This document shows, in pieces, positions 1 through 64,000 of a DNA stretch of 64,000 nucleotides (positions within the stretch are counted from its first letter, which is position 1; each line of letters begins with the position of its first letter). Below the pieces are notes generated by a model. That model made no database searches. It was not told the origin of the DNA and saw only the letters and a list, made by a program, of their open reading frames with translations. A program made the translations under genes and the position numbers. Source of the stretch: Aequorivita vladivostokensis (GTDB lineage Bacteria > Bacteroidota > Bacteroidia > Flavobacteriales > Flavobacteriaceae); assembly GCF_000952855.1 (NCBI RefSeq), contig NZ_JSVU01000011.1:1-64000 (forward strand). The letters are read 5' to 3'.

Positions 1-2097
1 GATGTTTCCGCTTATGTTAACGCATCCTTCCAGGTACGCTATACCTTTGACGACCTTGGCGGATGGGGCTGGGGCGCTGGCGTGGACAACTTCCTGTTGA
101 CCTACGAAGCGGCCGCGGGCGGTGGCCTTGACGTTTTCCTTGACGCGAACGGTATGGCCTCAATCAGCCCCAACGATCTTGTGACCGGTGTTAACGAAGC
201 TTGCGGATATACTATTTCCGCTGCCGGAACGGGCGGCGGCTCTATGGAAACGCTTACCACCACCTTTGCCGGCGGGAACGGCCTTGACGGCGCCATGTTT
301 GATGTGGTCGCGGTCAATGACCTTACCATAGATTCCTTTGACGTAAACCTTGATACGGGCATTACCGATGATATAGAGGTCTATTTCAAGACCGGTACCT
401 GGGTGGGGTCGAATACCGATCCAAGCGCCTGGACCTTATTGGCGACCGCCAACGTGACCTCTGCCGGTGATGGCCTGCCCACTCCGCTGAACCTTGATTT
501 GGGCGTGGCAGTGGCCCCGGGCGAAAGGGTTGCGTTTTACGTAACCACGATAAACGGTGGTATGAACTATACCAATGGAACCACTACGGGCAACCTTTTT
601 GCCTCCGATGCGAATTTGGAGTTCTACGAAGGCCGCGGTATGAGCTACCCATTTACGGGTGGATTTGAGCCGCGCGTGTTCAACGGCAATATCCATTACA
701 CCACTGGTGGAGGCTCCGGCCTGGACTTTACCTGCGCCGATCTGGGCGAGAACATCATCGAGGTCACCGTTACCGACAACAGCGGCAACAGCTCGACCTG
801 TATGGCCGTTGTGAACGTGATAGACAACGTGGCCCCGGTCATTACCTGCGGGCCTCCCGTTGTCGCCGAGACCCAGACGGAGGATTTCGAGGGCGCCTCG
901 GTACCCTCGGGATGGAGCACCCAGATAAACGCGGGCTCGGACGATTGGGCCTTCGGCTCGGGCGATATGCCCATCGGGGACGATTTCCCGACCAACGCGG
1001 CCATCTTCAACGATGACGCGGCGGGTAGCGGCCAGGTGAACAATGTTACGCTTCTTTCACCGGTCTATGACATAAGCGGCGCCACGACCGCCTCGCTTTC
1101 CTTCGACTATGCAATGCAGGAGTTTGCCGGTGACGGTACCCTTACCGTTGAGGTCTATGACGGAGCGGCATGGCAGCAGATCCTCTTTGTCGATGTGGAC
1201 ACCAACCCGATCAATACCGGGGCCATCGATATGACGGCCTATATGAGCGCCGACTTCCAGGTTCGCTTTACATATGACGACGAGGGCGGCTGGGCCTGGG
1301 GCGCCGGGGTGGACAATTTCGAGCTCAGCTATACCATGGTTCCCACCAGCAGCGTGGTGGAGATCGAGCTCGGGCCCGACGGCACTACCGACGTGGATCC
1401 CTACAGTCTCGTTTCCAATATCGATGAGGCCTGCGGCATCGCTACCATCGCGGTGGACGTGCCCACGGTAAGTTGCGCGGACATAGGCGGCACGTTTATG
1501 ATCACCGTGTTCGTTAGCGATACCAGCGGCAACATAGCCTCCTGTATTGCAGAGGTGAGCGTCGTGGACAGACTTGGCCCCGTCATTACCTGTCCGGCAG
1601 ACCAGACGGTCGATCCGGGCGCCGGCAACCTGTTCTATATAGTTCCGGATTACTTCGCCAACGGGGAGGCAACCGCAGCCGACAACTGTACCGATCCCGT
1701 GACGGTAACGGCACAGGATCCCGCACCGGGCACCGCTCTTTCCGATGGGGTATATACCGTTACCCTGACGGCCACCGATGAGTACGGCAACTCCTCGACC
1801 TGTGATTTCGAGCTTACGGTTGAGTCCGTGCTTGGCCTGAACCAGAACAGCCTGGAGTCCGGCGTGGCGCTATATCCGAACCCGGCCAGCAACGTGGTGA
1901 ACCTTGTGAACAGGACCAACATCTCGCTCGAGAAAATGATGGTCTACGACATAAACGGCAAACTGGTGAACCAGACGGACCTTCGCACCATGCAGGGCGA
2001 AAAGGCCGTGGACGTTTCGTCCCTTGCGGCAGGTGTCTATATGGTACAGATTATTGGTGAAAATGCAAGCACTGTAAAGCGTTACCTTTCTTATTAA
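1..2097 (+). CDS. T9SS-sorted secreted HYR/jelly-roll repeat protein, 5' end missing
   Basis: The frame is open from base 1, so the real start lies outside the window; 698 codons are visible. A jelly-roll/MAM-like module of about 150 residues ends at the left edge (motif GGWGWGAGVDNF) and recurs around 860-1335 (GGWAWGAGVDNF). Between and after these are HYR-like immunoglobulin segments with NSSTC and PVITC cysteine motifs. The last ~75 residues, beginning LYPNPASN and ending VKRYLSY, are a type A T9SS C-terminal sorting domain, so the protein is probably exported through the Por/T9SS machinery and anchored or released at the surface. Codons are strikingly G+C-rich compared with every later gene, until roughly the last 20 codons. 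The specific ligand or role is not visible; an adhesin-like role is an inference. Confidence 0.85.
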   Translation, partial: DVSAYVNASFQVRYTFDDLGGWGWGAGVDNFLLTYEAAAGGGLDVFLDANGMASISPNDLVTGVNEACGYTISAAGTGGGSMETLTTTFAGGNGLDGAMFDVVAVNDLTIDSFDVNLDTGITDDIEVYFKTGTWVGSNTDPSAWTLLATANVTSAGDGLPTPLNLDLGVAVAPGERVAFYVTTINGGMNYTNGTTTGNLFASDANLEFYEGRGMSYPFTGGFEPRVFNGNIHYTTGGGSGLDFTCADLGENIIEVTVTDNSGNSSTCMAVVNVIDNVAPVITCGPPVVAETQTEDFEGASVPSGWSTQINAGSDDWAFGSGDMPIGDDFPTNAAIFNDDAAGSGQVNNVTLLSPVYDISGATTASLSFDYAMQEFAGDGTLTVEVYDGAAWQQILFVDVDTNPINTGAIDMTAYMSADFQVRFTYDDEGGWAWGAGVDNFELSYTMVPTSSVVEIELGPDGTTDVDPYSLVSNIDEACGIATIAVDVPTVSCADIGGTFMITVFVSDTSGNIASCIAEVSVVDRLGPVITCPADQTVDPGAGNLFYIVPDYFANGEATAADNCTDPVTVTAQDPAPGTALSDGVYTVTLTATDEYGNSSTCDFELTVESVLGLNQNSLESGVALYPNPASNVVNLVNRTNISLEKMMVYDINGKLVNQTDLRTMQGEKAVDVSSLAAGVYMVQIIGENASTVKRYLSY

Positions 2098-2107
2098 AAT
2101 CAACAAA

Positions 2108-4234
2108 ATGAAAAAAGTAATCCCTTTGTTGGCCCTGGCCCTAATGGTCATGGCCTGCAACAATTCAAAAGAAAAAGAAAACACGAAACAAACTGAAGAC
2201 CAAATGGACCAGACCGAGAACCCGTTACTTTCCGAAAGTACCCTGCCATACGGGGCACCGGATTTTTCAAAAATAAAGGATGAGCACTTTAAGCCGGCAA
2301 TGCTCGAAGGAATAGAACAGCAAAAGAAGGCCGTTGAGGCCATTGCCAATTCAGAGGAAGAACCCACTTTTGAAAATACGGTTCTCGCTTTGGAAAAGAG
2401 TGGAGAATTATTGAACCGAACATCGCAAGTATTTTATGCCCTTGCAGGTGCAAATACAAATGAAACCTTGCAGACGGTAGAGGAGGAGATGGCTCCAAAG
2501 TTTGCTGCCCAAAAGGATATGATTTATTTGAACGATAAACTTTTCAAGCGGTTTAAAACACTTCACGATAAAAAAGAATCGCTAAACCTCGATCCGGAAT
2601 CTTTGAAGCTTTTGGAAGAATATTACGAGGACTTTGAAATTGCTGGCGCCAATCTTTCTTCAGAAGACAAGGAAAAACTGAAGCAGTACAATGAAACCAT
2701 AGCCACGCTGACCACCAAATTTGGAAAAACCCTATTGGATGCCAACAATGCCGGGGCGGTTACGTTTACCAATAAGGAGGATTTGGCAGGGGTGGATGAA
2801 GATTTTCTGAAATCAAAGGAAAATAAAGACGGCCCAGGATGGAAAATTCCACTGCAAAATACCACCCAACAACCGTTGTTGCAATCTATGCAAAATAGAG
2901 CAAGCCGTGAAAAATTGTTTAAAGCGGCTTGGCACAGGGCAGACCATGGCGCAAACGATACACGCGACTTAATAAAACAATTGGTGGAAGTGCGTGCCCA
3001 AAAGGCAAAACTACTCGGATTTAACAATTATGCCGAATGGAGCCTTCAAAAAACGATGGCCAAGACCCCTGAAAATGTAAATGCATTTTTCGGCAAGCTT
3101 ATTCCCGCCGCAACGGCTAAAGCGCAGATGGAAGCTGATGAAATTCAAGAGATGATAAATTCCAAAGGAGAGGATTTCACCTTAGAACCTTGGGATTGGA
3201 ACTATTATGCCGAAATGGTCCGCAAAAAGAAATACGATTTGGACGAGGACCAGATAAAGCCCTATTTTGAGCTTAACAACGTTTTGGAAAAAGGTGTTTT
3301 TTATGCGGCCCAAAAGTTGTACGGAATTACCTATAAACCCAGAACCGATATACCCACATATCATGAAGATGTAAAGGTTTATGAGCTTTTTGAAGAAGAC
3401 GGCGAACCATTGGGACTTTTTTATACAGATTATTTTTCGCGCCCAAGCAAGAGTGGCGGGGCTTGGATGGACAATTTTGTAACCCAATCTAAGCTATACA
3501 ACAAAAAACCGGTAATCTACAATGTTTGTAACTACCCAAAACCTGCAAATGGGGAACCTGCCTTGTTGACCTATGATGAAGTTGAAACCATGTTCCACGA
3601 GTTCGGGCATGCGCTGCATGGGTTTTTTGCAGACCAGCAGTATCCCTCGCTTTCGGGTACTTCGGTGGCGCGCGATTTTGTGGAGTTTCCTTCCCAGTTC
3701 AATGAAAACTGGGCGCTTTATCCCGAAATTCTTAAGAACTACGCACTTCATTATAAAACGGGAGAGCCCATTCCACAAGCTTTGATCGATAAGATCAAAA
3801 ATTCGGGAACTTTTAATCAAGGCTATAGCTTGACCGAAAACTTGGCTGCATCAAATCTGGATATGCAGTGGCATACCATTTCTTCCGATAAAAAAATAGA
3901 CGATGTAAACGCTTTTGAAAAAGAGGCCTTGCACAACACCAAACTCGATGTGGTACACGCGGTGCCGCCCAGATATCGCTCCACCTATTTCTCACATATT
4001 TTTGCGGGAGGCTATGCTGCGGGCTATTATTCCTATTCGTGGACGGAGATGCTCCATCACGACGCCTTCAATTGGTTTGAGACCCACGGAGGCCTGACCC
4101 GTGAAAATGGCCAGCGTTTCCGCGATATGGTCTTGTCGAAAGGAAATACCATGAATCTTGAGGAAATGTATAAAGATTGGCGCGGCAGCGATCCGAAAAT
4201 CGGGCCAATGCTGAAGGCAAGAGGATTAAAGTGA
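2108..4234 (+). CDS. M3 family metallopeptidase (peptidyl-dipeptidase Dcp-like) lipoprotein
   Basis: A 708-residue protein of the thimet oligopeptidase/Dcp family. The zinc-binding HEFGH motif is at residues 497-501, and a downstream glutamate near residue 526 (FVEFPSQ) supplies the third ligand. The N-terminus MKKVIPLLALALMVMAC is a lipoprotein signal with a cysteine at position 17, so it is probably tethered in the envelope, trimming short peptides. It begins 10 bp after the T9SS protein and ends in a perfect hairpin shared with the convergent S46 peptidase gene. Length fits the M3 family. Dcp versus oligopeptidase A specificity cannot be settled from sequence by eye. Confidence 0.93.
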   Translation: MKKVIPLLALALMVMACNNSKEKENTKQTEDQMDQTENPLLSESTLPYGAPDFSKIKDEHFKPAMLEGIEQQKKAVEAIANSEEEPTFENTVLALEKSGELLNRTSQVFYALAGANTNETLQTVEEEMAPKFAAQKDMIYLNDKLFKRFKTLHDKKESLNLDPESLKLLEEYYEDFEIAGANLSSEDKEKLKQYNETIATLTTKFGKTLLDANNAGAVTFTNKEDLAGVDEDFLKSKENKDGPGWKIPLQNTTQQPLLQSMQNRASREKLFKAAWHRADHGANDTRDLIKQLVEVRAQKAKLLGFNNYAEWSLQKTMAKTPENVNAFFGKLIPAATAKAQMEADEIQEMINSKGEDFTLEPWDWNYYAEMVRKKKYDLDEDQIKPYFELNNVLEKGVFYAAQKLYGITYKPRTDIPTYHEDVKVYELFEEDGEPLGLFYTDYFSRPSKSGGAWMDNFVTQSKLYNKKPVIYNVCNYPKPANGEPALLTYDEVETMFHEFGHALHGFFADQQYPSLSGTSVARDFVEFPSQFNENWALYPEILKNYALHYKTGEPIPQALIDKIKNSGTFNQGYSLTENLAASNLDMQWHTISSDKKIDDVNAFEKEALHNTKLDVVHAVPPRYRSTYFSHIFAGGYAAGYYSYSWTEMLHHDAFNWFETHGGLTRENGQRFRDMVLSKGNTMNLEEMYKDWRGSDPKIGPMLKARGLK

Positions 4235-4248
4235 TAAATTAAAAAAAG

Positions 4249-4284
4249 AATGCACGAATAATTCTATGTAATTATTCGTGCATT
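4249..4284. terminator. Bidirectional hairpin between convergent peptidase genes
   Basis: A perfect 15-bp stem (AATGCACGAATAATT and its complement) with a 6-base loop, preceded by an A-run and followed by T-rich sequence. It sits between the stops of the M3 and S46 peptidase genes and can serve both. Confidence 0.8.
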
Positions 4285-4309
4285 TGTATTTAACACTACA
4301 AGCTTTTTG

Positions 4310-6478
4310 TTACTTTTTCTTTTTAGAGCTTTTCTTATCCTTCTTGGGATGCACTAACTTCAGTTCATCAATCAAGTTGGTTGCGCCAGCATATTTATCC
4401 ATTATAAAAAGCACATACCGAATATCGACCATTATATTACGGGACAGCGCAGGGTCGTAGTAGTAATCACTCATAGTTCCTTCCCAAACGCGGTCAAAGT
4501 TTAAGCCGATTAAATTTCCGTGGGCATCAATGGCAGGGCTTCCGCTATTGCCGCCAGTGGTGTGATTGGTGCCTATGAAGTTAACTGGCATTTTGCCGTT
4601 TTCGCCATAGGGGCCATAATCCTTTGCTTTGTAAAGGTCAATCAATTTTTGGGGTACATCAAATTCATAATCGCCCGGAATGTATTTCTGCATAACGCCT
4701 TCAAGGTGGGTTACTGGCTCATAATAAATAGCATCCGCGGGGGAGTAGCCAGCTACTTTTCCGTAGGTTACCCGTAGGGTTCTGTTTGCATTGGGAAAAA
4801 TACGCGCTTCCTTGGGGCTCAATTCCAGCAGTGCTTTCATATAATCGCGTTGATGTCCGGAAATGTTTAGTTCCAGCACTTCGTATTTTGGAGCAACTTT
4901 ATCAAAATAAGTATCGGCCATTTCCTGTGCAACCTTGAATCCAGGGTCGTTGTTTAACTTTTCAATGATCGTTTCGGCATCGCCTTCCAACAAAATTTTT
5001 AGGGAATCATAATCAACGAAGGCGGAATTGCTATAGACAGCATTTGCAAGTTGTGTGGCGTTTATATTCAGAAAGGAAGCGGGCAAAAACTGCGGAGGAA
5101 CATTTTCAGTATAAAGCGCGATCAAAGCTTCAAAGACCTCTTTGTCCACTTGTTTGTTATAATCTTTATAATGGCTTTCGGCACTTTCTATAAGATTGTT
5201 CTTTCTGTCCATAAAAGATTGGGCGCCACGATTTTCGTACACTTGTTTCAATTGATACGTTTGGAATGCCAAGCGCAGCAGTTCCACATTGCGCACTACG
5301 GTTTCAAGAAAATACTCCCTCGCTAAGGCGTAAGGCTCTATTTCGGTATAATACTGCTCAAATTTTGGCAAAAGTTGTCCGTACTCCTGTTGTTTTCCTT
5401 TTTTGTTTATCTGTTCGGTCAGCGCTCTTTCCTGTTGCTTTTTAATCCCTACGGCGTTTGATTTTGTCAAGCCAAGAGTTTCGCCTTTCCACTTTTTCCA
5501 GTAATTGGCAATGCGGGCAAACTTTGAGGCATATTGAATTTTAATCTGCGGATCGGCACGCATATACTTATCCTGAATGGCCAAGGCAGCATCGCGAATA
5601 GCAATACGCGCGGGATTTACCGTATTAATAACCTGTTCAATTGCAACGGAAGGCAAATACTCGTCCGTAGTGCCGGGATAGCCAAAAACCAGCGTGAAAT
5701 CGTTTTCGGCTACACCATCGAGCGAGATGGGCAGGAAGTGTTTTGGCGTGTAAGGTACATTGTCTTCGGAATATTCTGCGGGTCGGTTATTTTTATCGGC
5801 GTAGATTCTGAAAAGCGAAAAATCGCCGGTATGCCTTGGCCATATCCAGTTATCGGTATCGCTGCCAAACTTTCCAATGGAAGAGGGTGGAGCACCCACC
5901 AAACGCACATCCTTAAAAGTTTCAACTACAAAAAGCATATACTGGTTGCCCTCATAAAAAGTACGTACACGGTTTTCCTGCCAGGCTTCCTTGGGCGAAG
6001 TCTGGACCACGAGAGCGATATTCTCTTCTATCTTTTTTTGCTTATCTGCCTCGCTCATTGCTTCGTTAATACCTTCAAGCACTTGTTCGGTTACGTCTTC
6101 AATACGAACCATAAAGCTGGCCGTTACGCCGGGATTGGGAAGTTCATCCTTCAGGCTCATTGCCCAAAATCCATTTTCCAGATAATCATTTTCCAAAGAG
6201 GAATGGCTCTGGATCTGCGAATACCCGCAGTGGTGATTGGTAAGCAGAAGTCCTTGGTTGCTTATAACTTCGGAAGTGCAGCCGCCGTTAAAATGCGGAA
6301 CGGCATCTTTTAGGCTGGCATTGTTAACGTCGTAAATATCCTTGGCGGTCATTTTCATGCCGAGGTTTTTCATTTCAGATTCGTTTATTCCTTCCAAAAG
6401 CGAAGGAATCCACATGCCGCCCTGCTGGGCGAACAGCGGCAACGATAAAAAGATAAAAAGTAAGCGTAGTAATTTCAT
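4310..6478 (-). CDS. S46 family dipeptidyl-peptidase, DPP11-like
   Basis: About 722 residues from the ATG at 6478; the in-frame start at 6505 is less likely because MKLLRLLFIFLSLPLFAQ from 6478 is a good signal peptide. The family's N-terminal catalytic His lies in TNHHCGY (about residue 83) and the nucleophile in GGNSGSP (Ser645). Residue +18 from this Ser, which sets specificity in characterised S46 enzymes (Gly in DPP7, Arg in DPP11), is Arg663 in NFDRVWEG. This predicts release of dipeptides with Asp or Glu in the second position, in the periplasm. The lysine-rich tail (KKDKKSSKKKK) is unusual. It is convergent with the M3 peptidase, suggesting a peptide-using lifestyle (inference). Confidence 0.93.
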   Translation of the reverse strand: MKLLRLLFIFLSLPLFAQQGGMWIPSLLEGINESEMKNLGMKMTAKDIYDVNNASLKDAVPHFNGGCTSEVISNQGLLLTNHHCGYSQIQSHSSLENDYLENGFWAMSLKDELPNPGVTASFMVRIEDVTEQVLEGINEAMSEADKQKKIEENIALVVQTSPKEAWQENRVRTFYEGNQYMLFVVETFKDVRLVGAPPSSIGKFGSDTDNWIWPRHTGDFSLFRIYADKNNRPAEYSEDNVPYTPKHFLPISLDGVAENDFTLVFGYPGTTDEYLPSVAIEQVINTVNPARIAIRDAALAIQDKYMRADPQIKIQYASKFARIANYWKKWKGETLGLTKSNAVGIKKQQERALTEQINKKGKQQEYGQLLPKFEQYYTEIEPYALAREYFLETVVRNVELLRLAFQTYQLKQVYENRGAQSFMDRKNNLIESAESHYKDYNKQVDKEVFEALIALYTENVPPQFLPASFLNINATQLANAVYSNSAFVDYDSLKILLEGDAETIIEKLNNDPGFKVAQEMADTYFDKVAPKYEVLELNISGHQRDYMKALLELSPKEARIFPNANRTLRVTYGKVAGYSPADAIYYEPVTHLEGVMQKYIPGDYEFDVPQKLIDLYKAKDYGPYGENGKMPVNFIGTNHTTGGNSGSPAIDAHGNLIGLNFDRVWEGTMSDYYYDPALSRNIMVDIRYVLFIMDKYAGATNLIDELKLVHPKKDKKSSKKKK

Positions 6479-6681
6479 CAAATTGAATTTTAGAATAGCC
6501 TGCAATATACTAATAGCTGTTGAGATGGTAAAACCAAATTGAAGGGTGAAACTTATAGTATCGTTCAGTTCTTACTCGTGAATTTTATGGAACTATTTTC
6601 GGTTTCTAAAGAAAAGGAATTCTATGAAGGTGACTTCAAATAATGGATTAATTTTTATGGATAGGATTTTATCGGTTGTTA

Positions 6682-7182
6682 TTAATAGCTGATTTTCAAA
6701 ATTTCTATCTTTTTTATTTCCCCGCCCAATTTGAATTTAACCACTTCGCCCACTTTATGGCCTGTGAGGGCTACAGCAATCGGGGCGACGAAACCTATTT
6801 TTCGTTTGGCAATATCGGCTTCGTCCACACCCACAATCTGAAAGGTTTGGGGAGTGGGGGATGTAGCGATTTTGTAGGTAACCGTGGCGCCGAATCGCAC
6901 TTCCTCCTTTGGCTGAGTTGCCGAATCTAGAATCCTTGCGGAAGCAATGCGCTCGTTTAGCAGATCCAATTTGCCGTTTAGCACTGCCAATTCTATACGG
7001 CGCTGCTGCTCGTGCGTGGTGGGTAGGGTGGCGCGCTCTTGCTCTAACTGGGTTCGTTCGTTTAATAACAGTTGCATACCCCTGGGCGTTACATAATTAG
7101 TAACTCCGTTGGGCAATGCTGCCCGCGGCGGTATAATGGGAGTTTCCTCCTGGTCTCCTTCCTTTACAAATCCTCTGCTCAT
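6682..7182 (-). CDS. GreA/GreB-family transcription factor with shortened coiled coil
   Basis: A 166-residue protein with the GreA/B layout: an N-terminal helical hairpin (about residues 35-90) followed by the FKBP-like C-terminal domain with the characteristic KRKIGFVAPIAVALTGHKVGEVV region. This family binds RNA polymerase through the C-terminal domain and acts through the secondary channel. Compared with GreB from memory, the hairpin is about 15 residues shorter and lacks the acidic GD(L/R)SENA(E/D)Y tip that stimulates transcript cleavage. It may therefore be a Gfh/Rnk-like modulator rather than a cleavage factor (inference). The N-terminal PIIPPRAALPNGVTNYVTP segment is a conserved leader of this subgroup. 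Confidence 0.85.
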   Translation of the reverse strand: MSRGFVKEGDQEETPIIPPRAALPNGVTNYVTPRGMQLLLNERTQLEQERATLPTTHEQQRRIELAVLNGKLDLLNERIASARILDSATQPKEEVRFGATVTYKIATSPTPQTFQIVGVDEADIAKRKIGFVAPIAVALTGHKVGEVVKFKLGGEIKKIEILKISY

Positions 7183-7257
7183 AAGGTTCTTTTGGATTTA
7201 AAGGTACTTATTTTTAAGGATTGTTTTTTACTATGAGCCGTAGTACTTTAAGTAGGA

Positions 7258-7449
7258 CTAACTTTGAATATGATTTTCGGTAATATGGGTGGTTTGACTG
7301 CTTTCGGTAGATTTTCCCTTTATGAGAACTGTTGAATAGAAAATTATAGACAGGATGGCCAGCAGAAATGCCATTCCCATAATAACAACAATTATATATT
7401 TAAAAAGATGTGCGTCTAAAATGTAGGATATAGCAGTGCCCTTTCGCAT
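7258..7449 (-). CDS. Small single-TM protein, unknown
   Basis: A 63-codon frame with one clear membrane segment (about residues 18-43, YIIVVIMGMAFLLAILSIIFY) and a polar C-terminal tail rich in Ser, Thr and His. It lies upstream of, and on the same strand as, the GreA/B-like gene, 75 bp away. No family was recognised; it is kept because of its plausible membrane topology and position. Confidence 0.45.
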   Translation of the reverse strand: MRKGTAISYILDAHLFKYIIVVIMGMAFLLAILSIIFYSTVLIKGKSTESSQTTHITENHIQS

Positions 7450-7703
7450 AAATTCTCTTATTGATAGCGTAGGTTAGTGCTAATTAATTTACAAAGGGCA
7501 ATTGGGGATGTTAAAGTTAAAAAATATGCACCAATATTTTAACTTATTTCCATCTTTTAATAACTTGTATCATAAAATGTTATGATTTGAAATCTGAATA
7601 GTACTGTTGATAAAGTTACCGATTGGTTTGTCATTGTTAAATATTTATTATAATCAGTTCTAACATGTGTGTTAGCCGCTATTTTTTTCTAACTTCGCAA
7701 ACA

Positions 7704-8123
7704 ATGAAAGCGATAATCCACAAGTCATTAGCTGTTTTTATGGCGGGCGTAGTTCTTTTTACTACGATGTCCTTCGCAGTCGATGTCCATTTTTGTGGTG
7801 AAACCTTGGTTGACTATTCCTTTTTTCAGAAAGTTGATACTTGTGGGATGGAAGATATTTCAGAAGGTTCCACTTGTGAAAGTCCCACCCTCAGCGAAAA
7901 GACTTGTTGTAAGGACCAGCAATTTTTGAAACAAGGCCAGGAAGACCTAAAACTTTCCGTGGACAAGCTTTCTCTGGGGCAACAAATTTTTGTTGCATCC
8001 TTTACCTATTCTTATATCAGTCTGTTTGAGGCAACCCAATCTACAGCGGTTCCTTTTGTAGCCTATCCGCCTCCCTTTATTGAACGGGATTTGCAAGTGC
8101 TGCACCAGACATTCTTAATTTGA
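7704..8123 (+). CDS. HYC_CC_PP family protein, start of the metal-efflux locus
   Basis: About 139 residues from the ATG at 7704 (an upstream ATG at 7665 would disturb the signal peptide). The N-terminus MKAIIHKSLAVFMAGVVLFTTMSFA is an export signal. The three landmark motifs of this Bacteroidota family are present: a His-aromatic-Cys motif (VHFCGE), a Cys-Cys motif (KTCCKDQ) and a proline run (YPPPF). Family members typically precede CusA/CzcA pumps, as here. The invariant Cys and His suggest periplasmic metal binding, but the biochemical role is unproven. Confidence 0.8.
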   Translation: MKAIIHKSLAVFMAGVVLFTTMSFAVDVHFCGETLVDYSFFQKVDTCGMEDISEGSTCESPTLSEKTCCKDQQFLKQGQEDLKLSVDKLSLGQQIFVASFTYSYISLFEATQSTAVPFVAYPPPFIERDLQVLHQTFLI

Positions 8124-8135
8124 TTTTTAAACAGT

Positions 8136-8232
8136 ATCCCGATGCTTTCGGGATTTTGCCCTGCGGCTCTTCCGTTTAGGGCTCGTTTTGTTGCGTTCCT
8201 ACCCGTAGGTTGATGTTTCCTCGCAACAAAAC
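8136..8232. repeat. Two nested hairpins in the gap before cusA
   Basis: A 7-bp stem (ATCCCGA/TCGGGAT, 8136-8154) is followed by a long-range 11-bp stem (GTTTTGTTGCG at 8185-8195 with CGCAACAAAAC at 8222-8232) whose loop carries CCTACCCGTAGG, itself an inverted repeat. It lies between two co-directional genes of the metal locus, so it may attenuate transcription or stabilise mRNA, or be a dispersed intergenic repeat. Confidence 0.5.
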
Positions 8233-8268
8233 CAATTATTTTAATTAACTGTTTAATTATCAAGATTT

Positions 8269-11200
8269 ATGCTAAATAAGAGCATCAAATTTCTCATAGA
8301 AAATAAACTCGTTGCGGTTTTAATACTCGTCGCTTTTGTGGGCTTCGGAACGGTTTACGCCCCTTTCAATTGGAATACCGGCTTTTTGCCATCAGACCCT
8401 GTGGCAGTGGATGCCATCCCGGATATAGGGGAAAACCAGCAGATTGTTTTCACAAAGTGGGATGGGCGTTCGCCCCAAGATATTGAGGACCAAATTACCT
8501 ATCCACTGACTACCACTTTGTTGGGTATTCCTGGCGTTAAAACCATTCGGAGTTCTTCCATGTTTGGCTTCTCAAGTATCTATATCATTTTTGAAGAGGA
8601 TGTTGAATTTTATTGGAGCCGCAGCCGTATTCTTGAAAAACTCAATTCCCTGCCGAGTGGACTTTTGCCCGAAGGGGTAAGCCCTGCTTTAGGGCCTGAC
8701 GCTACTGGATTGGGACAAATTTTTTGGTACACCCTCGAAGGTCGCGATAAGGATGGCAATGTAACGGGCGGTTGGGATTTGCAGGAGCTTCGCAGCATTC
8801 AGGATTATTATGTGAAATATGCCTTGGCCTCTGCCAGCGGAGTCTCAGAAGTCGCATCCATTGGCGGTTATGTAAAGGAATATCAAATAGACGTAAACCC
8901 CGAGCTGATGCGCCAGTATAACATCAGCTTAAGCCAAGTTGTGAAAGCGGTAAAGGAAAGCAATAGGGACATCGGCGCACAAACCTTGGAAATCAATCAG
9001 GCAGAATATTTGGTCCGCGGATTGGGCTACGTAAAATCGGTTTCGGATATTGAAAACGCGGTGGTTACTTCAGAAAATTATACCTCCATTAAGATTAGCG
9101 ATATCGCCAAGGTAACACTTGGACCCGCAGCAAGGCGTGGCATCTTGGACAAGGAAGGCGCTGAGGTTGTGGGCGCGGTGGTGGTTGCCCGATATGGTGC
9201 CAATCCATTGGAGGTCATTAATAATGTGAAGGATAAAATTAACGAATTAAGTGCAGGTCTGCCCACCAAAGTTTTGAGTGATGGCAGGACCTCGCAGGTA
9301 ACCATAGTTCCTTTTTACGACCGTACCGAGCTTATACAGGAAACCTTGGGCACGCTCAACGAAGCCCTGACACTGGAGATATTGATTACTATTTTGGTCA
9401 TTATCATAATGGTGTTCAATCTTCGGGCATCCGCATTGATTTCAGGATTGCTGCCGGTGGCGGTCCTAATGGTGTTTATTGCCATGAAATTCTTCAATGT
9501 GGATGCTAACATTGTAGCACTTTCGGGTATAGCCATTGCTATTGGAACAATGGTGGATGTGGGCGTTATACTTTCCGAAAACATCATCCGGCATTTGGAA
9601 GAGGAAAAAGAAAAGTTGGCTGGAGTCAGCCAAGATTTAGAAAGAAGCACTCCTGGCTTAAAACCGCCTGCAACAAAATCCATCAATACAATAGTATATA
9701 ACGCAACTGCCGAGGTCTCGGGCGCTATCGTGACGGCTGTGATGACTACAATTATCAGTTTCATTCCCGTATTTACAATGATAGGTGCAGAAGGGAAATT
9801 GTTTAGGCCATTGGCTTTTACAAAAACCTTTGCATTAACGGCTTCCATAATTGTAGCCTTATTTTTAATTCCGCCTTTCGCAGCTTTTCTATTCAGAAGA
9901 AAAAGCATCAAAAAGAATTTCAGCTACGCCATAAATGCGGTGTTGATTATAGTAGGAATTACAGCCGTAATCTTCGGATATTGGTTAGCCTTAATTTTGA
10001 TTGCCTATGGCGTTACAGGCCTTCTGAAACTTCAGAAAAAAGTTGATGACAAACAGGCAAATCTCATCAATATCAGTATTTCCGTAATTGCAATAGTATT
10101 CCTTTTGGCCGAATACTGGCGGCCGTTAGGGGTGGATAAAAGCATTTTTTGGAATCTTATTTTTGTAAGTATTATCTGTTTTGGATTGTTGGGCATCTTC
10201 ACTTTGTTCATCAAATATTATACTCCTATTTTAAGATGGTGTTTGGATAATAAGCTGCTGTTCCTCTCTGTTCCAACGGCTATCGTAATTGCCGGATTTT
10301 TAATTATGAAGAATACGGGAAAGGAATTCATGCCGTCGCTAAATGAAGGCTCCTTCCTATTGATGCCGACTTCTATGCCGCACGCGGGCGTGGAAGAGAA
10401 CAAAAGGGTATTGCAACAACTGGATATGGCCGTTGCCAGCATTCCCGAAATAGAAACCGTGGTGGGAAAAGCAGGTAGAACCGAATCGGCTCTGGACCCA
10501 GCGCCCTTGTCCATGTACGAGAACATCATTCAATACAAGCCCGAATATATGTTGAACCAAACCGGGGAGCGCCAACGGTTTAAAGTGAACGATGACGGCC
10601 TTTTTATTCGGAAAGATAACAGCTTGGTCGCCAACCCAAATATGGACGTCAGTTCTGCTGAACATAATAGTGCCGTGGAGAACGCTCGAAAAAGTGGCAA
10701 GAATGTTTTAATTACCGTTGATGAATCTAGTGATAAACTTATAGCAGATGAGGATGGTGAATTTTTCAGAAACTGGCGGCCAGAAATTCATTCCCCCGAT
10801 GATATTTGGAACGAAATAGTAAGGGTCACAAAACTACCGGGAGTTACTTCTGCCCCTAAATTACAACCTATTGAAACCCGTTTGGTAATGCTCCAAACAG
10901 GAATGCGCGCGCCGATGGGCATCAAAGTGAAAGGCCAGGATTTAAGACAAATAGAAGCTTTCGGCATCGAGTTGGAAACCATCCTTAAACAGGCCGAAGG
11001 CGTGAAACAGGAAGCCGTTTTTGCAGACCGCATCGTGGGCAAACCCTATTTGTTGGTAGATATGGATAGAACAAAACTGGCCCGATACGGAGTTACTATC
11101 GAAAGCGTTCAGGATGTCCTGAAGGTAGCCGTAGGCGGAATGGTCTTGACCCAAACCGTGGAAGGCAGGGAGCGCTATGGCGTTAGGGTTCGCTATCCGC

Positions 11201-12090
11201 GTGAACTGCGTGGCGACCCATCAGATTTGGAGGGTATTTATGTACCCGTGGAAAAAGGCAGTCCTGTACCGTTAAGTGAACTGGCCACTATCAAATACGA
11301 GCAAGGGCCACAGGTAATAAAAAGTGAAGACACTTTTTTGGTGGGCTACGTGCTTTTCGACAAGCTGGAGGGCTTTGCCGAGGTAAATGTGGTTGAGAAT
11401 GCCCAAGCGTTGATTCAGGACAAGATTGACTCGGGCGAATTGATACTGCCAAAAGGCATCAGTTATCAATTTACGGGAACCTATGAAAACCAGTTGCGCG
11501 CAGAGAAAACGTTATCGGTGGTGGTACCCTTGGCCTTGGCCATTATCTTTTTGATTCTGTACTTCCAGTTCCGCTCCGTGGCTACCTCTCTTATGGTTTT
11601 TACGGGCATTGCGGTAGCATTTGCGGGTGGCTTCCTAATGATTTGGTTCTACGGGCAAGGATGGTTTTTGAACTTCAATTTCTTTGGCGAAAATCTGCGG
11701 GATCTGTTTCAAATGCACACAATTAATCTGAGCGTTGCCGTGTGGGTAGGCTTTATCGCCCTATTCGGGATTGCGACAGATGACGGTGTGGTAATGGCAA
11801 CTTACCTGACCCAGACTTTTGAAAGAAACCAACCGGAAAGCAGAAAAGAGATAAGGGCATCTATAGTAGAAGCCGGGGAAAAACGAATCAGACCGTGTTT
11901 AATGACCACCGCCACGACCATATTGGCGCTTTTGCCAATTTTAACCTCCACCGGTCGGGGGAGCGACATTATGATTCCCATGGCCATCCCCAGTTTTGGG
12001 GGGATGCTCATTGCGTTAATCACCTTGTTTGTGGTACCCGTATTGTTTAGTTGGCGCAAGGAATTGCAACAGCAGAGAATCAAAAAATAA
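8269..12090 (+). CDS. CusA/CzcA-family heavy-metal efflux RND pump
   Basis: A 1273-residue inner-membrane proton-driven RND transporter of the heavy-metal branch. N-terminal features such as VAVDAIPDIGENQQIVFTKW and the GRSPQDIEDQITYPL motif are typical of CusA/CzcA. The TM4 charged pair is visible as D430 and E437 in MVDVGVILSEN. It is about 230 residues longer than the usual ~1040: there is an extra hydrophobic stretch around residues 545-640 and an extra periplasmic loop around residues 760-840. Both look like in-frame expansions, not frameshifts. The neighbouring TolC, DUF305 and CusB-like genes complete a tripartite exporter. The metal is not readable from sequence; copper/silver or cobalt/zinc/cadmium are the family options. 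Confidence 0.95.
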   Translation: MLNKSIKFLIENKLVAVLILVAFVGFGTVYAPFNWNTGFLPSDPVAVDAIPDIGENQQIVFTKWDGRSPQDIEDQITYPLTTTLLGIPGVKTIRSSSMFGFSSIYIIFEEDVEFYWSRSRILEKLNSLPSGLLPEGVSPALGPDATGLGQIFWYTLEGRDKDGNVTGGWDLQELRSIQDYYVKYALASASGVSEVASIGGYVKEYQIDVNPELMRQYNISLSQVVKAVKESNRDIGAQTLEINQAEYLVRGLGYVKSVSDIENAVVTSENYTSIKISDIAKVTLGPAARRGILDKEGAEVVGAVVVARYGANPLEVINNVKDKINELSAGLPTKVLSDGRTSQVTIVPFYDRTELIQETLGTLNEALTLEILITILVIIIMVFNLRASALISGLLPVAVLMVFIAMKFFNVDANIVALSGIAIAIGTMVDVGVILSENIIRHLEEEKEKLAGVSQDLERSTPGLKPPATKSINTIVYNATAEVSGAIVTAVMTTIISFIPVFTMIGAEGKLFRPLAFTKTFALTASIIVALFLIPPFAAFLFRRKSIKKNFSYAINAVLIIVGITAVIFGYWLALILIAYGVTGLLKLQKKVDDKQANLINISISVIAIVFLLAEYWRPLGVDKSIFWNLIFVSIICFGLLGIFTLFIKYYTPILRWCLDNKLLFLSVPTAIVIAGFLIMKNTGKEFMPSLNEGSFLLMPTSMPHAGVEENKRVLQQLDMAVASIPEIETVVGKAGRTESALDPAPLSMYENIIQYKPEYMLNQTGERQRFKVNDDGLFIRKDNSLVANPNMDVSSAEHNSAVENARKSGKNVLITVDESSDKLIADEDGEFFRNWRPEIHSPDDIWNEIVRVTKLPGVTSAPKLQPIETRLVMLQTGMRAPMGIKVKGQDLRQIEAFGIELETILKQAEGVKQEAVFADRIVGKPYLLVDMDRTKLARYGVTIESVQDVLKVAVGGMVLTQTVEGRERYGVRVRYPRELRGDPSDLEGIYVPVEKGSPVPLSELATIKYEQGPQVIKSEDTFLVGYVLFDKLEGFAEVNVVENAQALIQDKIDSGELILPKGISYQFTGTYENQLRAEKTLSVVVPLALAIIFLILYFQFRSVATSLMVFTGIAVAFAGGFLMIWFYGQGWFLNFNFFGENLRDLFQMHTINLSVAVWVGFIALFGIATDDGVVMATYLTQTFERNQPESRKEIRASIVEAGEKRIRPCLMTTATTILALLPILTSTGRGSDIMIPMAIPSFGGMLIALITLFVVPVLFSWRKELQQQRIKK

Positions 12091-12109
12091 GAACCAAGAT
12101 TAAACGAAA

Positions 12110-13345
12110 ATGAAACAATTAAAAATAATTATCAAACAAAAAGCCATCCTGTTTCTTGGCTTTTGGCTCTTGGCTCTCAACGGCTACGCACAGGATTTAC
12201 AGACATTTATAGACGAAGCCATGGCCAACAGTCCCGAAATCCAAAAGGTCGATTTTCAGTATAAAATAGCTTCTGAAAAAGTGCAGGAAGTAAACAGCCT
12301 GCCAAACACCGAATTTAACTTCGGGGTTATGGCCATCGCTCCTGAAATGGAGATGCCGATGGAGCGGTTCAGGGCCTCTGCAATGCAAATGTTGCCGTGG
12401 TTTGGAACTATTTCGGCACGGGAAAATTACGCCTCTTCCATGGCCGATGCCCAATATGTGGAGGTAACCATTGCCAAGCGAAAACTGGCGCTATCGGTTG
12501 CGCAGTTTTACTATCAGCTTTATGAAATCAGGGCCAAACAGGAAGTGCTCGAAAAAAACATTGCGCTCCTAAGGACCTACGAACGTTTGGCGCTCACTTC
12601 GGTGGAAGTGGGAAAGGCTTCTGCCGTGGACGTTTTGCGTTTACAGATTCGGCAGAACGAACTGCAGCAATCTATAAACGTTTTAACGCAGCAGAACAAG
12701 GGAATACAAGCTGCTTTGAACAGTGTGATGAATAGGGAACACGACAGGGAGATTGCGGCGATTTCTTCCTTGGAAATACCCGAAAACGACAATTTTTATA
12801 GTTACGAGCGCTTGTCGGTAAACCCGGAGTTGCTAAAATATGATAAGCTTTACGAATCCGTGGAGCGCTCAGAATTGTTGAACCAAAAAGAAAGCGGGCC
12901 AATGGTGGGATTTGGTGTGGAATATATCAACCAAGAAAATAGCCCTATGATAACGAGTGATTTTAAGGATATGGTGATGCCGATGGTCTCTTTGTCGATT
13001 CCTATTTTCAACAATAAATATAAATCGCAGACCAGGCAGAACGAACTGCGCAAGCTAGAAATCCAATCGCAAAAAGAGGAACGCTTAAATGTTTTAAAAG
13101 CGGAATTGGCAAAGGCCATTTCCCTAAGCAAGCAGGCGCGTATAATGTATGAGACACAGGCAAAAAACCTGAAACAGGCCGAAGATGCTGAGGAAATTCT
13201 CATCAAAAATTATGAGACCGGAACCATAGATTTTAACGATGTGCTGGACATACAGGAACTGCAATTAAAATTTCAGATGAGCCAGATTGAAGCAGTAAAA
13301 CAATATTATGCACAAGCTGCCGTGATAAATTATTTGATAGAATAG
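12110..13345 (+). CDS. TolC-family outer-membrane efflux protein
   Basis: A 411-residue protein beginning 20 bp after the RND pump. It has an export signal (about residues 1-27, ending GYAQ) and the two-fold repeated helical pattern of OEP/TolC proteins: YYQLYEIRAKQEVLEKNI in the first half and GTIDFNDVLDIQELQLK in the second. It should form the outer-membrane duct of the metal exporter. Close spacing indicates cotranscription with the pump. Confidence 0.9.
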   Translation: MKQLKIIIKQKAILFLGFWLLALNGYAQDLQTFIDEAMANSPEIQKVDFQYKIASEKVQEVNSLPNTEFNFGVMAIAPEMEMPMERFRASAMQMLPWFGTISARENYASSMADAQYVEVTIAKRKLALSVAQFYYQLYEIRAKQEVLEKNIALLRTYERLALTSVEVGKASAVDVLRLQIRQNELQQSINVLTQQNKGIQAALNSVMNREHDREIAAISSLEIPENDNFYSYERLSVNPELLKYDKLYESVERSELLNQKESGPMVGFGVEYINQENSPMITSDFKDMVMPMVSLSIPIFNNKYKSQTRQNELRKLEIQSQKEERLNVLKAELAKAISLSKQARIMYETQAKNLKQAEDAEEILIKNYETGTIDFNDVLDIQELQLKFQMSQIEAVKQYYAQAAVINYLIE

Positions 13346-13379
13346 CAAACCAAGATGTATTAATTTAAATAGAATTATT

Positions 13380-13862
13380 ATGAAAAATTCAAACCAACAC
13401 TCAAAAAACAACAATTACACAAAATTCATTTTGATGCTTGCCGCATCCTTTGTGGCAATGTACATCACAATGTATTTGAACACGTATGAAATTGACCACG
13501 TGTATTTCAGCCTGACAAGATTCTATATGAGCTGTTTAGGAATAGCCTGTATGGCGGTAATTATGTGGTTTTTTATGCGGAAAATGTACCAAAACAAAAA
13601 AAAGAATATTGCCATTCTTTTAGGTAGCTTGATACTTTTCGTCAGCGCACTTGGACTGGTACGGGCACAGCGCCCCATTATAGGCGATGTTTTGTACATG
13701 CGGGCAATGATTCCACACCATTCCATTGCAATTTTGACGAGTAAAAGAGCCGATATAAAGGATCCCGAGGTTCGCAAACTGGCCGATGAAATCATTAAAG
13801 CACAGGAAAAGGAAATTGCCGAAATGAAAAGATATATCCAGCGTTTGGAAGCTGAAAAATAA
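13380..13862 (+). CDS. DUF305 membrane protein of the metal-efflux operon
   Basis: A 160-residue protein with three N-terminal membrane segments (about residues 14-32, 48-65 and 74-92) and a short C-terminal DUF305 helical domain carrying the signature MIPHHSIAI (about residues 110-118). DUF305 proteins are ferritin-like four-helix fragments often found in copper and other metal loci. The paired His residues suggest metal handling, but their exact role is unknown. It lies between tolC-like and cusB-like genes. Confidence 0.85.
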   Translation: MKNSNQHSKNNNYTKFILMLAASFVAMYITMYLNTYEIDHVYFSLTRFYMSCLGIACMAVIMWFFMRKMYQNKKKNIAILLGSLILFVSALGLVRAQRPIIGDVLYMRAMIPHHSIAILTSKRADIKDPEVRKLADEIIKAQEKEIAEMKRYIQRLEAEK

Positions 13863-13937
13863 TAACACCTTTAGTCCGGCCCAGCTTGTCTGTAACGAGT
13901 ACAGTCGAGTGGTCGAGATCTATTTAATTATAACTTT

Positions 13938-15731
13938 ATGAAAAAATACATCATCTACATTGCCATTTTAGCCATTGGCTTAGTTTTGGGCTACGTCTTT
14001 TTCGGCGGACCTGCTGAAGGATCATTAAGCACCAAAGATGTTTCCGATATGTCCGACAGTGACAGAGAACAGAGCCAAATGTGGACCTGCTCCATGCATC
14101 CACAGATTATGCAGCCCGAACCCGGCGACTGCCCCATCTGCGGAATGGATTTGATTCCTGCGGAAACAGGCGCCGATGGACTCGCAATGAACGAAATAAA
14201 AATGACGGAAAACGCCATGGCGCTGGCAAACATTCAAACCACGATAGTTGGCAATGCTTCGGCTGCGGATGGAAACGCAATGACGCTTTCGGGAAAAATA
14301 ATGCCCAATGAAGAGGCAAACGCGGTACAGGCAAGTTATTTTGAAGGTCGAATTGAAAAATTGAACGTCAACTTTACCGGCGAGGAAGTACGAAAAGGCC
14401 AATTATTGGCTACCATTTATGCACCCAGTCTTGTTGCCGCACAACAGGAACTGCTTACTGCGGCGTCCATGAAGGAGTCGCAACCCGCACTGTACCAAGC
14501 GGTCCGCAATAAATTAAAACTTTGGAAACTTTCAGAAAGCCAAATCAATCAAATAGAAAGTTCTGGGAAGGTGCGTGAAAATTTTCCTATTTACGCCACG
14601 GTTTCCGGTACGGTTTCCCAAAAGATGGCAGAGGAGGGGGATTATGTAAAACAGGGGCAACCTATATTGAAAGTGAGCAATCTCAGTACCGTTTGGGCCA
14701 TGTTTGATGCTTATGAAAATCAAATTTCGCAATTAAAAGAGGGCCAAAAGATAACCGTAACCACCAATGCCTACCCCAATAAGGAATTTGAAGCCACGGT
14801 ATCATTTATTGACCCTATATTGAATACCAAATCCAGAACCGTTTCAGTAAGGGCAACCTTGAATAATAAGGAAGATATTTTGAAGCCGGGCATGTTCGTA
14901 ACCGCAAAGGTAGAAACATCCAAGGAAAATGCGACACAATCGCCAATAACCGTTCCCGCTACGGCCGTGCTGTGGACGGGAGAAAGGTCTTTGGTGTATG
15001 TGAAAACAAATCCAAACGAGCCTATTTTCGAAATGCGGGAAGTAACCTTGGGTACTAAAAATGGCGACGTTTACACCATTGTTGACGGCCTAAAAAATGG
15101 CGAGGAAGTAGTTACAAACGGAACATTTACAGTTGATGCCGCAGCCCAGTTGCAAGACAAAAAAAGTATGATGAATACTCAAGGTGGCAAAACAACAACC
15201 GGTCATGAAGGACATACTGGCATGGGAAGTACTATTAGCAACGAACATTCTGCTAAAGCCTCCCATAACACTAGATTGGAAGTTTCTTCAAAATTCAAAT
15301 CACAATTAAAAGGTGTTTTCGACAAGTATATCGAACTTAAAGATGCCTTGGTTAAGGACAATGCCGAAGCTGCCAAGAATAGCGCGGAAAAATTACTGAA
15401 GAATATTTCCGAAGTTGATATGAAACTCTTGAAGGAAAAGGAGGCCCATAACCATTGGATGCGATTGGAGAAGGAGCTAAAGGAGGCGGCCACCCCAATT
15501 TCCGAAACTGACGGTATTAAAAAGCAAAGAGAGCATTTTGTACCTCTTTCAGCACATTTTATAAATGCGGTTAGAACCTTCGGTATTGACCAAAAGGTGT
15601 TCGTGGAGTTTTGCCCCATGGCCAACAATGACGTGGGTGCCTATTGGCTGAGCGAGGACGAAGAAATCCGCAACCCGTATTTTGGAAAGGAAATGCTGAA
15701 TTGCGGCAGTGTTATGGAAGAAATTTTTTAA
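13938..15731 (+). CDS. CusB-like RND periplasmic adaptor with metal-binding head and DUF3347 tail
   Basis: A 597-residue membrane-fusion protein. After an N-terminal anchor (about 1-24) comes a heavy-metal-binding domain with WTCSMHPQIM and DCPICGMDL (about residues 50-75). Then follow the barrel-sandwich hybrid, beta-barrel and membrane-proximal domains of CusB (to about residue 405), including the typical KPGMFVTAKV strand. A His-rich linker (GHEGHTGMG) joins a C-terminal DUF3347 domain of about 170 residues that contains CPMANND and a final Cys. The protein couples the RND pump to the TolC channel; the extra metal sites at both ends suggest cargo capture. The tail is standard for Bacteroidota members. 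Confidence 0.93.
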   Translation: MKKYIIYIAILAIGLVLGYVFFGGPAEGSLSTKDVSDMSDSDREQSQMWTCSMHPQIMQPEPGDCPICGMDLIPAETGADGLAMNEIKMTENAMALANIQTTIVGNASAADGNAMTLSGKIMPNEEANAVQASYFEGRIEKLNVNFTGEEVRKGQLLATIYAPSLVAAQQELLTAASMKESQPALYQAVRNKLKLWKLSESQINQIESSGKVRENFPIYATVSGTVSQKMAEEGDYVKQGQPILKVSNLSTVWAMFDAYENQISQLKEGQKITVTTNAYPNKEFEATVSFIDPILNTKSRTVSVRATLNNKEDILKPGMFVTAKVETSKENATQSPITVPATAVLWTGERSLVYVKTNPNEPIFEMREVTLGTKNGDVYTIVDGLKNGEEVVTNGTFTVDAAAQLQDKKSMMNTQGGKTTTGHEGHTGMGSTISNEHSAKASHNTRLEVSSKFKSQLKGVFDKYIELKDALVKDNAEAAKNSAEKLLKNISEVDMKLLKEKEAHNHWMRLEKELKEAATPISETDGIKKQREHFVPLSAHFINAVRTFGIDQKVFVEFCPMANNDVGAYWLSEDEEIRNPYFGKEMLNCGSVMEEIF

Positions 15732-15976
15732 AAGATACAATTGTTCTGTTGTTTTCCCTCATAATGATTTTTGTTAGCGAGCTGCGCTCTGCCTTGGTAA
15801 AAGAAATGCCTGTTTTGGAATTTCGCCAACTTTACTTGACCGCAGCAAACATTCGGTTTTGCTATTAAATTTAGAGATTTTGAACTTCCTATTTATCTTT
15901 AAAGAATTACAATCTTTTCTTAAAATTGTAAGAGCATAAAACACAGAGTTGTAATTTAGTGAGAAAACAAGAAATT

Positions 15977-16438
15977 ATGAAAAATATAAGTGTATTACTA
16001 GTGGCCAGTTCTCTCACTCTATTAACTGCTTGTGGAGGAACACAATCTACCACTACCGACGAAAAGCAGACAACCACGAATAATAGAGGCAGGTCCAACA
16101 GCGAAATTAGCGCCACCACTAACTCCACTACGGGTTCCCGCCAATCAGCAAGACAAAATGAGGCTGCCGCTGCCATGGCTTCAGAAAGAGCTGCTGAAGA
16201 ACAGGCGCGGATGCAAAGAATGTATTCAGACCTCGATTTGGATGACGGTCAAATATCGCGCTTTGAAAGCGAGTGGAAAAGTGCCGAAACCGCTTGGAAA
16301 AGAAGTAACCGACAAAAGGAAATGAACAATTATGAGAGAACTGAACTTCAGGATAGAATTTTTAGGGATATTCTGGACGATCGCCAATTTGAAAAATATC
16401 AAAAATGGGCCAGGGAAAATGCCCGGTCCGGGAATTAA
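15977..16438 (+). CDS. Small Spy/CpxP-like lipoprotein, function unknown
   Basis: About 153 residues from the ATG at 15977. MKNISVLLVASSLTLLTAC ends in a lipobox with Cys19. A Ser/Thr/Asn-rich linker leads into a helical domain (about 80-150) with LDLDDGQISRFE and ILDDRQFEKYQKW, which resemble the LTxxQ-type repeats of Spy/CpxP proteins. The location immediately after the metal-efflux genes fits an envelope-stress role (inference), although a 245-bp gap suggests its own promoter. A TATCTTTA box lies near 15895. Confidence 0.65.
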   Translation: MKNISVLLVASSLTLLTACGGTQSTTTDEKQTTTNNRGRSNSEISATTNSTTGSRQSARQNEAAAAMASERAAEEQARMQRMYSDLDLDDGQISRFESEWKSAETAWKRSNRQKEMNNYERTELQDRIFRDILDDRQFEKYQKWARENARSGN

Positions 16439-16508
16439 AGTGTAGATTTCGATATTTCAGAAGAATTATCTATATCGATTTTACTGTTACTGGTAAATTC
16501 AAGCAATC

Positions 16509-16540
16509 AAAATCGTAGCCGTGGCGCTACGATTTTTTTT
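16509..16540 (+). terminator. Intrinsic terminator after the Spy-like lipoprotein gene
   Basis: An 11-bp perfect stem (AAAATCGTAGC / GCTACGATTTT) with a 6-base loop runs into nine T residues. Confidence 0.85.
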
Positions 16541-16594
16541 TGCTCACAATTTTGGGTTTTTACGATATATGGTTATAACCGAAAATTTTTAATT

Positions 16595-17323
16595 ATGGAA
16601 AATGACGCTTTAATAAATGAACTTCACGCTGTAACAATGAACCCAATGCAGGCGCCCGACTTGCAATATTTTAAACGATATAATATTTCGGAAGATAGTT
16701 TTTTAAAAATAAAACAGATAAACGATGTGGTAACAGAACAAGCCATGGAACTTAATAGGCTGAACGGTCCATTATCCGACAAACAAATGCAAATACAGTT
16801 GCAGCAAATGGATGAAATGGTAAATTCGTTAAAAGAAACCTTTATTGTAATAAGTAAGCTAAAAGTAAGTCTGCAGGATACGCTTAAAGAAAGTAAAACA
16901 TCTCAAGGCATAACAAAGTGGATGTACATTATTTCCTTTTGCCTAGGATTGGCGCTGATAGTTTCGGCTGTGGTTTTTGCCGTGATGGATAGGCCTATTT
17001 TGGCCATTGCCTTCGGAACTTTCGGGATGGTAGATATTGTGGCACATTTTATTGCAGACCCTCCCGCCCGACTTCAGGAGAGCAGAAGTAATTATGTGCA
17101 ACTAACCGGGCTTACTTTAGCTTGGTTTAAGGAAACCATTAATAATGATGGTTGTTTGGCCAATTTAAAAATGTTCACGCCAGAAGTTCTGCAGAATTAT
17201 AATTCCTTAAGCGAAAGTTACGTAGCCAATACAGGGAAATTCTTTAAAATGATGGAAGATTTAGCAGAGCCACAAAACAAAAAGAAAGAGAAGGAGCAGT
17301 CCGCGCCCGAAGAAAAGAAATAA
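16595..17323 (+). CDS. Two-TM protein with N-terminal coiled coil, unknown function
   Basis: 242 residues. The N-terminal ~105 residues are helical and Gln-rich with coiled-coil character. Two adjacent membrane segments follow (about 111-130 and 135-153). Then comes a conserved-looking cytosolic stretch, ADPPARLQESRSNYVQLTGL, and a lysine/glutamate-rich tail. The layout recalls small two-TM domains found beside immune or signalling proteins (a TRADD-N-associated membrane domain was considered), but I do not recognise it with confidence. It is flanked by a terminator upstream and the tmRNA gene downstream, so it is probably monocistronic. Confidence 0.7.
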   Translation: MENDALINELHAVTMNPMQAPDLQYFKRYNISEDSFLKIKQINDVVTEQAMELNRLNGPLSDKQMQIQLQQMDEMVNSLKETFIVISKLKVSLQDTLKESKTSQGITKWMYIISFCLGLALIVSAVVFAVMDRPILAIAFGTFGMVDIVAHFIADPPARLQESRSNYVQLTGLTLAWFKETINNDGCLANLKMFTPEVLQNYNSLSESYVANTGKFFKMMEDLAEPQNKKKEKEQSAPEEKK

Positions 17324-17373
17324 TATAGCATGTATTCCTAGCTAATCGTTCCCCACGATAAAGCCTGCAAATA

Positions 17374-17402
17374 AAAAGCCACACATTTTCGGTGTGGCTT
17401 AT
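17374..17402 (-). terminator. Terminator of the tmRNA gene
   Basis: Read on the minus strand, AAGCCACAC pairs with GTGTGGCTT around a 7-base loop and is followed by TTTTTAT. It lies 8 bp beyond the CCA end of the tmRNA. Confidence 0.85.
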
Positions 17403-17408
17403 TCGGTT

Positions 17409-17822
17409 TGGTGGAGCCGGAGGGATTCGAACCCTCGTCCAAACGCGCAATTATACTGCTTTCTACATGCTTAGTTTTCATTTAGGTTTTCGAGAGATTG
17501 CCGGTCGAAAACTACCAACGCACTCCTTATCTTTACTTGCGCCGATAGGTATCGGCATTCACGATGCCATCAAAGCACTAGCACCGCTAGGTTTACTTTT
17601 ACGAAGCCGCTATATCGAACGCCGTAAACCAAGGCCTTCGAGCGACTTCCTGCTTGCCCACCTTGTGGGCCGAGGCATACCGTACTGTAATTCGGGTTAT
17701 GCAGCTAGGGCGTAGTTATTCTCGCCGTTTAAAAAGTGTGAAATATGAGATTTACGAGCTGTATCCCAGCGCTCGGCATGCTTACAATACAATTAGACCC
17801 GCTGTCAAAACCAGTCGGCCCC
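17409..17822 (-). ncRNA. ssrA: Transfer-messenger RNA (tmRNA)
   Basis: A 414-nt RNA on the minus strand. The 5' end GGGGCCGACTGG and 3' end CGGCTCC-ACCA form the seven-pair acceptor stem with one G-U pair, CCA is encoded, and a T-arm GGTTCGAATCC-type sequence precedes it. The mRNA-like part encodes the tag GENNYALAA followed by TAA (17697-17726). The tag matches the GExNYALAA form known from Bacteroidota. It rescues stalled ribosomes with SmpB. Small open frames overlapping this region are not genes. Confidence 0.97.
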
Positions 17823-17900
17823 TTTTTTTAGTGTTAAGTGTACAGTAACAGTTGGCAGTATGGCGTCAATTGTCATAAAGTCTCATCAACTAAAAGAGGG

Positions 17901-17928
17901 CAAAGATACATGAAAAACCTTATCTTTG
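17901..17928. promoter_or_regulatory. Divergent TATCTTTG promoter boxes
   Basis: TATCTTTG on the minus strand (17901-17908) points to ssrA, and another on the plus strand (17921-17928) points to the alanine-dehydrogenase-like gene. Both match the Bacteroidota -7 consensus TAnnTTTG. No convincing -33 TTTG is seen at the ideal spacing for either. Confidence 0.55.
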
Positions 17929-17963
17929 CGACCGCTTTAATTTATTCAATAAACATACCAAAA

Positions 17964-19178
17964 ATGCCTATAACTTTCGCCATCATCAAAGAGCGCAAAA
18001 ACCCGCCAGACCGTCGGGTAGTTTTTTCACCGGAAAAATGCCAAGATGTCATAAAGAAATTTCCCGACGCCAGGATTATCGTCGAGGCTTCTGAAGTGCG
18101 CATCTTTCCGGATGAGGCCTACCAAAAAGCGGGAGTTGAAGTGCGGAAAGATATTTCCGAGGCTGATGTTATGTTGGGCGTAAAGGAAGTTCCGATAGAT
18201 GCCCTAATTCCGAACAAGAAATACTTTTATTTCAGCCACACCATCAAAAAACAGCCTTACAATCGCAAACTGCTGAAGGCAATGCTGCAAAAAAATATTG
18301 AAATGTTTGACCACGAGACTATCGTGACTGCCGATAACCATCGTCTGATTGGTTTTGGTTATTATGCGGGATTGGTGGGTGCTTACAATGGGTTTAGGGC
18401 GCTCGGCCTGAGGGACAAACTTTTTGTCCTGCCAAAGGTGGAAAACTTACCCGACTTGGAAGCAGTAAAAGCAGAATTGGACAAAATTACACTTCCGAAA
18501 ATACGGATAATCCTTTCGGGTACCGGGAAGGTAGCAAGGGGCGCAAAGGAAATTTTGGATCATCTTAAAATACGCGAAGTAACAGATGCGGAATATCTTT
18601 CCAAAGAATTTAACGAGCCGGTGTACTGTTTGATAGATGTTTCGGAATACAACAAACGCAAGGATGACGGTGCGTTTGATAAGCAGGAATTTTATAGCGA
18701 TCCTTCCGAATATGAAAGTGATTTTATGAAATATGCCAAGGCGAGCGATATGTTTATAACGGGTCATTTCTTTGGAAATGGCGCACCGTACCTTTTTACG
18801 CGCGAGGACGCCAAAAATCCCGATTTCAAAATAAATTTGGTGGCGGACATCTCCTGTGATATTGATGGCCCCGTGGCCTGCACAATTAAGGCTTCTACGA
18901 TTGCCGATCCTTTTTATGGGTATGATCCACAGACCGAAAGTGAAACGGAATATGATGCTGCCGGGGCCATAACCGTAATGGCGGTCGATAATTTGCCGTG
19001 CGAGTTGCCAAAGGATGCCAGCGAAGGTTTTGGTGAAATGTTCTTTGAAAACGTAATGCCTGCTTTCTTTAACGGGGATAGAGAAGGAATTTTGGAACGT
19101 GCCCAAATTACCACTTCCGATGGAAAATTGACTCCCAGATTTGCATATTTAAAGGATTATGTGGAAATTGCCGATTGA
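17964..19178 (+). CDS. NAD(P)-dependent oxidoreductase, alanine/saccharopine dehydrogenase-like
   Basis: About 404 residues from the ATG at 17964; the frame extends upstream to 17838, but that part is hydrophobic noise overlapping the promoter. The N-terminus MPITFAIIKERKNPPDRRVVF is typical of the alanine dehydrogenase/PNT N-terminal fold. The Rossmann segment IRIILSGTGKVARGAKEIL is at about residues 174-192, with GTGKVARG as its nucleotide loop. The C-terminal DISCDIDGPVACTIKASTIADPFY region is characteristic of the saccharopine-dehydrogenase-like subgroup common in Flavobacteriia. It is probably cytosolic; the substrate is uncertain. Confidence 0.8.
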   Translation: MPITFAIIKERKNPPDRRVVFSPEKCQDVIKKFPDARIIVEASEVRIFPDEAYQKAGVEVRKDISEADVMLGVKEVPIDALIPNKKYFYFSHTIKKQPYNRKLLKAMLQKNIEMFDHETIVTADNHRLIGFGYYAGLVGAYNGFRALGLRDKLFVLPKVENLPDLEAVKAELDKITLPKIRIILSGTGKVARGAKEILDHLKIREVTDAEYLSKEFNEPVYCLIDVSEYNKRKDDGAFDKQEFYSDPSEYESDFMKYAKASDMFITGHFFGNGAPYLFTREDAKNPDFKINLVADISCDIDGPVACTIKASTIADPFYGYDPQTESETEYDAAGAITVMAVDNLPCELPKDASEGFGEMFFENVMPAFFNGDREGILERAQITTSDGKLTPRFAYLKDYVEIAD

Positions 19179-19208
19179 CAAATTAACTTTTCGTTAACAG
19201 TCGGGCAG

Positions 19209-20015
19209 TTGAATCAAAACTATAATAAAATACCATTGGCCATTGTAACGGGGGCCGCATCAGGACTTGGTTTTGAACTGGCCTTACTTTTGGCCAGAGA
19301 TGGTTATGAGTTGATTCTGATAGATGTCAATTCTGAAAAATTGCAACAGGCGAAAGAGAAAATCGAGGCGCGGTACGCAACCCAGGTGCAACTTCTGCAC
19401 AAAGATCTGAGCAAACCGAAAGTTGCCGAATCGATAGTCCAGTCTATTGAAGACCGAGCTATAGATGTCCTGGTAAACAATGCGGGATTTGGTATTTATG
19501 GAAGCTTTCATGAAACTGACTGGGAGCGTCAAGCGGCGATGCTACACTTACATGTAATCACGACAACCCATCTAACAAAGTTGATTTTAAAGAAGATGGT
19601 TGCCAGGGGAAAGGGAAAAATCCTGAATATGTCATCTTTGGCTGCATTTCAGCCGGGGCCGTTAATGTCTCTGTATTATGCTTCAAAAGCCTATATTCTT
19701 TCTTTTAGCGAGGCCATCGCCAATGAGCTTAAGGGAACTGGCGTTACGGTAACCTGCCTTTGTCCCGGCCAGACCAAGACTTGCTTTCAGGAGGTGGTTT
19801 CGAATGGCTGTAGCGCCTCAGATAACAAAATAAAATTCAATATTGCTTGCCCTAAACAGGTAGCCGCATATGGCTATGAGGCAATGAAGAAGGGCAAAAT
19901 AGTAGCTATTCCGGGTAACATCAACAAGCTACTTTCCAAATTGCCTCGATTAGTGCCTCGCCGAACCGCCACGGCCGTTATCCGTCGGATTCAGGAAAAA
20001 AACCGAGCGGTTTAA
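19209..20015 (+). CDS. Short-chain dehydrogenase/reductase (SDR)
   Basis: 268 residues, with a likely TTG start at 19209 since no ATG precedes the Rossmann motif. The cofactor loop is TGAASGLG (residues ~15-22), NNAGFG (~93-98) stabilises the fold, and the catalytic Ser...Tyr-x-x-x-Lys is visible as NMSSLAAF (~140) and YYASK (~157-161). The classical SDR of the DltE/YqjQ-like type acts on unknown alcohols or ketones. It starts 30 bp after the upstream oxidoreductase and is convergent with the DUF3857 gene, leaving 4 bp between stops. Confidence 0.88.
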   Translation: MNQNYNKIPLAIVTGAASGLGFELALLLARDGYELILIDVNSEKLQQAKEKIEARYATQVQLLHKDLSKPKVAESIVQSIEDRAIDVLVNNAGFGIYGSFHETDWERQAAMLHLHVITTTHLTKLILKKMVARGKGKILNMSSLAAFQPGPLMSLYYASKAYILSFSEAIANELKGTGVTVTCLCPGQTKTCFQEVVSNGCSASDNKIKFNIACPKQVAAYGYEAMKKGKIVAIPGNINKLLSKLPRLVPRRTATAVIRRIQEKNRAV

Positions 20016-20019
20016 GCAA

Positions 20020-21987
20020 TTATATTTTCCGCAGTTCGATTGGCTCTTCCGATTGGATTTTTAGCAAGGTTTCAAAGAATTGGCGCAATGCCGGATAGGC
20101 TTCCGTGGGAAATCTGGTTGTGTTCAATTTTACGCTTAGCCTAATATTTATTTTGTTTTCCACAACGTCATAAACCACCGAGAGCTCCCCATCATTATTC
20201 GGAAGTTTCAAAAATTTATTTTCGGGTACTTTTGTTACTTCATATTTGTCCTTACCATCTATGGAAACCAAATAATTGTTAATTACCGGAAAACCAAAAT
20301 CTATCGGATAATTTCGGGTTTCCTTTAAAAATGGATTCTCAGAAAAGTAAGTTTCCATCAAAAATGGATAGACAAAAAGCCTATCCCCCACGGGCTGTTC
20401 GTGTATTGCGATTTCGTAAATCTCCTTATAGGGCTGTTCTAAATCCTTTTCGTTTTCAATTTGTAAGTTGGTAATATTTAAAGCTTCATTGCTGCTTTGT
20501 TTCCTTTTTATAATCTCTTCTTTATTTCTGTTGTTGTTTTCCTTTCGTTTGGGAACCGCTATGTAGCCTGTTGAAACTTCGTTCACCTTACCAGAGAACA
20601 CGCCTTTTTCATCCGGGGCCAATTGCAGGTTCACATAGTGCATATTTTTGGCCATTGGAACAATTGGTTCCCAATAGCTTCCGTTTTTGAAATCCATTAC
20701 CCGTCCTTCTATGTTCAAATCGCGCTGGGGCAAGATACCAAAGGGAGTATGTTTATCCGTAGCATCAAGAATATACTTGTTATCGGCAATAGTGCAGAAT
20801 ACCACAGCGTAGTTAAAATCTGTAAGCACGGGATATTGTTTCGTTGGCATTGCCTGGTCGCGGGTTGCTATCAGCATTATCTTGGCGTCAATACCTGCGG
20901 CCTCCAAGGCATTTATGAGTGCAAGATTTATCTCGGAGCTGTTGCCATTTCCTTTTTCAAAGGCATCCTTTATGCGAATATCGCTCAATATTCTGTTTTG
21001 GTTATTCCAGGCCATCTTTTCCTGGATAAAATAATAAACTGCTTTTGCACGTTCCAAATCATCAGAAATTGAAATAATGGAAGAGGGAAGCTGTTCCTTA
21101 AAAAAGGAACTGTATTTTAATTGGCGTCCCAAATCCCTGTCATATTTAAATTTTCGGTCCACGTCGTCCCAAGATTTGGAAAAGGAAACCTTGGATTCAT
21201 CCAAATTGACAATGTTGCGCAGTTCAAATTTAATTGCGGGTATATAATTGCTTTTTGCGAGCATATATTTTTCTTCCACAAAGGCGGGAACATTTTTCAT
21301 AACATAGGTAGCCGACTCACAGTCGCCCGGTACTTTAAAGCCGGGCAAATGGAAACAATCAACCAGAATTTCGGCGTGGTCCACATCCAGTTTTCTATCG
21401 CCGTAAAGTGTTCTGTTGTAGGTGTAATTGCCGGGTATTTCCGTGTGCAGCTCAGAATAAAGCGTTGGTAGGGCATTCATAAAATTCCAACCGCCCAAGT
21501 GGTGCATCCAAGGAGTTTCTATGCGGTATGAATATTCCAGGATACTGCCGTCCTGTACATTTGGAAAGGTGAACTTTTTTGAGGACCAGTATTGACTTTC
21601 ATTTGTATCAAAAATAGCCTGGTCGCTTACATATACTTGCGATTGGCCGTTGTGGGTGAGGGCTTTTAGGTTTTTTATATTTTCCTGTACATTATTTTCA
21701 CGATAATAGGGTATTTCTACATAATCGAGCTGAAATTTTTTTGCGTTGAAAACTTTAATTTTTCTATGAACCTCCTTGATTAGCCGAATATAACCGTCAG
21801 CCGCATCTACCGTATAGTTTCCTCTTTCATATAAAATTACCCCATTTGCCTCCGGGTCGAGGGGATAGCTCGTCATGGAATATTCTTTTGGCAAAGGCTT
21901 GCCAAAATCGTGAGGCGGTTGTTGCTGAGCCTGACAAAATGTAATAAATAGTAAAAAACAGGAGAGGAGGATTGATTGAATGGACAT
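20020..21987 (-). CDS. DUF3857 / transglutaminase-like exported protein (second copy)
   Basis: 655 residues with a signal peptide (MSIQSILLSCFLLFITFCQA), an N-terminal DUF3857 beta domain (about 50-290) and a transglutaminase-fold domain (about 295-400). The usual nucleophile position in the GNSSEINLALINALEAAG segment is Ser rather than Cys, so it is probably non-catalytic. It is adjacent to and co-directional with a paralogue (2-bp spacing), indicating tandem duplication in one operon. The cellular role of the family is unknown. Confidence 0.85.
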   Translation of the reverse strand: MSIQSILLSCFLLFITFCQAQQQPPHDFGKPLPKEYSMTSYPLDPEANGVILYERGNYTVDAADGYIRLIKEVHRKIKVFNAKKFQLDYVEIPYYRENNVQENIKNLKALTHNGQSQVYVSDQAIFDTNESQYWSSKKFTFPNVQDGSILEYSYRIETPWMHHLGGWNFMNALPTLYSELHTEIPGNYTYNRTLYGDRKLDVDHAEILVDCFHLPGFKVPGDCESATYVMKNVPAFVEEKYMLAKSNYIPAIKFELRNIVNLDESKVSFSKSWDDVDRKFKYDRDLGRQLKYSSFFKEQLPSSIISISDDLERAKAVYYFIQEKMAWNNQNRILSDIRIKDAFEKGNGNSSEINLALINALEAAGIDAKIMLIATRDQAMPTKQYPVLTDFNYAVVFCTIADNKYILDATDKHTPFGILPQRDLNIEGRVMDFKNGSYWEPIVPMAKNMHYVNLQLAPDEKGVFSGKVNEVSTGYIAVPKRKENNNRNKEEIIKRKQSSNEALNITNLQIENEKDLEQPYKEIYEIAIHEQPVGDRLFVYPFLMETYFSENPFLKETRNYPIDFGFPVINNYLVSIDGKDKYEVTKVPENKFLKLPNNDGELSVVYDVVENKINIRLSVKLNTTRFPTEAYPALRQFFETLLKIQSEEPIELRKI

Positions 21988-21988
21988 T

Positions 21989-23962
21989 CTATACTTTCTT
22001 TAAAACGATTGATTCTTCCTTCAGCATGGTTATCATAGTGCCGAAAAATTCTTTAAGCGATTGGTATGCATCTGAGGGGAAACGGTAGGCATTCAATTTC
22101 ATATTGAAGCGGATGTTTATCTTGCCGCCGTCTGCCACATAGGTTACGGAGCATTCTCCGTCATCATTGGGCAATTTTATACTTCGGCTGGATGGCAGCT
22201 GCTCCACTTGGTAGGTATTGCCTAGGTCTATGGATACTAAATAGGTGTTTGTGAAAGGGTAGCCAAAATCCATCGGGTAGCTACGCTCTTTCATTTTAAA
22301 GGGGTTTTCGGAGATATATGTTTTGTTAAAAAACGGATGTAGAATCACCTTGTCGCCAACAATTTCTGGTTCAATGGTCACGCTGTAATTTTCTTTGAGG
22401 GGTTTCTCAATAGCCTTGAGGTCTTCTATTTGGTATGCCTCAATCTCAATGCCTGCATCGTCCTTCTCTTGTGTTTTTATGTATTCCTTCAGGGTTTCCT
22501 CCTCAATGCTATTTCTCTTTCCCAACCCGATATAGCCATAACTTGCCTGACTGACTTTCCCGGAAAAAACTCCATCGGCGGCGGCTGTTATTTGTGCATT
22601 TGCGTAATGTATATTTTGTTCAAAAGGCTCAATGGGCATCCAGTAACTTCCGTTTTTAAAATTCATAACCCGGCCTTGCACATTAAGCGCTCTGAATGGA
22701 ATGATGCCGAAAGGAGCTTGTTTGTCTGTGGCATCCAGTAATATTCTTTCGTTGTTTATCATTAAAACCGCCAATACGTAATTAAAATGGGACAGCACCG
22801 GATAGAGCTCTGTGGGCAAACCATTATCGCGGGTAGAAAGAATAACCGACTTTGAGTGTAGGTTTGCCGCCTCTAAGGCATTTACCAGCGAAAGATTAAT
22901 GTCTGACACACTACCCAATTTTTCCTTAAATGAGTCTTTTATTTCATTTCCATAGTTGAAATAACTTCCATTCCAGGTATAATTGTTTTGAATGAATCCG
23001 TACACCGCCTTTGCACGCTCCATATCGTCCTCTATATTGAGGATTTCTTTCGGTAATTTTCTTCTGAAATAACTGTTTTTGTTCAATTGGTCCCCAAAAT
23101 CGCTGCGGCTCTCAAAGCGGTGGTCTACATCCTTCCAAGAACGGGAGTACACTTTTTCTTCCCCGTGAAAGGGTTTATATGATATGGGTTCATACGCTAT
23201 TCTGGACACATAATTGCTTCGCGATAACATAAACTTTTCCTCTTCAAAGGATGGAATATTCTTCATAACATAAATATTCACTTCAGAATCTAGATGCGCA
23301 TTGTTTGAAGGTATCAAGAAGTCATCCTTCTTAATGTAGTTGCTGTGTTGGTCCAGTTTTTTGGGACCATACAGGACCCGATTGAATTTCATATTCACGG
23401 GCAATACCGTTTGGAAGAAGCTATACATTGTGGGTAGGTTATTCTGAAACTCCCAGCCCTTTATGTCAAAAAGATAGGGGGTAACGAAGGTGTATTTATA
23501 TTCTAAAATACTTCCGTTCTGCACGTTTGGGAATGTAAACTTCAAGGCCTCTCTTCCTTTCGATTTCTCGATTTTGTAAAAAGATTCCTTAGGGACGGCA
23601 TCCTGTAAGATTCCATTATGGGTTATGGCCTTATAGTCTATTACTTCTTCTGGGTAGAATTTGTTTCCTACGTAATACGGGATTTCTATGGTAGAATTTC
23701 CGAATTTCTTAACGTCAAAAACTTTAATTTTTCGGTGTATTTCCAAAACCATTCTAAAGGCGGTTCTTTTAACGATAGAAACAGCATAATAATTACCCGT
23801 TTCATATAAAACAACTCCAGCGGCCTCTGGTTCTGCTTCATAAATTTCCAGTGCTAATTCCTCTTGTGTGGGCTTGCCAAATTCATCAATCCGCCCAGAT
23901 TGCGAATGGGATAACAAGAATGAAAATATTAAAAATAGGAATGCGAGGTTTTTGGAAAGCAT
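21989..23962 (-). CDS. DUF3857 / transglutaminase-like exported protein (first copy)
   Basis: About 657 residues from the ATG at 23962, where MLSKNLAFLFLIFSFLLSHSQ is a good signal peptide; the longer frame to 24055 is unlikely. It is a paralogue of the downstream protein throughout (shared GRVMNFKNGSYW..PIEP, KLPNDDGE..V and FPSDAY motifs). The transglutaminase-like active-site segment reads GSVSDINLSLVNALEAAN, without Cys. It is probably periplasmic and cotranscribed with its copy. Confidence 0.85.
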   Translation of the reverse strand: MLSKNLAFLFLIFSFLLSHSQSGRIDEFGKPTQEELALEIYEAEPEAAGVVLYETGNYYAVSIVKRTAFRMVLEIHRKIKVFDVKKFGNSTIEIPYYVGNKFYPEEVIDYKAITHNGILQDAVPKESFYKIEKSKGREALKFTFPNVQNGSILEYKYTFVTPYLFDIKGWEFQNNLPTMYSFFQTVLPVNMKFNRVLYGPKKLDQHSNYIKKDDFLIPSNNAHLDSEVNIYVMKNIPSFEEEKFMLSRSNYVSRIAYEPISYKPFHGEEKVYSRSWKDVDHRFESRSDFGDQLNKNSYFRRKLPKEILNIEDDMERAKAVYGFIQNNYTWNGSYFNYGNEIKDSFKEKLGSVSDINLSLVNALEAANLHSKSVILSTRDNGLPTELYPVLSHFNYVLAVLMINNERILLDATDKQAPFGIIPFRALNVQGRVMNFKNGSYWMPIEPFEQNIHYANAQITAAADGVFSGKVSQASYGYIGLGKRNSIEEETLKEYIKTQEKDDAGIEIEAYQIEDLKAIEKPLKENYSVTIEPEIVGDKVILHPFFNKTYISENPFKMKERSYPMDFGYPFTNTYLVSIDLGNTYQVEQLPSSRSIKLPNDDGECSVTYVADGGKINIRFNMKLNAYRFPSDAYQSLKEFFGTMITMLKEESIVLKKV

Positions 23963-24005
23963 ATTTTGGAACTGAGACTTTATCTGCCGCAAAATAGAAT
24001 AAATA

Positions 24006-24398
24006 TCAAAATTTAAAAAAATACGGAGTAGTATTTTTATGAAAAATTCTTTCAATCAATAAAATAAGCAGAAATCCGATGACGTATGCCACAAGATCCC
24101 AAACATCAAACACCGAACCGAGAACGGTCAATAGTATTTTTGATTTGATTTTCAGGATTTCGGAAAGCTTTAGAAGCTGAAGCAATTCAACCAAAAAAGC
24201 AAAACCCAAAACCGAAATTGCAATAGGGAACACATTGTTTTTAATGAAAATTTTCAGAAACGAATACAATAGTAAGATGACCAGCACATCGCCCAAAAAT
24301 CCTCTTATAAAAGGATTGAAGTGGAAATAGGCAATGGTAAATTCCATTAAAAGAAGGATTAGGAATGCACTGAAATAGCACCATTTTAAATGTTCCAT
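24006..24398 (-). CDS. DUF2809 membrane protein
   Basis: 130 residues and four predicted membrane segments, with the family's FDVWDLVAYVIG motif before the last one. It is a small integral membrane protein of unknown function. It lies 44 bp upstream of the first DUF3857 gene on the same strand and is separated from creD by a hairpin terminator. Confidence 0.8.
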   Translation of the reverse strand: MEHLKWCYFSAFLILLLMEFTIAYFHFNPFIRGFLGDVLVILLLYSFLKIFIKNNVFPIAISVLGFAFLVELLQLLKLSEILKIKSKILLTVLGSVFDVWDLVAYVIGFLLILLIERIFHKNTTPYFFKF

Positions 24399-24410
24399 AA
24401 CTTACGGTTA

Positions 24411-24445
24411 AAACCTCACAGGTTTCAAAAACCTGTGAGGTTTAT
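24411..24445 (-). terminator. Hairpin terminator after creD
   Basis: A perfect 15-bp stem (AAACCTCACAGGTTT and complement) with a 3-base loop and T-rich flank on the minus strand, between the creD-like and DUF2809 genes. Confidence 0.75.
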
Positions 24446-24456
24446 TAAGTTTATAA

Positions 24457-25806
24457 CTAGCTCTCATTGTTCCAATCAATCCGTCGCGATGCGAACATAA
24501 TAATCGCCAAAATCAGGAACAGCCCGATGCTGCCAACCAATAACGCGTAATTTTCCAACTGGATGATTACATAAATAAAACCGTAAAGCGAAGCCAACGA
24601 AGCGCAGATAAGCAACGGAAACTTGAAACCTTTCAAAATGGCGCGGGAATAGACCGTTATCAGCGCGAGTACCGAAATTGCCGCAATCGCGTACGCGTTG
24701 AAAAAATTGCTGTGTTCGGAAATGGAGATGAGCAATGTATAAAACATAACCAAGGCCAAGCCGATCATTACATATTGAAACGGATGGATATAGATTTTGC
24801 TCACCAACTGTATCAAGAGAAACACCAATAGCGTTAGCCCAATGACCATAAACCCGTATTTGGCGGTCCGTTCGCTTTTTTGGTATTCGTCCACGGGAAT
24901 GATTAGCTTGGTGCCAAATGCCGAAGTGGAAAGGTCTGGCAGGTGCCCAAAAAACGATTGCTCGAACTGTCGGTTTATTTGCAAAATTCGCCAACTAGCG
25001 GTAAAACCATCTTTACTGATTTCCTTATTGGTGTCCTCGGGCAGGAAGTTGCCATCAAAACTGGGAGAGTGCCAGTTCGACTGCATTGTGGCATCGGTTT
25101 CTTTACCTATGGGCAGAAACTTCAGGCTTTCGCTGCCGTTTATTTTTAAGTCGAAGGAAAACGGAAGCGGTGCCGCAAATATTTCCTTGGCATTGGCAAT
25201 GTAATTGCTTTGGATGGTGTTCAGATATTCCGTGGAATACTGTGGCGTCATGGAAAGGGCTTCCGAAGCTAAATGTACGACCGGCGTGGTTTTTATTCCT
25301 TTCAAGTTTGAGGTTTTTAGAAGAACGGTTGCCTTTTCCCAAAGGATGTTTTCGTCGGCAACATCGGTGTCTGAAAAGTCAATTATGGGAAAATTTCCTG
25401 TTACGTCAATTGCCGCAGAATAGACCACCGATTCGTAAGTACTTCGGTTTAGGGGTTTTGTGTCAACCTGCGATATAATGTTGAGTTTGTCAGGAAAGAA
25501 GTAAGCGGTTTCAATACTTTCCTTTGTTTTGGTATAATAGGAATTGCTCTTTTCATTAAAGATTTTTTCTTCGGAAATAACCTTATACGGAATTTTTACG
25601 ATAGGGCCGGAGAGCAGGACTTCATTTCCCCACTTTTCATTTATTTCCCGAACCACTTCCTCTTGTCTGTACGCTCTTTCGTTGATTAGTGATTTTACAA
25701 ATTCCAAAGGGATCAATAAAACCAATAATAAAAACCCGACAACGAGCATCCTTGCTGTGATTGAGTTGCGCATCCAATTGCTGAATCTACTTTTTTTCTG
25801 TTCCAT
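24457..25806 (-). CDS. creD: CreD-like inner-membrane protein
   Basis: 449 residues. There is an N-terminal membrane anchor (about 18-38) preceded by SRFSNWMRNSITARML, and a periplasmic domain (to ~300) with the family's DFSDTDVADE, YLNTIQSNY and FNGNFLPE-type motifs. Five or six C-terminal membrane segments follow. CreD proteins (formerly inner membrane protein CreD/CET) influence beta-lactam and envelope phenotypes in some bacteria; their biochemical activity is unknown. It is the last large gene of an operon that contains a winged-helix regulator. Confidence 0.88.
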   Translation of the reverse strand: MEQKKSRFSNWMRNSITARMLVVGFLLLVLLIPLEFVKSLINERAYRQEEVVREINEKWGNEVLLSGPIVKIPYKVISEEKIFNEKSNSYYTKTKESIETAYFFPDKLNIISQVDTKPLNRSTYESVVYSAAIDVTGNFPIIDFSDTDVADENILWEKATVLLKTSNLKGIKTTPVVHLASEALSMTPQYSTEYLNTIQSNYIANAKEIFAAPLPFSFDLKINGSESLKFLPIGKETDATMQSNWHSPSFDGNFLPEDTNKEISKDGFTASWRILQINRQFEQSFFGHLPDLSTSAFGTKLIIPVDEYQKSERTAKYGFMVIGLTLLVFLLIQLVSKIYIHPFQYVMIGLALVMFYTLLISISEHSNFFNAYAIAAISVLALITVYSRAILKGFKFPLLICASLASLYGFIYVIIQLENYALLVGSIGLFLILAIIMFASRRIDWNNES

Positions 25807-25840
25807 AGTATATTAAAAGTTGTTATTAATAAATGTTTTT

Positions 25841-26155
25841 TTAAGATCCCGAGAAGGGAGATCCAAAGATGCCCACGGCAAGTTCGGCCCAAATTAAGAG
25901 AAACACTGCGAGCAGAAAGACGCAAAGAAGAAGGCGATGGCTGGTTTTTTTTATCTTTCTCAGGACTAATTCACAAGAAATACCTACACCGTACAATAAA
26001 ATTCCCATGACGGCAAAGTCCGAAAGGTCCCAATTAACTTCGTCGGTTAATTGTTCAGCTATCAGTGGAATAAGCAATAATACCGTTGCGAACAGCAGAA
26101 TCAGGAAGAGCCTTGTTTTTTTTGTTAATTTGAAATGGTTTCTTTTCGGAGACAT
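25841..26155 (-). CDS. Small three-TM protein of the creD operon
   Basis: 104 residues with membrane segments at about 16-33, 45-62 and 73-94 and a basic N-terminus. No domain was recognised. It starts 33 nt downstream of an operator-like palindrome (26188-26209) and ends 34 bp before creD, so it probably begins a regulated transcription unit that includes creD. Confidence 0.65.
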   Translation of the reverse strand: MSPKRNHFKLTKKTRLFLILLFATVLLLIPLIAEQLTDEVNWDLSDFAVMGILLYGVGISCELVLRKIKKTSHRLLLCVFLLAVFLLIWAELAVGIFGSPFSGS

Positions 26156-26187
26156 AGTTTAATTTTTTAGTTGTTATCGATTATTAT

Positions 26188-26209
26188 AAAGTACTTTGAT
26201 TTTCAAAGT
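26188..26209 (-). promoter_or_regulatory. Operator-like palindrome, copy 2, in front of the small TM gene and creD
   Basis: On the plus strand the site reads AAAGT-ACTTTG-N5-CAAAGT. The 6-bp arms ACTTTG/CAAAGT flank 5 bp (26193-26209), and the extra AAAGT makes a third half-site. It matches copy 1 at 27146-27167 in arms, spacing and prefix. On the minus strand its outer arm overlaps a TNACTTTG box resembling the TAnnTTTG -7 element, so binding would block transcription. Confidence 0.65.
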
Positions 26210-26231
26210 GAAGAAATAAAAAAATATAATG

Positions 26232-26531
26232 TTATGTTCTTGGTTTTTGAATCAATTTTTCCAGGGCTTCGATATGTTTTTTGAATTCTGTGCGACCCAG
26301 CTTTGTGGCGCTGTAACTGGTATTTGGTTTCCTTCCTATGAAACTTTTTTCCACCAAAATATATTCAGCCTGTTCCAACGCCTTGATGTGGCTTGCCAGA
26401 TTGCCATCGGTAACATCCAATAATTCCTTAAGCCGGTTGAAATCCGCATCCTCGTTTACCACGAGGATGCTCATAATGCCCAGCCGGATACGATGGTCAA
26501 AAAGTTTGTTTATGTTGTCTATGATGCCCAC
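26232..26531 (-). CDS. Winged-helix transcriptional regulator
   Basis: 99 residues forming a single winged helix: RLGIMSILVVNEDADFNRLKELLDVTDGNLASHIKALEQ contains helices 1-3, and the wing follows at GRKPNTSYSATKLGR. It resembles the HTH_34/ArsR-MarR-like small regulators that dimerise and bind palindromes. It lies 2 bp after the 202-residue membrane protein gene and upstream of the creD unit, and two copies of one palindrome bracket it. It is therefore the likely autoregulator of this operon (inference). Confidence 0.88.
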   Translation of the reverse strand: MGIIDNINKLFDHRIRLGIMSILVVNEDADFNRLKELLDVTDGNLASHIKALEQAEYILVEKSFIGRKPNTSYSATKLGRTEFKKHIEALEKLIQKPRT

Positions 26532-26533
26532 AC

Positions 26534-27142
26534 TCAGCCCTTTCTTTCATTAAGATACATCAGGCTTCCGTAAATTATATGGAAAAAGCCGAAGCCCAAG
26601 AGCCAAAACCAAAAACCATAACCGGGTAGCGCTGCACAGATAAGCCCTATGATTATTTGCGCATAGCCCAAATATTTTACGTTGCCGATTGTGTATTTTG
26701 AAGCGTTCACAAGTGCCAATCCATAAAAAATGAGCATCAGCGAAGCCGTGAGGCCATAATGCTGGCTGTTTAATTTTATGATTATGTAAATTCCTCCGGT
26801 TACTAACGGAATTAAAAAGTTGACCAATAAACGTTTGGTGGTGGCGTCCCAAATTTTCTCGTTGTTGTTTTTTGCCCTGCGGGTGGTGAGTAGGTAAGCC
26901 GTTACCACGCTCAGCACGAGCACGGAGGCTAAGAGAGCGAGCAACAATTTAAAATTCCAACTGTGTAGCTTCAAAAACTCCCCGGGCTCTGGAAAGAGAT
27001 ATGCATAAGCAATCGCTGCTCCTATGATGGCGTAGATACCTGCAAAAATTCCGGAAAGGCCGCTCAGTGAAATAAAACGCGACGAGCGGTCCATCAAGTT
27101 TTTGATTTCGCTGATGTCTTTTAGATAATCCTTTTTACTCAT
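26534..27142 (-). CDS. Multi-pass membrane protein, first gene of the creD regulatory operon
   Basis: 202 residues with a cytosolic N-terminus (KKDYLKDISEIKNLMDRSS) and about six membrane segments, several Gly-rich. No known domain was recognised. Its start lies 4 bp from operator copy 1. The tight junction with the winged-helix gene shows cotranscription; the membrane protein may sense the signal to which the regulator responds (inference). Confidence 0.7.
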   Translation of the reverse strand: MSKKDYLKDISEIKNLMDRSSRFISLSGLSGIFAGIYAIIGAAIAYAYLFPEPGEFLKLHSWNFKLLLALLASVLVLSVVTAYLLTTRRAKNNNEKIWDATTKRLLVNFLIPLVTGGIYIIIKLNSQHYGLTASLMLIFYGLALVNASKYTIGNVKYLGYAQIIIGLICAALPGYGFWFWLLGFGFFHIIYGSLMYLNERKG

Positions 27143-27145
27143 AAT

Positions 27146-27167
27146 AAAGTACTTTGAAAAACAAAGT
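27146..27167 (-). promoter_or_regulatory. Operator-like palindrome, copy 1, at the creD-operon promoter
   Basis: AAAGT-ACTTTG-AAAAA-CAAAGT on the plus strand, with the palindrome core at 27151-27167. Its arm overlaps a TTACTTTG -7-like box on the minus strand and lies just before the start codon at 27142, so a bound regulator would block initiation. Identical half-sites and 5-bp spacing occur at 26188-26209. Confidence 0.65.
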
Positions 27168-27266
27168 AAATGTAAAAAGTTTTATCCGCCAAATTATTTC
27201 CAAAGAAAATATTTAGTTCCAAAATTTCTGGGTTTCAAAAAAGTAGGAAATTACACACAGGAAAAA

Positions 27267-27282
27267 AGGGGGAAATCCCCCT
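27267..27282 (+). promoter_or_regulatory. GGGGG-AAAT-CCCCC palindrome upstream of sRNA-like unit 1
   Basis: The 16-bp sequence AGGGGGAAATCCCCCT forms 6-bp arms around AAAT. A degenerate copy (AGGGTTTTTCCT, 27291-27302) lies 9 bp further on, directly before TTG at 27304-27306. Unit 2 has AGGGGGAAATCCCTA at 27460-27474 directly before its own TTG. This looks like an activator site upstream of the -33 region. Confidence 0.5.
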
Positions 27283-27339
27283 ATAAATTCAGGGTTTTTC
27301 CTCTTGACTGGCATTGTCCTTCTTCGCATCTTTACACTA

Positions 27340-27415
27340 TCAAATTAATTGGGGAGTTAATTTTTGACAAGAGGTTATAAGCTGTTTCTTTTTAGAAGCA
27401 GCTTTTCCTTTTTTA
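27340..27415 (+). ncRNA. Candidate small RNA 1 (about 75 nt)
   Basis: Downstream of TTG-N20-CATCTTTA promoter-like elements, the unit contains TTAATTGGGGAGTT (27345-27358), then GAGGTTA, then an intrinsic terminator (AAGCTGTTTCT / AGAAGCAGCTT with a TTTT loop, followed by T-rich sequence, 27379-27415). No credible reading frame is present. The same boxes in the same order recur in unit 2. Family unknown to me. Confidence 0.5.
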
Positions 27416-27459
27416 AGTTTAATGTCAAATTGTGAAAACAGGAAAAATCCTGTAAAAAA

Positions 27460-27474
27460 AGGGGGAAATCCCTA
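27460..27474 (+). promoter_or_regulatory. Imperfect GGGGGAAATCCC site upstream of sRNA-like unit 2
   Basis: AGGGGGAAATCCCTA immediately precedes TTGATT (27475), which lies about 22 bp upstream of GATATTTG. A second inverted repeat, ACAGGA-AAAA-TCCTGT, lies just upstream at 27438-27453. Confidence 0.5.
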
Positions 27475-27508
27475 TTGATTTACAAGAGATTATGTGCGAT
27501 ATTTGGAT

Positions 27509-27579
27509 ACTTATTTAATTGGGGAGTTTTATAAGTATGAGGTTAAGGACTGTGCCCCCAATGGTCACAGTCCTTTTTT
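27509..27579 (+). ncRNA. Candidate small RNA 2 (about 70 nt)
   Basis: It shares TTAATTGGGGAGTT (27515-27528) and GAGGTTA (27539-27545) with unit 1, in the same order and with similar spacing. It ends in a perfect 10-bp terminator hairpin (AAGGACTGTG / CACAGTCCTT, then six T). A 14-codon ATG frame runs through the terminator but has no counterpart in unit 1, so an RNA product is preferred. Confidence 0.5.
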
Positions 27580-27621
27580 AAAAATTAACGATGCTTATTT
27601 TATAGAGTTTTGTTATTAGCC

Positions 27622-27664
27622 AAAGCGCCCTGCCATCCAGAGATGGCAGGGCGCTTTTTTTTTT
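27622..27664 (+). terminator. Strong hairpin downstream of kdsA and the sRNA-like units
   Basis: A perfect 15-bp stem (AAAGCGCCCTGCCAT and complement) with a 6-base loop and about ten T on the plus strand. kdsA is transcribed toward it from the other side and only gets a TTT run, so it mainly stops plus-strand transcription. Confidence 0.75.
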
Positions 27665-27680
27665 CAAAGTATAGGGCAGA

Positions 27681-28499
27681 CTATAGTTGGTTGATTGTTT
27701 TACGAATTGCCACAAGGTCTGCCAACAGTTTTTCCAGCAGGTTTAAGTTCAGCATATTGGCGCCATCGCTCTTTGCATTTGCTGGGTCGAAGTGTGTTTC
27801 AATAAAAATTCCATCCGTACCTGTCGCAATTCCGGCTCTCGCAATTGTTGAAATCATTTCAGGACGGCCGCCCGTAACGCCAGCGCTTTGGTTGGGCTGT
27901 TGCAAACTGTGGGTTACGTCCAAAACCACGGGGGCGTACTGTTTCATTGTTGGAATTCCCCGAAAATCTACAATCATATCTTGATAACCGAACATAGTTC
28001 CACGATCGGTAATCAGCACTTGTTCGTTGTTGCAATCGGTTACCTTGGTCACGGCATGCTTCATGCTTTCGGGGCTCATAAATTGGCCTTTTTTCAGGTT
28101 TACCACCTTTCCCGTTTCAGCGGCCGCTACTACCAAATCGGTTTGGCGCACCAAGAATGCCGGGATTTGCAGCACATCTACATATTCCGCGGCCATTGTG
28201 GCATCGCTTACCTCGTGAATATCGGTAACAGTGGGAACATCAAAAGTTTCGGAAACTTTTCGGAGGATTTTCAATGCCTTTTCATCGCCAATGCCAGTGA
28301 AACTATCTATTCGGCTTCGGTTTGCTTTTTTGAAACTTCCTTTGAAGATGTATGGAATCTTTAGGTCGTCGGTAATTTTCACAATCTTTTCAGCAATTTG
28401 CATCGCCATTTCCTCGCCTTCAATGGCGCAAGGCCCTGCGAGTAGGAAAAAATTGTTGGAAGTAGTGTGTTTTATCTTTGGAATTAAATCAAGTTTCAT
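27681..28499 (-). CDS. kdsA: 3-deoxy-8-phosphooctulonate synthase (KDO-8-P synthase)
   Basis: 272 residues of the DAHP/KDO8P synthase TIM-barrel family. LLAGPCAIEGEEMA (residues ~20-33), FKGSFKKANRSRIDSF (phosphate/substrate binding), DIHEVSDA, the LKKGQFMSPESM segment and the C-terminal FIETHFDPANAKSDG are all present. It condenses phosphoenolpyruvate with arabinose-5-phosphate to make the KDO precursor of lipid A-core. A TATCTTTA box lies on the minus strand at 28518-28525. It stands alone between the sRNA-like region and typA. Confidence 0.96.
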   Translation of the reverse strand: MKLDLIPKIKHTTSNNFFLLAGPCAIEGEEMAMQIAEKIVKITDDLKIPYIFKGSFKKANRSRIDSFTGIGDEKALKILRKVSETFDVPTVTDIHEVSDATMAAEYVDVLQIPAFLVRQTDLVVAAAETGKVVNLKKGQFMSPESMKHAVTKVTDCNNEQVLITDRGTMFGYQDMIVDFRGIPTMKQYAPVVLDVTHSLQQPNQSAGVTGGRPEMISTIARAGIATGTDGIFIETHFDPANAKSDGANMLNLNLLEKLLADLVAIRKTINQL

Positions 28500-28616
28500 G
28501 CTGTAGTTTTAATAGTGTAAAGATAGGTATTTTACTATTCTGAGGTGATATTTCAGCATTTTCACTTACTTAAGATTTTTTCACTTCATATTATTGATAA
28601 AATAATACACCCATAA

Positions 28617-28650
28617 TTTGCTTCTAATCCACTTAGAAACACTACTTTTG
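28617..28650 (+). promoter_or_regulatory. Promoter of typA
   Basis: TTTG (28617-28620), 22 bp, then TACTTTTG (28643-28650) matches the Bacteroidota -33/-7 pattern TTTG-N19-21-TAnnTTTG closely. An AAAAGGAG purine-rich sequence precedes the ATG at 28678. Confidence 0.65.
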
Positions 28651-28677
28651 CACCCTCCAAAAAAAAGGAGCAAGTTT

Positions 28678-30471
28678 ATGAAAGTCAAAAACATCGCTAT
28701 TATTGCCCACGTTGACCACGGAAAGACCACGCTGGTTGATAAAATTATGCACCACTGTAGTATTTTCCGTGAAAATGAGAATACCGGGGAACTTATCCTG
28801 GATAATAACGACTTGGAACGCGAGCGCGGTATTACAATTACTTCAAAAAACGTTTCGGTTATCTATAAAGACACAAAAATAAACATCATCGATACGCCTG
28901 GTCACGCCGATTTTGGTGGCGAAGTAGAGCGCGTACTGAACATGGCAGACGGAGTTTTGCTTTTGGTCGATGCTTTTGAGGGACCGATGCCACAAACCCG
29001 TTTCGTACTTCAAAAAGCAATCAATCTTGGATTGAAACCTTGCGTTGTTATCAATAAGGTGGACAAGGAAAACTGTACGCCGGACGATGTACACGAATCT
29101 GTATTTGATCTAATGTTTGAGTTGGGCGCCGAAGAATGGCAGCTCGATTTTCCCACCGTTTACGGCTCTGCTAAGCACAACTGGATGAGCGACGATTGGA
29201 AAAACCAAACTGAGAATATTGAGCCTTTGCTCGATATGGTTTTGGAGCATATTCCCGAACCAAAAATTGAAGAAGGTACCGTACAGATGTTGATTACCTC
29301 CTTGGACTTTTCTTCCTTTACGGGTCGAATCGCCATTGGTCGTTTACAAAGAGGGACCTTAAAGGAAGGAATGCAGATTACTTTGGTGAAGCGTGATGGC
29401 ACTAAAGTGAAATCGAAAATAAAGGAACTTCACACTTTTGAAGGTTTGGGCCGTAAAAAAGTTGCTGAAGTACAAGCAGGAGATATTTGTGCGTTGGTTG
29501 GCTTGGAAGGTTTTGAGATTGGCGACACCGTGGCCGATATTGAAAACCCTGAAGCTCTTAAAACCATCGCAATTGATGAGCCTACCATGAGTATGCTTTT
29601 CACAATTAACGATTCACCTTTCTTTGGAAAAGACGGGAAATTTGTTACTTCGCGCCATATTAAGGAGCGCCTGGAAAAGGAACTTGAAAAAAACCTTGCA
29701 TTGCGCATGCAACCAACGGACAGTGCCGATAAATTTATGGTCTTCGGCCGCGGGGTTTTGCACCTTTCGGTTTTAATTGAAACCATGCGCCGTGAAGGTT
29801 ATGAGCTTCAAATTGGACAACCACAGGTTATCATCAAAGAAATTGACGGCGTAAAATGTGAACCAGTTGAAGAAATGACAATTGATTTGCCAGAAGATGT
29901 AAGCGGAACCGCGATTAATATGGTTACCATCCGTAAAGGAGAAATGATAAGTATGGAAGGAAAGGGTGAGCGTATGGTGTGTAAATTCATAATTCCATCC
30001 CGCGGAATTATTGGGCTGCGTAACCAACTGCTTACCGCAACTGCCGGAGAGGCCATTATGACACATCGTTTCTTGGAATACCAACCGCTTAAAGGTGGCA
30101 TTCCGGAAAGACAGAACGGAAGTTTGGTTTCTATGGAAACCGGCCAAGCCATTCCATATTCCATTGATAAATTGCAGGATCGCGGGCGTTTCTTCGTAAA
30201 TCCAAATGAGGATATTTATGAAGGTCAGGTTATTGGCGAAAATACACGTCAAGATGATATGGCAGTGAATATCACAAAGACCAAAAAACTTTCAAACGTA
30301 CGTTCTTCGGGCGCTGACGATAAGGCACGTATTATTCCGGCCATAAAGTTTTCGTTGGAAGAAGCCTTGGAATACATCCAAAAGGACGAATATGTTGAGG
30401 TTACGCCAAACCACTTACGACTTCGAAAAATATATTTGAAGGAAGTGGACCGTAAAAGAAATAAATTGTAG
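28678..30471 (+). CDS. typA: Ribosome-associated translational GTPase TypA/BipA
   Basis: 597 residues from the ATG at 28678, which is preceded by AAAAGGAG; the upstream in-frame ATG at 28618 lies within the promoter. G1 is AHVDHGKTT (residues ~9-17), the switch region [10 protein letters not shown]3 [14 protein letters not shown] and G4 NKVDK. The EF-G-like domains II, III and V are followed by the BipA-specific C-terminal domain ([24 protein letters not shown]-type). It assists 50S assembly and stress adaptation. Confidence 0.97.
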
Positions 30472-30478
30472 AAAAAAG

Positions 30479-30515
30479 AAAATCGCTGAGCAACTCAATA
30501 AACTCGGCGATTTTT
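30479..30515 (+). terminator. Terminator of typA
   Basis: AAAATCGCTGAG pairs with CTCGGCGATTTT (one wobble pair) around a 12-base loop and is followed by T residues, 8 bp after the stop. Confidence 0.85.
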
Positions 30516-30617
30516 AGTTAATTTGTTGTCGCCGGAAGGCAAACGCAGCTGCTGGCATTTTGCTTTTTTCAAGAGCCCGTGTTGATGAACAGCCGGGGGA
30601 GAAGCAATCCAAATTCC

Positions 30618-31072
30618 TTTAATAGAAATTTTAATTCCACATATATTGACCGTTGCTCGGTAGGAAAAACCTTGTCGTGAAAAAGCGAACCCAATATTTG
30701 GAGAGCTTTAAAAAATCGATAATTCACTTACCGATTTAATTGGTGCCATTCTTAAAGAGATCCGAACGCGCTCAAATTGATTATGGCCGATCACGGCGGG
30801 TATGTAGGTATGGAAAGCTTTCAGCAAAGAAGGAAAATACCGAGGATAGTGATAAGATATATTCGATGTTCAGTAGCATACTGTCCATTCATTGGCCCGA
30901 GAATTCGCCTCCATCGTAGGAAGAAAAGTTTAAATCTCCCATAAATGTATTCAGGATCTTATTCAGTTTTTTAAGTGAAGATGCTTCCTATTTGAATCAT
31001 TTAGAGAAGCATTCCAGTTATGGGCTTAATCTTGAAGGAGGCCCTAAACCGTTCATCAGAATGCTTTTATAG
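30618..31072 (+). pseudogene. Decayed sulfatase/alkaline-phosphatase-fold gene, C-terminal part
   Basis: No intact frame exists here, but frame-hopping translation gives a connected protein remnant. QYLESFKK is in one frame (30692-30715) and DNSLTDLIGAILKE in the next (30718-30759). DPNALKLIMADHGGYVGM with the metal-binding DHG motif is in the third (30759-30812). A long segment follows (30812-31072) with IYSMFSSILSIHWPENSPPS and, after one TAG at 30917, SPINVFRILFSFL. This order matches the C-terminal half of sulfatase-fold hydrolases/transferases used in cell-surface modification. At least three frameshifts and one nonsense codon make it non-functional. The N-terminal half is missing; typA and a polysaccharide locus flank it. 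Confidence 0.7.
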
Positions 31073-31169
31073 TTCATATCCCGTCCAATTTAATAATCAC
31101 CTCAATATTGCCGAATAGTTATTGTGATTTTATTAAAAAACTGATCCTCCTATTTTTTAATCATTTTTA

Positions 31170-32480
31170 CTATGTTAACTGAGGCTCTATTCTCGGTTTA
31201 TTGCCTTCTAATTTTTTAAGATTGAATAGCATTAAAAAAATAGCTAAAAAGAAAAACCAATCATTATAAAAGGTGAACCGCTCTATGGTATGCATTCCAA
31301 CAGCGACCGTTGCCGTGTTTGAAATTGTTAAGAGAGCGCCCAAAAATAGAACTTTAGAAGTATTAGTGACTTTTCGTTTTAATAAAGCCGTCCCGCTATA
31401 TCCTAAGATTATAAAATAAAACAATACCAGAAGGTTACTTTTAAAGCCTTTTACAAAATTCTTAAAGCTGAGCTTTGACCAAGCTCCAAAATTTTTAATG
31501 ATGAGCGGTCCTGCCAACTTGGTAGTGATTTTTTCCAATTCAATAAATTTTTCTTCAGGAGTAAGGGAAGGAGCTAGTAGTTCCTTGCCATAATCATATA
31601 TTGTCCAGTTGGCTATACGCGTATAATTTGCCCTATAAAATTCAGTGGCATCTATGCCATCAGCCTCCCTTTGATAAATGCTAAGATTACGTTCCCACAG
31701 TTTTTTTTGAATCTTTTCAAAGAAATATCTCTCTTTTTCGGTTTTATATATTTCAACATCAGTGACATTCGCAACATACATTGCGGGAGTAAGGAGATGG
31801 AGTCCGGTCCACGGCGTAGCCTCAAAATAGCCGTTGGCTACTTTGTGATAAATATGGTCGGTTATCGACACTGCAAATGGTAAGATGCAAGAGAAGAGTA
31901 AGAGAGGAATACCTTTCTTATAGTCCCTTTTTCTAACACATATCCAAATCAGTAGTAGAATAACTATTGGAACAAAATAGAGAAATTGCCCTCGGGTCAA
32001 TAATAGTGCGAAAAGAATTAACAATGACTTGCCAATATATTTTTGGTTCTCGGTGAAAATTGCTAAACTCAAAAAATGGAATAGCAAAAGATAAAGTGGA
32101 TAAGCTATGGCTTCGGAAAGTACACTATTGCCTATTTTGATTCCAAAAATGCTTGGATATAATAATACAATACTCAGAAGAAGGCACCAGAATGCTTGAA
32201 TACCTAGGTTCTCTTTTAGGTTCATAACCAAGATGTATATTGATGCGCATATAAATGACATTTGGGAAACTATTAAAAGAATTTCAAATTCTTTAAAATA
32301 AAATAGCTGTACAAATAGTGAGTAAACCGGCAGTCTGATTATTGACATGTTTAAATATCCATCAGAATCGTTATGAAGTATAGCACCTTTTGTGGCGATA
32401 TATAGCGTAGTGCCAATAAATATAATACCCAATAGGTATTTAAAATACTTTTCACTTAAATAAATAATCTTTCTATCCAT
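31170..32480 (-). CDS. GT-C-like multi-pass membrane glycosyltransferase candidate
   Basis: 436 residues with about ten membrane segments. A loop after the first segment carries ILHNDSDGYLNMSIIRLPVY, an acidic D-x-D-like motif as in lipid-linked-sugar glycosyltransferases. It is a distant paralogue of the protein encoded at 33625-34914 (shared D-x-Y...RxPxYxLF and LTRGQF motifs). It lies immediately after a polyprenyl-phosphate sugar synthase-like GT2 gene (2 bp). Donor and acceptor are unknown. Confidence 0.65.
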   Translation of the reverse strand: MDRKIIYLSEKYFKYLLGIIFIGTTLYIATKGAILHNDSDGYLNMSIIRLPVYSLFVQLFYFKEFEILLIVSQMSFICASIYILVMNLKENLGIQAFWCLLLSIVLLYPSIFGIKIGNSVLSEAIAYPLYLLLFHFLSLAIFTENQKYIGKSLLILFALLLTRGQFLYFVPIVILLLIWICVRKRDYKKGIPLLLFSCILPFAVSITDHIYHKVANGYFEATPWTGLHLLTPAMYVANVTDVEIYKTEKERYFFEKIQKKLWERNLSIYQREADGIDATEFYRANYTRIANWTIYDYGKELLAPSLTPEEKFIELEKITTKLAGPLIIKNFGAWSKLSFKNFVKGFKSNLLVLFYFIILGYSGTALLKRKVTNTSKVLFLGALLTISNTATVAVGMHTIERFTFYNDWFFFLAIFLMLFNLKKLEGNKPRIEPQLT

Positions 32481-32482
32481 TC

Positions 32483-33628
32483 TTATTTCTTAAGCCCTAA
32501 AATACTAAAGAACAGACTGAAAAGTATAATCTGAACCCCTAAAAGCATTAAGGTAACAGCGGGAATAACCCTCCTGAAAACAGAATTATTTTCAATATTG
32601 CCAAAACTTATTGCTTGCCAATCTGTATATGCAGAAAAGCTTAAAGCAATTCCTACAATAACCAATATAAATCCAATAATCAATCCTTTTTCAAGATTTA
32701 TAAATTTAAATAAACGGTCGTATTTCTTAGATTTGGGAAGCAAATCATTTTCTACAGTATAAACCTTGGTTAGACCATAAAACAATATAAACTGGAACCC
32801 TATCAAAGCAAGGACAGATGTGAAGAGAAGCGTATGGACATCAAAATTTACACTGCCGATGGAAATAGGACCGCTGATTAAAACAGCGGAAGTAATCAAT
32901 CCGAAAACCATTAAAATCAGGCCAGGGATTAAAAATAGCCAATTCGGACTGTAAAGCACCAAAAATCGCAAGTGCCGCCAGCCGTCGCGCCAAGTATTCA
33001 AATGCGGAGGTCGCGTGCGTCCGTCTGGGGAGAGGATGGTGGGTACTTCGGTAATTTGAAGATTTTTAAGACTGGCTTTAACGATCATCTCACTGGCAAA
33101 TTCCATTCCCGTGGTTTTCAGTTCCATCGTATAGAAGGCCTTCTTGCTAAACCCCCGCAAACCGCAATGAAAATCGCCGATATTACTTTTATAGAACAAT
33201 CTTCCAATAAACGAAAGAACCGGGTTGCCCAAATATTTGTGCAGAAAAGGCATGGCGCCTGGTTTTATTCCACCCTTGAAGCGGTTGCCCATTACCAAGT
33301 CATACCCTTCCCGAAGTTTTAATAAATAGGGCATCAAATTACTGAAATCGTAACTGTCATCGGCATCGCCCATAATTACATACTTTCCGTTTGCCGCTTC
33401 AATTCCGCCTCTCAGCGCGCTACCGTAGCCCTTTTGCGGTACGTTTACCACGGTGGCATTTAGGCTCTTGGCGATTTGTTGCGATCCGTCGGTACTTCCA
33501 TTATCGGCGATTATTACCTCGCCGGAGATTTTTTCTCGTTCAAAAAAACCTTGGGCTTTTTCAATACAGATAGCCAATGTTTCGGCTTCATTAAGACAGG
33601 GCATTACGACGGATAGTTCTATATTCAT
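32483..33628 (-). CDS. GT2 glycosyltransferase with C-terminal TM domain (DPM/GtrB-like)
   Basis: 381 residues. The cytosolic GT-A domain (1-230) starts with ELSVVMPCLNEAETL and has the GDADDSYDF metal motif (about residues 90-98). Four C-terminal membrane segments follow (about 235-380). Such enzymes charge undecaprenyl phosphate with a sugar for use by GT-C enzymes, two of which flank this gene. Its ATG overlaps the upstream stop by 4 bp, showing coupling. Confidence 0.85.
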   Translation of the reverse strand: MNIELSVVMPCLNEAETLAICIEKAQGFFEREKISGEVIIADNGSTDGSQQIAKSLNATVVNVPQKGYGSALRGGIEAANGKYVIMGDADDSYDFSNLMPYLLKLREGYDLVMGNRFKGGIKPGAMPFLHKYLGNPVLSFIGRLFYKSNIGDFHCGLRGFSKKAFYTMELKTTGMEFASEMIVKASLKNLQITEVPTILSPDGRTRPPHLNTWRDGWRHLRFLVLYSPNWLFLIPGLILMVFGLITSAVLISGPISIGSVNFDVHTLLFTSVLALIGFQFILFYGLTKVYTVENDLLPKSKKYDRLFKFINLEKGLIIGFILVIVGIALSFSAYTDWQAISFGNIENNSVFRRVIPAVTLMLLGVQIILFSLFFSILGLKK

Positions 33629-34914
33629 GTTTTTGAAATTATTTTTCTGAATAGAATAATGCCAACCAAAACGGCAAAAAAGTAATTATAAAATAAATAG
33701 CGCATTATGGAGTGGGAGGCAAAAGCCACTATCATTGCGTTGGAGATGATCAAAGTAAGTGCGAAAAGCAACAATCCATTATAGACTGACCATTTCCGAA
33801 GAGCGATGAATACACTATATAAAAAAAGTAATAGTGTCAAACCCGCGATCATAATCCCTCCAAAACCGTGAAAGACACCTTCCCAATAGATAGAAATATA
33901 TTCCTTAAAATTATTTTTTATCAAAATAGGCAGCATTTCTTTCGCTGTTTCTTCTATCATAATAACGTTTTCGCCAGGTTTTTCAGTTTTATTTTCAAAA
34001 TATGCCATCCCCGGAATGTGGAAATTCCGGTTGCAAATTACAGGAAAGTTATTATGAAAAACCATATACTTATCCGACGCATTTCCAGAAACATTTGAAC
34101 TCAGAAGACCCAAGCTATCAATGCGTTTAAAGGTATTCAGATAAATCGTTCTATTATCTTCAATTTTCAGCAACGCAGCATCTTCCTTATTAGATACGTA
34201 AAGCGGTAATGTAAGTGCGTTTGCATAACTAAAGGGTGTGGTTACGAAAAAGCCATGTACCACTTTGTGATATGTTTTGTCTAATGTTTGTACTAAAAAA
34301 GGCAATATTAAAAGAAGCAAAACATAAAATAATTTCGTTCTTCCAAAGATGTTTCTCCGTTCCTTTAAAACATACAAAACCAAAATGACCGGGGCCACAA
34401 TAATGAATTGGCCTCGGGTAAGGCACAAGAGTATAAAGGCTATTGAAAGGTGGATAAATTTGGCAGTTTGATTTCTGAATAGGAAATCAATACTGAAAGC
34501 CACCAGAAACAAGTAAAGGGGATAGGAAATTCCTTCTGAAGTCAAATTGTTTCCTACCCAAAGTGGTGGGAAATAGGGAAAAATCAACACTATAAAGAGA
34601 AGAATATATACCCAGGCCTTTAATTTTAGTAGGTGTTTTCCTGAACTCAGAAGTTTTGAAATCGCCAAAAAACCAAATATTAATTGAAAAGCGACTACCG
34701 TAGTTTCAAAAAAATCGCCGAAGAGTAGGTCAAAACTTCTCAAGAAAAGTCCATAACCAGGAAATCTGTAAAAATGTACCTTAAAATAAGTGTACGTATC
34801 TGGGGAATAAATGGCGGGTTGCAATATCAAATATAGAAACACACCGAAATAGACCAACAGCTGTAAGCCATCAAACGCTGAAAATTTTAAGCCTCGTGTA
34901 GAATATTTGAACAA
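33625..34914 (-). CDS. GT-C-like multi-pass membrane glycosyltransferase candidate, paralogue
   Basis: 429 residues, about ten membrane segments. The first loop carries YSPDTYTYFKVHFYRFPGYG, and CLTRGQFI and YHKVVHGFFVTTPFSY match the other paralogue's LLTRGQFL and YHKVANGYFEATPW. First gene of a three-gene minus-strand operon. The role in adding a lipid-linked sugar to polysaccharide or lipid A is an inference. Confidence 0.65.
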   Translation of the reverse strand: MFKYSTRGLKFSAFDGLQLLVYFGVFLYLILQPAIYSPDTYTYFKVHFYRFPGYGLFLRSFDLLFGDFFETTVVAFQLIFGFLAISKLLSSGKHLLKLKAWVYILLFIVLIFPYFPPLWVGNNLTSEGISYPLYLFLVAFSIDFLFRNQTAKFIHLSIAFILLCLTRGQFIIVAPVILVLYVLKERRNIFGRTKLFYVLLLLILPFLVQTLDKTYHKVVHGFFVTTPFSYANALTLPLYVSNKEDAALLKIEDNRTIYLNTFKRIDSLGLLSSNVSGNASDKYMVFHNNFPVICNRNFHIPGMAYFENKTEKPGENVIMIEETAKEMLPILIKNNFKEYISIYWEGVFHGFGGIMIAGLTLLLFLYSVFIALRKWSVYNGLLLFALTLIISNAMIVAFASHSIMRYLFYNYFFAVLVGIILFRKIISKT

Positions 34915-35014
34915 TTTGATGGTTTTAATTAATTATTTGTGGGACTGTAAAACTAAAAATAAATTTTAGCTTTACATTCTTATATCGAAAGCCTTTTTTT
35001 AAAAAGAAAATCCA

Positions 35015-35994
35015 TTGGAAAACAGTACATTTTCAGTAAAAAGATACACCGCGAAAGATAAATTTTTGTGGCAGCAATTTATGGAGACTTCCAAAAATGC
35101 CACTTTTTTGTTCCAAAGGGATTTTATGGAATACCACGCTGATAGATTTACGGATCATTCGCTGTTGGTATTGAAAAAGGGAAAGCCTGTGGCGTTACTG
35201 CCAGCAAATATTGCAGATAACACTTTGTATTCCCACCAAGGTCTTACCTACGGCGGTTTGATACTTCATAAAAAAGTCAAATTAAAGGAGGTGGCCGCTA
35301 TATTTAGCAGTGTACTTCAATTTTTAAATGAAAAGGGTATTGAAACACTGCAAATAAAAATGTTGCCGAAAATCTACAACCGGCTTCCGGCAGACGAATT
35401 GGACTACCTGCTTTTTATAGCTGCGGCAGAACGGGTGCGGGCCGACGTTCTAAGCGTTATAGATAATAAAAACCCACTGAGAATTGCAACAAACCGACTG
35501 GAAGGCGTAAAAAAGGCCCAGAAACAAGGATTGAGAATTGTGGAGGAAAATGACTTTAAAGGTTTTTGGGAAAAAATATTAACCCCAAATTTAGCGCTCC
35601 GACACCAAGCCTTGCCAGTGCATTCCTTGGGCGAGATAACAGATCTGGCTAGTAAGTTTCCAATAAATATAGTACAGTTCAACGTGTATAAAGACAATGA
35701 AATTGTAGGTGGCGCAACTATTTTTGAAACCGAAGCCGTGGCGCACGTGCAATATATTTCTGCCAATGAGGACAAACAACAATTGGGAACATTGGATTTT
35801 TTATTTGAGTATTTAATAACCGAGCGTTTCAGAAATAAAAGATATTTCGATTTTGGGACTTCCAACGAAAACCATGGAAAAAATATAAATGAAGGCTTAC
35901 TTTATTGGAAGGAATGTTTTGGCGCCAGAAGTATCGTCCAGTCTTTTTATGAAGTAAAGACCGCGAACTATAAAAAACTAGCAACCGTTTTTAT

Positions 35995-35998
<4 letters not shown>
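35015..35998 (+). CDS. FemAB/GNAT-like acyltransferase
   Basis: 327 residues, apparently from a TTG start at 35015, since no ATG precedes the conserved SFSVKRY..FLWQQF region. The protein has the two-lobed FemAB/GNAT_6 layout with [12 protein letters not shown] (~155-166), VGGATIFE and [23 protein letters not shown]-type C-terminal residues (GTSNENHG). In polysaccharide loci such enzymes N-acylate amino sugars. Its stop overlaps the start of the aminotransferase gene (ATGA), supporting action on that enzyme's amino-sugar product. Confidence 0.75.
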
Positions 35999-37095
<1,097 letters not shown>

Positions 37096-38376
37096 GTGAA
37101 GATACCATCCTTTATACGCGGTAATTTACTTTTGAAGATGACATCGCTAAATGCTGTGGTGGTAAGTATCAGGCTCTTGATTTCTGCCGTTGTGCAGCGT
37201 CTGCTCTATGATTACGTTGGAGCGGTGGGACTCTATAAAATAGGTCAGTTAAGAAGTTTGTCGCAGTTATTGATGTCAATCTCTTCGCTCGGTACTTTCA
37301 GCGGCCTGGTAAAATATGTTGCAGAATACAGGTCAGACAAGGCCCAGCTTCAAAAGCTATTTAGCACTACGTTAGTTTTTACCATATTTGGTGTTTTAGG
37401 TAGCTGTATCACGCTGCTTGTGTTTTCAGACCGCATCAGCGATTATCTTTTTGCCTCAAATGAATTTTCGTATATAATTAAATTAACCGCTGTAATTATT
37501 CCCTTCATCGCGGTGCAACGCGTTTTTAATGGAGTTATAAACGGACTGTCCGAATACAAAAAGTTTGCAAAAATCGATTTGGTCAGTTACCTGCTTACGG
37601 TGTCATTAACTCTGTTGTTTCTTTTCCAGTACAATTTGGACGGGGTGCTGATAGCTATTAGTATTACGCCGATAATTCAGGTATTGGTCCTGCTTTTCTT
37701 TTTTTTCAGAGTACTGCGTGACTACATAATTTTCAAGGATATAAAATTGAAATCCCCTATGGCAAAAAGCCTTTTTGCTTTTACGGTTATGTCCTTTGTG
37801 AGTTCCATTTTACTACCTCTTGTGGAAATAGATATAAGAAGCATGCTGGAAGAACGAATGTCAGGACGGGATGCTGGGGTATGGACCAATATGACTTTTA
37901 TTTCGAAAAATTATATGGTTTTTTCAGGTTCCCTTTTTACATTATATGTGCTTCCCAAATTTGCGGGAATCTATTCCGCAAATAATTTTAAGAAAGAAGT
38001 TTTCAATATTTATAAAACCATTTTGCCGCTATTTGCCGCAGGTATGATTCTGGTTTATCTATTTAGACACCTTATAATTGAATTGTTATATCCAGGATTG
38101 ACCGAAATGGCGCCACTTTTTAAATGGCAATTGGTGGGCGATTTTATTAGGCTGGCTTCCCTAGTACTTTTGAACCAGTTTTTGGCTAAAAAATTGGTGC
38201 GCAGTTTTATATTTTCGGAACTTTTTTCATTGGCGCTTTTTTATGTGCTGGCCCAATTGCTTGTTGCTCCGTATGGGGTTGAGGGAATTGTAATCGCACA
38301 TTTTATCAGGTATGTGCTTTATTTTTTTGTTGTTTCATTTTTAGTGTTCAGATATTTTAAAAAACAAAGAAAGTAA
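37096..38376 (+). CDS. Wzx-like polysaccharide flippase
   Basis: 426 residues with about 12 membrane segments and MATE-like/MVF-fold features (VVSIRLLISAVVQRLLYDYVG at the N-terminus, followed by repeated TM pairs). The GTG start at 37096 directly follows the aminotransferase stop. It probably flips an undecaprenyl-linked oligosaccharide across the inner membrane. A second, unrelated-looking flippase follows, so one may serve a different glycan or be redundant. Confidence 0.8.
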   Translation: MKIPSFIRGNLLLKMTSLNAVVVSIRLLISAVVQRLLYDYVGAVGLYKIGQLRSLSQLLMSISSLGTFSGLVKYVAEYRSDKAQLQKLFSTTLVFTIFGVLGSCITLLVFSDRISDYLFASNEFSYIIKLTAVIIPFIAVQRVFNGVINGLSEYKKFAKIDLVSYLLTVSLTLLFLFQYNLDGVLIAISITPIIQVLVLLFFFFRVLRDYIIFKDIKLKSPMAKSLFAFTVMSFVSSILLPLVEIDIRSMLEERMSGRDAGVWTNMTFISKNYMVFSGSLFTLYVLPKFAGIYSANNFKKEVFNIYKTILPLFAAGMILVYLFRHLIIELLYPGLTEMAPLFKWQLVGDFIRLASLVLLNQFLAKKLVRSFIFSELFSLALFYVLAQLLVAPYGVEGIVIAHFIRYVLYFFVVSFLVFRYFKKQRK

Positions 38377-38432
38377 ATTTTAAAGGAAAAAATCAGGTAA
38401 AGTTTAGATAGCTTTGAAACCAATTTTGTTGC

Positions 38433-39914
38433 ATGCTTGATTCTAAAAACTCTTACAGACAGGTAATTAAGGCCACTTCGCTTTTTGGAGGGGTCCAGGT
38501 ATTCAATATCTTGATTTCCATAGTTCGCTCAAAATTTATCGCCTTGTGGATAGGCCCTGCGGGTTTTGGTATCGCCACGCTTTTGAACACGACCATAGGC
38601 CTCATCAACGGAATGACCAATTTGGGGTTGGACAGAAGTGCCGTAAAGGATATTTCCTTCAGTCATGCAAACGCACAACCTGAAGGTACCGCACGCACCA
38701 TACAAATTGTGAAGAGATTAGTGTGGTTTACCGCTATTTTGGGCAGTGTAATTATGCTTGCGGGCGCTCCGTGGTGGAGTGAGATTGCCTTTGACTCAAA
38801 GGAATATACCTTATCCTTTGTCTGGATTTCTTTGGCACTGTTGTTTAAACAGCTTTCCAATGGTCAGTTGGCAATATTGCAGGGCCTTCGAAAATTAAAA
38901 AAACTTGCAAAGGCGAATCTGTATGGAAATCTTTTGGCACTGCTCATTACGCTTCCCCTGTATTATTTTTACCGAATTGACGCCATTGTACCTGCAATAA
39001 TAATTTCTTCTTTTATCGTTTTTATTTTTACCTATTATTTCGCCCGTAGTGAAAAGGTTGCTACCGTTAAACTTACCAACAGGGAAGCTTTTGTTGAAGG
39101 AAAAACAATGGTGCAATTGGGTCTTACGCTGAGCATTAGCAGTATGATCGGTCTTTTGGTAGCGTATATTATTCAAATCTTTATTAGCCAAACGGGGGGA
39201 CTGTCGGAAGTGGGTCTATACAACGCCGGGTTTGTTATTCTGAATGCATATGTGGGGCTGGTCTTTACGGCTATGGAAACGGATTATTTTCCGAGATTAT
39301 CTGCAATTTCCGATAGGATCGAAGCCATACGCCAAACCGTTCTTGAACAAGCTTTTATCGCCATTCTTCTCATTCTGCCAATTATAGTAATCTTTTTGGC
39401 GGCCGCGCCATTCATTATTGTGCTTTTATATTCCAATGAATTTGTGCCGATAATAGATATGGTTCGTTGGGGTATTTTGGGAATGGTATTCAAAGCCGTT
39501 TCCTTTTCCATGGGATATATTTTAATAGCGAAAGGTGACTCAAGGCTTTTTATGAAAACGGCCATTGGGTTCAATGCTTTACTCTTAATAATGAATCTTT
39601 CTGGCTATTATTTTGGCGGCTTGAAAGGCTTGGGGATTAGTTTTTTACTATATTATATCATTCATTTCATAGGCTTGCGGATGATTACAAAAACACGATA
39701 TGATTTCTATTTTAATAAAAGCTTTTACGGCATCTTCGGCATTTGTGTTTTAATATGTGGAATTTCATTTTTGTTGACCTATATAGAATATTCCTATCTT
39801 AAATACGGTTTGTTAATAATTATGGCTGGTTTTTCTTTTGTATTTTCATACATCCAATTGGATAGAAAAATGGACATAAAGGAATTATTCCGAAAGATTT
39901 TTAGAAGAAAATAA
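38433..39914 (+). CDS. O-antigen translocase (Wzx family)
   Basis: 493 residues, about 13-14 membrane segments, with the O-antigen translocase N-terminus (YRQVIKATSLFGGVQVFNIL, then RSKFIALWIGPAGFGIATLL). It is a member of the MurJ/MATE superfamily exporting lipid-linked O-units. Its stop overlaps the next start by TAATG. Confidence 0.9.
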   Translation: MLDSKNSYRQVIKATSLFGGVQVFNILISIVRSKFIALWIGPAGFGIATLLNTTIGLINGMTNLGLDRSAVKDISFSHANAQPEGTARTIQIVKRLVWFTAILGSVIMLAGAPWWSEIAFDSKEYTLSFVWISLALLFKQLSNGQLAILQGLRKLKKLAKANLYGNLLALLITLPLYYFYRIDAIVPAIIISSFIVFIFTYYFARSEKVATVKLTNREAFVEGKTMVQLGLTLSISSMIGLLVAYIIQIFISQTGGLSEVGLYNAGFVILNAYVGLVFTAMETDYFPRLSAISDRIEAIRQTVLEQAFIAILLILPIIVIFLAAAPFIIVLLYSNEFVPIIDMVRWGILGMVFKAVSFSMGYILIAKGDSRLFMKTAIGFNALLLIMNLSGYYFGGLKGLGISFLLYYIIHFIGLRMITKTRYDFYFNKSFYGIFGICVLICGISFLLTYIEYSYLKYGLLIIMAGFSFVFSYIQLDRKMDIKELFRKIFRRK

Positions 39915-40663
39915 TGGTCGGCTCGTTAAAAAGAACATATCGAAATACCCGCGAGAGTTTTAGGTTTTACTTCTCGGTGAATTGGATAAAAACCATTTAT
40001 TTCAATTTCAGGATGTTTCCCGTAAAAACAGCCCTGAAGCTGCCTGTTTTTTTCTATGGAAAGATTAAATTTTCAAATTTAAGCGGTAAAGTAATTATCG
40101 ATGGTTCAGTAAAAAGGGCGATGATAGGGTTTGGTCAAAAATTTGAGTTTCCAACTACTTCCAAGGGAACCGCAGAGCTCGCCTTAATGGGCACGCTTCG
40201 GTTTAAAAGTAATGCCCATATCGGGCTGGACTGTACAATTCTTATAGCTAGGGATGCCTATTGTGAATTTGGATTCATGGGGTGTCTTGGATCGAATGTC
40301 AAGCTTATTTGTTCTAAAAAAATAATTATAGGAGATTGGTGCGGAATAGGTTATAATTCACAAGTGATTGACACAAACTCCCATCCGATGAAAAATACAA
40401 TCACAGGGGAGGTTTACCCAATGTCTGCTCCCATAGAATTGGGAGCTTATAATGCAATTTCAAATACAGTGTCAATAATGGCGGGGACTAAAACGCCCGA
40501 CAATTGCGTTATAACCTCACATTCACTTTGCAATAAAGACTATCGATCTTTGGGCGAAAATATTTTAATTGGAGGCATACCCGCCAAGTTGATTAAAAAT
40601 AATTTTGCTCGTGATTGGGAAAGTGAAAAAGAGATGCTCAAGAAAAATAAAAGGGTTATTTAG
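39914..40663 (+). CDS. Left-handed beta-helix acyltransferase
   Basis: 249 residues; hexapeptide repeats around residues 65-200 (such as IGLDCTILIARDAY, VKLICSKKIIIGDWCGIGYNSQVIDTN) and a GGIPAKLIKNN cap near the C-terminus, as in the CatB/WbbJ/NodL group. It probably transfers an acetyl group to a polysaccharide sugar. It is translationally coupled to the upstream translocase. Its stop overlaps the convergent gene by 8 bp. Confidence 0.82.
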   Translation: MVGSLKRTYRNTRESFRFYFSVNWIKTIYFNFRMFPVKTALKLPVFFYGKIKFSNLSGKVIIDGSVKRAMIGFGQKFEFPTTSKGTAELALMGTLRFKSNAHIGLDCTILIARDAYCEFGFMGCLGSNVKLICSKKIIIGDWCGIGYNSQVIDTNSHPMKNTITGEVYPMSAPIELGAYNAISNTVSIMAGTKTPDNCVITSHSLCNKDYRSLGENILIGGIPAKLIKNNFARDWESEKEMLKKNKRVI

Positions 40664-41162
40664 TCTTTTTGGAATTGCTTTTCTGAAATTTTGCAGGATT
40701 ACCGAACCAAGTCTCGTCACTGGGAATATCTTTGTTTATAAATGACATGGAACCGAGAATAGTGTTATCGCCAATGGTTATCCCGTGTTGGATGACGCAG
40801 CCCGTACCGATAAAAACATTTTTTCCGATTTGTGCGCCTCCAATTTGTTGGTGGTCTGTATTTAGGTTGTTGGTCATAACCTTGGGACATATATAGGAAT
40901 TGTCGCCAATTTTAATTCCGCGAGCTATAATGCTATCATAGCGTATGGTAACATTATTTCCTATCACACAATTGCCCGAGGAGGAAACTCTGGAATCTAT
41001 GTAACAATTCTCTCCAATTATCGTGGCTTTGCGCAATTCAACATAATTCTTGATTATTGTATTGTCCCCAATCTCAACATCGTCATCTATTATACAGAAA
41101 GAACCAATTTGGACATTTTTTCCAATCTTGGCCTTTTCCGAAATTATATTTTGTAGTGGCAT
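40656..41162 (-). CDS. Hexapeptide N- or O-acetyltransferase, FdtC/WxcM-type candidate
   Basis: 168 residues, almost entirely left-handed beta-helix repeats (AKIGKNVQIGSFCIIDDDVEIG onwards) with a C-terminal FGNPAKFQKS cap. The catalytic-His candidate is in NTDHQQIGG. Its size and early start of the repeats fit 3-amino-3,6-dideoxyhexose N-acetyltransferases such as FdtC, whose other pathway partners occur in this locus; sialic-acid-type O-acetyltransferases are an alternative. Confidence 0.78.
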   Translation of the reverse strand: MPLQNIISEKAKIGKNVQIGSFCIIDDDVEIGDNTIIKNYVELRKATIIGENCYIDSRVSSSGNCVIGNNVTIRYDSIIARGIKIGDNSYICPKVMTNNLNTDHQQIGGAQIGKNVFIGTGCVIQHGITIGDNTILGSMSFINKDIPSDETWFGNPAKFQKSNSKKTK

Positions 41163-41372
41163 AAGTTATTTTTGATGTAAATTTAGGAATAAGCGATATA
41201 GGAAAAAAATAAGATATCTCATAATACTAAAATATTAAACCGAGAGAGTAGTTTTCTGTAATTACCCAAGATATAAGGTTGAAATACGTAAAGTTTAATC
41301 TTGGTCTGTATCATTTTCTATATAGAATACTTTCTAATTATAATTTTGAAATACCTAAAGAAAGTTTATGGC

Positions 41373-41380
41373 TATCTTTG
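41373..41380 (+). promoter_or_regulatory. TATCTTTG -7 box upstream of the hypothetical gene at 41415
   Basis: Exact TAnnTTTG match, 34 bp before the ATG. TTTG at 41345-41348 is a possible -33 element, at a slightly long spacing. Confidence 0.5.
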
Positions 41381-41414
41381 CAAAAAATCCGTAGCGTCCC
41401 ATTTCTGAATATCT

Positions 41415-42398
41415 ATGCCACTTTCCCTATACAATCCCTTTGACGATTTAATTTTTGACGAACATTTCTGCTTTCTTTCCGGAGCGCTCACTACCGAAAA
41501 AATGCCAGTGTTTCCACAATGGTTGATGGACAAATTTAAGTTTGGCGACGAGCGCATCGAAATGATGGACAAGCAGAAAACCTACGTATATGCCGATTTG
41601 GAATTGCCCTGTTCCCCAGAGGTGAAAAATGCCTTTGACGCACTGGATGAAAAAATTCAGGCCGCCTACAAAGAAGGCTACGAGGGAATGGCCGCGCTGG
41701 ACGAACTGCTCATCTTTCAATGGACTGGCAGAATGCTGTACGGCCTGCTTTATTATGAAATGCGGTACGAACGCGACCGATTGCTGCGGCAAGGGGAGGA
41801 GTTTGCCCTTTCCACACAGTTGAAACAGCGGTTCGGGAATTTCCATTTGATGCTCCAATCTATTGTTGAGCCGATTTCTTTCGTTGGAAAAAAGCCGTGG
41901 AGCATAGTGGTGTTTCCCCTGAAATATTCGGCCGATATTTTCAGCTATCGCGATGATGCTATCAACCTGCTGTTTTCGTTTGGGGTGAACGGTTTTGGCT
42001 TTATTGCTTGCTTGCAGGACAATGGTATAATTGCCGAAAAGCAAAAAGAGTTACTCGAAAAAATGAAAGGCCCCGTTTTGCACCCTATCCAGTTTGAGGA
42101 ATTGTACGCCCGGTTTCATTACTCCGATTATATCCTACAGTATAACCCGGAATACAAAATTGAAAGGAAGGATAATGCAATTACCATAGAAGCGATTCCT
42201 ATTGAAAAAAAGGGAAGCAAACCTATTTTCGGGTTTTGGGACGAGGATATTTTTGCCCAGTTGCTCGCCAACTATTGGAGTGTTTACGGCATTGAGCGGG
42301 AGGATATCCTGCAATTTCAAAAGCCGCCGCTCAGTTTTTTGGAAAATCCGTATTCGAAGGATTTTATAAAGCCGGAAGCAATCGATTTGCCATTTTAA
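41415..42398 (+). CDS. Conserved-looking cytosolic protein, unknown
   Basis: 327 residues, no signal or membrane segments. It begins MPLSLYNPFDDLIFDEHFCFLSG, with Cys and His near the start (residues 18-20), and is rich in aromatic and acidic residues throughout. No family was recognised. It sits within a glycan locus but has its own promoter box, and its stop overlaps a convergent glycosyltransferase by 4 bp. It may not belong functionally to the locus. Confidence 0.75.
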   Translation: MPLSLYNPFDDLIFDEHFCFLSGALTTEKMPVFPQWLMDKFKFGDERIEMMDKQKTYVYADLELPCSPEVKNAFDALDEKIQAAYKEGYEGMAALDELLIFQWTGRMLYGLLYYEMRYERDRLLRQGEEFALSTQLKQRFGNFHLMLQSIVEPISFVGKKPWSIVVFPLKYSADIFSYRDDAINLLFSFGVNGFGFIACLQDNGIIAEKQKELLEKMKGPVLHPIQFEELYARFHYSDYILQYNPEYKIERKDNAITIEAIPIEKKGSKPIFGFWDEDIFAQLLANYWSVYGIEREDILQFQKPPLSFLENPYSKDFIKPEAIDLPF

Positions 42399-43534
42399 TT
42401 AGAGTTCCAAACTTCCGAATATTTCTTGGCAATTGAAATATAATGGTGTTCCCGCTCAATAAACGCCCGTGCATTTTTTGAAATGGTTTGTAATTTTTCG
42501 GGATTCAAAATTAGGTCTTCCATTTTTTGGACTAAATAATCTACATCGGGAAGGGCGTTGATGCACACTTCATCTTCCTTTAAATTATAGTGTTCCAAAA
42601 ACTCTTTCTCGGCGCCGGTAAAAACTACCTTTCCTTTTGCCATTGCTTCCAAGGCGTTGTAACCTTGGTCATAAGCAAACACTTGATCCAAAAGAATATG
42701 TGCCGAATTGTACTTTTCAATATATTCGGAATAGGGCACATTTTCCACGGTAATCACTTCCATTTTTGAAGAATATTGCTGCTGAAGTTTTTTTAGCGCA
42801 GTTTCAAAATAATCATTTCCCTTTTTGAAATAATTCGCCCGATTTATACCGTGAAAAATAATCACCTTTTCTTCGGAAGCAAACGGATTAAAATTTAATT
42901 TTTCAGTATTTATTGGGTTTGCGATCAGTCCCAAATATTTCTTATTTCCGAGGAGCGGAATGTGATAATCCAAATCGGAAGCAATTACACCATCCACTTT
43001 TTCAAAAACAAAATCGTGCAGTTCTTTGTATTCGGGCATTAAATATTTCAATGCCGGGAAATATTCTTTTTCTGAAATTTTCCCCTCAAAAAACGGAGTG
43101 AAAATGGAGTACCGGAACTTTTTTTCAAAAGCGTATTTCACGCTCGTATAATCCGTGCCGCAGGAAAGCAGGAAGAGTTTTGCGTTGTTATGGCTTAAAA
43201 ATGAAATGATTTCCTTTTCGTGTTTCGGTTGGATTCCCAGCGGGCTTTCGTTTATCAACTGCACAACGTCAAAATTCTTAAATTTTTCTTTCTGTTGAAA
43301 AAACTGCCTTTTTAGGGAAATGGAAGAAATATCCTTACCGAAAATTTTAAAAAGGCCCACTTTCACCTTTTTTGAAATTCCCGAATCGTATTTCCGTTTT
43401 AACAGCATATCCGACGGGTAGTTTTTAAATTCATCGCCCGTAGAAACCAGCGTAACCTCGTGGCCAAGTGCTTGCAATCCTTCTTTTAAGGAATTGTGCA
43501 ACCTGCTGTATTCGCCCACCAAAAGTATTTTCAT
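42395..43534 (-). CDS. Glycosyltransferase (GT4-like)
   Basis: About 379 residues from the ATG at 43534 (MKILLVGEYSRLHNSLKEGL); the frame extends 73 codons upstream, but that part lies in a dispersed repeat. A GT-B fold is indicated by GHEVTLVSTGDEF in the N-domain and the C-terminal VLLDQVFAYDQGYNALEAMAKG with E-x7-E-type residues. Retaining glycosyltransferase of the polysaccharide locus, substrate unknown. Confidence 0.82.
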   Translation of the reverse strand: MKILLVGEYSRLHNSLKEGLQALGHEVTLVSTGDEFKNYPSDMLLKRKYDSGISKKVKVGLFKIFGKDISSISLKRQFFQQKEKFKNFDVVQLINESPLGIQPKHEKEIISFLSHNNAKLFLLSCGTDYTSVKYAFEKKFRYSIFTPFFEGKISEKEYFPALKYLMPEYKELHDFVFEKVDGVIASDLDYHIPLLGNKKYLGLIANPINTEKLNFNPFASEEKVIIFHGINRANYFKKGNDYFETALKKLQQQYSSKMEVITVENVPYSEYIEKYNSAHILLDQVFAYDQGYNALEAMAKGKVVFTGAEKEFLEHYNLKEDEVCINALPDVDYLVQKMEDLILNPEKLQTISKNARAFIEREHHYISIAKKYSEVWNSN

Positions 43535-43540
43535 ATTTCC

Positions 43541-43635
43541 TTTTTTGCCACAAAGTACACCAAGCAAAGGCAAAAAGTTCACAAAGGATGCTCCGTAACT
43601 TTGTGAAAAATCTTTGTGAATGTTGTGGTTAAATT
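43541..43635. repeat. Imperfect inverted repeat of the CACAAAG/CTTTGTG type
   Basis: GCCACAAAGTACACCAAG on the left and ACTTTGTGAAAAATCTTTGTG plus GTTGTGG on the right form a long imperfect hairpin between divergent glycosyltransferase genes. Its make-up resembles dispersed intergenic repeats of Bacteroidota genomes. The TATCTTTG box for the gene at 43713 lies just outside (43672-43679). Confidence 0.45.
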
Positions 43636-43671
43636 TTACACATCCAGCAAATAATAGTATTCTTATAAAGT

Positions 43672-43679
43672 TATCTTTG
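43672..43679 (+). promoter_or_regulatory. TATCTTTG -7 box upstream of the GT4 gene at 43713
   Basis: Exact TAnnTTTG match 34 bp before the ATG; no clear -33 element. Confidence 0.45.
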
Positions 43680-43712
43680 CCAAGATCGTTCAAAAATACA
43701 CAATAAAAACCG

Positions 43713-44822
43713 ATGACTTCCCAAAAGAAATTCAAAGTATGCCTGGTTTCCATTTCGCTTGCAAAAGGGGGCCTGGAGCGGTCGTGCGCTATGCTTTCGC
43801 AGATGTTGGAGGCGCAGGGTCACGAGGTGCATTTGGTAATTTTGAATGATGATGTGGATTACCCTTTTAGCGGTAAAATGCTGAATTTGGGAAAATTGAA
43901 AACCGAAAATGATTCGATGGTGAGGCGATTGCTGCGCTTTCGAAAATTTCGAAATTATTTAAAAAAGGAAAATTTTGATGTAGTTATCGACCATCGTCCA
44001 AAAAACAATTTTGAGCGCGAGCTGTTCTATTCCAAATTTATATATCGCGAGCTGAATAAAATTTATGTAGTGCACAGTTCCAAAAAGACGGAGTATCTCA
44101 CGGAAAATCCATCGGCATTTTCAAAAGTCTGTCAAAAAAACCTGTTGAACGTGGCGGTTTCCGAATATATTGAAGCTGAAATTTTAAGGAAAGAAGGCAT
44201 TTTTAATTCAGTGACCATCCACAACGCTTTTGATCCTGCTTGGGCTGAACAAAATGGCGAGTTTCCCCAAATACTTCAAAACAAAAAGTACATACTTTCC
44301 TACGGCAGGCTGGACGATTCCATAAAGGATTTTTCGTTTTTGATGGAAGCTTTTTCGCGATCCAAAGTTTGGGAAAAAGATGTGCATCTCGTCATTTTGG
44401 GTGACGGCATGGATAGGGAAATGCTTCAAAAACGGGCTGCTTCCAAGGAGGGGGCGCGGCAAATACTATTTCTTCCCTTCACCAATAATCCTTTTGAAAT
44501 TATTAAAAATGCCCGTTGCGTGACGCTCACCAGCAAATACGAAGGCTTCCCGATGGTGCTTGTGGAATCGCTCTCCTTGGGAACGCCCGTAGTTTCATTG
44601 GACATAGTTTCGGGCCCTTCGGAAATCGTACAGCACCAAAAAAATGGTTTGCTGATTGCCGAAAGAAGTTTACCTTTATTTGCGGAAGCGTTGCAAAGCG
44701 TATGTTTTGATGAAACGGGCTATCAAAACTTAAAAGCAAACACAAAAGCTTCCGTTGAAAAATTTTCAATGCAGACCATTTCTGAAAAATGGAACCAAAT
44801 TTTAAACCATGCCTTACAATAA
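43713..44822 (+). CDS. Glycosyltransferase family 4
   Basis: 369 residues. The N-domain begins KVCLVSISLAKGGLERSCAML with the GG-LE loop, and the C-domain has ILSYGRLDDSIKDF and SKYEGFPMVLVESLSLGTPVV, the GT4 donor-binding E-x7-E motif. It is cytosolic or peripheral. Its stop overlaps the FdtA-like start by 14 bp. Confidence 0.92.
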   Translation: MTSQKKFKVCLVSISLAKGGLERSCAMLSQMLEAQGHEVHLVILNDDVDYPFSGKMLNLGKLKTENDSMVRRLLRFRKFRNYLKKENFDVVIDHRPKNNFERELFYSKFIYRELNKIYVVHSSKKTEYLTENPSAFSKVCQKNLLNVAVSEYIEAEILRKEGIFNSVTIHNAFDPAWAEQNGEFPQILQNKKYILSYGRLDDSIKDFSFLMEAFSRSKVWEKDVHLVILGDGMDREMLQKRAASKEGARQILFLPFTNNPFEIIKNARCVTLTSKYEGFPMVLVESLSLGTPVVSLDIVSGPSEIVQHQKNGLLIAERSLPLFAEALQSVCFDETGYQNLKANTKASVEKFSMQTISEKWNQILNHALQ

Positions 44823-45222
44823 AATTGAAGACATACATGTATTTGAAATCCCGAAAATCACGGATCCACGCGGCAATTTGTCAGTTGTGGAAGAGGGGTT
44901 CTTGCCCTATGAGGTAAAACGCGTGTATTATTTATACGATGTGCCCAGCGGCGCCTATCGGGGCGGGCATGCGCACAAGGAGCAATTGGAGTTTTTAATA
45001 GCCCTCAGTGGTAGTTTTGAGGTACTTTTGGACGATGGCGAAAATAAAAAGTCGGTTATTTTGAATAAGCCCAACCAAGGTTTGCTGATACCCACGGGAA
45101 TTTGGCGTGAACTTGAAAATTTTTCTTCCGGATCGGTCTGTTTGGTGCTTTCCTCGGGCAGGTTTCTGGAGAGCGATTACATCCGCGAGTACGATGATTT
45201 TAAGCTATTTAAAGGTGCCTAA
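44809..45222 (+). CDS. FdtA/QdtA-type cupin: dTDP-4-oxo-6-deoxyglucose 3,4-ketoisomerase
   Basis: 137 residues with the WxcM-like cupin motifs TDPRGNLSVVEEG (N-terminal), RVYYLYDVPSGAYRGGHAHKEQ (active-site His pair in GGHAHK) and SGRFLESDYIREYDDF. The enzyme isomerises the keto group from C4 to C3 before transamination by an FdtB/QdtB aminotransferase, here encoded at 35995. Which C4 epimer results (FdtA versus QdtA) cannot be judged by eye. Confidence 0.9.
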   Translation: MPYNKIEDIHVFEIPKITDPRGNLSVVEEGFLPYEVKRVYYLYDVPSGAYRGGHAHKEQLEFLIALSGSFEVLLDDGENKKSVILNKPNQGLLIPTGIWRELENFSSGSVCLVLSSGRFLESDYIREYDDFKLFKGA

Positions 45223-46131
45223 CCGCAGGCCGAGCTTTTCCAGTCCATTTTTTGTTTTTAGCATATATTTTAAAATGGTCTTATTTTGCCGTAGTAGAAA
45301 CTGTTGCTTTTTGCTCAGGTTTTCGGGGTTTATTTTTTGATAATATTTTTGAAAAGCTGCTTTATTGCCCTCCATTTTGGCCAGGATACATAGTGAATAT
45401 CGGTTTAGATCCAGAAATTTCTTGAGCGCGGGATTGTTTTTTTCGAAAGGTTCGTAAGCTTCAAAATTGGCTTTTTCATCTAAGTTTTTCACCCGTTGAA
45501 ATAAACTGTTTTGCCTAACTATATAGGTTGCGCATACTTTGGGGCTGAAAACTATCTTGTATTTTAAGCCAATCCGAACATAAAGATCCGTATCCTCTCC
45601 GCTTTTAATTGTCGTGTCATACCAGCCTACCTTTTCAAAAACATTTTTTTTAAGTACGGTGGAAATACTCAACAAAACCGAATCCAGTTGGCTGGCCTCA
45701 AAATAATCGACCACCACGGCATCTGTTCCAATGGTTTGGAGGGAATAACTGTTTTTAAAGACTTTGCCGTTTCGCTTAATTTCGGTGGCAGTGGCAAAAA
45801 CCGATTCGGAAGGAAATTCTGAAAGCAATCGGTTTTGCTCTTCCAAATAAAAGGGATACCAGTAGTCGTCAGCATCCATCAGCGCGATATATTCCGATGT
45901 GGCTTGCCGTATCGTAAAATTCCTTGCAGCCGATGCACCGCTATTTTCCTTTGAAAAATAACGTATTCGTGGATCTTTGAATTTTAAGATTTCAGCCTCG
46001 CTATTGTCCGTAGAACCATCATTCAGAATTACTACTTCAAAATCCGTAAAGGTCTGCGACAAAACGCTTTTTAAAGTTTCGGCAATGTATTTTTCTTTGT
46101 TGAAGACTGCTATTACAATTGAAAACTTCAT
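45205..46131 (-). CDS. GT2 family glycosyltransferase
   Basis: 308 residues: FSIVIAVFNKEKYIAETL at the N-terminus, VILNDGSTDNSE, and the DDADDYW-type metal motif MDADDYWYP (~85-93). Inverting GT-A fold without a membrane domain. Its 3' end overlaps the convergent cupin gene by 18 bp. Confidence 0.92.
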   Translation of the reverse strand: MKFSIVIAVFNKEKYIAETLKSVLSQTFTDFEVVILNDGSTDNSEAEILKFKDPRIRYFSKENSGASAARNFTIRQATSEYIALMDADDYWYPFYLEEQNRLLSEFPSESVFATATEIKRNGKVFKNSYSLQTIGTDAVVVDYFEASQLDSVLLSISTVLKKNVFEKVGWYDTTIKSGEDTDLYVRIGLKYKIVFSPKVCATYIVRQNSLFQRVKNLDEKANFEAYEPFEKNNPALKKFLDLNRYSLCILAKMEGNKAAFQKYYQKINPENLSKKQQFLLRQNKTILKYMLKTKNGLEKLGLRLGTFK

Positions 46132-46143
46132 TCTTTATAAGTT

Positions 46144-47022
46144 TTATAAACTGAGATAATATGCCAATCTATAGAGATCGAAGATAACCAAGGAAGGGCG
46201 GGATGACAAGAGGTTTTTTTCCATCGTCCGACGGAAAATCTTATAAAATTTGGCCGCGGCTGGTTTTAAATGGTATTTTCTCAGGCTTTCGGCCTTTTTT
46301 GACAATGCTGTTTCTTCAGGTTTTATTAAGCCTTGATTAACAAAATTATGTAGGCTTTCTACAGATTCTAATGATTTGCGAAGAAATATTTTACTATTCT
46401 CCAAACCTAGGTGGACTACTGGATTGTCTATGTGAATAACCCCTACATTTTTTGCCTTGGCTTCTAAGGCAAAAAGTGTGTCCTCATGGCGTAAATTTGG
46501 TATTTCTTCGTTAAAACTCAATCTTGAAAATACCGCTTTTTTTATCAAAAAGTTTAATGTTAAAAAGCGTAGATGAGGCTGTTTCTGTCTTTCGGAAACG
46601 GAAAGGGCCTCCCGCTTTTTGCCATATTGCCACCGCAATATTTCTTCTTTCGGAGGTGGGTCTGTTTGGTAGATGATTCCGCCATAAATAATTTCAGTAT
46701 CAATTGTTATGGAAGCTATGTACTTTTCCAAAAAATCATTCCTAATAACTTTTGTGTCTGCATCCAGAAAAAGCAGATTGTCAAACCTGGCATTTTTAGC
46801 CAAGAGATTTCGGATGGCACTTCTGCCTATGTTTTTCTTTAAAATAGAATAGGAGGCATTTGTTAAGTCATTAATAGCCTCATTGGCAGTTACGGGATTT
46901 GGGGAACAATCGTCGTACACATTTATTTCATAAGTTAGGGCTAATTTTTCGGCCTGTTTATGCAAGGATGCCACTAGCGGAAACACATTGTAATTATAAG
47001 TGGGAATAAGGATTGAAATCAT
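46144..47022 (-). CDS. GT2 family glycosyltransferase
   Basis: 292 residues: MISILIPTYNYNVFPLVASL, VYDDCSPN and the metal motif LFLDADTKV (~82-90). It is coupled to the upstream methyltransferase (4-bp ATGA overlap) and lies 12 bp upstream of the next GT2 gene, forming a three-gene minus-strand operon. Confidence 0.9.
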   Translation of the reverse strand: MISILIPTYNYNVFPLVASLHKQAEKLALTYEINVYDDCSPNPVTANEAINDLTNASYSILKKNIGRSAIRNLLAKNARFDNLLFLDADTKVIRNDFLEKYIASITIDTEIIYGGIIYQTDPPPKEEILRWQYGKKREALSVSERQKQPHLRFLTLNFLIKKAVFSRLSFNEEIPNLRHEDTLFALEAKAKNVGVIHIDNPVVHLGLENSKIFLRKSLESVESLHNFVNQGLIKPEETALSKKAESLRKYHLKPAAAKFYKIFRRTMEKNLLSSRPSLVIFDLYRLAYYLSL

Positions 47023-47747
47023 TTGTTTGCAATTAACACGGTTTCTGCCATAAATCCGTAACGTTCGTTTTCTTGAAAAGTTCTGACTTCAACCTTTTGA
47101 AATCCGCTTTCGCACAATCTCTGCTGCAAGCCAGCTACTGAATACGTGCGCACATGGTCTTCCTGCCCAAAAGCTTCCAAACGCTCTTTTGGGGTCTTTT
47201 TTGAAAAATCTTCATAAATGTGGCCCGTCTTAAAAGGAGTTTGGATAAGGCAAGTTCCATTGTTTTTTAAAACGCGGTGCAATTCGGCCATTGCTTTTTT
47301 ATCGTCTTCAATGTGTTCTAAAATATGGTAACAGATTATCAAATCGAAAAAATCTTCTTCCAAGGGAATTTGGGTAATGTCATAATGGTACTCAGCAATA
47401 AATTCATCTTCATAATCGGTGCTGAAATAATCTATATTTTGATTTTTATTCAGCAATCTGTAAATGCTTCGCGAAGGGGAAAAATGAAGCACTTTGCCTT
47501 GGAGTAAATTGTCAGAATTTAAGAGATGATAGAGCCTTCGTGTGCGAGGGCGGCTTCCACAAAAAGGGCAGAGCAGATCGCCATCGGGAATTTTTATGAA
47601 CTTTTTTATACCCCTTGAACACACAGTACACTCATGATTTTTTCCCCGTAAGTGATATGCAAAAATAGAGCGGAAAAAAATCTCGTGTTCAAAAAGTATT
47701 CTTTTTGGGACTATGGACAGTGCTACTTTTTTAAGTGTTTGGTACAT
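47019..47747 (-). CDS. Class I SAM-dependent methyltransferase with N-terminal zinc ribbon
   Basis: About 242 residues from the ATG at 47747 (MYQTLKKVALSIVPKR); the frame extends to 47861 but without support. Four cysteines in CTVCSRG...LLCPFCGSRPR form a probable zinc ribbon. The methyltransferase core has VLHFSPSRS (poor G-x-G loop), FDLIICYHILEHIEDD and LIQTPF. It probably modifies a sugar or glycan intermediate of the locus. Confidence 0.82.
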   Translation of the reverse strand: MYQTLKKVALSIVPKRILFEHEIFFRSIFAYHLRGKNHECTVCSRGIKKFIKIPDGDLLCPFCGSRPRTRRLYHLLNSDNLLQGKVLHFSPSRSIYRLLNKNQNIDYFSTDYEDEFIAEYHYDITQIPLEEDFFDLIICYHILEHIEDDKKAMAELHRVLKNNGTCLIQTPFKTGHIYEDFSKKTPKERLEAFGQEDHVRTYSVAGLQQRLCESGFQKVEVRTFQENERYGFMAETVLIANK

Positions 47748-47864
47748 GCTGCTAAAATACAGCAATCTTTTGGGAAGAAGGAAATTTGTAATTCCATTAA
47801 GGTAAAAATCTTCCTTGTTCAATAATTTCAAAAAGATGTATCTTGTGAAAAAAGTTATCAAATA

Positions 47865-49499
47865 GTGCGCTCCCTTTATATAATCATGCTAAGTATTTTA
47901 TTCTCATTTTCGGGTTATTGCCAGAATGACTCCTGGTTTTACCTGCGTGCACGCGATACTGCCTTTGTACCCACTTTTGAGAAAACTGGAGATTTTTTAT
48001 ATTACTCTGGAAATGATAAATTATTGAAAGCCGCTTTAAAAAATTATAACATTAAAATTTTCAAAAAGACCTGGAAAAACGCTAAAAAACAAAATTTGAA
48101 AAAAACTTTTTTTGTCGTTGCAGATAATCCAGCTTTGATGACCGATTTATTGCAGAACGCTTCCCATCTTTTTGAATTTGGTGAATTGATTGCCGAAGAG
48201 GATAAAAAGATATTTGAGCCCAATGACTATGGGCTCACCAGCACGATTGGAGAAAATTTGGGCGCTCAGGTAAATTTGGATTATTTAGATTTTTTGGAGG
48301 TGCCTAAAGCGTGGTATTACACCACTGGCTCGCGAGATGTTATTATTGGAATATCTGACGGGTCACTGGATTTGGAAGACAAGGAATTTGCCGGAAAAAG
48401 TAAGTCTATCAGAAAATCGAGCTTATCAAACGGTCATGGAATGGGAGTTGCGGAAATTGCCGCAGGCCAGGGAGATAATGCTTATGGCGTACCAGGGGTA
48501 TGTTACGATTGCAGTATTTACGGTACCAGTTATAATCACTTCAGTACATTAGAGCAATTGGTTGAACTTTCGCAGTTGGGTGTTCAGGTAATAAATTGTA
48601 GCTGGGGCTTAACCCGTTATTATGAGACTGCCCAACAGGCTATTTATGAGATGCTGGAGAATGGAACAGTAGTAGTAGCCGTTGGGCACAATGAGCCTTT
48701 TTCTACATCCCACGGAAAACGGGTTTATTATCCTGCCGGATATGACAAGGTTATAGCAGTTTCTTCCGCATCGCATAGATATGAGCATTTTACTGAAAAT
48801 ATTCTGTATTTAGAGGAGAAGAAAATATATTATATAAGGGATATTCGCTATTATGTAGGCCAGACTGGGGGATTTAAGGATAATGATACGACTCAAATTC
48901 CCAAACTTTATCCTATAAGCATCAGCAATTTAAATAAAACAATCGATATAGTGGGGCCAGGCACAGGTATATTTCGATATTCAAAGTTTAAAATGGAAGG
49001 CAAGTTAGAGATGACAGAATTTAATCAAACCTCTATAGTTGCACCTTTGGTATCCGGCACTATCGGCCTCATGTTTTCACTTTATCCCTGTCTTCCCGCG
49101 GAAGAGGTTGAAACCATCCTAAAATTCACTTCTACCAATATAGACGACGTGGAGCCCAACAAACCCTATGCGGGAATGTACGGTGCGGGAATGCTGAATA
49201 CAGGCCGGGCGGTAAAAATGGTTTTCGATATGTTTGCTGAAAAGGAACCCGTGAAAATTGAAAACCAGCGGTTCAGTCGCTGGGATTTTAAACTGACTTC
49301 TATTTCTGAAGTAGTTATGCAAAATCAGAAATTTACTGAAGAAGCAACTTTAAATCTTACCTCAAAAAAGCGAATTGTAATTTCTGAAAATACCGACCTA
49401 AGACCGAACGCGAAAGGGAAAATTCATCTTAAAATTGACCCAACGCTCAAAAAGGAATGCGAATTGCAGCTGCGCGACCCGAGCATTTTGAATGATTGA
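47865..49499 (+). CDS. Secreted subtilisin-like (S8) serine protease
   Basis: 544 residues, probably from GTG at 47865 because MRSLYIIMLSILFSFSGYCQ then forms a positively charged signal peptide; the ATG at 47886 would lack this. A propeptide-like region spans about 25-140. The triad is visible as Asp165 (GISDGS), His191 (NGHGMGVAEIAAG) and Ser390 (NQTSIVAPLVSG). The oxyanion-hole Asn of the usual AAGN motif is replaced by His275 in VAVGHN, with Asn one residue later. A C-terminal ~90 residues of unknown fold follows, without a clear T9SS domain. Confidence 0.88.
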   Translation: MRSLYIIMLSILFSFSGYCQNDSWFYLRARDTAFVPTFEKTGDFLYYSGNDKLLKAALKNYNIKIFKKTWKNAKKQNLKKTFFVVADNPALMTDLLQNASHLFEFGELIAEEDKKIFEPNDYGLTSTIGENLGAQVNLDYLDFLEVPKAWYYTTGSRDVIIGISDGSLDLEDKEFAGKSKSIRKSSLSNGHGMGVAEIAAGQGDNAYGVPGVCYDCSIYGTSYNHFSTLEQLVELSQLGVQVINCSWGLTRYYETAQQAIYEMLENGTVVVAVGHNEPFSTSHGKRVYYPAGYDKVIAVSSASHRYEHFTENILYLEEKKIYYIRDIRYYVGQTGGFKDNDTTQIPKLYPISISNLNKTIDIVGPGTGIFRYSKFKMEGKLEMTEFNQTSIVAPLVSGTIGLMFSLYPCLPAEEVETILKFTSTNIDDVEPNKPYAGMYGAGMLNTGRAVKMVFDMFAEKEPVKIENQRFSRWDFKLTSISEVVMQNQKFTEEATLNLTSKKRIVISENTDLRPNAKGKIHLKIDPTLKKECELQLRDPSILND

Positions 49500-49551
49500 A
49501 AGTTAATTGGAAGGTTTTGGACAATGACTTTTGGAACCAGAGTTTCTGTAA

Positions 49552-49590
49552 ACTGCGACTGCGACTGAAAACTGCGACTGAAAACTGAAC
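49552..49590. repeat. Tandem GCGACTGAAAACT repeats, copy 1
   Basis: Repeated GCGACTGAAAACT units sit between the convergent S8 protease and ftsE genes. The same unit, inverted and direct, recurs at 59928-59978. Confidence 0.6.
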
Positions 49591-49599
49591 TACTTATTT

Positions 49600-50283
49600 T
49601 CAAACCGTTTTCTGAACTACTTCAAAAATCTGGTTTTCATCACATTTTAAGGTTTTGGAAGGATACTTCAGCAACAGGGCATAATCGTGTGTTGCCATTA
49701 AGATGGTGTTGCCGTTTTTATTTATCTCACGTAAAACTTCCATTACTTCCACGCTCGTTTGTGGGTCTAGGTTTCCCGTAGGCTCATCTGCGAGAATAAG
49801 TTCAGGATCGTTCAAAAGAGCACGTGCAATGGCAACACGTTGCTGCTCCCCGCCCGAAAGTTGGTAAGGGTATTTAAAGGCTTTGGTTTTCATATCTACC
49901 TTGTCCAATACCTCGTTTATCTTGCTTTCCATCGCAGCTTTGTCCTTCCAACCGGTGGCCGTCAAAACAAAATTTAGATTGTCGCGCACCGTGCGATCGT
50001 TCAAAAGTTTAAAATCCTGAAAAACCACGCCCAATTTCCTGCGTAAAAAAGGAATATCCTTTTCTTTTAAGGTAGCCAAATCATATCCAACAATAGTGCC
50101 TTCGCCTTCCTGCAGTGGAAGATCGCCGTAAAGCGTTTTCATAAAACTACTTTTTCCCGTTCCCGTTTTTCCGATTAAATAGACAAATTCGCCTTTTTCC
50201 ACTGAAACGGAAACATCCGAAAGAACTAGGTTGTCGCCTTGATAAATGGAAGCATCTTTTAAAAATAGTACGGTATCGGCCAT
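49600..50283 (-). CDS. ftsE: Cell-division ATP-binding protein FtsE
   Basis: 227-residue ABC ATPase: Walker [10 protein letters not shown] (~37-45), signature [15 protein letters not shown] (~142-156), Walker [14 protein letters not shown]. The [15 protein letters not shown] start, [11 protein letters not shown] and [14 protein letters not shown] fit FtsE, which with FtsX signals to peptidoglycan hydrolases at the division site. ftsX is not adjacent, as is common in this phylum. Confidence 0.88.
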
Positions 50284-50361
50284 TGGAATTATAGATTTAC
50301 GATTTCGATTTCAAAAGTAATTTGAATTACTTCAAACTGCAACTGATTACTGCCAACATAT

Positions 50362-50832
50362 TTACTTTTCTGAATTTTTTTCTTTCAATGCATCAATCTC
50401 CTTTTGCTGCTGAAGGGTGTAAAGCGTCAATTCCTCAATTTTTTGAAGCAAAATCAAGTTCATTTCTTTTAGTGAAATTCCCTCCGTCCGCATCGTTTCG
50501 GCAGAAGGCACATTTGGCAGATGATTGTTTTCTTTTAAAAATGCTTCCAATTCTTCCAAAGAAATCAAACTGTATTCCGGCATCATTTCTGAAATACCGT
50601 TGAAATAGTTTTCAAAAACATAATCCGGAGCAACGGCACCGTCGAGATCTACCAAAACTTCCTGAGTGTGGATTTTTCCTTTTACGGTCAACAGTTCGTC
50701 GGGATTTGTGGTGCCAATTCCAATCTTTCCATCTTTCTCCGAAAGGTTTTTGAATGGGTTGCGCTGGGCGGTGGCTGAAAAACAAAACAGCAGAACAATT
50801 GCAATTACGATTTTGGGTAACAATTTTTTCAT
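50362..50832 (-). CDS. Exported tail-fibre-like protein with C-terminal coiled coil
   Basis: 156 residues with a signal peptide (MKKLLPKIVIAIVLLFCFSATAQ) and the DGKIGIGTTNPDELLTVKGKI motif of phage-tail-fibre/S74-like proteins common in Bacteroidota. The NNHLPNVPSAETM segment comes before a C-terminal coiled coil (EMNLILLQKIEELTLYTLQQ). It is truncated relative to full-length members, retaining only the last repeat. Function unknown, likely surface or extracellular. Confidence 0.75.
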   Translation of the reverse strand: MKKLLPKIVIAIVLLFCFSATAQRNPFKNLSEKDGKIGIGTTNPDELLTVKGKIHTQEVLVDLDGAVAPDYVFENYFNGISEMMPEYSLISLEELEAFLKENNHLPNVPSAETMRTEGISLKEMNLILLQKIEELTLYTLQQQKEIDALKEKNSEK

Positions 50833-50924
50833 GACGAATAATTTTTATAAAAATAGGGGTTATTTTTTGAATCAAACATTTTTGATTTTTACCATCGCAA
50901 ACGCAAACGCAAACAATAACAATA

Positions 50925-50954
50925 GATAGAGACAAGGCATGCCTTGTCTCTATC
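50925..50954. repeat. Perfect 30-bp palindrome (REP-like) beside the RAYT gene
   Basis: Arms GATAGAGACAAGGCA and its exact complement meet without a loop. It lies 22 bp beyond the stop of the tyrosine-transposase gene, as expected for a REP/BIME element mobilised by RAYT proteins. No second copy was found in this window. Confidence 0.7.
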
Positions 50955-50976
50955 AATCAATCAATTAATCCATGCG

Positions 50977-51507
50977 TTAATTATTGAATTTATCGCCCCG
51001 CCAATTCTGCGGATTTTTGATAATATAATTTTCAATTCGGTTATATTCCGCGTGGTTGCGAATAATATGGTCGTGAAACCCCGCCTGCCAACCATTTTCT
51101 ATTTCCAATCGGTTGGCGTGGCGCGTAACCGCCGATTTATACGAACCCACGATGGACGAAATGGTGTTTTTTCCGATATTTTGGAACCGTGTTTTCCCCG
51201 GGGATATTGGTTGCCCCGTATTAACCGGGTTATCCGGTTTATCAATCAATAAAATCCCGTGAATATGATTGGGCATAACCACAAATTCGCCCAACGAAAC
51301 GAATTTTGAATGATTTGGAATTTCATGCCACAAAATATCAACAATAACCCCCAACGATGAAAAAACCATTTTCCCATTCGTTATTTCCCCAAAATAATGA
51401 TTCCTGTTTTTGGTGCAAATGGTTATAAAATAGGCGCCGTTCCAGCCGTAGTCCCACCATTGGGCGCGGATGGATTCAATTCTATATTTTCCCCTAAATT
51501 TCGCCAC
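50977..51507 (-). CDS. REP-associated tyrosine transposase (RAYT, Y1 family)
   Basis: 176 residues of the Y1-transposase fold: GAYFITICTKNRNHYFG, the HUH pair in MPNHIHGIL (His81, His83) and the catalytic Tyr161 in ENYIIKNP. These domesticated relatives of IS200/IS605 enzymes cut single-stranded palindromes. A perfect palindrome lies immediately downstream. No terminal repeats or cargo are visible, so it is a single-gene RAYT and not an active insertion sequence. Confidence 0.9.
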   Translation of the reverse strand: MAKFRGKYRIESIRAQWWDYGWNGAYFITICTKNRNHYFGEITNGKMVFSSLGVIVDILWHEIPNHSKFVSLGEFVVMPNHIHGILLIDKPDNPVNTGQPISPGKTRFQNIGKNTISSIVGSYKSAVTRHANRLEIENGWQAGFHDHIIRNHAEYNRIENYIIKNPQNWRGDKFNN

Positions 51508-51726
51508 TTTTCAATTGACATTCAAATCTTTGAAATGAAATTCTAATTCTTAAAAATAAAGAATATTTGCATAAAAATCTGAAATGTAATTTATTGCCAT
51601 TTGTAGCGTTATATTCCTAAGAAAATCCACCAAAAAACCATTCGTTAATTAAACCTTAAAAATTTACAGTATCGCCGAAAGCTACATTTAAAGTTAAATA
51701 TCTTTACGCCACAAAAACTGTAAATA

Positions 51727-54700
51727 ATGATAAAGAATTTTCTTGTTTTTTCACTTATCCTATTCCTTTCATTTTCGTCCTTTTCACAGCAAACAGCGGT
51801 CTTTACAAATGACCTTGCCGATTTCAACCAAGCGCTGGAATTATATAACAACGGGCAGTTTTTAGCCGCGCAAAGTCTTTTTGACAAAATAAAAAACAGC
51901 AGCGAAGACGAAACCGTGCAGAGCGATTGTGCCTATTATATTGCCAATGCGGCGGTGAGATTGAACCAGCAAAACGCCGACCAGTTGATGGAGGAATTTG
52001 TGGAGAAATATCCCACGAGTTTGAAGCGAAATTCTGCATTTATAGATGTCGCAAACTATTATTTCGAAAACGGAAAATATTCACATGCCCAAAAGTGGTA
52101 CGATAAGGTTGATACTTCAAATTTAAGTCGAAGTGAGCAGGAAAGTTTCAATTTCAATAACGGATACGTCTATTTTAAGGCGAAGCGATATGACGAGGCG
52201 AAAAACTATTTCAACAAGGTTTCCACTTCGCAGAAATATGGCTCGCAGGCGAAGTATTATCTGGGTTTTATCGCTTACGAAGGCGACGATTATGAGGAAG
52301 CCAACAAAAATTTTGAGGAAGTAAAAGGCGAGGAGCGCTATTCCGAAGACCTTAGTTATTACCAAGCCGATATGAATTTCAAACTCGGCAATTTCGAAAA
52401 GGCCATCGAAATGGGGAAGGAGCAATTTGATAAATCCAGCCCGCAGGAAAAAAGCCAACTTTCAAAAATTATTGGTGAGAGCTATTTTAACCTTGGCCAA
52501 TATGCCGAAGCCATACCTTATTTAAAGGAATACAAGGGTTTTCGCGGCAAATGGAACAATACCGATTACTACCAATTGGGCTATGCCTATTACAAACAGG
52601 GCGATTACGAAAGTGCCATTGGCGAGTTCAACAAAATTGTGGACGGAAGAAACGCCGTGGCCCAAAACGCCTATTACCATTTGGCGGAAAGTTATCTGGA
52701 ACTCGACAAAAAGCAGGAAGCGCTGAACGCTTTTAAAAATGCTTCGGAAATGGATTTCAGTGCCGAAATTCAGGAAGATGCTTATTTGAATTACGCAAAA
52801 CTGAGCTACGAAATTGGGAACAGCTACAAAAGCACGCCGCAGGTTTTGCTTTCCTTTATTGAAAAATACCCAAACAACGTCAATAATGATGAGTTGAAAC
52901 GATTGTTGATCGACAGTTACATCACTTCAAAAAATTACAAAGAGGCGTTGGATTTGCTGGAAAACAACAAAAACTTTGCTGATGAAGCGGCCTATCAAAA
53001 AGTTGCTTTTTACCGTGGAATTGAATTGTACAATGAAGCCGATTACTATGAAGCGATTTCGTTTTTTGACAAAAGCCTGAAATATCCCAAAAACCAGGAT
53101 TTTAATGCGCGCGCGACCTATTGGAAAGCTGAGAGCGATTACCAGCTCTCAAATTTTGAAAAATCGTTGGCGGGCTATAAAAAGTTTGCGCAAATGCCGG
53201 GCGCACAGAACACTTCGGAATATAAAAATTTGAAATACAATTTGGCGTACAACCAGTTCAAACTTAAAAATTATACTGAAGCCATTTCAAACTTCAAAAG
53301 TTACGTCAGTTCTTCTTCCGCTGAAACCGTCCGAAAAAAGGATGCATTACTGCGATTGGGCGATAGCTATTTCGTGACAAGCCAATATTGGCCCGCAATG
53401 GAAAATTACAACGCCGCAATCGATTTGGGCGGCGATAACGATTATGCGCAGTTTCAAAAAGCCATCAGCTATGGTTTTGTGGACCGAAGCGAAAAGAAAA
53501 TCGAGGAACTGATTGCCTTCATAAAAAAATATCATAAATCCGTTTACCGCGACGATGCCTTGTATGAATTGGGAAATACCTACGTGGCGCAAAACAGGAC
53601 CAACGAAGCGATTTCGGCTTACGACCAATTGGTCCGCGATATTCCGAACAGCGGTTTTGTTTCAAAAGCACTGTTGAAAAAGGCGTTGATTTATGAAAAT
53701 GCCGGAAAAAGCAACGAAGCGCTGACTATATTTAAACGGGTAACAAAGGATTTCCCAAGCACGCCCGAAGCGTTGCAAGCGGTTTCTTCGGCAAAACTCA
53801 TTTATATAGATCAGGGCAATGTTGACGAATACGCCCGCTGGGTAAAAACCTTGGATTACGTACAAGTGGGCGACACCGAACTTGACGACGCGGCTTATGC
53901 AGCGGCAGAACAGCCATATTTGGAAAACAAACAGAGTCAGGCGCAGAGCCGTTTTGAGGATTATTTGCAGCAATTTCCCAATGGTCTGCACGCCCGAAAT
54001 GCGCATTTCTATTTGGGACAGATTTATTTCGCTGACGGAAGAAGCGATCAAGCCATTCCGCATTTTGAATATGTTGTGAACCGCGAGCGAAGCGAATTTA
54101 CCGAACAGGCTTTGGCGCGGGTTTCAGAATTGTATTTGGGTAAAAAGGATTACCAAAACGCTTTAACATATTTAACCCGTTTGGAAACCGAAGCCGATTT
54201 TCCGCAGAACATCATTTTCGCGCAGACCAACAGTATGAAGGCTTCGTATGAATTGAAACAATATTCCGAAGCAGTAAATTATGCCGAAAAAGTACTTCAG
54301 AATTCAAAAATTGACAACTCCATAAAAAGTGATGCGCAAGTGATTATTGCTCGTTCGGCGATGAAAACCAACAATGAAGCAAAAGCAAAAACCGCTTACG
54401 CAGAAGCCCAAAAAATCGCTACCGGACAGCTAGCTGCCGAAGCACTTTATTTCGATGCTTATTTCAAAAATAAGGAAGGAAATTTTGAAGGCTCAAATGC
54501 TTCCGTGCAGAAATTGGCGAAGGATTATTCGGGCTATAAACTCTACGGCGCTAAAGGTTTGGTGCTGATGGCGAAGAATTTTTACGCTTTGAAGGATGCG
54601 TACCAAGCGACCTATATTTTGGAAAGTGTGACCAAAAATTTCACAGATTTCCCAGAGGTAGTTGAAGAAGCAAAAACAGAACTCGCAGTAATTAAAAATG

Positions 54701-54744
54701 CGGAGGCAAAAACCAATTCTTCCGTTGAAACCGGCGGAAACTAA
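51727..54744 (+). CDS. Large exported TPR protein
   Basis: 1005 residues with a signal peptide (MIKNFLVFSLILFLSFSSFSQQ) and more than a dozen TPR-like repeats (such as QALELYNNGQFLAAQSLF, YYQLGYAYYKQGDYESAIGEF, AYYHLAESYLELDKKQEALNAF) along almost the whole length. TPRs mediate protein contacts; its export suggests a periplasmic scaffold. It lies 31 bp upstream of a barrel protein, with which it is probably cotranscribed and possibly partnered. Confidence 0.88.
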   Translation: MIKNFLVFSLILFLSFSSFSQQTAVFTNDLADFNQALELYNNGQFLAAQSLFDKIKNSSEDETVQSDCAYYIANAAVRLNQQNADQLMEEFVEKYPTSLKRNSAFIDVANYYFENGKYSHAQKWYDKVDTSNLSRSEQESFNFNNGYVYFKAKRYDEAKNYFNKVSTSQKYGSQAKYYLGFIAYEGDDYEEANKNFEEVKGEERYSEDLSYYQADMNFKLGNFEKAIEMGKEQFDKSSPQEKSQLSKIIGESYFNLGQYAEAIPYLKEYKGFRGKWNNTDYYQLGYAYYKQGDYESAIGEFNKIVDGRNAVAQNAYYHLAESYLELDKKQEALNAFKNASEMDFSAEIQEDAYLNYAKLSYEIGNSYKSTPQVLLSFIEKYPNNVNNDELKRLLIDSYITSKNYKEALDLLENNKNFADEAAYQKVAFYRGIELYNEADYYEAISFFDKSLKYPKNQDFNARATYWKAESDYQLSNFEKSLAGYKKFAQMPGAQNTSEYKNLKYNLAYNQFKLKNYTEAISNFKSYVSSSSAETVRKKDALLRLGDSYFVTSQYWPAMENYNAAIDLGGDNDYAQFQKAISYGFVDRSEKKIEELIAFIKKYHKSVYRDDALYELGNTYVAQNRTNEAISAYDQLVRDIPNSGFVSKALLKKALIYENAGKSNEALTIFKRVTKDFPSTPEALQAVSSAKLIYIDQGNVDEYARWVKTLDYVQVGDTELDDAAYAAAEQPYLENKQSQAQSRFEDYLQQFPNGLHARNAHFYLGQIYFADGRSDQAIPHFEYVVNRERSEFTEQALARVSELYLGKKDYQNALTYLTRLETEADFPQNIIFAQTNSMKASYELKQYSEAVNYAEKVLQNSKIDNSIKSDAQVIIARSAMKTNNEAKAKTAYAEAQKIATGQLAAEALYFDAYFKNKEGNFEGSNASVQKLAKDYSGYKLYGAKGLVLMAKNFYALKDAYQATYILESVTKNFTDFPEVVEEAKTELAVIKNAEAKTNSSVETGGN

Positions 54745-54775
54745 GCAATTATTTTAAAACGATATTACTATAAAT

Positions 54776-56512
54776 ATGTCAAAGAAACGCATAGTATTAT
54801 TTTCAATCGCAACAATATTATTGTTCAATCTTTCGATGTTTTCGCAGGAAAAAGAACTCGATCCTGAGGTTGTAAATATTGTAAAGCCATATACACCCAC
54901 AATTTCGGATGCCTTTAAAGTAAAGGAAACCCCTGAATTGAACGATTCCATTTCAACCACAAAAAAGGAGGTGAAATACAGCATTTTCTCGGTTCCGGTG
55001 GCTTCCACTTTTACACCTGCGAAAGGCAAGGCTACTACAGTTGAAAAGGCAAAACCCATAAAATTATACGATAATTACGCAACGCTGGGCTTTGGAAATT
55101 ACACTTCCATTTTGGGTGAGTTTTACAGCAATTTTGAAATCAGCCGAACCGATAACGCTGGATTTTTCTTTCGGCACAATTCTTCGCAGGGCGATATAAA
55201 GGATGTGAAATTGGACAATAAATATTACGATACCAGCCTTGATGCGAATTATACAAGCAGACAAAAAGATGCAACCTATAGGCTCGATGCTGGCGTGGAG
55301 CATCAAATATACAACTGGTACGGTTTGCCCGAAGATTACGTAACGTATCCCGATAATGTGATTGCTGATATTGATCCGTTGCAAATGTATTTCAGCGGTT
55401 ACGCAGGCGGAAGTATTGCGTTGGACGATTCGTTTTTTGAAAAGGCGGCATTGAATATCCGCTATTTGGGCGATGCGTTTTCTTCTTCGGAATTTAATGC
55501 TACTTTGAAGCCTGAGTTTTCATTTCCGTTGGAAAATTTGACTTTTAATATTGACGGCGATATCGATTATTTAAGTGGAAGTTTCGACAGAAATTACACA
55601 AACACTTCAGTCATTAAATACAGTTATTTAAACGCGGGCTTGGCACCGTCCATCACTTTTGTAAATGATGATCTTTCGGTTTCGCTGGGTGTTGCAGCAT
55701 ATGTGAGTTTGGATTCCGAAAACAGCGACACGGACTTTTCGTTATACCCAAGATTGAATGCCTCGTATCGTTTATTGGACGAAACCGTGATTGTTTACGG
55801 AGGGGCAGAAGGCGGGCTTCAGCAAAATTCCTACTATAATTTTAAGGAAGAAAACCCATTTGTTTCGCCTACCTTAAATATTGCTCCAACTAAAAAACTC
55901 TACGAAGGTTTCGGCGGAATTAAAGGGAAAATCTCTAATTCCGTGGCTTATAATGTTCGGGCTTCTTATGGAAAAGATGAAAATCGCGCGCTTTTTCAAA
56001 TGAATCCTTTAAAGATTTACAACGCGAATTTTGAAGGTTATGAATTTGGAAACTCTTTCAATGTAGTTTATGACGACGTGAATACGCTTGCTTTTTTCGC
56101 GGAGCTAAAAGTGGAGGTTTCGAATACATTCACATTGGGAATTAACGGAACCTATAATAGTTACAGCACAGATTTACAAAGTGAAGCGTGGAATCTAACC
56201 GATTTAAAGGCTTCGGTGTTTTCAGATTTCAACATAACCGAAAAATTATACGGTGGCGCTTCCTTGTTTTACGTGGGCGAGCGTAAGGATTTGGTTTATA
56301 ATAATGATCCTTTCGGGAATTCCATAAATCAAGAGGTAACTTTGGATGGCTACGTTGATGCCAATCTTCACTTTGGGTATAGATTCACGGATAGGCTTTC
56401 AGCATTTGTAAAGGGCAGCAACCTTTTTGGCGATAATTACGAAAAGTGGCTTAACTATCCCGTGCAGGGAATCCAAGGATTGGCGGGAGTTACTTATAAG
56501 TTTGACTGGTAA
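54776..56512 (+). CDS. Outer-membrane beta-barrel protein, TonB-receptor-like
   Basis: 578 residues with a signal peptide (about 1-24, SMFSQ), a short periplasmic stretch and then alternating amphipathic strands to the C-terminus. It ends in the barrel-closing VTYKFDW with a terminal aromatic residue. It has no complete plug domain, so it may be a porin-like or plugless relative rather than a TonB-dependent importer. The last 48 bp are duplicated at 57220-57266. Confidence 0.75.
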   Translation: MSKKRIVLFSIATILLFNLSMFSQEKELDPEVVNIVKPYTPTISDAFKVKETPELNDSISTTKKEVKYSIFSVPVASTFTPAKGKATTVEKAKPIKLYDNYATLGFGNYTSILGEFYSNFEISRTDNAGFFFRHNSSQGDIKDVKLDNKYYDTSLDANYTSRQKDATYRLDAGVEHQIYNWYGLPEDYVTYPDNVIADIDPLQMYFSGYAGGSIALDDSFFEKAALNIRYLGDAFSSSEFNATLKPEFSFPLENLTFNIDGDIDYLSGSFDRNYTNTSVIKYSYLNAGLAPSITFVNDDLSVSLGVAAYVSLDSENSDTDFSLYPRLNASYRLLDETVIVYGGAEGGLQQNSYYNFKEENPFVSPTLNIAPTKKLYEGFGGIKGKISNSVAYNVRASYGKDENRALFQMNPLKIYNANFEGYEFGNSFNVVYDDVNTLAFFAELKVEVSNTFTLGINGTYNSYSTDLQSEAWNLTDLKASVFSDFNITEKLYGGASLFYVGERKDLVYNNDPFGNSINQEVTLDGYVDANLHFGYRFTDRLSAFVKGSNLFGDNYEKWLNYPVQGIQGLAGVTYKFDW

Positions 56513-56532
56513 TTAGTTGTCAAAATTTTCAG

Positions 56533-56540
56533 TAACTTTG
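56533..56540 (+). promoter_or_regulatory. TAACTTTG -7 box of the PIN toxin-antitoxin unit
   Basis: Exact TAnnTTTG match 15 bp before the antitoxin ATG at 56555; a -33 element at the right distance is not obvious. Confidence 0.45.
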
Positions 56541-56554
56541 AAAAAAAGCAGAAA

Positions 56555-56785
56555 ATGAAAGCCGCACTTCAAATAGAAATAACCTTCGAGCAAATTCTTG
56601 CTTTGATAAAAAGTTTGCCAAAAAAGGAAAGAATTAAACTTTCAAAGGAATTGGAAAGGGAGATTATAGATTCAAAATTGTCAAAATTGCTTGAAACCTT
56701 TAAAACCGATGAGCTTTCACTTGAAACTATAGATGCCGAGGTGGAAAAAGTTAGACAAGATATCTATGACGAACAAAAACGTTAA
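56555..56785 (+). CDS. Putative antitoxin of a PIN-type toxin-antitoxin pair
   Basis: 76 residues, highly charged and helical (FEQILALIKSLPKKERIKLSKEL, then acidic C-terminal helix). It ends 20 bp inside the PIN gene, the usual arrangement. Short proteins with this SLPKKERIKL-type pattern accompany PIN toxins in Bacteroidota. It would neutralise the PIN nuclease and may repress the promoter. Confidence 0.75.
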   Translation: MKAALQIEITFEQILALIKSLPKKERIKLSKELEREIIDSKLSKLLETFKTDELSLETIDAEVEKVRQDIYDEQKR

Positions 56786-57191
56786 GGTTATTTTCGACAC
56801 CAATGTTTGGATAAGTTTTTTAATAGGAAAAAGACTTGGAAATATAAAGAGTCTCATTGTAAATGGCAACATCCGGATTGTTTATACTGCACAATTAATT
56901 GAAGAAATAGAACGAGTAACCAAAAGGCCAGCACTTCAAAAATATTTTCCCGAAGAGAAGGTGTCTGAATTAATTGAATTTCTTGAAGCAATTGGAACAA
57001 ACGTTCAAATAAGGCCTATCCATTTCATAAATCGCGACCCAAAGGATAATTTTTTACTGGATTTGATAAACTTTTCCAAAGCGGATTATTTAGTAACGGG
57101 AGATAAGGATTTGATACTACATAACCCGTTCGAAACTGCAAAAATTTTATCCCCAGCTGAATTTGAAAAAGTAATTGCGGAAATTGATTAA
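56766..57191 (+). CDS. PIN-domain toxin
   Basis: 141 residues from the ATG at 56766, overlapping the antitoxin. The PIN core acidic residues are visible: Asp11 in IFDTNVW, Glu46/47 in QLIEEIER, Asp91/Asp94 in NRDPKDNFLLDL and Asp113 in VTGDKDL. Such toxins are Mg-dependent ribonucleases. The module interrupts the interval between two copies of the barrel gene's 3' end, suggesting acquisition. Confidence 0.88.
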   Translation: MTNKNVKVIFDTNVWISFLIGKRLGNIKSLIVNGNIRIVYTAQLIEEIERVTKRPALQKYFPEEKVSELIEFLEAIGTNVQIRPIHFINRDPKDNFLLDLINFSKADYLVTGDKDLILHNPFETAKILSPAEFEKVIAEID

Positions 57192-57219
57192 TTATTAAAA
57201 ATGGCTGCAATATTCGATT

Positions 57220-57266
57220 CAGGGAATTCAAGGATTGGCGAGGTTACCTATAAGTTTGACCGGTAA
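57220..57266. repeat. Second copy of the barrel gene's last 48 bp
   Basis: It matches 56465-56512 at 42 of 48 aligned positions with one gap (CAGGGAAT-CAAGGATTGGCG, then ATAAGTTTGAC-GGTAA, including the stop codon). It lies just after the PIN toxin gene, so the TA unit is bracketed by direct repeats. Confidence 0.75.
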
Positions 57267-57303
57267 GTTTTTCAGTTGTATCTTCGTTTTAAATATTTGC
57301 AAT

Positions 57304-57486
57304 ATGTTGACCAAAAAGATAGTACAATCACATTTATCTAAATTACCTGACGAATTTTCCATTGATGATTTAGTGGAAAGACTTATTCTTATTGAGAAAA
57401 TTGAAAAAGGAATTTCACAGTCTAATAATGACGAAGTAATTTCGGACGCGCAATTGGATATCGAACTGGAAAAATGGTTCAAATAA
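57304..57486 (+). CDS. RelB/ParD-like antitoxin remnant or orphan
   Basis: 60 residues from the ATG at 57304: LSKLPDEFSIDDLVERLILIEKIEKG followed by an acidic C-terminus that contacts the toxin in similar systems. It overlaps the start of a broken RelE/ParE toxin frame by 13 bp. The frame extends upstream to 57235, but that part is the duplicated barrel-gene end and not antitoxin. Confidence 0.7.
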   Translation: MLTKKIVQSHLSKLPDEFSIDDLVERLILIEKIEKGISQSNNDEVISDAQLDIELEKWFK

Positions 57487-57656
57487 ATTAGACAAAACAA
57501 TCCAAGGATGATTTAAAGGACATTCTTGATTATATTTCCAAGGATTCAGTAAAAGGAAATTATAGAATTATTTACAGGATAGTTTCCAAAAAACGTATCG
57601 ATATTCTGACGGTCCATCATTCTTCCCGCAATCTATCAAAGCGAAAAATATATTAA
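57474..57656 (+). pseudogene. RelE/ParE-type toxin, nonsense-mutated and internally deleted
   Basis: In a single frame: ATG then MVQIN, TAG at 57489 (probably TGG for Trp in the ancestor), then TKQSKDDLKDILDYISKDSVK, joined directly to GNYRIIYRIVSKKRIDIL and VHHSSRN. The region between these (about 35-40 residues, normally including the Y/E-rich middle) is absent without a frame change. The toxin can no longer be made, while the antitoxin frame is intact. Confidence 0.75.
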
Positions 57657-57690
57657 AACATCCGTCTTTGGCGGATGTTTTCTATTTTTA
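57655..57690 (+). terminator. Terminator after the RelE-like pseudogene
   Basis: A perfect 10-bp stem (AAAACATCCG / CGGATGTTTT) with a 7-base loop, then T-rich sequence, immediately after the pseudogene stop. Confidence 0.75.
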
Positions 57691-57709
57691 CACCTCAATA
57701 AAATCAACC

Positions 57710-59350
57710 ATGAAAAAATTATTACTCTTATTACTGACTACGACAGCTATTGCATCCTGTGCCCCAGATAAACTTCCGGCAGACTTATTGATTAAAAATG
57801 CAACAATTTATACGGTCGATAAAGATTTCAGCACGGCAAATGCACTTGTGGTAAAAGATGGAAAAATCCTCGAAATAGGCCTAAAACCCGAACTCGAACT
57901 GAAATACAATATTAAGAAAACCTACGACGCCAAAGGCAATACCGTGGTTCCCGGGCTGATTGATGCCCACGCCCATTTGTACGGCCTCGGCCTCAGCCTG
58001 CAAAATGTGGATTTGATCGGCACTACCAGTTTTGAAGAAATTTTGGGGCGAGTGGTGGCATTTCAGGAAGAAAAGAATATGCCCTATATCATTGGCCGCG
58101 GGTGGGACCAAAACGATTGGGAGGATAAAAATTTCCCCACTAAAAAAGAGCTAGATTCCCTCTTTCCCGAAACTCCGGTGGCGTTACAACGGGTTGATGG
58201 CCACGCGTATTTGGTAAATTCAAAAGCATTGGAGCTTGCCGGAATTACTGCCAAGACGAAAGTGACCGGAGGCGAAGTTGTTTTGGAAAATGGCGAACCC
58301 ACGGGCGTAATCATCGATGCCCCAATGGCCTTGGTGAGAAAAACTTTTCCCGAAATTACCAGTGAAGTTTCAGCCGAAGCCCTTTTGGAAGCCGAAAAAA
58401 TCTGCCTGCAATATGGTTTGACAACGGTAGATGACGCTGGCTTGGGAAGAAATATTATCGAATTGATCGATACGCTTCAAAAGCAGGGAAAATTCAAGCT
58501 CCGGATGTATGCGATGGTAAGCAACGATCCAAAAAATCGCGACTATTATTTGAACAAAGGCATCTATAAAACCGACAGATTGAACGTTCGTTCCTTTAAA
58601 GTGTATGCCGATGGCGCGCTGGGTTCCCGCGGTGCCGCGATGCGCGAGCCGTACAGCGATATGCCCCACCATTTTGGGGCGATGATTACTACGGCAGATA
58701 GTCTGGATTATCTTGCTGAAAAAATTGCCGCTTCCGAATTTCAGATGAACACTCACGCGATTGGCGATTCTGCGAATATTGCCGTGCTTCGGGCGTATAA
58801 AAAAGCCTTGGAAGGGCAGACCGATAGACGTTGGCGCGTGGAGCATGCGCAGATAATTTCGGCGTCCGATTTCGATTATTTTAACGACAACAATAACATT
58901 CTTCCGTCGGTACAGCCCACCCACGCTACCAGCGATATGTATTGGGCCGAGGATAGAGTGGGAGCGGAACGGATGAAGGGCGCCTATGCCTATAAAAAAT
59001 TACTCGATAAAGCAGGAATGGTTGCCTTGGGAACCGATTTTCCGGTGGAGCACATAAACCCGATGTACACCTTTTACGCTGCCGTTGCCCGAAAGGATTT
59101 AAAAAATTACCCCGAAAACGGTTTTCAAATGAAGGATGCTTTAACCCGTGAAGAAGCCCTAAAAGGTATGACTATTTGGGCAGCTTTTGCAAATTTTGAG
59201 GAAAACGAAAAAGGAAGTATTGAAGTCGGTAAATTTGCTGATTTCACCATTCTCGATAAGGACATTATGAAGATAGAAGAAGCCGAATTGCCCAAAACGA
59301 AAGTAGTGGCAACATTCATTAACGGCGAATTGGTTTACGAAGCCAAATAA
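57710..59350 (+). CDS. Amidohydrolase (YtcJ/Amidohydro_3 family) lipoprotein
   Basis: About 546 residues from the ATG at 57710; MKKLLLLLLTTTAIASC ends in a lipobox (Cys17). The DAHAHLYGLG motif supplies two metal-binding His, and further His appear in VEHAQI (~370) and TDFPVEHINP. The DGALGSRGA and PTHATSDMYW motifs place it in the YtcJ-like imide/amide hydrolase group. Probably anchored in the envelope; substrate unknown. Confidence 0.9.
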   Translation: MKKLLLLLLTTTAIASCAPDKLPADLLIKNATIYTVDKDFSTANALVVKDGKILEIGLKPELELKYNIKKTYDAKGNTVVPGLIDAHAHLYGLGLSLQNVDLIGTTSFEEILGRVVAFQEEKNMPYIIGRGWDQNDWEDKNFPTKKELDSLFPETPVALQRVDGHAYLVNSKALELAGITAKTKVTGGEVVLENGEPTGVIIDAPMALVRKTFPEITSEVSAEALLEAEKICLQYGLTTVDDAGLGRNIIELIDTLQKQGKFKLRMYAMVSNDPKNRDYYLNKGIYKTDRLNVRSFKVYADGALGSRGAAMREPYSDMPHHFGAMITTADSLDYLAEKIAASEFQMNTHAIGDSANIAVLRAYKKALEGQTDRRWRVEHAQIISASDFDYFNDNNNILPSVQPTHATSDMYWAEDRVGAERMKGAYAYKKLLDKAGMVALGTDFPVEHINPMYTFYAAVARKDLKNYPENGFQMKDALTREEALKGMTIWAAFANFEENEKGSIEVGKFADFTILDKDIMKIEEAELPKTKVVATFINGELVYEAK

Positions 59351-59354
59351 ATAA

Positions 59355-59415
59355 ACTCTGTGTCCTCTGTGCCTCCGTGGTTATTTTTTACCACAGAGCC
59401 ACAGAGAGCACAGGG
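59355..59415. repeat. Inverted repeat CTCTGTG...CACAGAG between genes
   Basis: CTGTGCCTCCGTGGT and ACCACAGAGCCACAGAG form a long imperfect hairpin around TTATTTTTT. It may terminate the amidohydrolase transcript; composition matches dispersed Bacteroidota intergenic repeats. Confidence 0.55.
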
Positions 59416-59426
59416 AAAAATCAAAG

Positions 59427-59918
59427 ATGGAAAACATCCTAAAACAACTTCCCCAAAAAGCAAGGGAAGCCGAAGCAGAAAACAAAAAGTTTTTCGCCAA
59501 GCTGAAGAAAAAGCCGCCCAAACATCTGGACAGTTTAATGCAGGAATTGCACGAAGCAGAATTTAAAAGAACAGATTGTTTAACGTGTGCTAACTGTTGT
59601 AAAACCACCGGCCCACTTTTTACGGATAAGGACATCGAGCGTATTTCAAAACATTTCCGAATGAAACCGCAGCAGTTCATCGAAGCCTATTTGCGGATTG
59701 ACGAAGATAAAGATTACGTGCTGCAAAGCGTTCCCTGTACTTTTTTGGGAGCCGATAATTACTGTAGCATTTACGACGTACGCCCGAAAGCTTGTCGCGA
59801 ATTTCCACATACAGACAGAAAAAAGTTTCAACAGATTTCAAACCTAACGATGAAAAATGTCGCCATTTGCCCAGCGGCTTATAATATTGTGGAGGAAATG
59901 AAACGAAGAATTAAGTAG
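59427..59918 (+). CDS. YkgJ-family cysteine-cluster protein
   Basis: 163 residues with the CLTCANCCK motif (about 52-60) and further cysteines in VPCTFLGADNYCSIYDVRPKAC. These form a zinc or Fe-S site in this family. The N-terminus is helical and basic. Cytosolic; the function of the family is not established. Confidence 0.88.
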   Translation: MENILKQLPQKAREAEAENKKFFAKLKKKPPKHLDSLMQELHEAEFKRTDCLTCANCCKTTGPLFTDKDIERISKHFRMKPQQFIEAYLRIDEDKDYVLQSVPCTFLGADNYCSIYDVRPKACREFPHTDRKKFQQISNLTMKNVAICPAAYNIVEEMKRRIK

Positions 59919-59927
59919 GCAGTCGCA

Positions 59928-59978
59928 GTCGCAGTTTTCAGTTGCGGGGAATTTGCGACTGAAAACTGCGACTGAAAA
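59928..59978. repeat. Inverted GCGACTGAAAACT repeats, copy 2, possible terminator
   Basis: AGTCGCAGTTTTCAGTTGC pairs with GCGACTGAAAACTGCGACT (18 of 19) around a 9-base loop, between the convergent YkgJ and DUF1343 genes. It is built from the same unit as the repeat at 49552-49590. Confidence 0.6.
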
Positions 59979-59982
59979 CTTT

Positions 59983-61236
59983 TTAAGGATAAAGTAAATA
60001 TTTCGCTCGAATCTTCTGAAAATTAGCAAGCCCATCCTTCCAAGAACCCCGAATTTCTTCCGCAGATAAACCTTGCTCAATTTGTTTTTGCAATTTGTCA
60101 GTTCCGGCGAGTTTTACAAAAAACGAATTGAAAAAATCTTTCTTTCCTGCCTTGCCGGCAGGCAGGTTCCCGTTGGCGTTGTAAGCATCGATCAACCATT
60201 CCAAATTGATTTTGCTCAAGCGCGGTTCGTTTCTAAGATCTTTTCCGTGGCAAAGCTGCCCTTTAAATTTTGGGTTTTTTGCTCCTTCATTTGCTTGGGG
60301 CGTGTATTCAAAAGTATATGTTGATGCAGGCAAACTTGGTGCGCCAAAAACCTGAAATTGCATATCCGTGCCGCGGCCGGCGTTTATAAATGTACCTTCA
60401 AAAAAGCATAGGCTGGGGTAGAGGTTTATGGATTGGGCGTTCGGCAAGTTGGGCGATGGTTTTATGGGTAATGAATATGGAGTTTCATGCGTGTAATTTT
60501 GCATTTCAACCACAGTCAAGTCGCATTTTATTTTATCTTTTAACCAACCTTCGCCATTTATCATCTGTGCATATTCGCCAATAGTCATTCCATGAACTAC
60601 TGGAATTGGATGCATTCCTACAAAACTTTCGTTTTCAGGTTCCATAATTGGACCGTCAATATAATGCCCGTTGGGGTTTGGCCTGTCTAAAACAATAACG
60701 GGAATTCCAGCTTCCGCGCAGGCTTCCATCACACAATGTAGTGTAGAAATATAAGTGTAAAATCGCGCGCCCACATCCTGTATATCAAAAATCACAAGGT
60801 CAATTCCTTTTAATTGTTCCTGCGATGGTTTTTTATTGCTTCCGTAAAGTGAAATTAGGGGAACCCCAGTTTTAGAGTCGATTCCATCCTTCACGTGCTC
60901 GCCGGCATCGGCAGTGCCTCGAAAACCGTGCTCTGGCGCAAAAACTTTTTTTACCGAAACTTTTTTCGAAATCAAAAAATCAACAAGATGTTGGTTCTCA
61001 TTTTCTAAAAAAGAAGTCTGATTCGCAACTACGCCCACATTTTTACTCTTTAACAATTCAGAGTAAAGTTGAAATTGCTCCGCGCCAACGATGATTTGTG
61101 CGTCTTGAGTCTTGAGTCCTGTTTCCTGACTCTCTTTTTTCTCTTCACTTTGTTCTTTCTTCTCAACCGAACTTCCGCACGAAATAATAGTTAAAACAAC
61201 CAATAAAACTGTATTTTTGAAAAAAGTTAAGCCCAT
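59983..61236 (-). CDS. DUF1343 protein, NamZ-like exo-N-acetylmuramidase lipoprotein
   Basis: About 417 residues from the ATG at 61236; MGLTFFKNTVLLVVLTIISC ends in a lipobox. The upstream frame is not supported. The family core shows KNVGVVANQTSF, KVFAPEHGFRGTADAGEHV, LVIFDIQDVGARFYTYISTL, LDRPNPNG and the catalytic-region FVGMHPIPVVHGMTIGEYA. Members such as NamZ remove terminal MurNAc in peptidoglycan turnover. Near the C-terminus, residues LPAGKAGK are encoded by an inserted palindromic element. Confidence 0.9.
   Translation of the reverse strand: MGLTFFKNTVLLVVLTIISCGSSVEKKEQSEEKKESQETGLKTQDAQIIVGAEQFQLYSELLKSKNVGVVANQTSFLENENQHLVDFLISKKVSVKKVFAPEHGFRGTADAGEHVKDGIDSKTGVPLISLYGSNKKPSQEQLKGIDLVIFDIQDVGARFYTYISTLHCVMEACAEAGIPVIVLDRPNPNGHYIDGPIMEPENESFVGMHPIPVVHGMTIGEYAQMINGEGWLKDKIKCDLTVVEMQNYTHETPYSLPIKPSPNLPNAQSINLYPSLCFFEGTFINAGRGTDMQFQVFGAPSLPASTYTFEYTPQANEGAKNPKFKGQLCHGKDLRNEPRLSKINLEWLIDAYNANGNLPAGKAGKKDFFNSFFVKLAGTDKLQKQIEQGLSAEEIRGSWKDGLANFQKIRAKYLLYP
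60146..60166. repeat. Palindromic element inserted inside the DUF1343 gene
   Basis: CCTGCC, TTGCCGGCA and GGCAGG make a near-perfect palindrome of 21 bp. On the coding strand it gives LPAGKAG between the NANGN and KKDFFNSFF segments, in frame, without disrupting the family motifs. This is like the protein-coding palindromic elements known from Rickettsia. Confidence 0.6.
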
Positions 61237-61245
61237 AAAATCGTA

Positions 61246-62481
61246 GTGAATTTCGAATTTTTCATCGCTCGGCGCATCATTGCTTCCAAGGACTATAAAA
61301 GTAGTATTTCGGCACCGATAATAAAAATTGCAATCACCGCAATTGCGCTCGGCATTATTATGATGCTCGTTTCCATTGCCACGGGCGTAGGACTTCAAAA
61401 AAAGATTCGCGAAAAGGTTTCGGCCTTCAATGGCGATATTATTATCACTAATTTCGACACCAACTTTTCCAACGATTCCCAAAACCCAATTTCAAAAAAC
61501 CAGGATTTTTATCCAACTTTCAAAAACATTGAAGGAATAAAACACGTGCAAGTTACCGCTTCAAAAGGCGGCGTAATCCGCACCGAGACCGATTTTGAGG
61601 GCGTGGTGGTAAAAGGCGTTGGCGACGATTATGATTGGGAATATTTCAAGGATTATTTGGTTGAGGGAAAACTGCCCGATTTTAAAGGCGATTTAAATGA
61701 GGACATCCTGATTTCGGAATATTTAGCGAATAGGCTACATCTGAAACTGGGCGATAAAGTAACTACTTTTTTTCTGAACGATGAAGTTTCCAAAACTCCT
61801 CGCAGCCGTGGTTTTGATATTGTGGGAATTTACAACAGCGGCTTTCAACAGTTTGACGAACAATTTATAATAACGGACATTCGCCACATTCAGCGACTGA
61901 ACAAATGGGAAGCCGACCAAATCGGCGCCTTTGAGGTTTTTGTGGATGATTTTGATGAAATAGTCCCAATTGGCAACGAAGTTTATAACGAAACCGGAAG
62001 CACGCTCGACACACAGACCATCCGCCAAAAATATGCCTCTATCTTTGAGTGGCTGGACCTTTTTGACTTCAACATTATAATGATTATTGGAATAATGATT
62101 TTGGTGGCGGGCATCAATATGATTACCGCTTTGTTGGTTTTGATTTTGGAACGCACCCAAATGATTGGGATTCTAAAAGCCTTGGGCAGCAGCGACTGGA
62201 GCGTGCGGAAAGTGTTTTTGTATAACGCCATGTACTTAATTGGCGTCGGTCTTTTTTGGGGAAATATTATAGGGATTGGTTTACTTTTAATACAGAAATA
62301 CGGTAAAATTTTCAAACTAAACCCAGATACTTATTACGTAAACGAAGCCCCAGTTTATTTGCATTGGGACTATATTTTAATATTGAACGCAGGCACATTT
62401 TTGCTCTGCCTATTAATGCTTTTGATACCTTCTTTTATTATTTCAAAAATTTCTCCTGTGAAGGCCATACGGTTTGAGTAA
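61246..62481 (+). CDS. LolC/LolE-like ABC transporter permease
   Basis: 411 residues, probably from GTG at 61246. The N-terminal FEFFIARRIIASKDYKSSISAPIIKIAITAIAL layout, a MacB-type periplasmic domain (about 45-255) and three C-terminal membrane segments in an FtsX domain fit LolC/E, which extract lipoproteins from the inner membrane for LolA. The start is 9 bp from the divergent DUF1343 start, so their promoters must overlap. Confidence 0.88.
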   Translation: MNFEFFIARRIIASKDYKSSISAPIIKIAITAIALGIIMMLVSIATGVGLQKKIREKVSAFNGDIIITNFDTNFSNDSQNPISKNQDFYPTFKNIEGIKHVQVTASKGGVIRTETDFEGVVVKGVGDDYDWEYFKDYLVEGKLPDFKGDLNEDILISEYLANRLHLKLGDKVTTFFLNDEVSKTPRSRGFDIVGIYNSGFQQFDEQFIITDIRHIQRLNKWEADQIGAFEVFVDDFDEIVPIGNEVYNETGSTLDTQTIRQKYASIFEWLDLFDFNIIMIIGIMILVAGINMITALLVLILERTQMIGILKALGSSDWSVRKVFLYNAMYLIGVGLFWGNIIGIGLLLIQKYGKIFKLNPDTYYVNEAPVYLHWDYILILNAGTFLLCLLMLLIPSFIISKISPVKAIRFE

Positions 62482-62489
62482 CGAACTTA

Positions 62490-62528
62490 GACCCCAAAGG
62501 TCTAAAAATCTTTGGGGTCTTTTTTTTA
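62490..62528 (+). terminator. Terminator of the LolC/E-like gene
   Basis: A perfect 10-bp stem (GACCCCAAAG / CTTTGGGGTC) followed by eight T. Confidence 0.9.
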
Positions 62529-62555
62529 ATCGATAATTTATCAAGCTCATAAAAA

Positions 62556-62585
62556 TCTCCCTTCCTTTGGAGGGGCTGGGGGAGG
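62556..62585. repeat. TCTCCCTTCCTTTGGAG...GGGCTGGGGGAGG repeat
   Basis: A G-rich, partly self-complementary block (TCTCCC / GGGGGAGG with CTTTGGAG inside) immediately upstream of the synthase promoter. It resembles a dispersed intergenic repeat of Flavobacteriia. Confidence 0.5.
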
Positions 62586-62594
62586 ACTTTTTTA

Positions 62595-62602
62595 TACCTT
62601 TG
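62595..62602 (+). promoter_or_regulatory. TACCTTTG -7 box of the CBS/cysteine synthase gene
   Basis: Exact TAnnTTTG match, 18 bp before the ATG; TTTG at 62566-62569 is a rather distant -33 candidate within the G-rich repeat. Confidence 0.5.
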
Positions 62603-62619
62603 CACTTCTAAAATTTGTT

Positions 62620-63978
62620 ATGGAATACGCAGAAAATATATTGGGAACCATCGGCAATACGCCCATGGTGAAAATCAACAAAATAATTGGGGATATCCCC
62701 GCTTTGGTGCTCGCCAAATATGAAACTTTCAACCCGGGAAATTCGGTAAAGGATAGAATGGCCGTAAAGATGATAGAAGACGCCGAAGCCGACGGAAGAT
62801 TGAAGCCCGGCGGAACAATTATCGAGGGAACCTCCGGAAATACAGGGATGGGCCTCGCACTTGCCGCAATCGTAAAAGGCTACAAAATGGTCTGCGTAAT
62901 CAGTGATAAGCAAAGCAAGGAAAAGATTGATATTTTGAAGGCCGTGGGCAGCAAAGTAATTGTTTGCCCAACAAACGTAGCCCCAGAGGATCCACGAAGC
63001 TATTATTCCACATCAAAACGATTGGCGGAGGAGACGCCCAACAGTTGGTACGTAAACCAATACGACAATCTCAGCAACACCAAGGCACATTACGAAAGCA
63101 CGGGCCCGGAAATCTGGAAGCAGACCGACGGAAAAGTAACCCATTTTGTAGTGGGCGTGGGCACTGGCGGTACCATCAGCGGCGTAGGGAAATATTTAAA
63201 GAAACAGAACCCAAATGTAAAAATCTGGGGAATTGATACCTACGGAAGTGTTTTCAAAAAATACCACGAAACGGGAATTTTTGACGAAAACGAAATCTAT
63301 CCCTACATCACCGAAGGAATTGGCGAAGATATTCTTCCGAAGAATGTGGATTTCAGTGTTATTGACGGTTTTGTAAAAGTAACCGATAAAGACGCCGCTA
63401 TTTATACCCAAAAACTCGCCAAGATGGAAGGTTTCTTTTTAGGGAATTCAGCCGGAGCGGCGATAAAAGGCTTACTTCAACTTAAGGATAAATTCACAAA
63501 AGACGATGTGGTAGTCGTTCTTTTCCACGACCACGGAAGCCGGTACGTTGGCAAAATGTACAACGATGAGTGGATGCGCGAGCGCGGATTTGTGGAGGAT
63601 GAAGTTAAAAACGCTTCGGATTTGATTCAAGAACACGCAGATAAACCTTTAATTACAGTAAAAACGGAAGAACTGGTTGGCCACGCTATCGAAAGGATGA
63701 AAAAATACCACATCAGCCAAATTCCCGTGGAGGACACTACTGGCTTTGTGGGCGCCGTGGACGAGACCGATTTGCTTCGGAAATATCTGGAAAACAAAAA
63801 CGTGGCAGATCTTCCGATAAAAGAAGTAATGCACAAACCTTTCCCAATTGTAAAAAAGAGCACCTCAATTGAAGAAATTTCAAAACTGATCCACAAAGAG
63901 AACAATGCCGTTTTGGTCGATTTGGGCGATGGGAAATACAATATAATTACGAAGCACGATATAATAAGAGCCTTGTAA
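62620..63978 (+). CDS. PLP-dependent cysteine/cystathionine beta-synthase with CBS domain pair
   Basis: 452 residues. The fold-II PLP core carries the Schiff-base Lys44 in NPGNSVKDR, the substrate loop EGTSGNTGMG and the phosphate loop GVGTGGTISG. Two CBS modules form the C-terminal ~115 residues (LVGHAIERMKKYHISQIPV and PLPIVKKSTSIEEI-type). It condenses serine or O-acetylserine with a sulfur nucleophile or homocysteine. The CBS pair probably regulates activity by nucleotide or SAM binding. Cytosolic; cystathionine versus cysteine synthase is not separable here. Confidence 0.93.
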   Translation: MEYAENILGTIGNTPMVKINKIIGDIPALVLAKYETFNPGNSVKDRMAVKMIEDAEADGRLKPGGTIIEGTSGNTGMGLALAAIVKGYKMVCVISDKQSKEKIDILKAVGSKVIVCPTNVAPEDPRSYYSTSKRLAEETPNSWYVNQYDNLSNTKAHYESTGPEIWKQTDGKVTHFVVGVGTGGTISGVGKYLKKQNPNVKIWGIDTYGSVFKKYHETGIFDENEIYPYITEGIGEDILPKNVDFSVIDGFVKVTDKDAAIYTQKLAKMEGFFLGNSAGAAIKGLLQLKDKFTKDDVVVVLFHDHGSRYVGKMYNDEWMRERGFVEDEVKNASDLIQEHADKPLITVKTEELVGHAIERMKKYHISQIPVEDTTGFVGAVDETDLLRKYLENKNVADLPIKEVMHKPFPIVKKSTSIEEISKLIHKENNAVLVDLGDGKYNIITKHDIIRAL

Positions 63979-64000
63979 TTTTCCACCGCGAATTCACGAA

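Follow-up and report, generated by a model that had tools for sequence, protein, structure and literature searches.

Tandem predicted small RNAs in Flavobacteriaceae with a loop matching a motif at the start of curli messages

Curli are sticky amyloid fibers, and OmrA/OmrB and other E. coli small RNAs (sRNAs) act on csgD, the mRNA of the curli regulator. The array reported here resembles OmrA/OmrB in consisting of predicted sibling sRNAs with a bearing on curli, its candidate targets being curlin mRNAs and not csgD. To our knowledge, most of what is understood about sRNA function in Bacteroidota comes from the polysaccharide loci of Bacteroides; among the matches listed in the open-licence literature, neither an sRNA family of these genera nor sRNA control of curli in the phylum appeared in titles or abstract starts. 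The portions of the FopS report cited here describe OmrA/OmrB as a biofilm-related sibling pair and FopS of Bacteroides thetaiotaomicron as paralogous sRNAs in 14 copies, classed as intergenic, antisense, and 3′-UTR (PMC11697453). As described there, FopS is like the array in coming from the same phylum and in comprising multicopy sRNAs of ~65-70 nt with a shared 5′ seed and a Rho-independent terminator, and its targets are outer-membrane and surface functions, as are the candidate curlin targets here (PMC11697453). FopS differs in its single-stranded 5′ seed, which pairs near susC-like start codons according to the same excerpts (PMC11697453), whereas the array would present a stem-loop seed to a candidate site ~180-280 nt upstream; both units described below have, in place of a FopS-type single-stranded seed, a predicted 5′ stem-loop whose outer arms pair with their own partner. 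The array is also tandem at one locus with paired operators, and it is set apart from FopS by descriptions, not sequences.

The LhrC1-5 sRNAs of Listeria monocytogenes, in the cited part of their description, share with the array a multicopy organization, one regulator (LisR) on upstream elements, target-contacting loops, and an adhesin target (PMC4132741). They carry C-rich UCCC loops directed at G-rich sites beside the start codon (same excerpt, PMC4132741), whereas the array has a G-rich loop and a C-rich, far-upstream site. Rfp18 of Flavobacterium psychrophilum, compared by description only, is likewise a conserved trans-acting sRNA, from the same bacterial family, with predicted pairing to mRNAs of surface or secreted proteins; it differs in pairing via its third stem-loop with metalloprotease mRNAs, as far as the excerpted account goes (PMC9723704).

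The window, a stretch of 64,000 nucleotides from Aequorivita vladivostokensis, contains two tandem units at 27267-27580, each combining a promoter and a terminator with a predicted RNA of ~70 nt. The array lies between a divergent creD-side operon, identified by domain matches to CreD (PF06123) and an HTH_34 protein, and kdsA, whose name follows the original prediction. In both units the two palindromes are followed by the TTG and, after 20-21 bp, by the -7-like box; next come the stem-loop containing TTAATTGGGGAGTT, the GAGGTTA box, and the terminator. As sequence features, the array thus comprises several independent units that share a core but have separate promoters and terminators, as multicopy sibling sRNAs do. 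The features are as follows.

27267 to 27282, no strand: unit 1 distal palindrome (operator A), in the paired-site layout seen in 85 of 95 family units
27290 to 27303, no strand: unit 1 proximal palindrome (operator B), CAGGGTTTTTCCTC, adjoining the TTG, with 22 bp between its centre and that of operator A
27304 to 27306, plus strand: unit 1 -33 TTG, from the sequence
27328 to 27335, plus strand: unit 1 -7-like box, CATCTTTA, after a 21-bp spacer from the TTG; consensus TAnnTTTG
27340 to 27415, plus strand: unit 1 predicted small RNA, start placed from the -7 box and end from the T tail
27345 to 27360, plus strand: unit 1 core stem-loop, TTAATTGGGGAGTTAA, loop GGGG, from the fold and the family alignment
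27345 to 27358, plus strand: unit 1 TTAATTGGGGAGTT, from the sequence
27371 to 27377, plus strand: unit 1 GAGGTTA, a box limited to part of Aequorivita
27379 to 27415, plus strand: unit 1 intrinsic terminator, stem 27379-27404 and then a T tail; the stem covaries across 16 units
27438 to 27453, no strand: unit 2 distal palindrome, ACAGGAAAAATCCTGT, from the sequence and the family layout
27461 to 27472, no strand: unit 2 proximal palindrome, GGGGGAAATCCC, with 21 bp between its centre and that of its distal partner
27475 to 27477, plus strand: unit 2 -33 TTG, from the sequence
27498 to 27505, plus strand: unit 2 -7 box, GATATTTG, 20 bp after the TTG
27510 to 27580, plus strand: unit 2 predicted small RNA, from the fold and the covariance model
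27515 to 27528, plus strand: unit 2 core, TTAATTGGGGAGTT, loop GGGG, from the sequence and the fold
27539 to 27545, plus strand: unit 2 GAGGTTA, from the sequence
27545 to 27580, plus strand: unit 2 intrinsic terminator, in which a stem with a bulge (27545-27575) precedes the T tail

The original prediction had described two units with the named boxes in the same order; all of these elements were located, and the tandem order recurs at the same locus in relatives. This recurrence, together with the confinement of the 14-mer TTAATTGGGGAGTT to the array (two sites in the 3.27-Mb genome, both in the array, with none on the other strand or in the reversed control), indicated that the array is more than a chance arrangement. 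TAnnTTTG is the -7 consensus reported for Flavobacterium in the cited part of the Rfp18 study (PMC9723704), and it is fitted loosely by the unit 1 box and better by that of unit 2. When compared with shuffled sequences, folding gave a z of -4.3 for unit 1 and -1.7 for unit 2, so that the unit 2 fold is unremarkable taken alone; the consensus terminator scan that found the unit 1 terminator did not include that of unit 2, the stem of which is bulged. No tandem repeat was reported at the locus by TRF. The small open reading frames (ORFs) across the two units are unrelated to each other, and an ORF of at least 20 aa occurs in just 6 of the 95 family units, in keeping with the earlier view that the units have no reading frame in common; a shared short peptide was set aside on these grounds. 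The divergent membrane-protein/HTH_34 operon next to the array begins with AAAGTACTTTG..CAAAGT repeats (27142-27190) that are kept across genera and represent an operator type other than the sRNA palindromes.

The curated families of Rfam release 15 (4227 models, gathering-score cut-off) gave no family over the window units, nor any at the six array loci scanned in relatives, consistent with the initial failure to recognize a described family. Sub-threshold rows at E<=1 (e.g., rli38; E 0.0014, 37.5 of 49 bits) span the terminators of unit 2 and of the kdsA side; FopS was not among the rows of the Rfam scans, a result that counts only if FopS is one of the 4227 models. The sole Rfam family found elsewhere in the window was a tmRNA gene (RF00023; 17409-17822, minus strand).

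Recurrence in related genomes was traced at several levels of stringency. A spaced two-box pattern matched 9 of 59 genomes, all from the same genus, and a covariance model built from 16 units and searched in 28 Aequorivita genomes matched 26 of them at E<=1.2e-4; the remaining two (G003 and G007, 89% and 69% complete) reached E values of 0.056 and 0.065 only, and the G026 match was weak, with operators absent by eye (locus L041). Clusters of two to three matches with E<1e-3 at one locus were present in 19 of these 28 genomes, and a relative within the genus (G018) has an array nearly identical to that of the source genome. Clear arrays were also found in other genera in a sample of 149 Flavobacteriaceae genomes; relatives often carry two to four tandem copies, up to four units being present in G112. 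Inspection of 19 weaker loci by eye left three family-like (G138, G062, and G122), one doubtful, and 15 resembling ordinary terminators. A scan requiring ATCTTT ahead of the core returned 37 contigs, all titled as members of Flavobacteriaceae or Flavobacteriales, with genera including Aequorivita, Ulvibacter, Altibacter, Planktosalinus, Luteirhabdus, Cochleicola, and Thermobacterium. The tandem copies anticipated across the Flavobacteriaceae therefore recur in other genera but not at other loci: the source genome gave no further copy at E<=0.1 with the covariance model, and the copies of relatives cluster in one array. Judged from sequence, the array very probably represents a new tandem sibling sRNA family of Flavobacteriaceae.

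The family set was assembled by keeping 104 of 121 matches (17 weak ones, mostly opposite-strand or partial, were dropped), which reduced to 98 distinct sequences and to 95 units with at least 12 of the 16 core letters. What these units have in common at the RNA level is a 5′ stem-loop with the core UUAAUUGGGGAGUUAA, presenting UUGGGGAG. Conservation of the core was 93-100% in columns 1-14 and 82% and 79% in the last two, percentages that are inflated because rows were chosen by similarity. In the outer arms of the stem, the own partner beat swapped partners in 69 of 95 units (P 9e-8, kinship ignored). As originally proposed, the terminator stems vary while boxes are kept: two-sided changes were seen in 6 of 11 pairs across the 16 units, so that stems change letters yet stay paired, and the core is nearly fixed. 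GAGGTTA, also put forward as a shared box, is present in both window units but is not general; it occurs in 13 of 95 units and, among the units seen, in part of Aequorivita only, and it was ruled out as a general family box. Some Altibacter-type units have the -7-like box ~60 nt upstream of a core that is still kept. Altibacter-type arrays (L078, L095, L100, and L081/L082) include one unit in which ~50 additional nt separate the -7-like box from the core stem-loop, and its predicted RNA would therefore have a longer 5′ end.

The palindrome first noted ahead of the TTG is present in both units, but mostly as one of a pair and not singly; the members missed at first are those at 27290-27303 (unit 1) and 27438-27453 (unit 2). 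Two palindromes were found with a lenient score in 85 of 95 units, compared with a mean of 31.4 in shuffles, which here and in the leader tests move blocks of two letters and are cruder than true dinucleotide shuffling. Their spacing was 21-23 bp in 76 of the 85 two-site units, control spacings being flat, and TTG begins 1 nt past the proximal site in 72 of the 85. This layout suggests an activator bound twice on one helix face, at roughly -44 and -66 relative to the inferred start, and a single activator is likely to read the paired sites of both units. The stricter pattern of two sites plus TTG matched 13 of 28 genus genomes (controls, 0), with no match in the source genome. A search for the single palindrome in the source genome gave 24 matches compared with 41 in the reversed control, a count that is uninformative because it falls below the control; a single-site operator was set aside, as the conserved feature is the pair and single sites are rarer than in the control. 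The proposal of two co-regulated sRNAs under one GGGGGAAATCCCCC-reading factor hence fits the recurrence across genera, the nearly fixed stem-loop, the covarying terminators, and the rigid promoter, with the amendments that the operator is mostly paired and that the RNAs are predictions.

The same single-palindrome search led to a palindrome pair in the source genome ahead of a gene encoding curlin repeats (PF07012), which is followed by a small gene and then by CsgE, CsgF, and CsgG. Two adjoining ORFs beside this curli region look by eye like an insertion-sequence transposase pair (L168 19157-20001, L169 2-445). Strict site pairs, 22-23 bp apart, were present in 2 of 13 leaders in each of two Aequorivita curlin sets, one strict site only in 6/13 and 3/13, respectively, and none in the remainder. 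Twelve aligned Aequorivita curlin leaders, 252-328 nt in length, carry a C-rich motif (CUCCUCAA in 10, CUCCCCAA in G021, and CUCCUCAU in one; CUCCYCAA in 11 of 12) some 24-36 nt past the assumed start and ~180-280 nt upstream of the start codon, with two or three UCCC(C) motifs farther along; the majority of these motifs, though not all, are predicted to be unpaired (0.26-1.0). CUCCUCAA and the loop UUGGGGAG share an 8-nt complementarity with one G-U. Among the loops of the 95 units, 79 are UUGGGGAG, six CUGGGGAG, with one end pair lost, five UUGAGGAG, and five others; because UUGAGGAG replaces the G-U with A-U against CUCCUCAA, the commonest change within the G-run keeps pairing, which is suggestive but falls short of proof. 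The leader of a second curlin gene (655 aa) holds CUCCCCAA, the exact complement of the loop, inside a small hairpin loop that is kept in its four closest orthologues (L170-L173), the hairpin fold being modest (z -1.5). Little consensus structure was found for the whole curlin leader in the Aequorivita alignment. By duplex energy among 72 leaders (window and curli region), the 655-aa curlin leader ranked 2nd and the main curlin leader 11th, row 1 being the antisense of the array itself. The two or three additional motifs of the twelve aligned leaders (L145-L156) are conserved as UAUCCC(C)U; for the most part predicted to be unpaired, they match the sRNA loop over ~5 nt only and could bind a protein.

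Across the 149 family genomes sampled, CsgF was found in 31 and the core 15-mer in 16, two of which (G082 and G119) were dropped since the matches look coding by eye. csgF accompanied 12 of the 14 remaining core-bearing genomes and 19 of 135 others (Fisher 6e-8, kinship ignored); without the two omissions, the counts were 13/16 and 18/133 (P 4.7e-8). Outside the genus, csgF was present in 29 genomes; leaders were compared in 20 of these, chosen by hand so that 10 carry the exact core and 10 lack it, and the curlin genes for the hexamer test were hand-picked. CTCCYC preceded a curlin gene in 9/10 sRNA-positive and 1/10 sRNA-negative genomes (P 0.001, kinship ignored), and CTCCTC was the top of all 4096 hexamers in splitting the curlin leaders (8/10 vs 0/10), ahead of TCCTCA and TATAAT (each 7/10 vs 0/10). 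This ranking of all hexamers was used because CTCCTC is identical when read backwards, making a reversed-motif control uninformative; the P values of these sRNA-curli tests are weakened by the relatedness of the sRNA-positive genomes. Exceptions comprised G062, with the sRNA but no CTCCYC before curlin, G193, with CTCCCC but no core, and G091 and G138 (82% complete), with the core but no csgF match. The best duplex site coincided with CTCCTC in only some sRNA-positive leaders and was often another C-rich stretch in other genera, and the sRNA-negative leader of G193 had a duplex score equal to the best. Curlin promoters outside Aequorivita carry by eye a TACGT..ACGTA-like palindrome in place of the paired operator (L230-L235, L243, and L245), to which another regulator of curli may bind; support for one activator acting on both the sRNAs and curli is therefore confined to Aequorivita.

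Taken together, these comparisons make a curlin mRNA a moderately probable target of the loop. The sibling sRNAs might instead pair with other mRNAs through the GGGGAG loop, the curlin motif being a clade-conserved leader element with another role. This alternative, which we regard as unlikely yet deserving of attention, would account for the sRNA in G091 in the absence of csgF, for other leaders in the small tested set whose scores are as good as that of the main curlin leader, and for the 85 sites of the 8-mer CTCCCCAA in the source genome (51 for the reversed word); by these counts the 8-mer alone is not specific, and genome-wide exact-seed counting was set aside as target evidence. It accords poorly with the first place of CTCCTC among hexamers ranked by sRNA presence, the co-occurrence of the core with csgF, and the exact complement in a conserved loop of the second curlin leader. 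Less probable still, the sibling RNAs could titrate an RNA-binding protein that recognizes the stem-loop, in the manner of CsrB/RsmZ. A protein site would explain why stem and loop letters are both nearly fixed (93-100% over columns 1-14 in the 95 units, in part an effect of how rows were selected), which a loop seed alone does not, and tandem copies would raise the dosage; nevertheless, a candidate protein is lacking, and the loop is the complement, not a copy, of the curlin motif. A CsrA-titrating RNA (CsrB/RsmX type) in particular was excluded because CsrA was absent from 28/28 Aequorivita genomes, the same search being positive in the control genomes of E. coli, B. subtilis, and T. maritima. 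It is very improbable that the units are not RNAs but paired DNA elements (operators together with terminators active in both directions) or a mobile repeat that multiplied in the gap and is decaying, for although the unit 1 palindrome has a minus-strand terminator-like score in the terminator scan, the order of promoter, stem-loop, and terminator is kept in several genera, terminator stems covary and outer arms fit their own partners, and the source genome is without a copy elsewhere, unlike the case of a mobile repeat.

Pairing of sibling sRNAs with curlin leaders is thus the reading that we favor. From the features read directly in the DNA, namely the units, paired palindromes, conserved stem-loop, complementarity, and curli co-occurrence, we infer transcription, an activator, pairing in the cell, and a direction of effect. 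Each unit would yield a trans-acting sRNA of ~70 nt from its own promoter, ending at its intrinsic terminator. One activator would switch on both promoters by binding two GGG-N4-CCC-like palindromes two helical turns apart beside the -33 TTG, with operator centres near -44 and -66. The 5′ stem-loop with the core UUAAUUGGGGAGUUAA would then present UUGGGGAG for pairing with CUCCUCAA/CUCCCCAA in the long curlin leaders. As some Aequorivita curlin promoters carry the same operator pair, the activator, the sRNAs, and curli may form a feed-forward loop in this genus. The effect would be expected to arise via mRNA decay or leader remodelling and not by direct ribosome exclusion, given the long distance between the site and the start codon; damping of curli seems the more plausible outcome, with activation the less favored one. 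Since curli messages carry near their start a motif that the loop matches, the array may control biofilm building. The whole explanation, joining a shared activator, sibling sRNAs, and loop-seeded pairing with curlin leaders, has in our judgment somewhat better than an even chance of being correct. We consider more tentatively, and at rather less than even chance, a clade-wide Flavobacteriaceae curli circuit in which an activator on paired GGG-N4-CCC operators drives tandem sRNAs whose G-tetraloops dock, partly by kissing, on repeated C-rich leader motifs, inverting the Gram-positive polarity of C-rich loop and G-rich target without Shine-Dalgarno-led initiation. If true, sRNA pairing would take place far upstream of the start codon in bacteria not reliant on Shine-Dalgarno sequences. 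The compact array, with its loop seed, operator pair, and named candidate target, makes the sRNA function and the activator testable in culturable marine strains.

Paired operators were also observed elsewhere. Outside the arrays, the same paired operator precedes a family of ~162-aa proteins at the three such loci read, each in a different Aequorivita relative (L112, L115, and L117; around locus base 1500), which are candidate further regulon members; neither of the two proteins tested matched a Pfam family at the curated cut-off, and downstream lies a small gene with a coiled-coil-like product. Within the source genome, paired GGG..CCC-like sites occur upstream of a 318-aa secreted-looking protein (L121, G000:C1:129320) and near a 229-aa lipoprotein-like gene (L131, G000:C3:412038).
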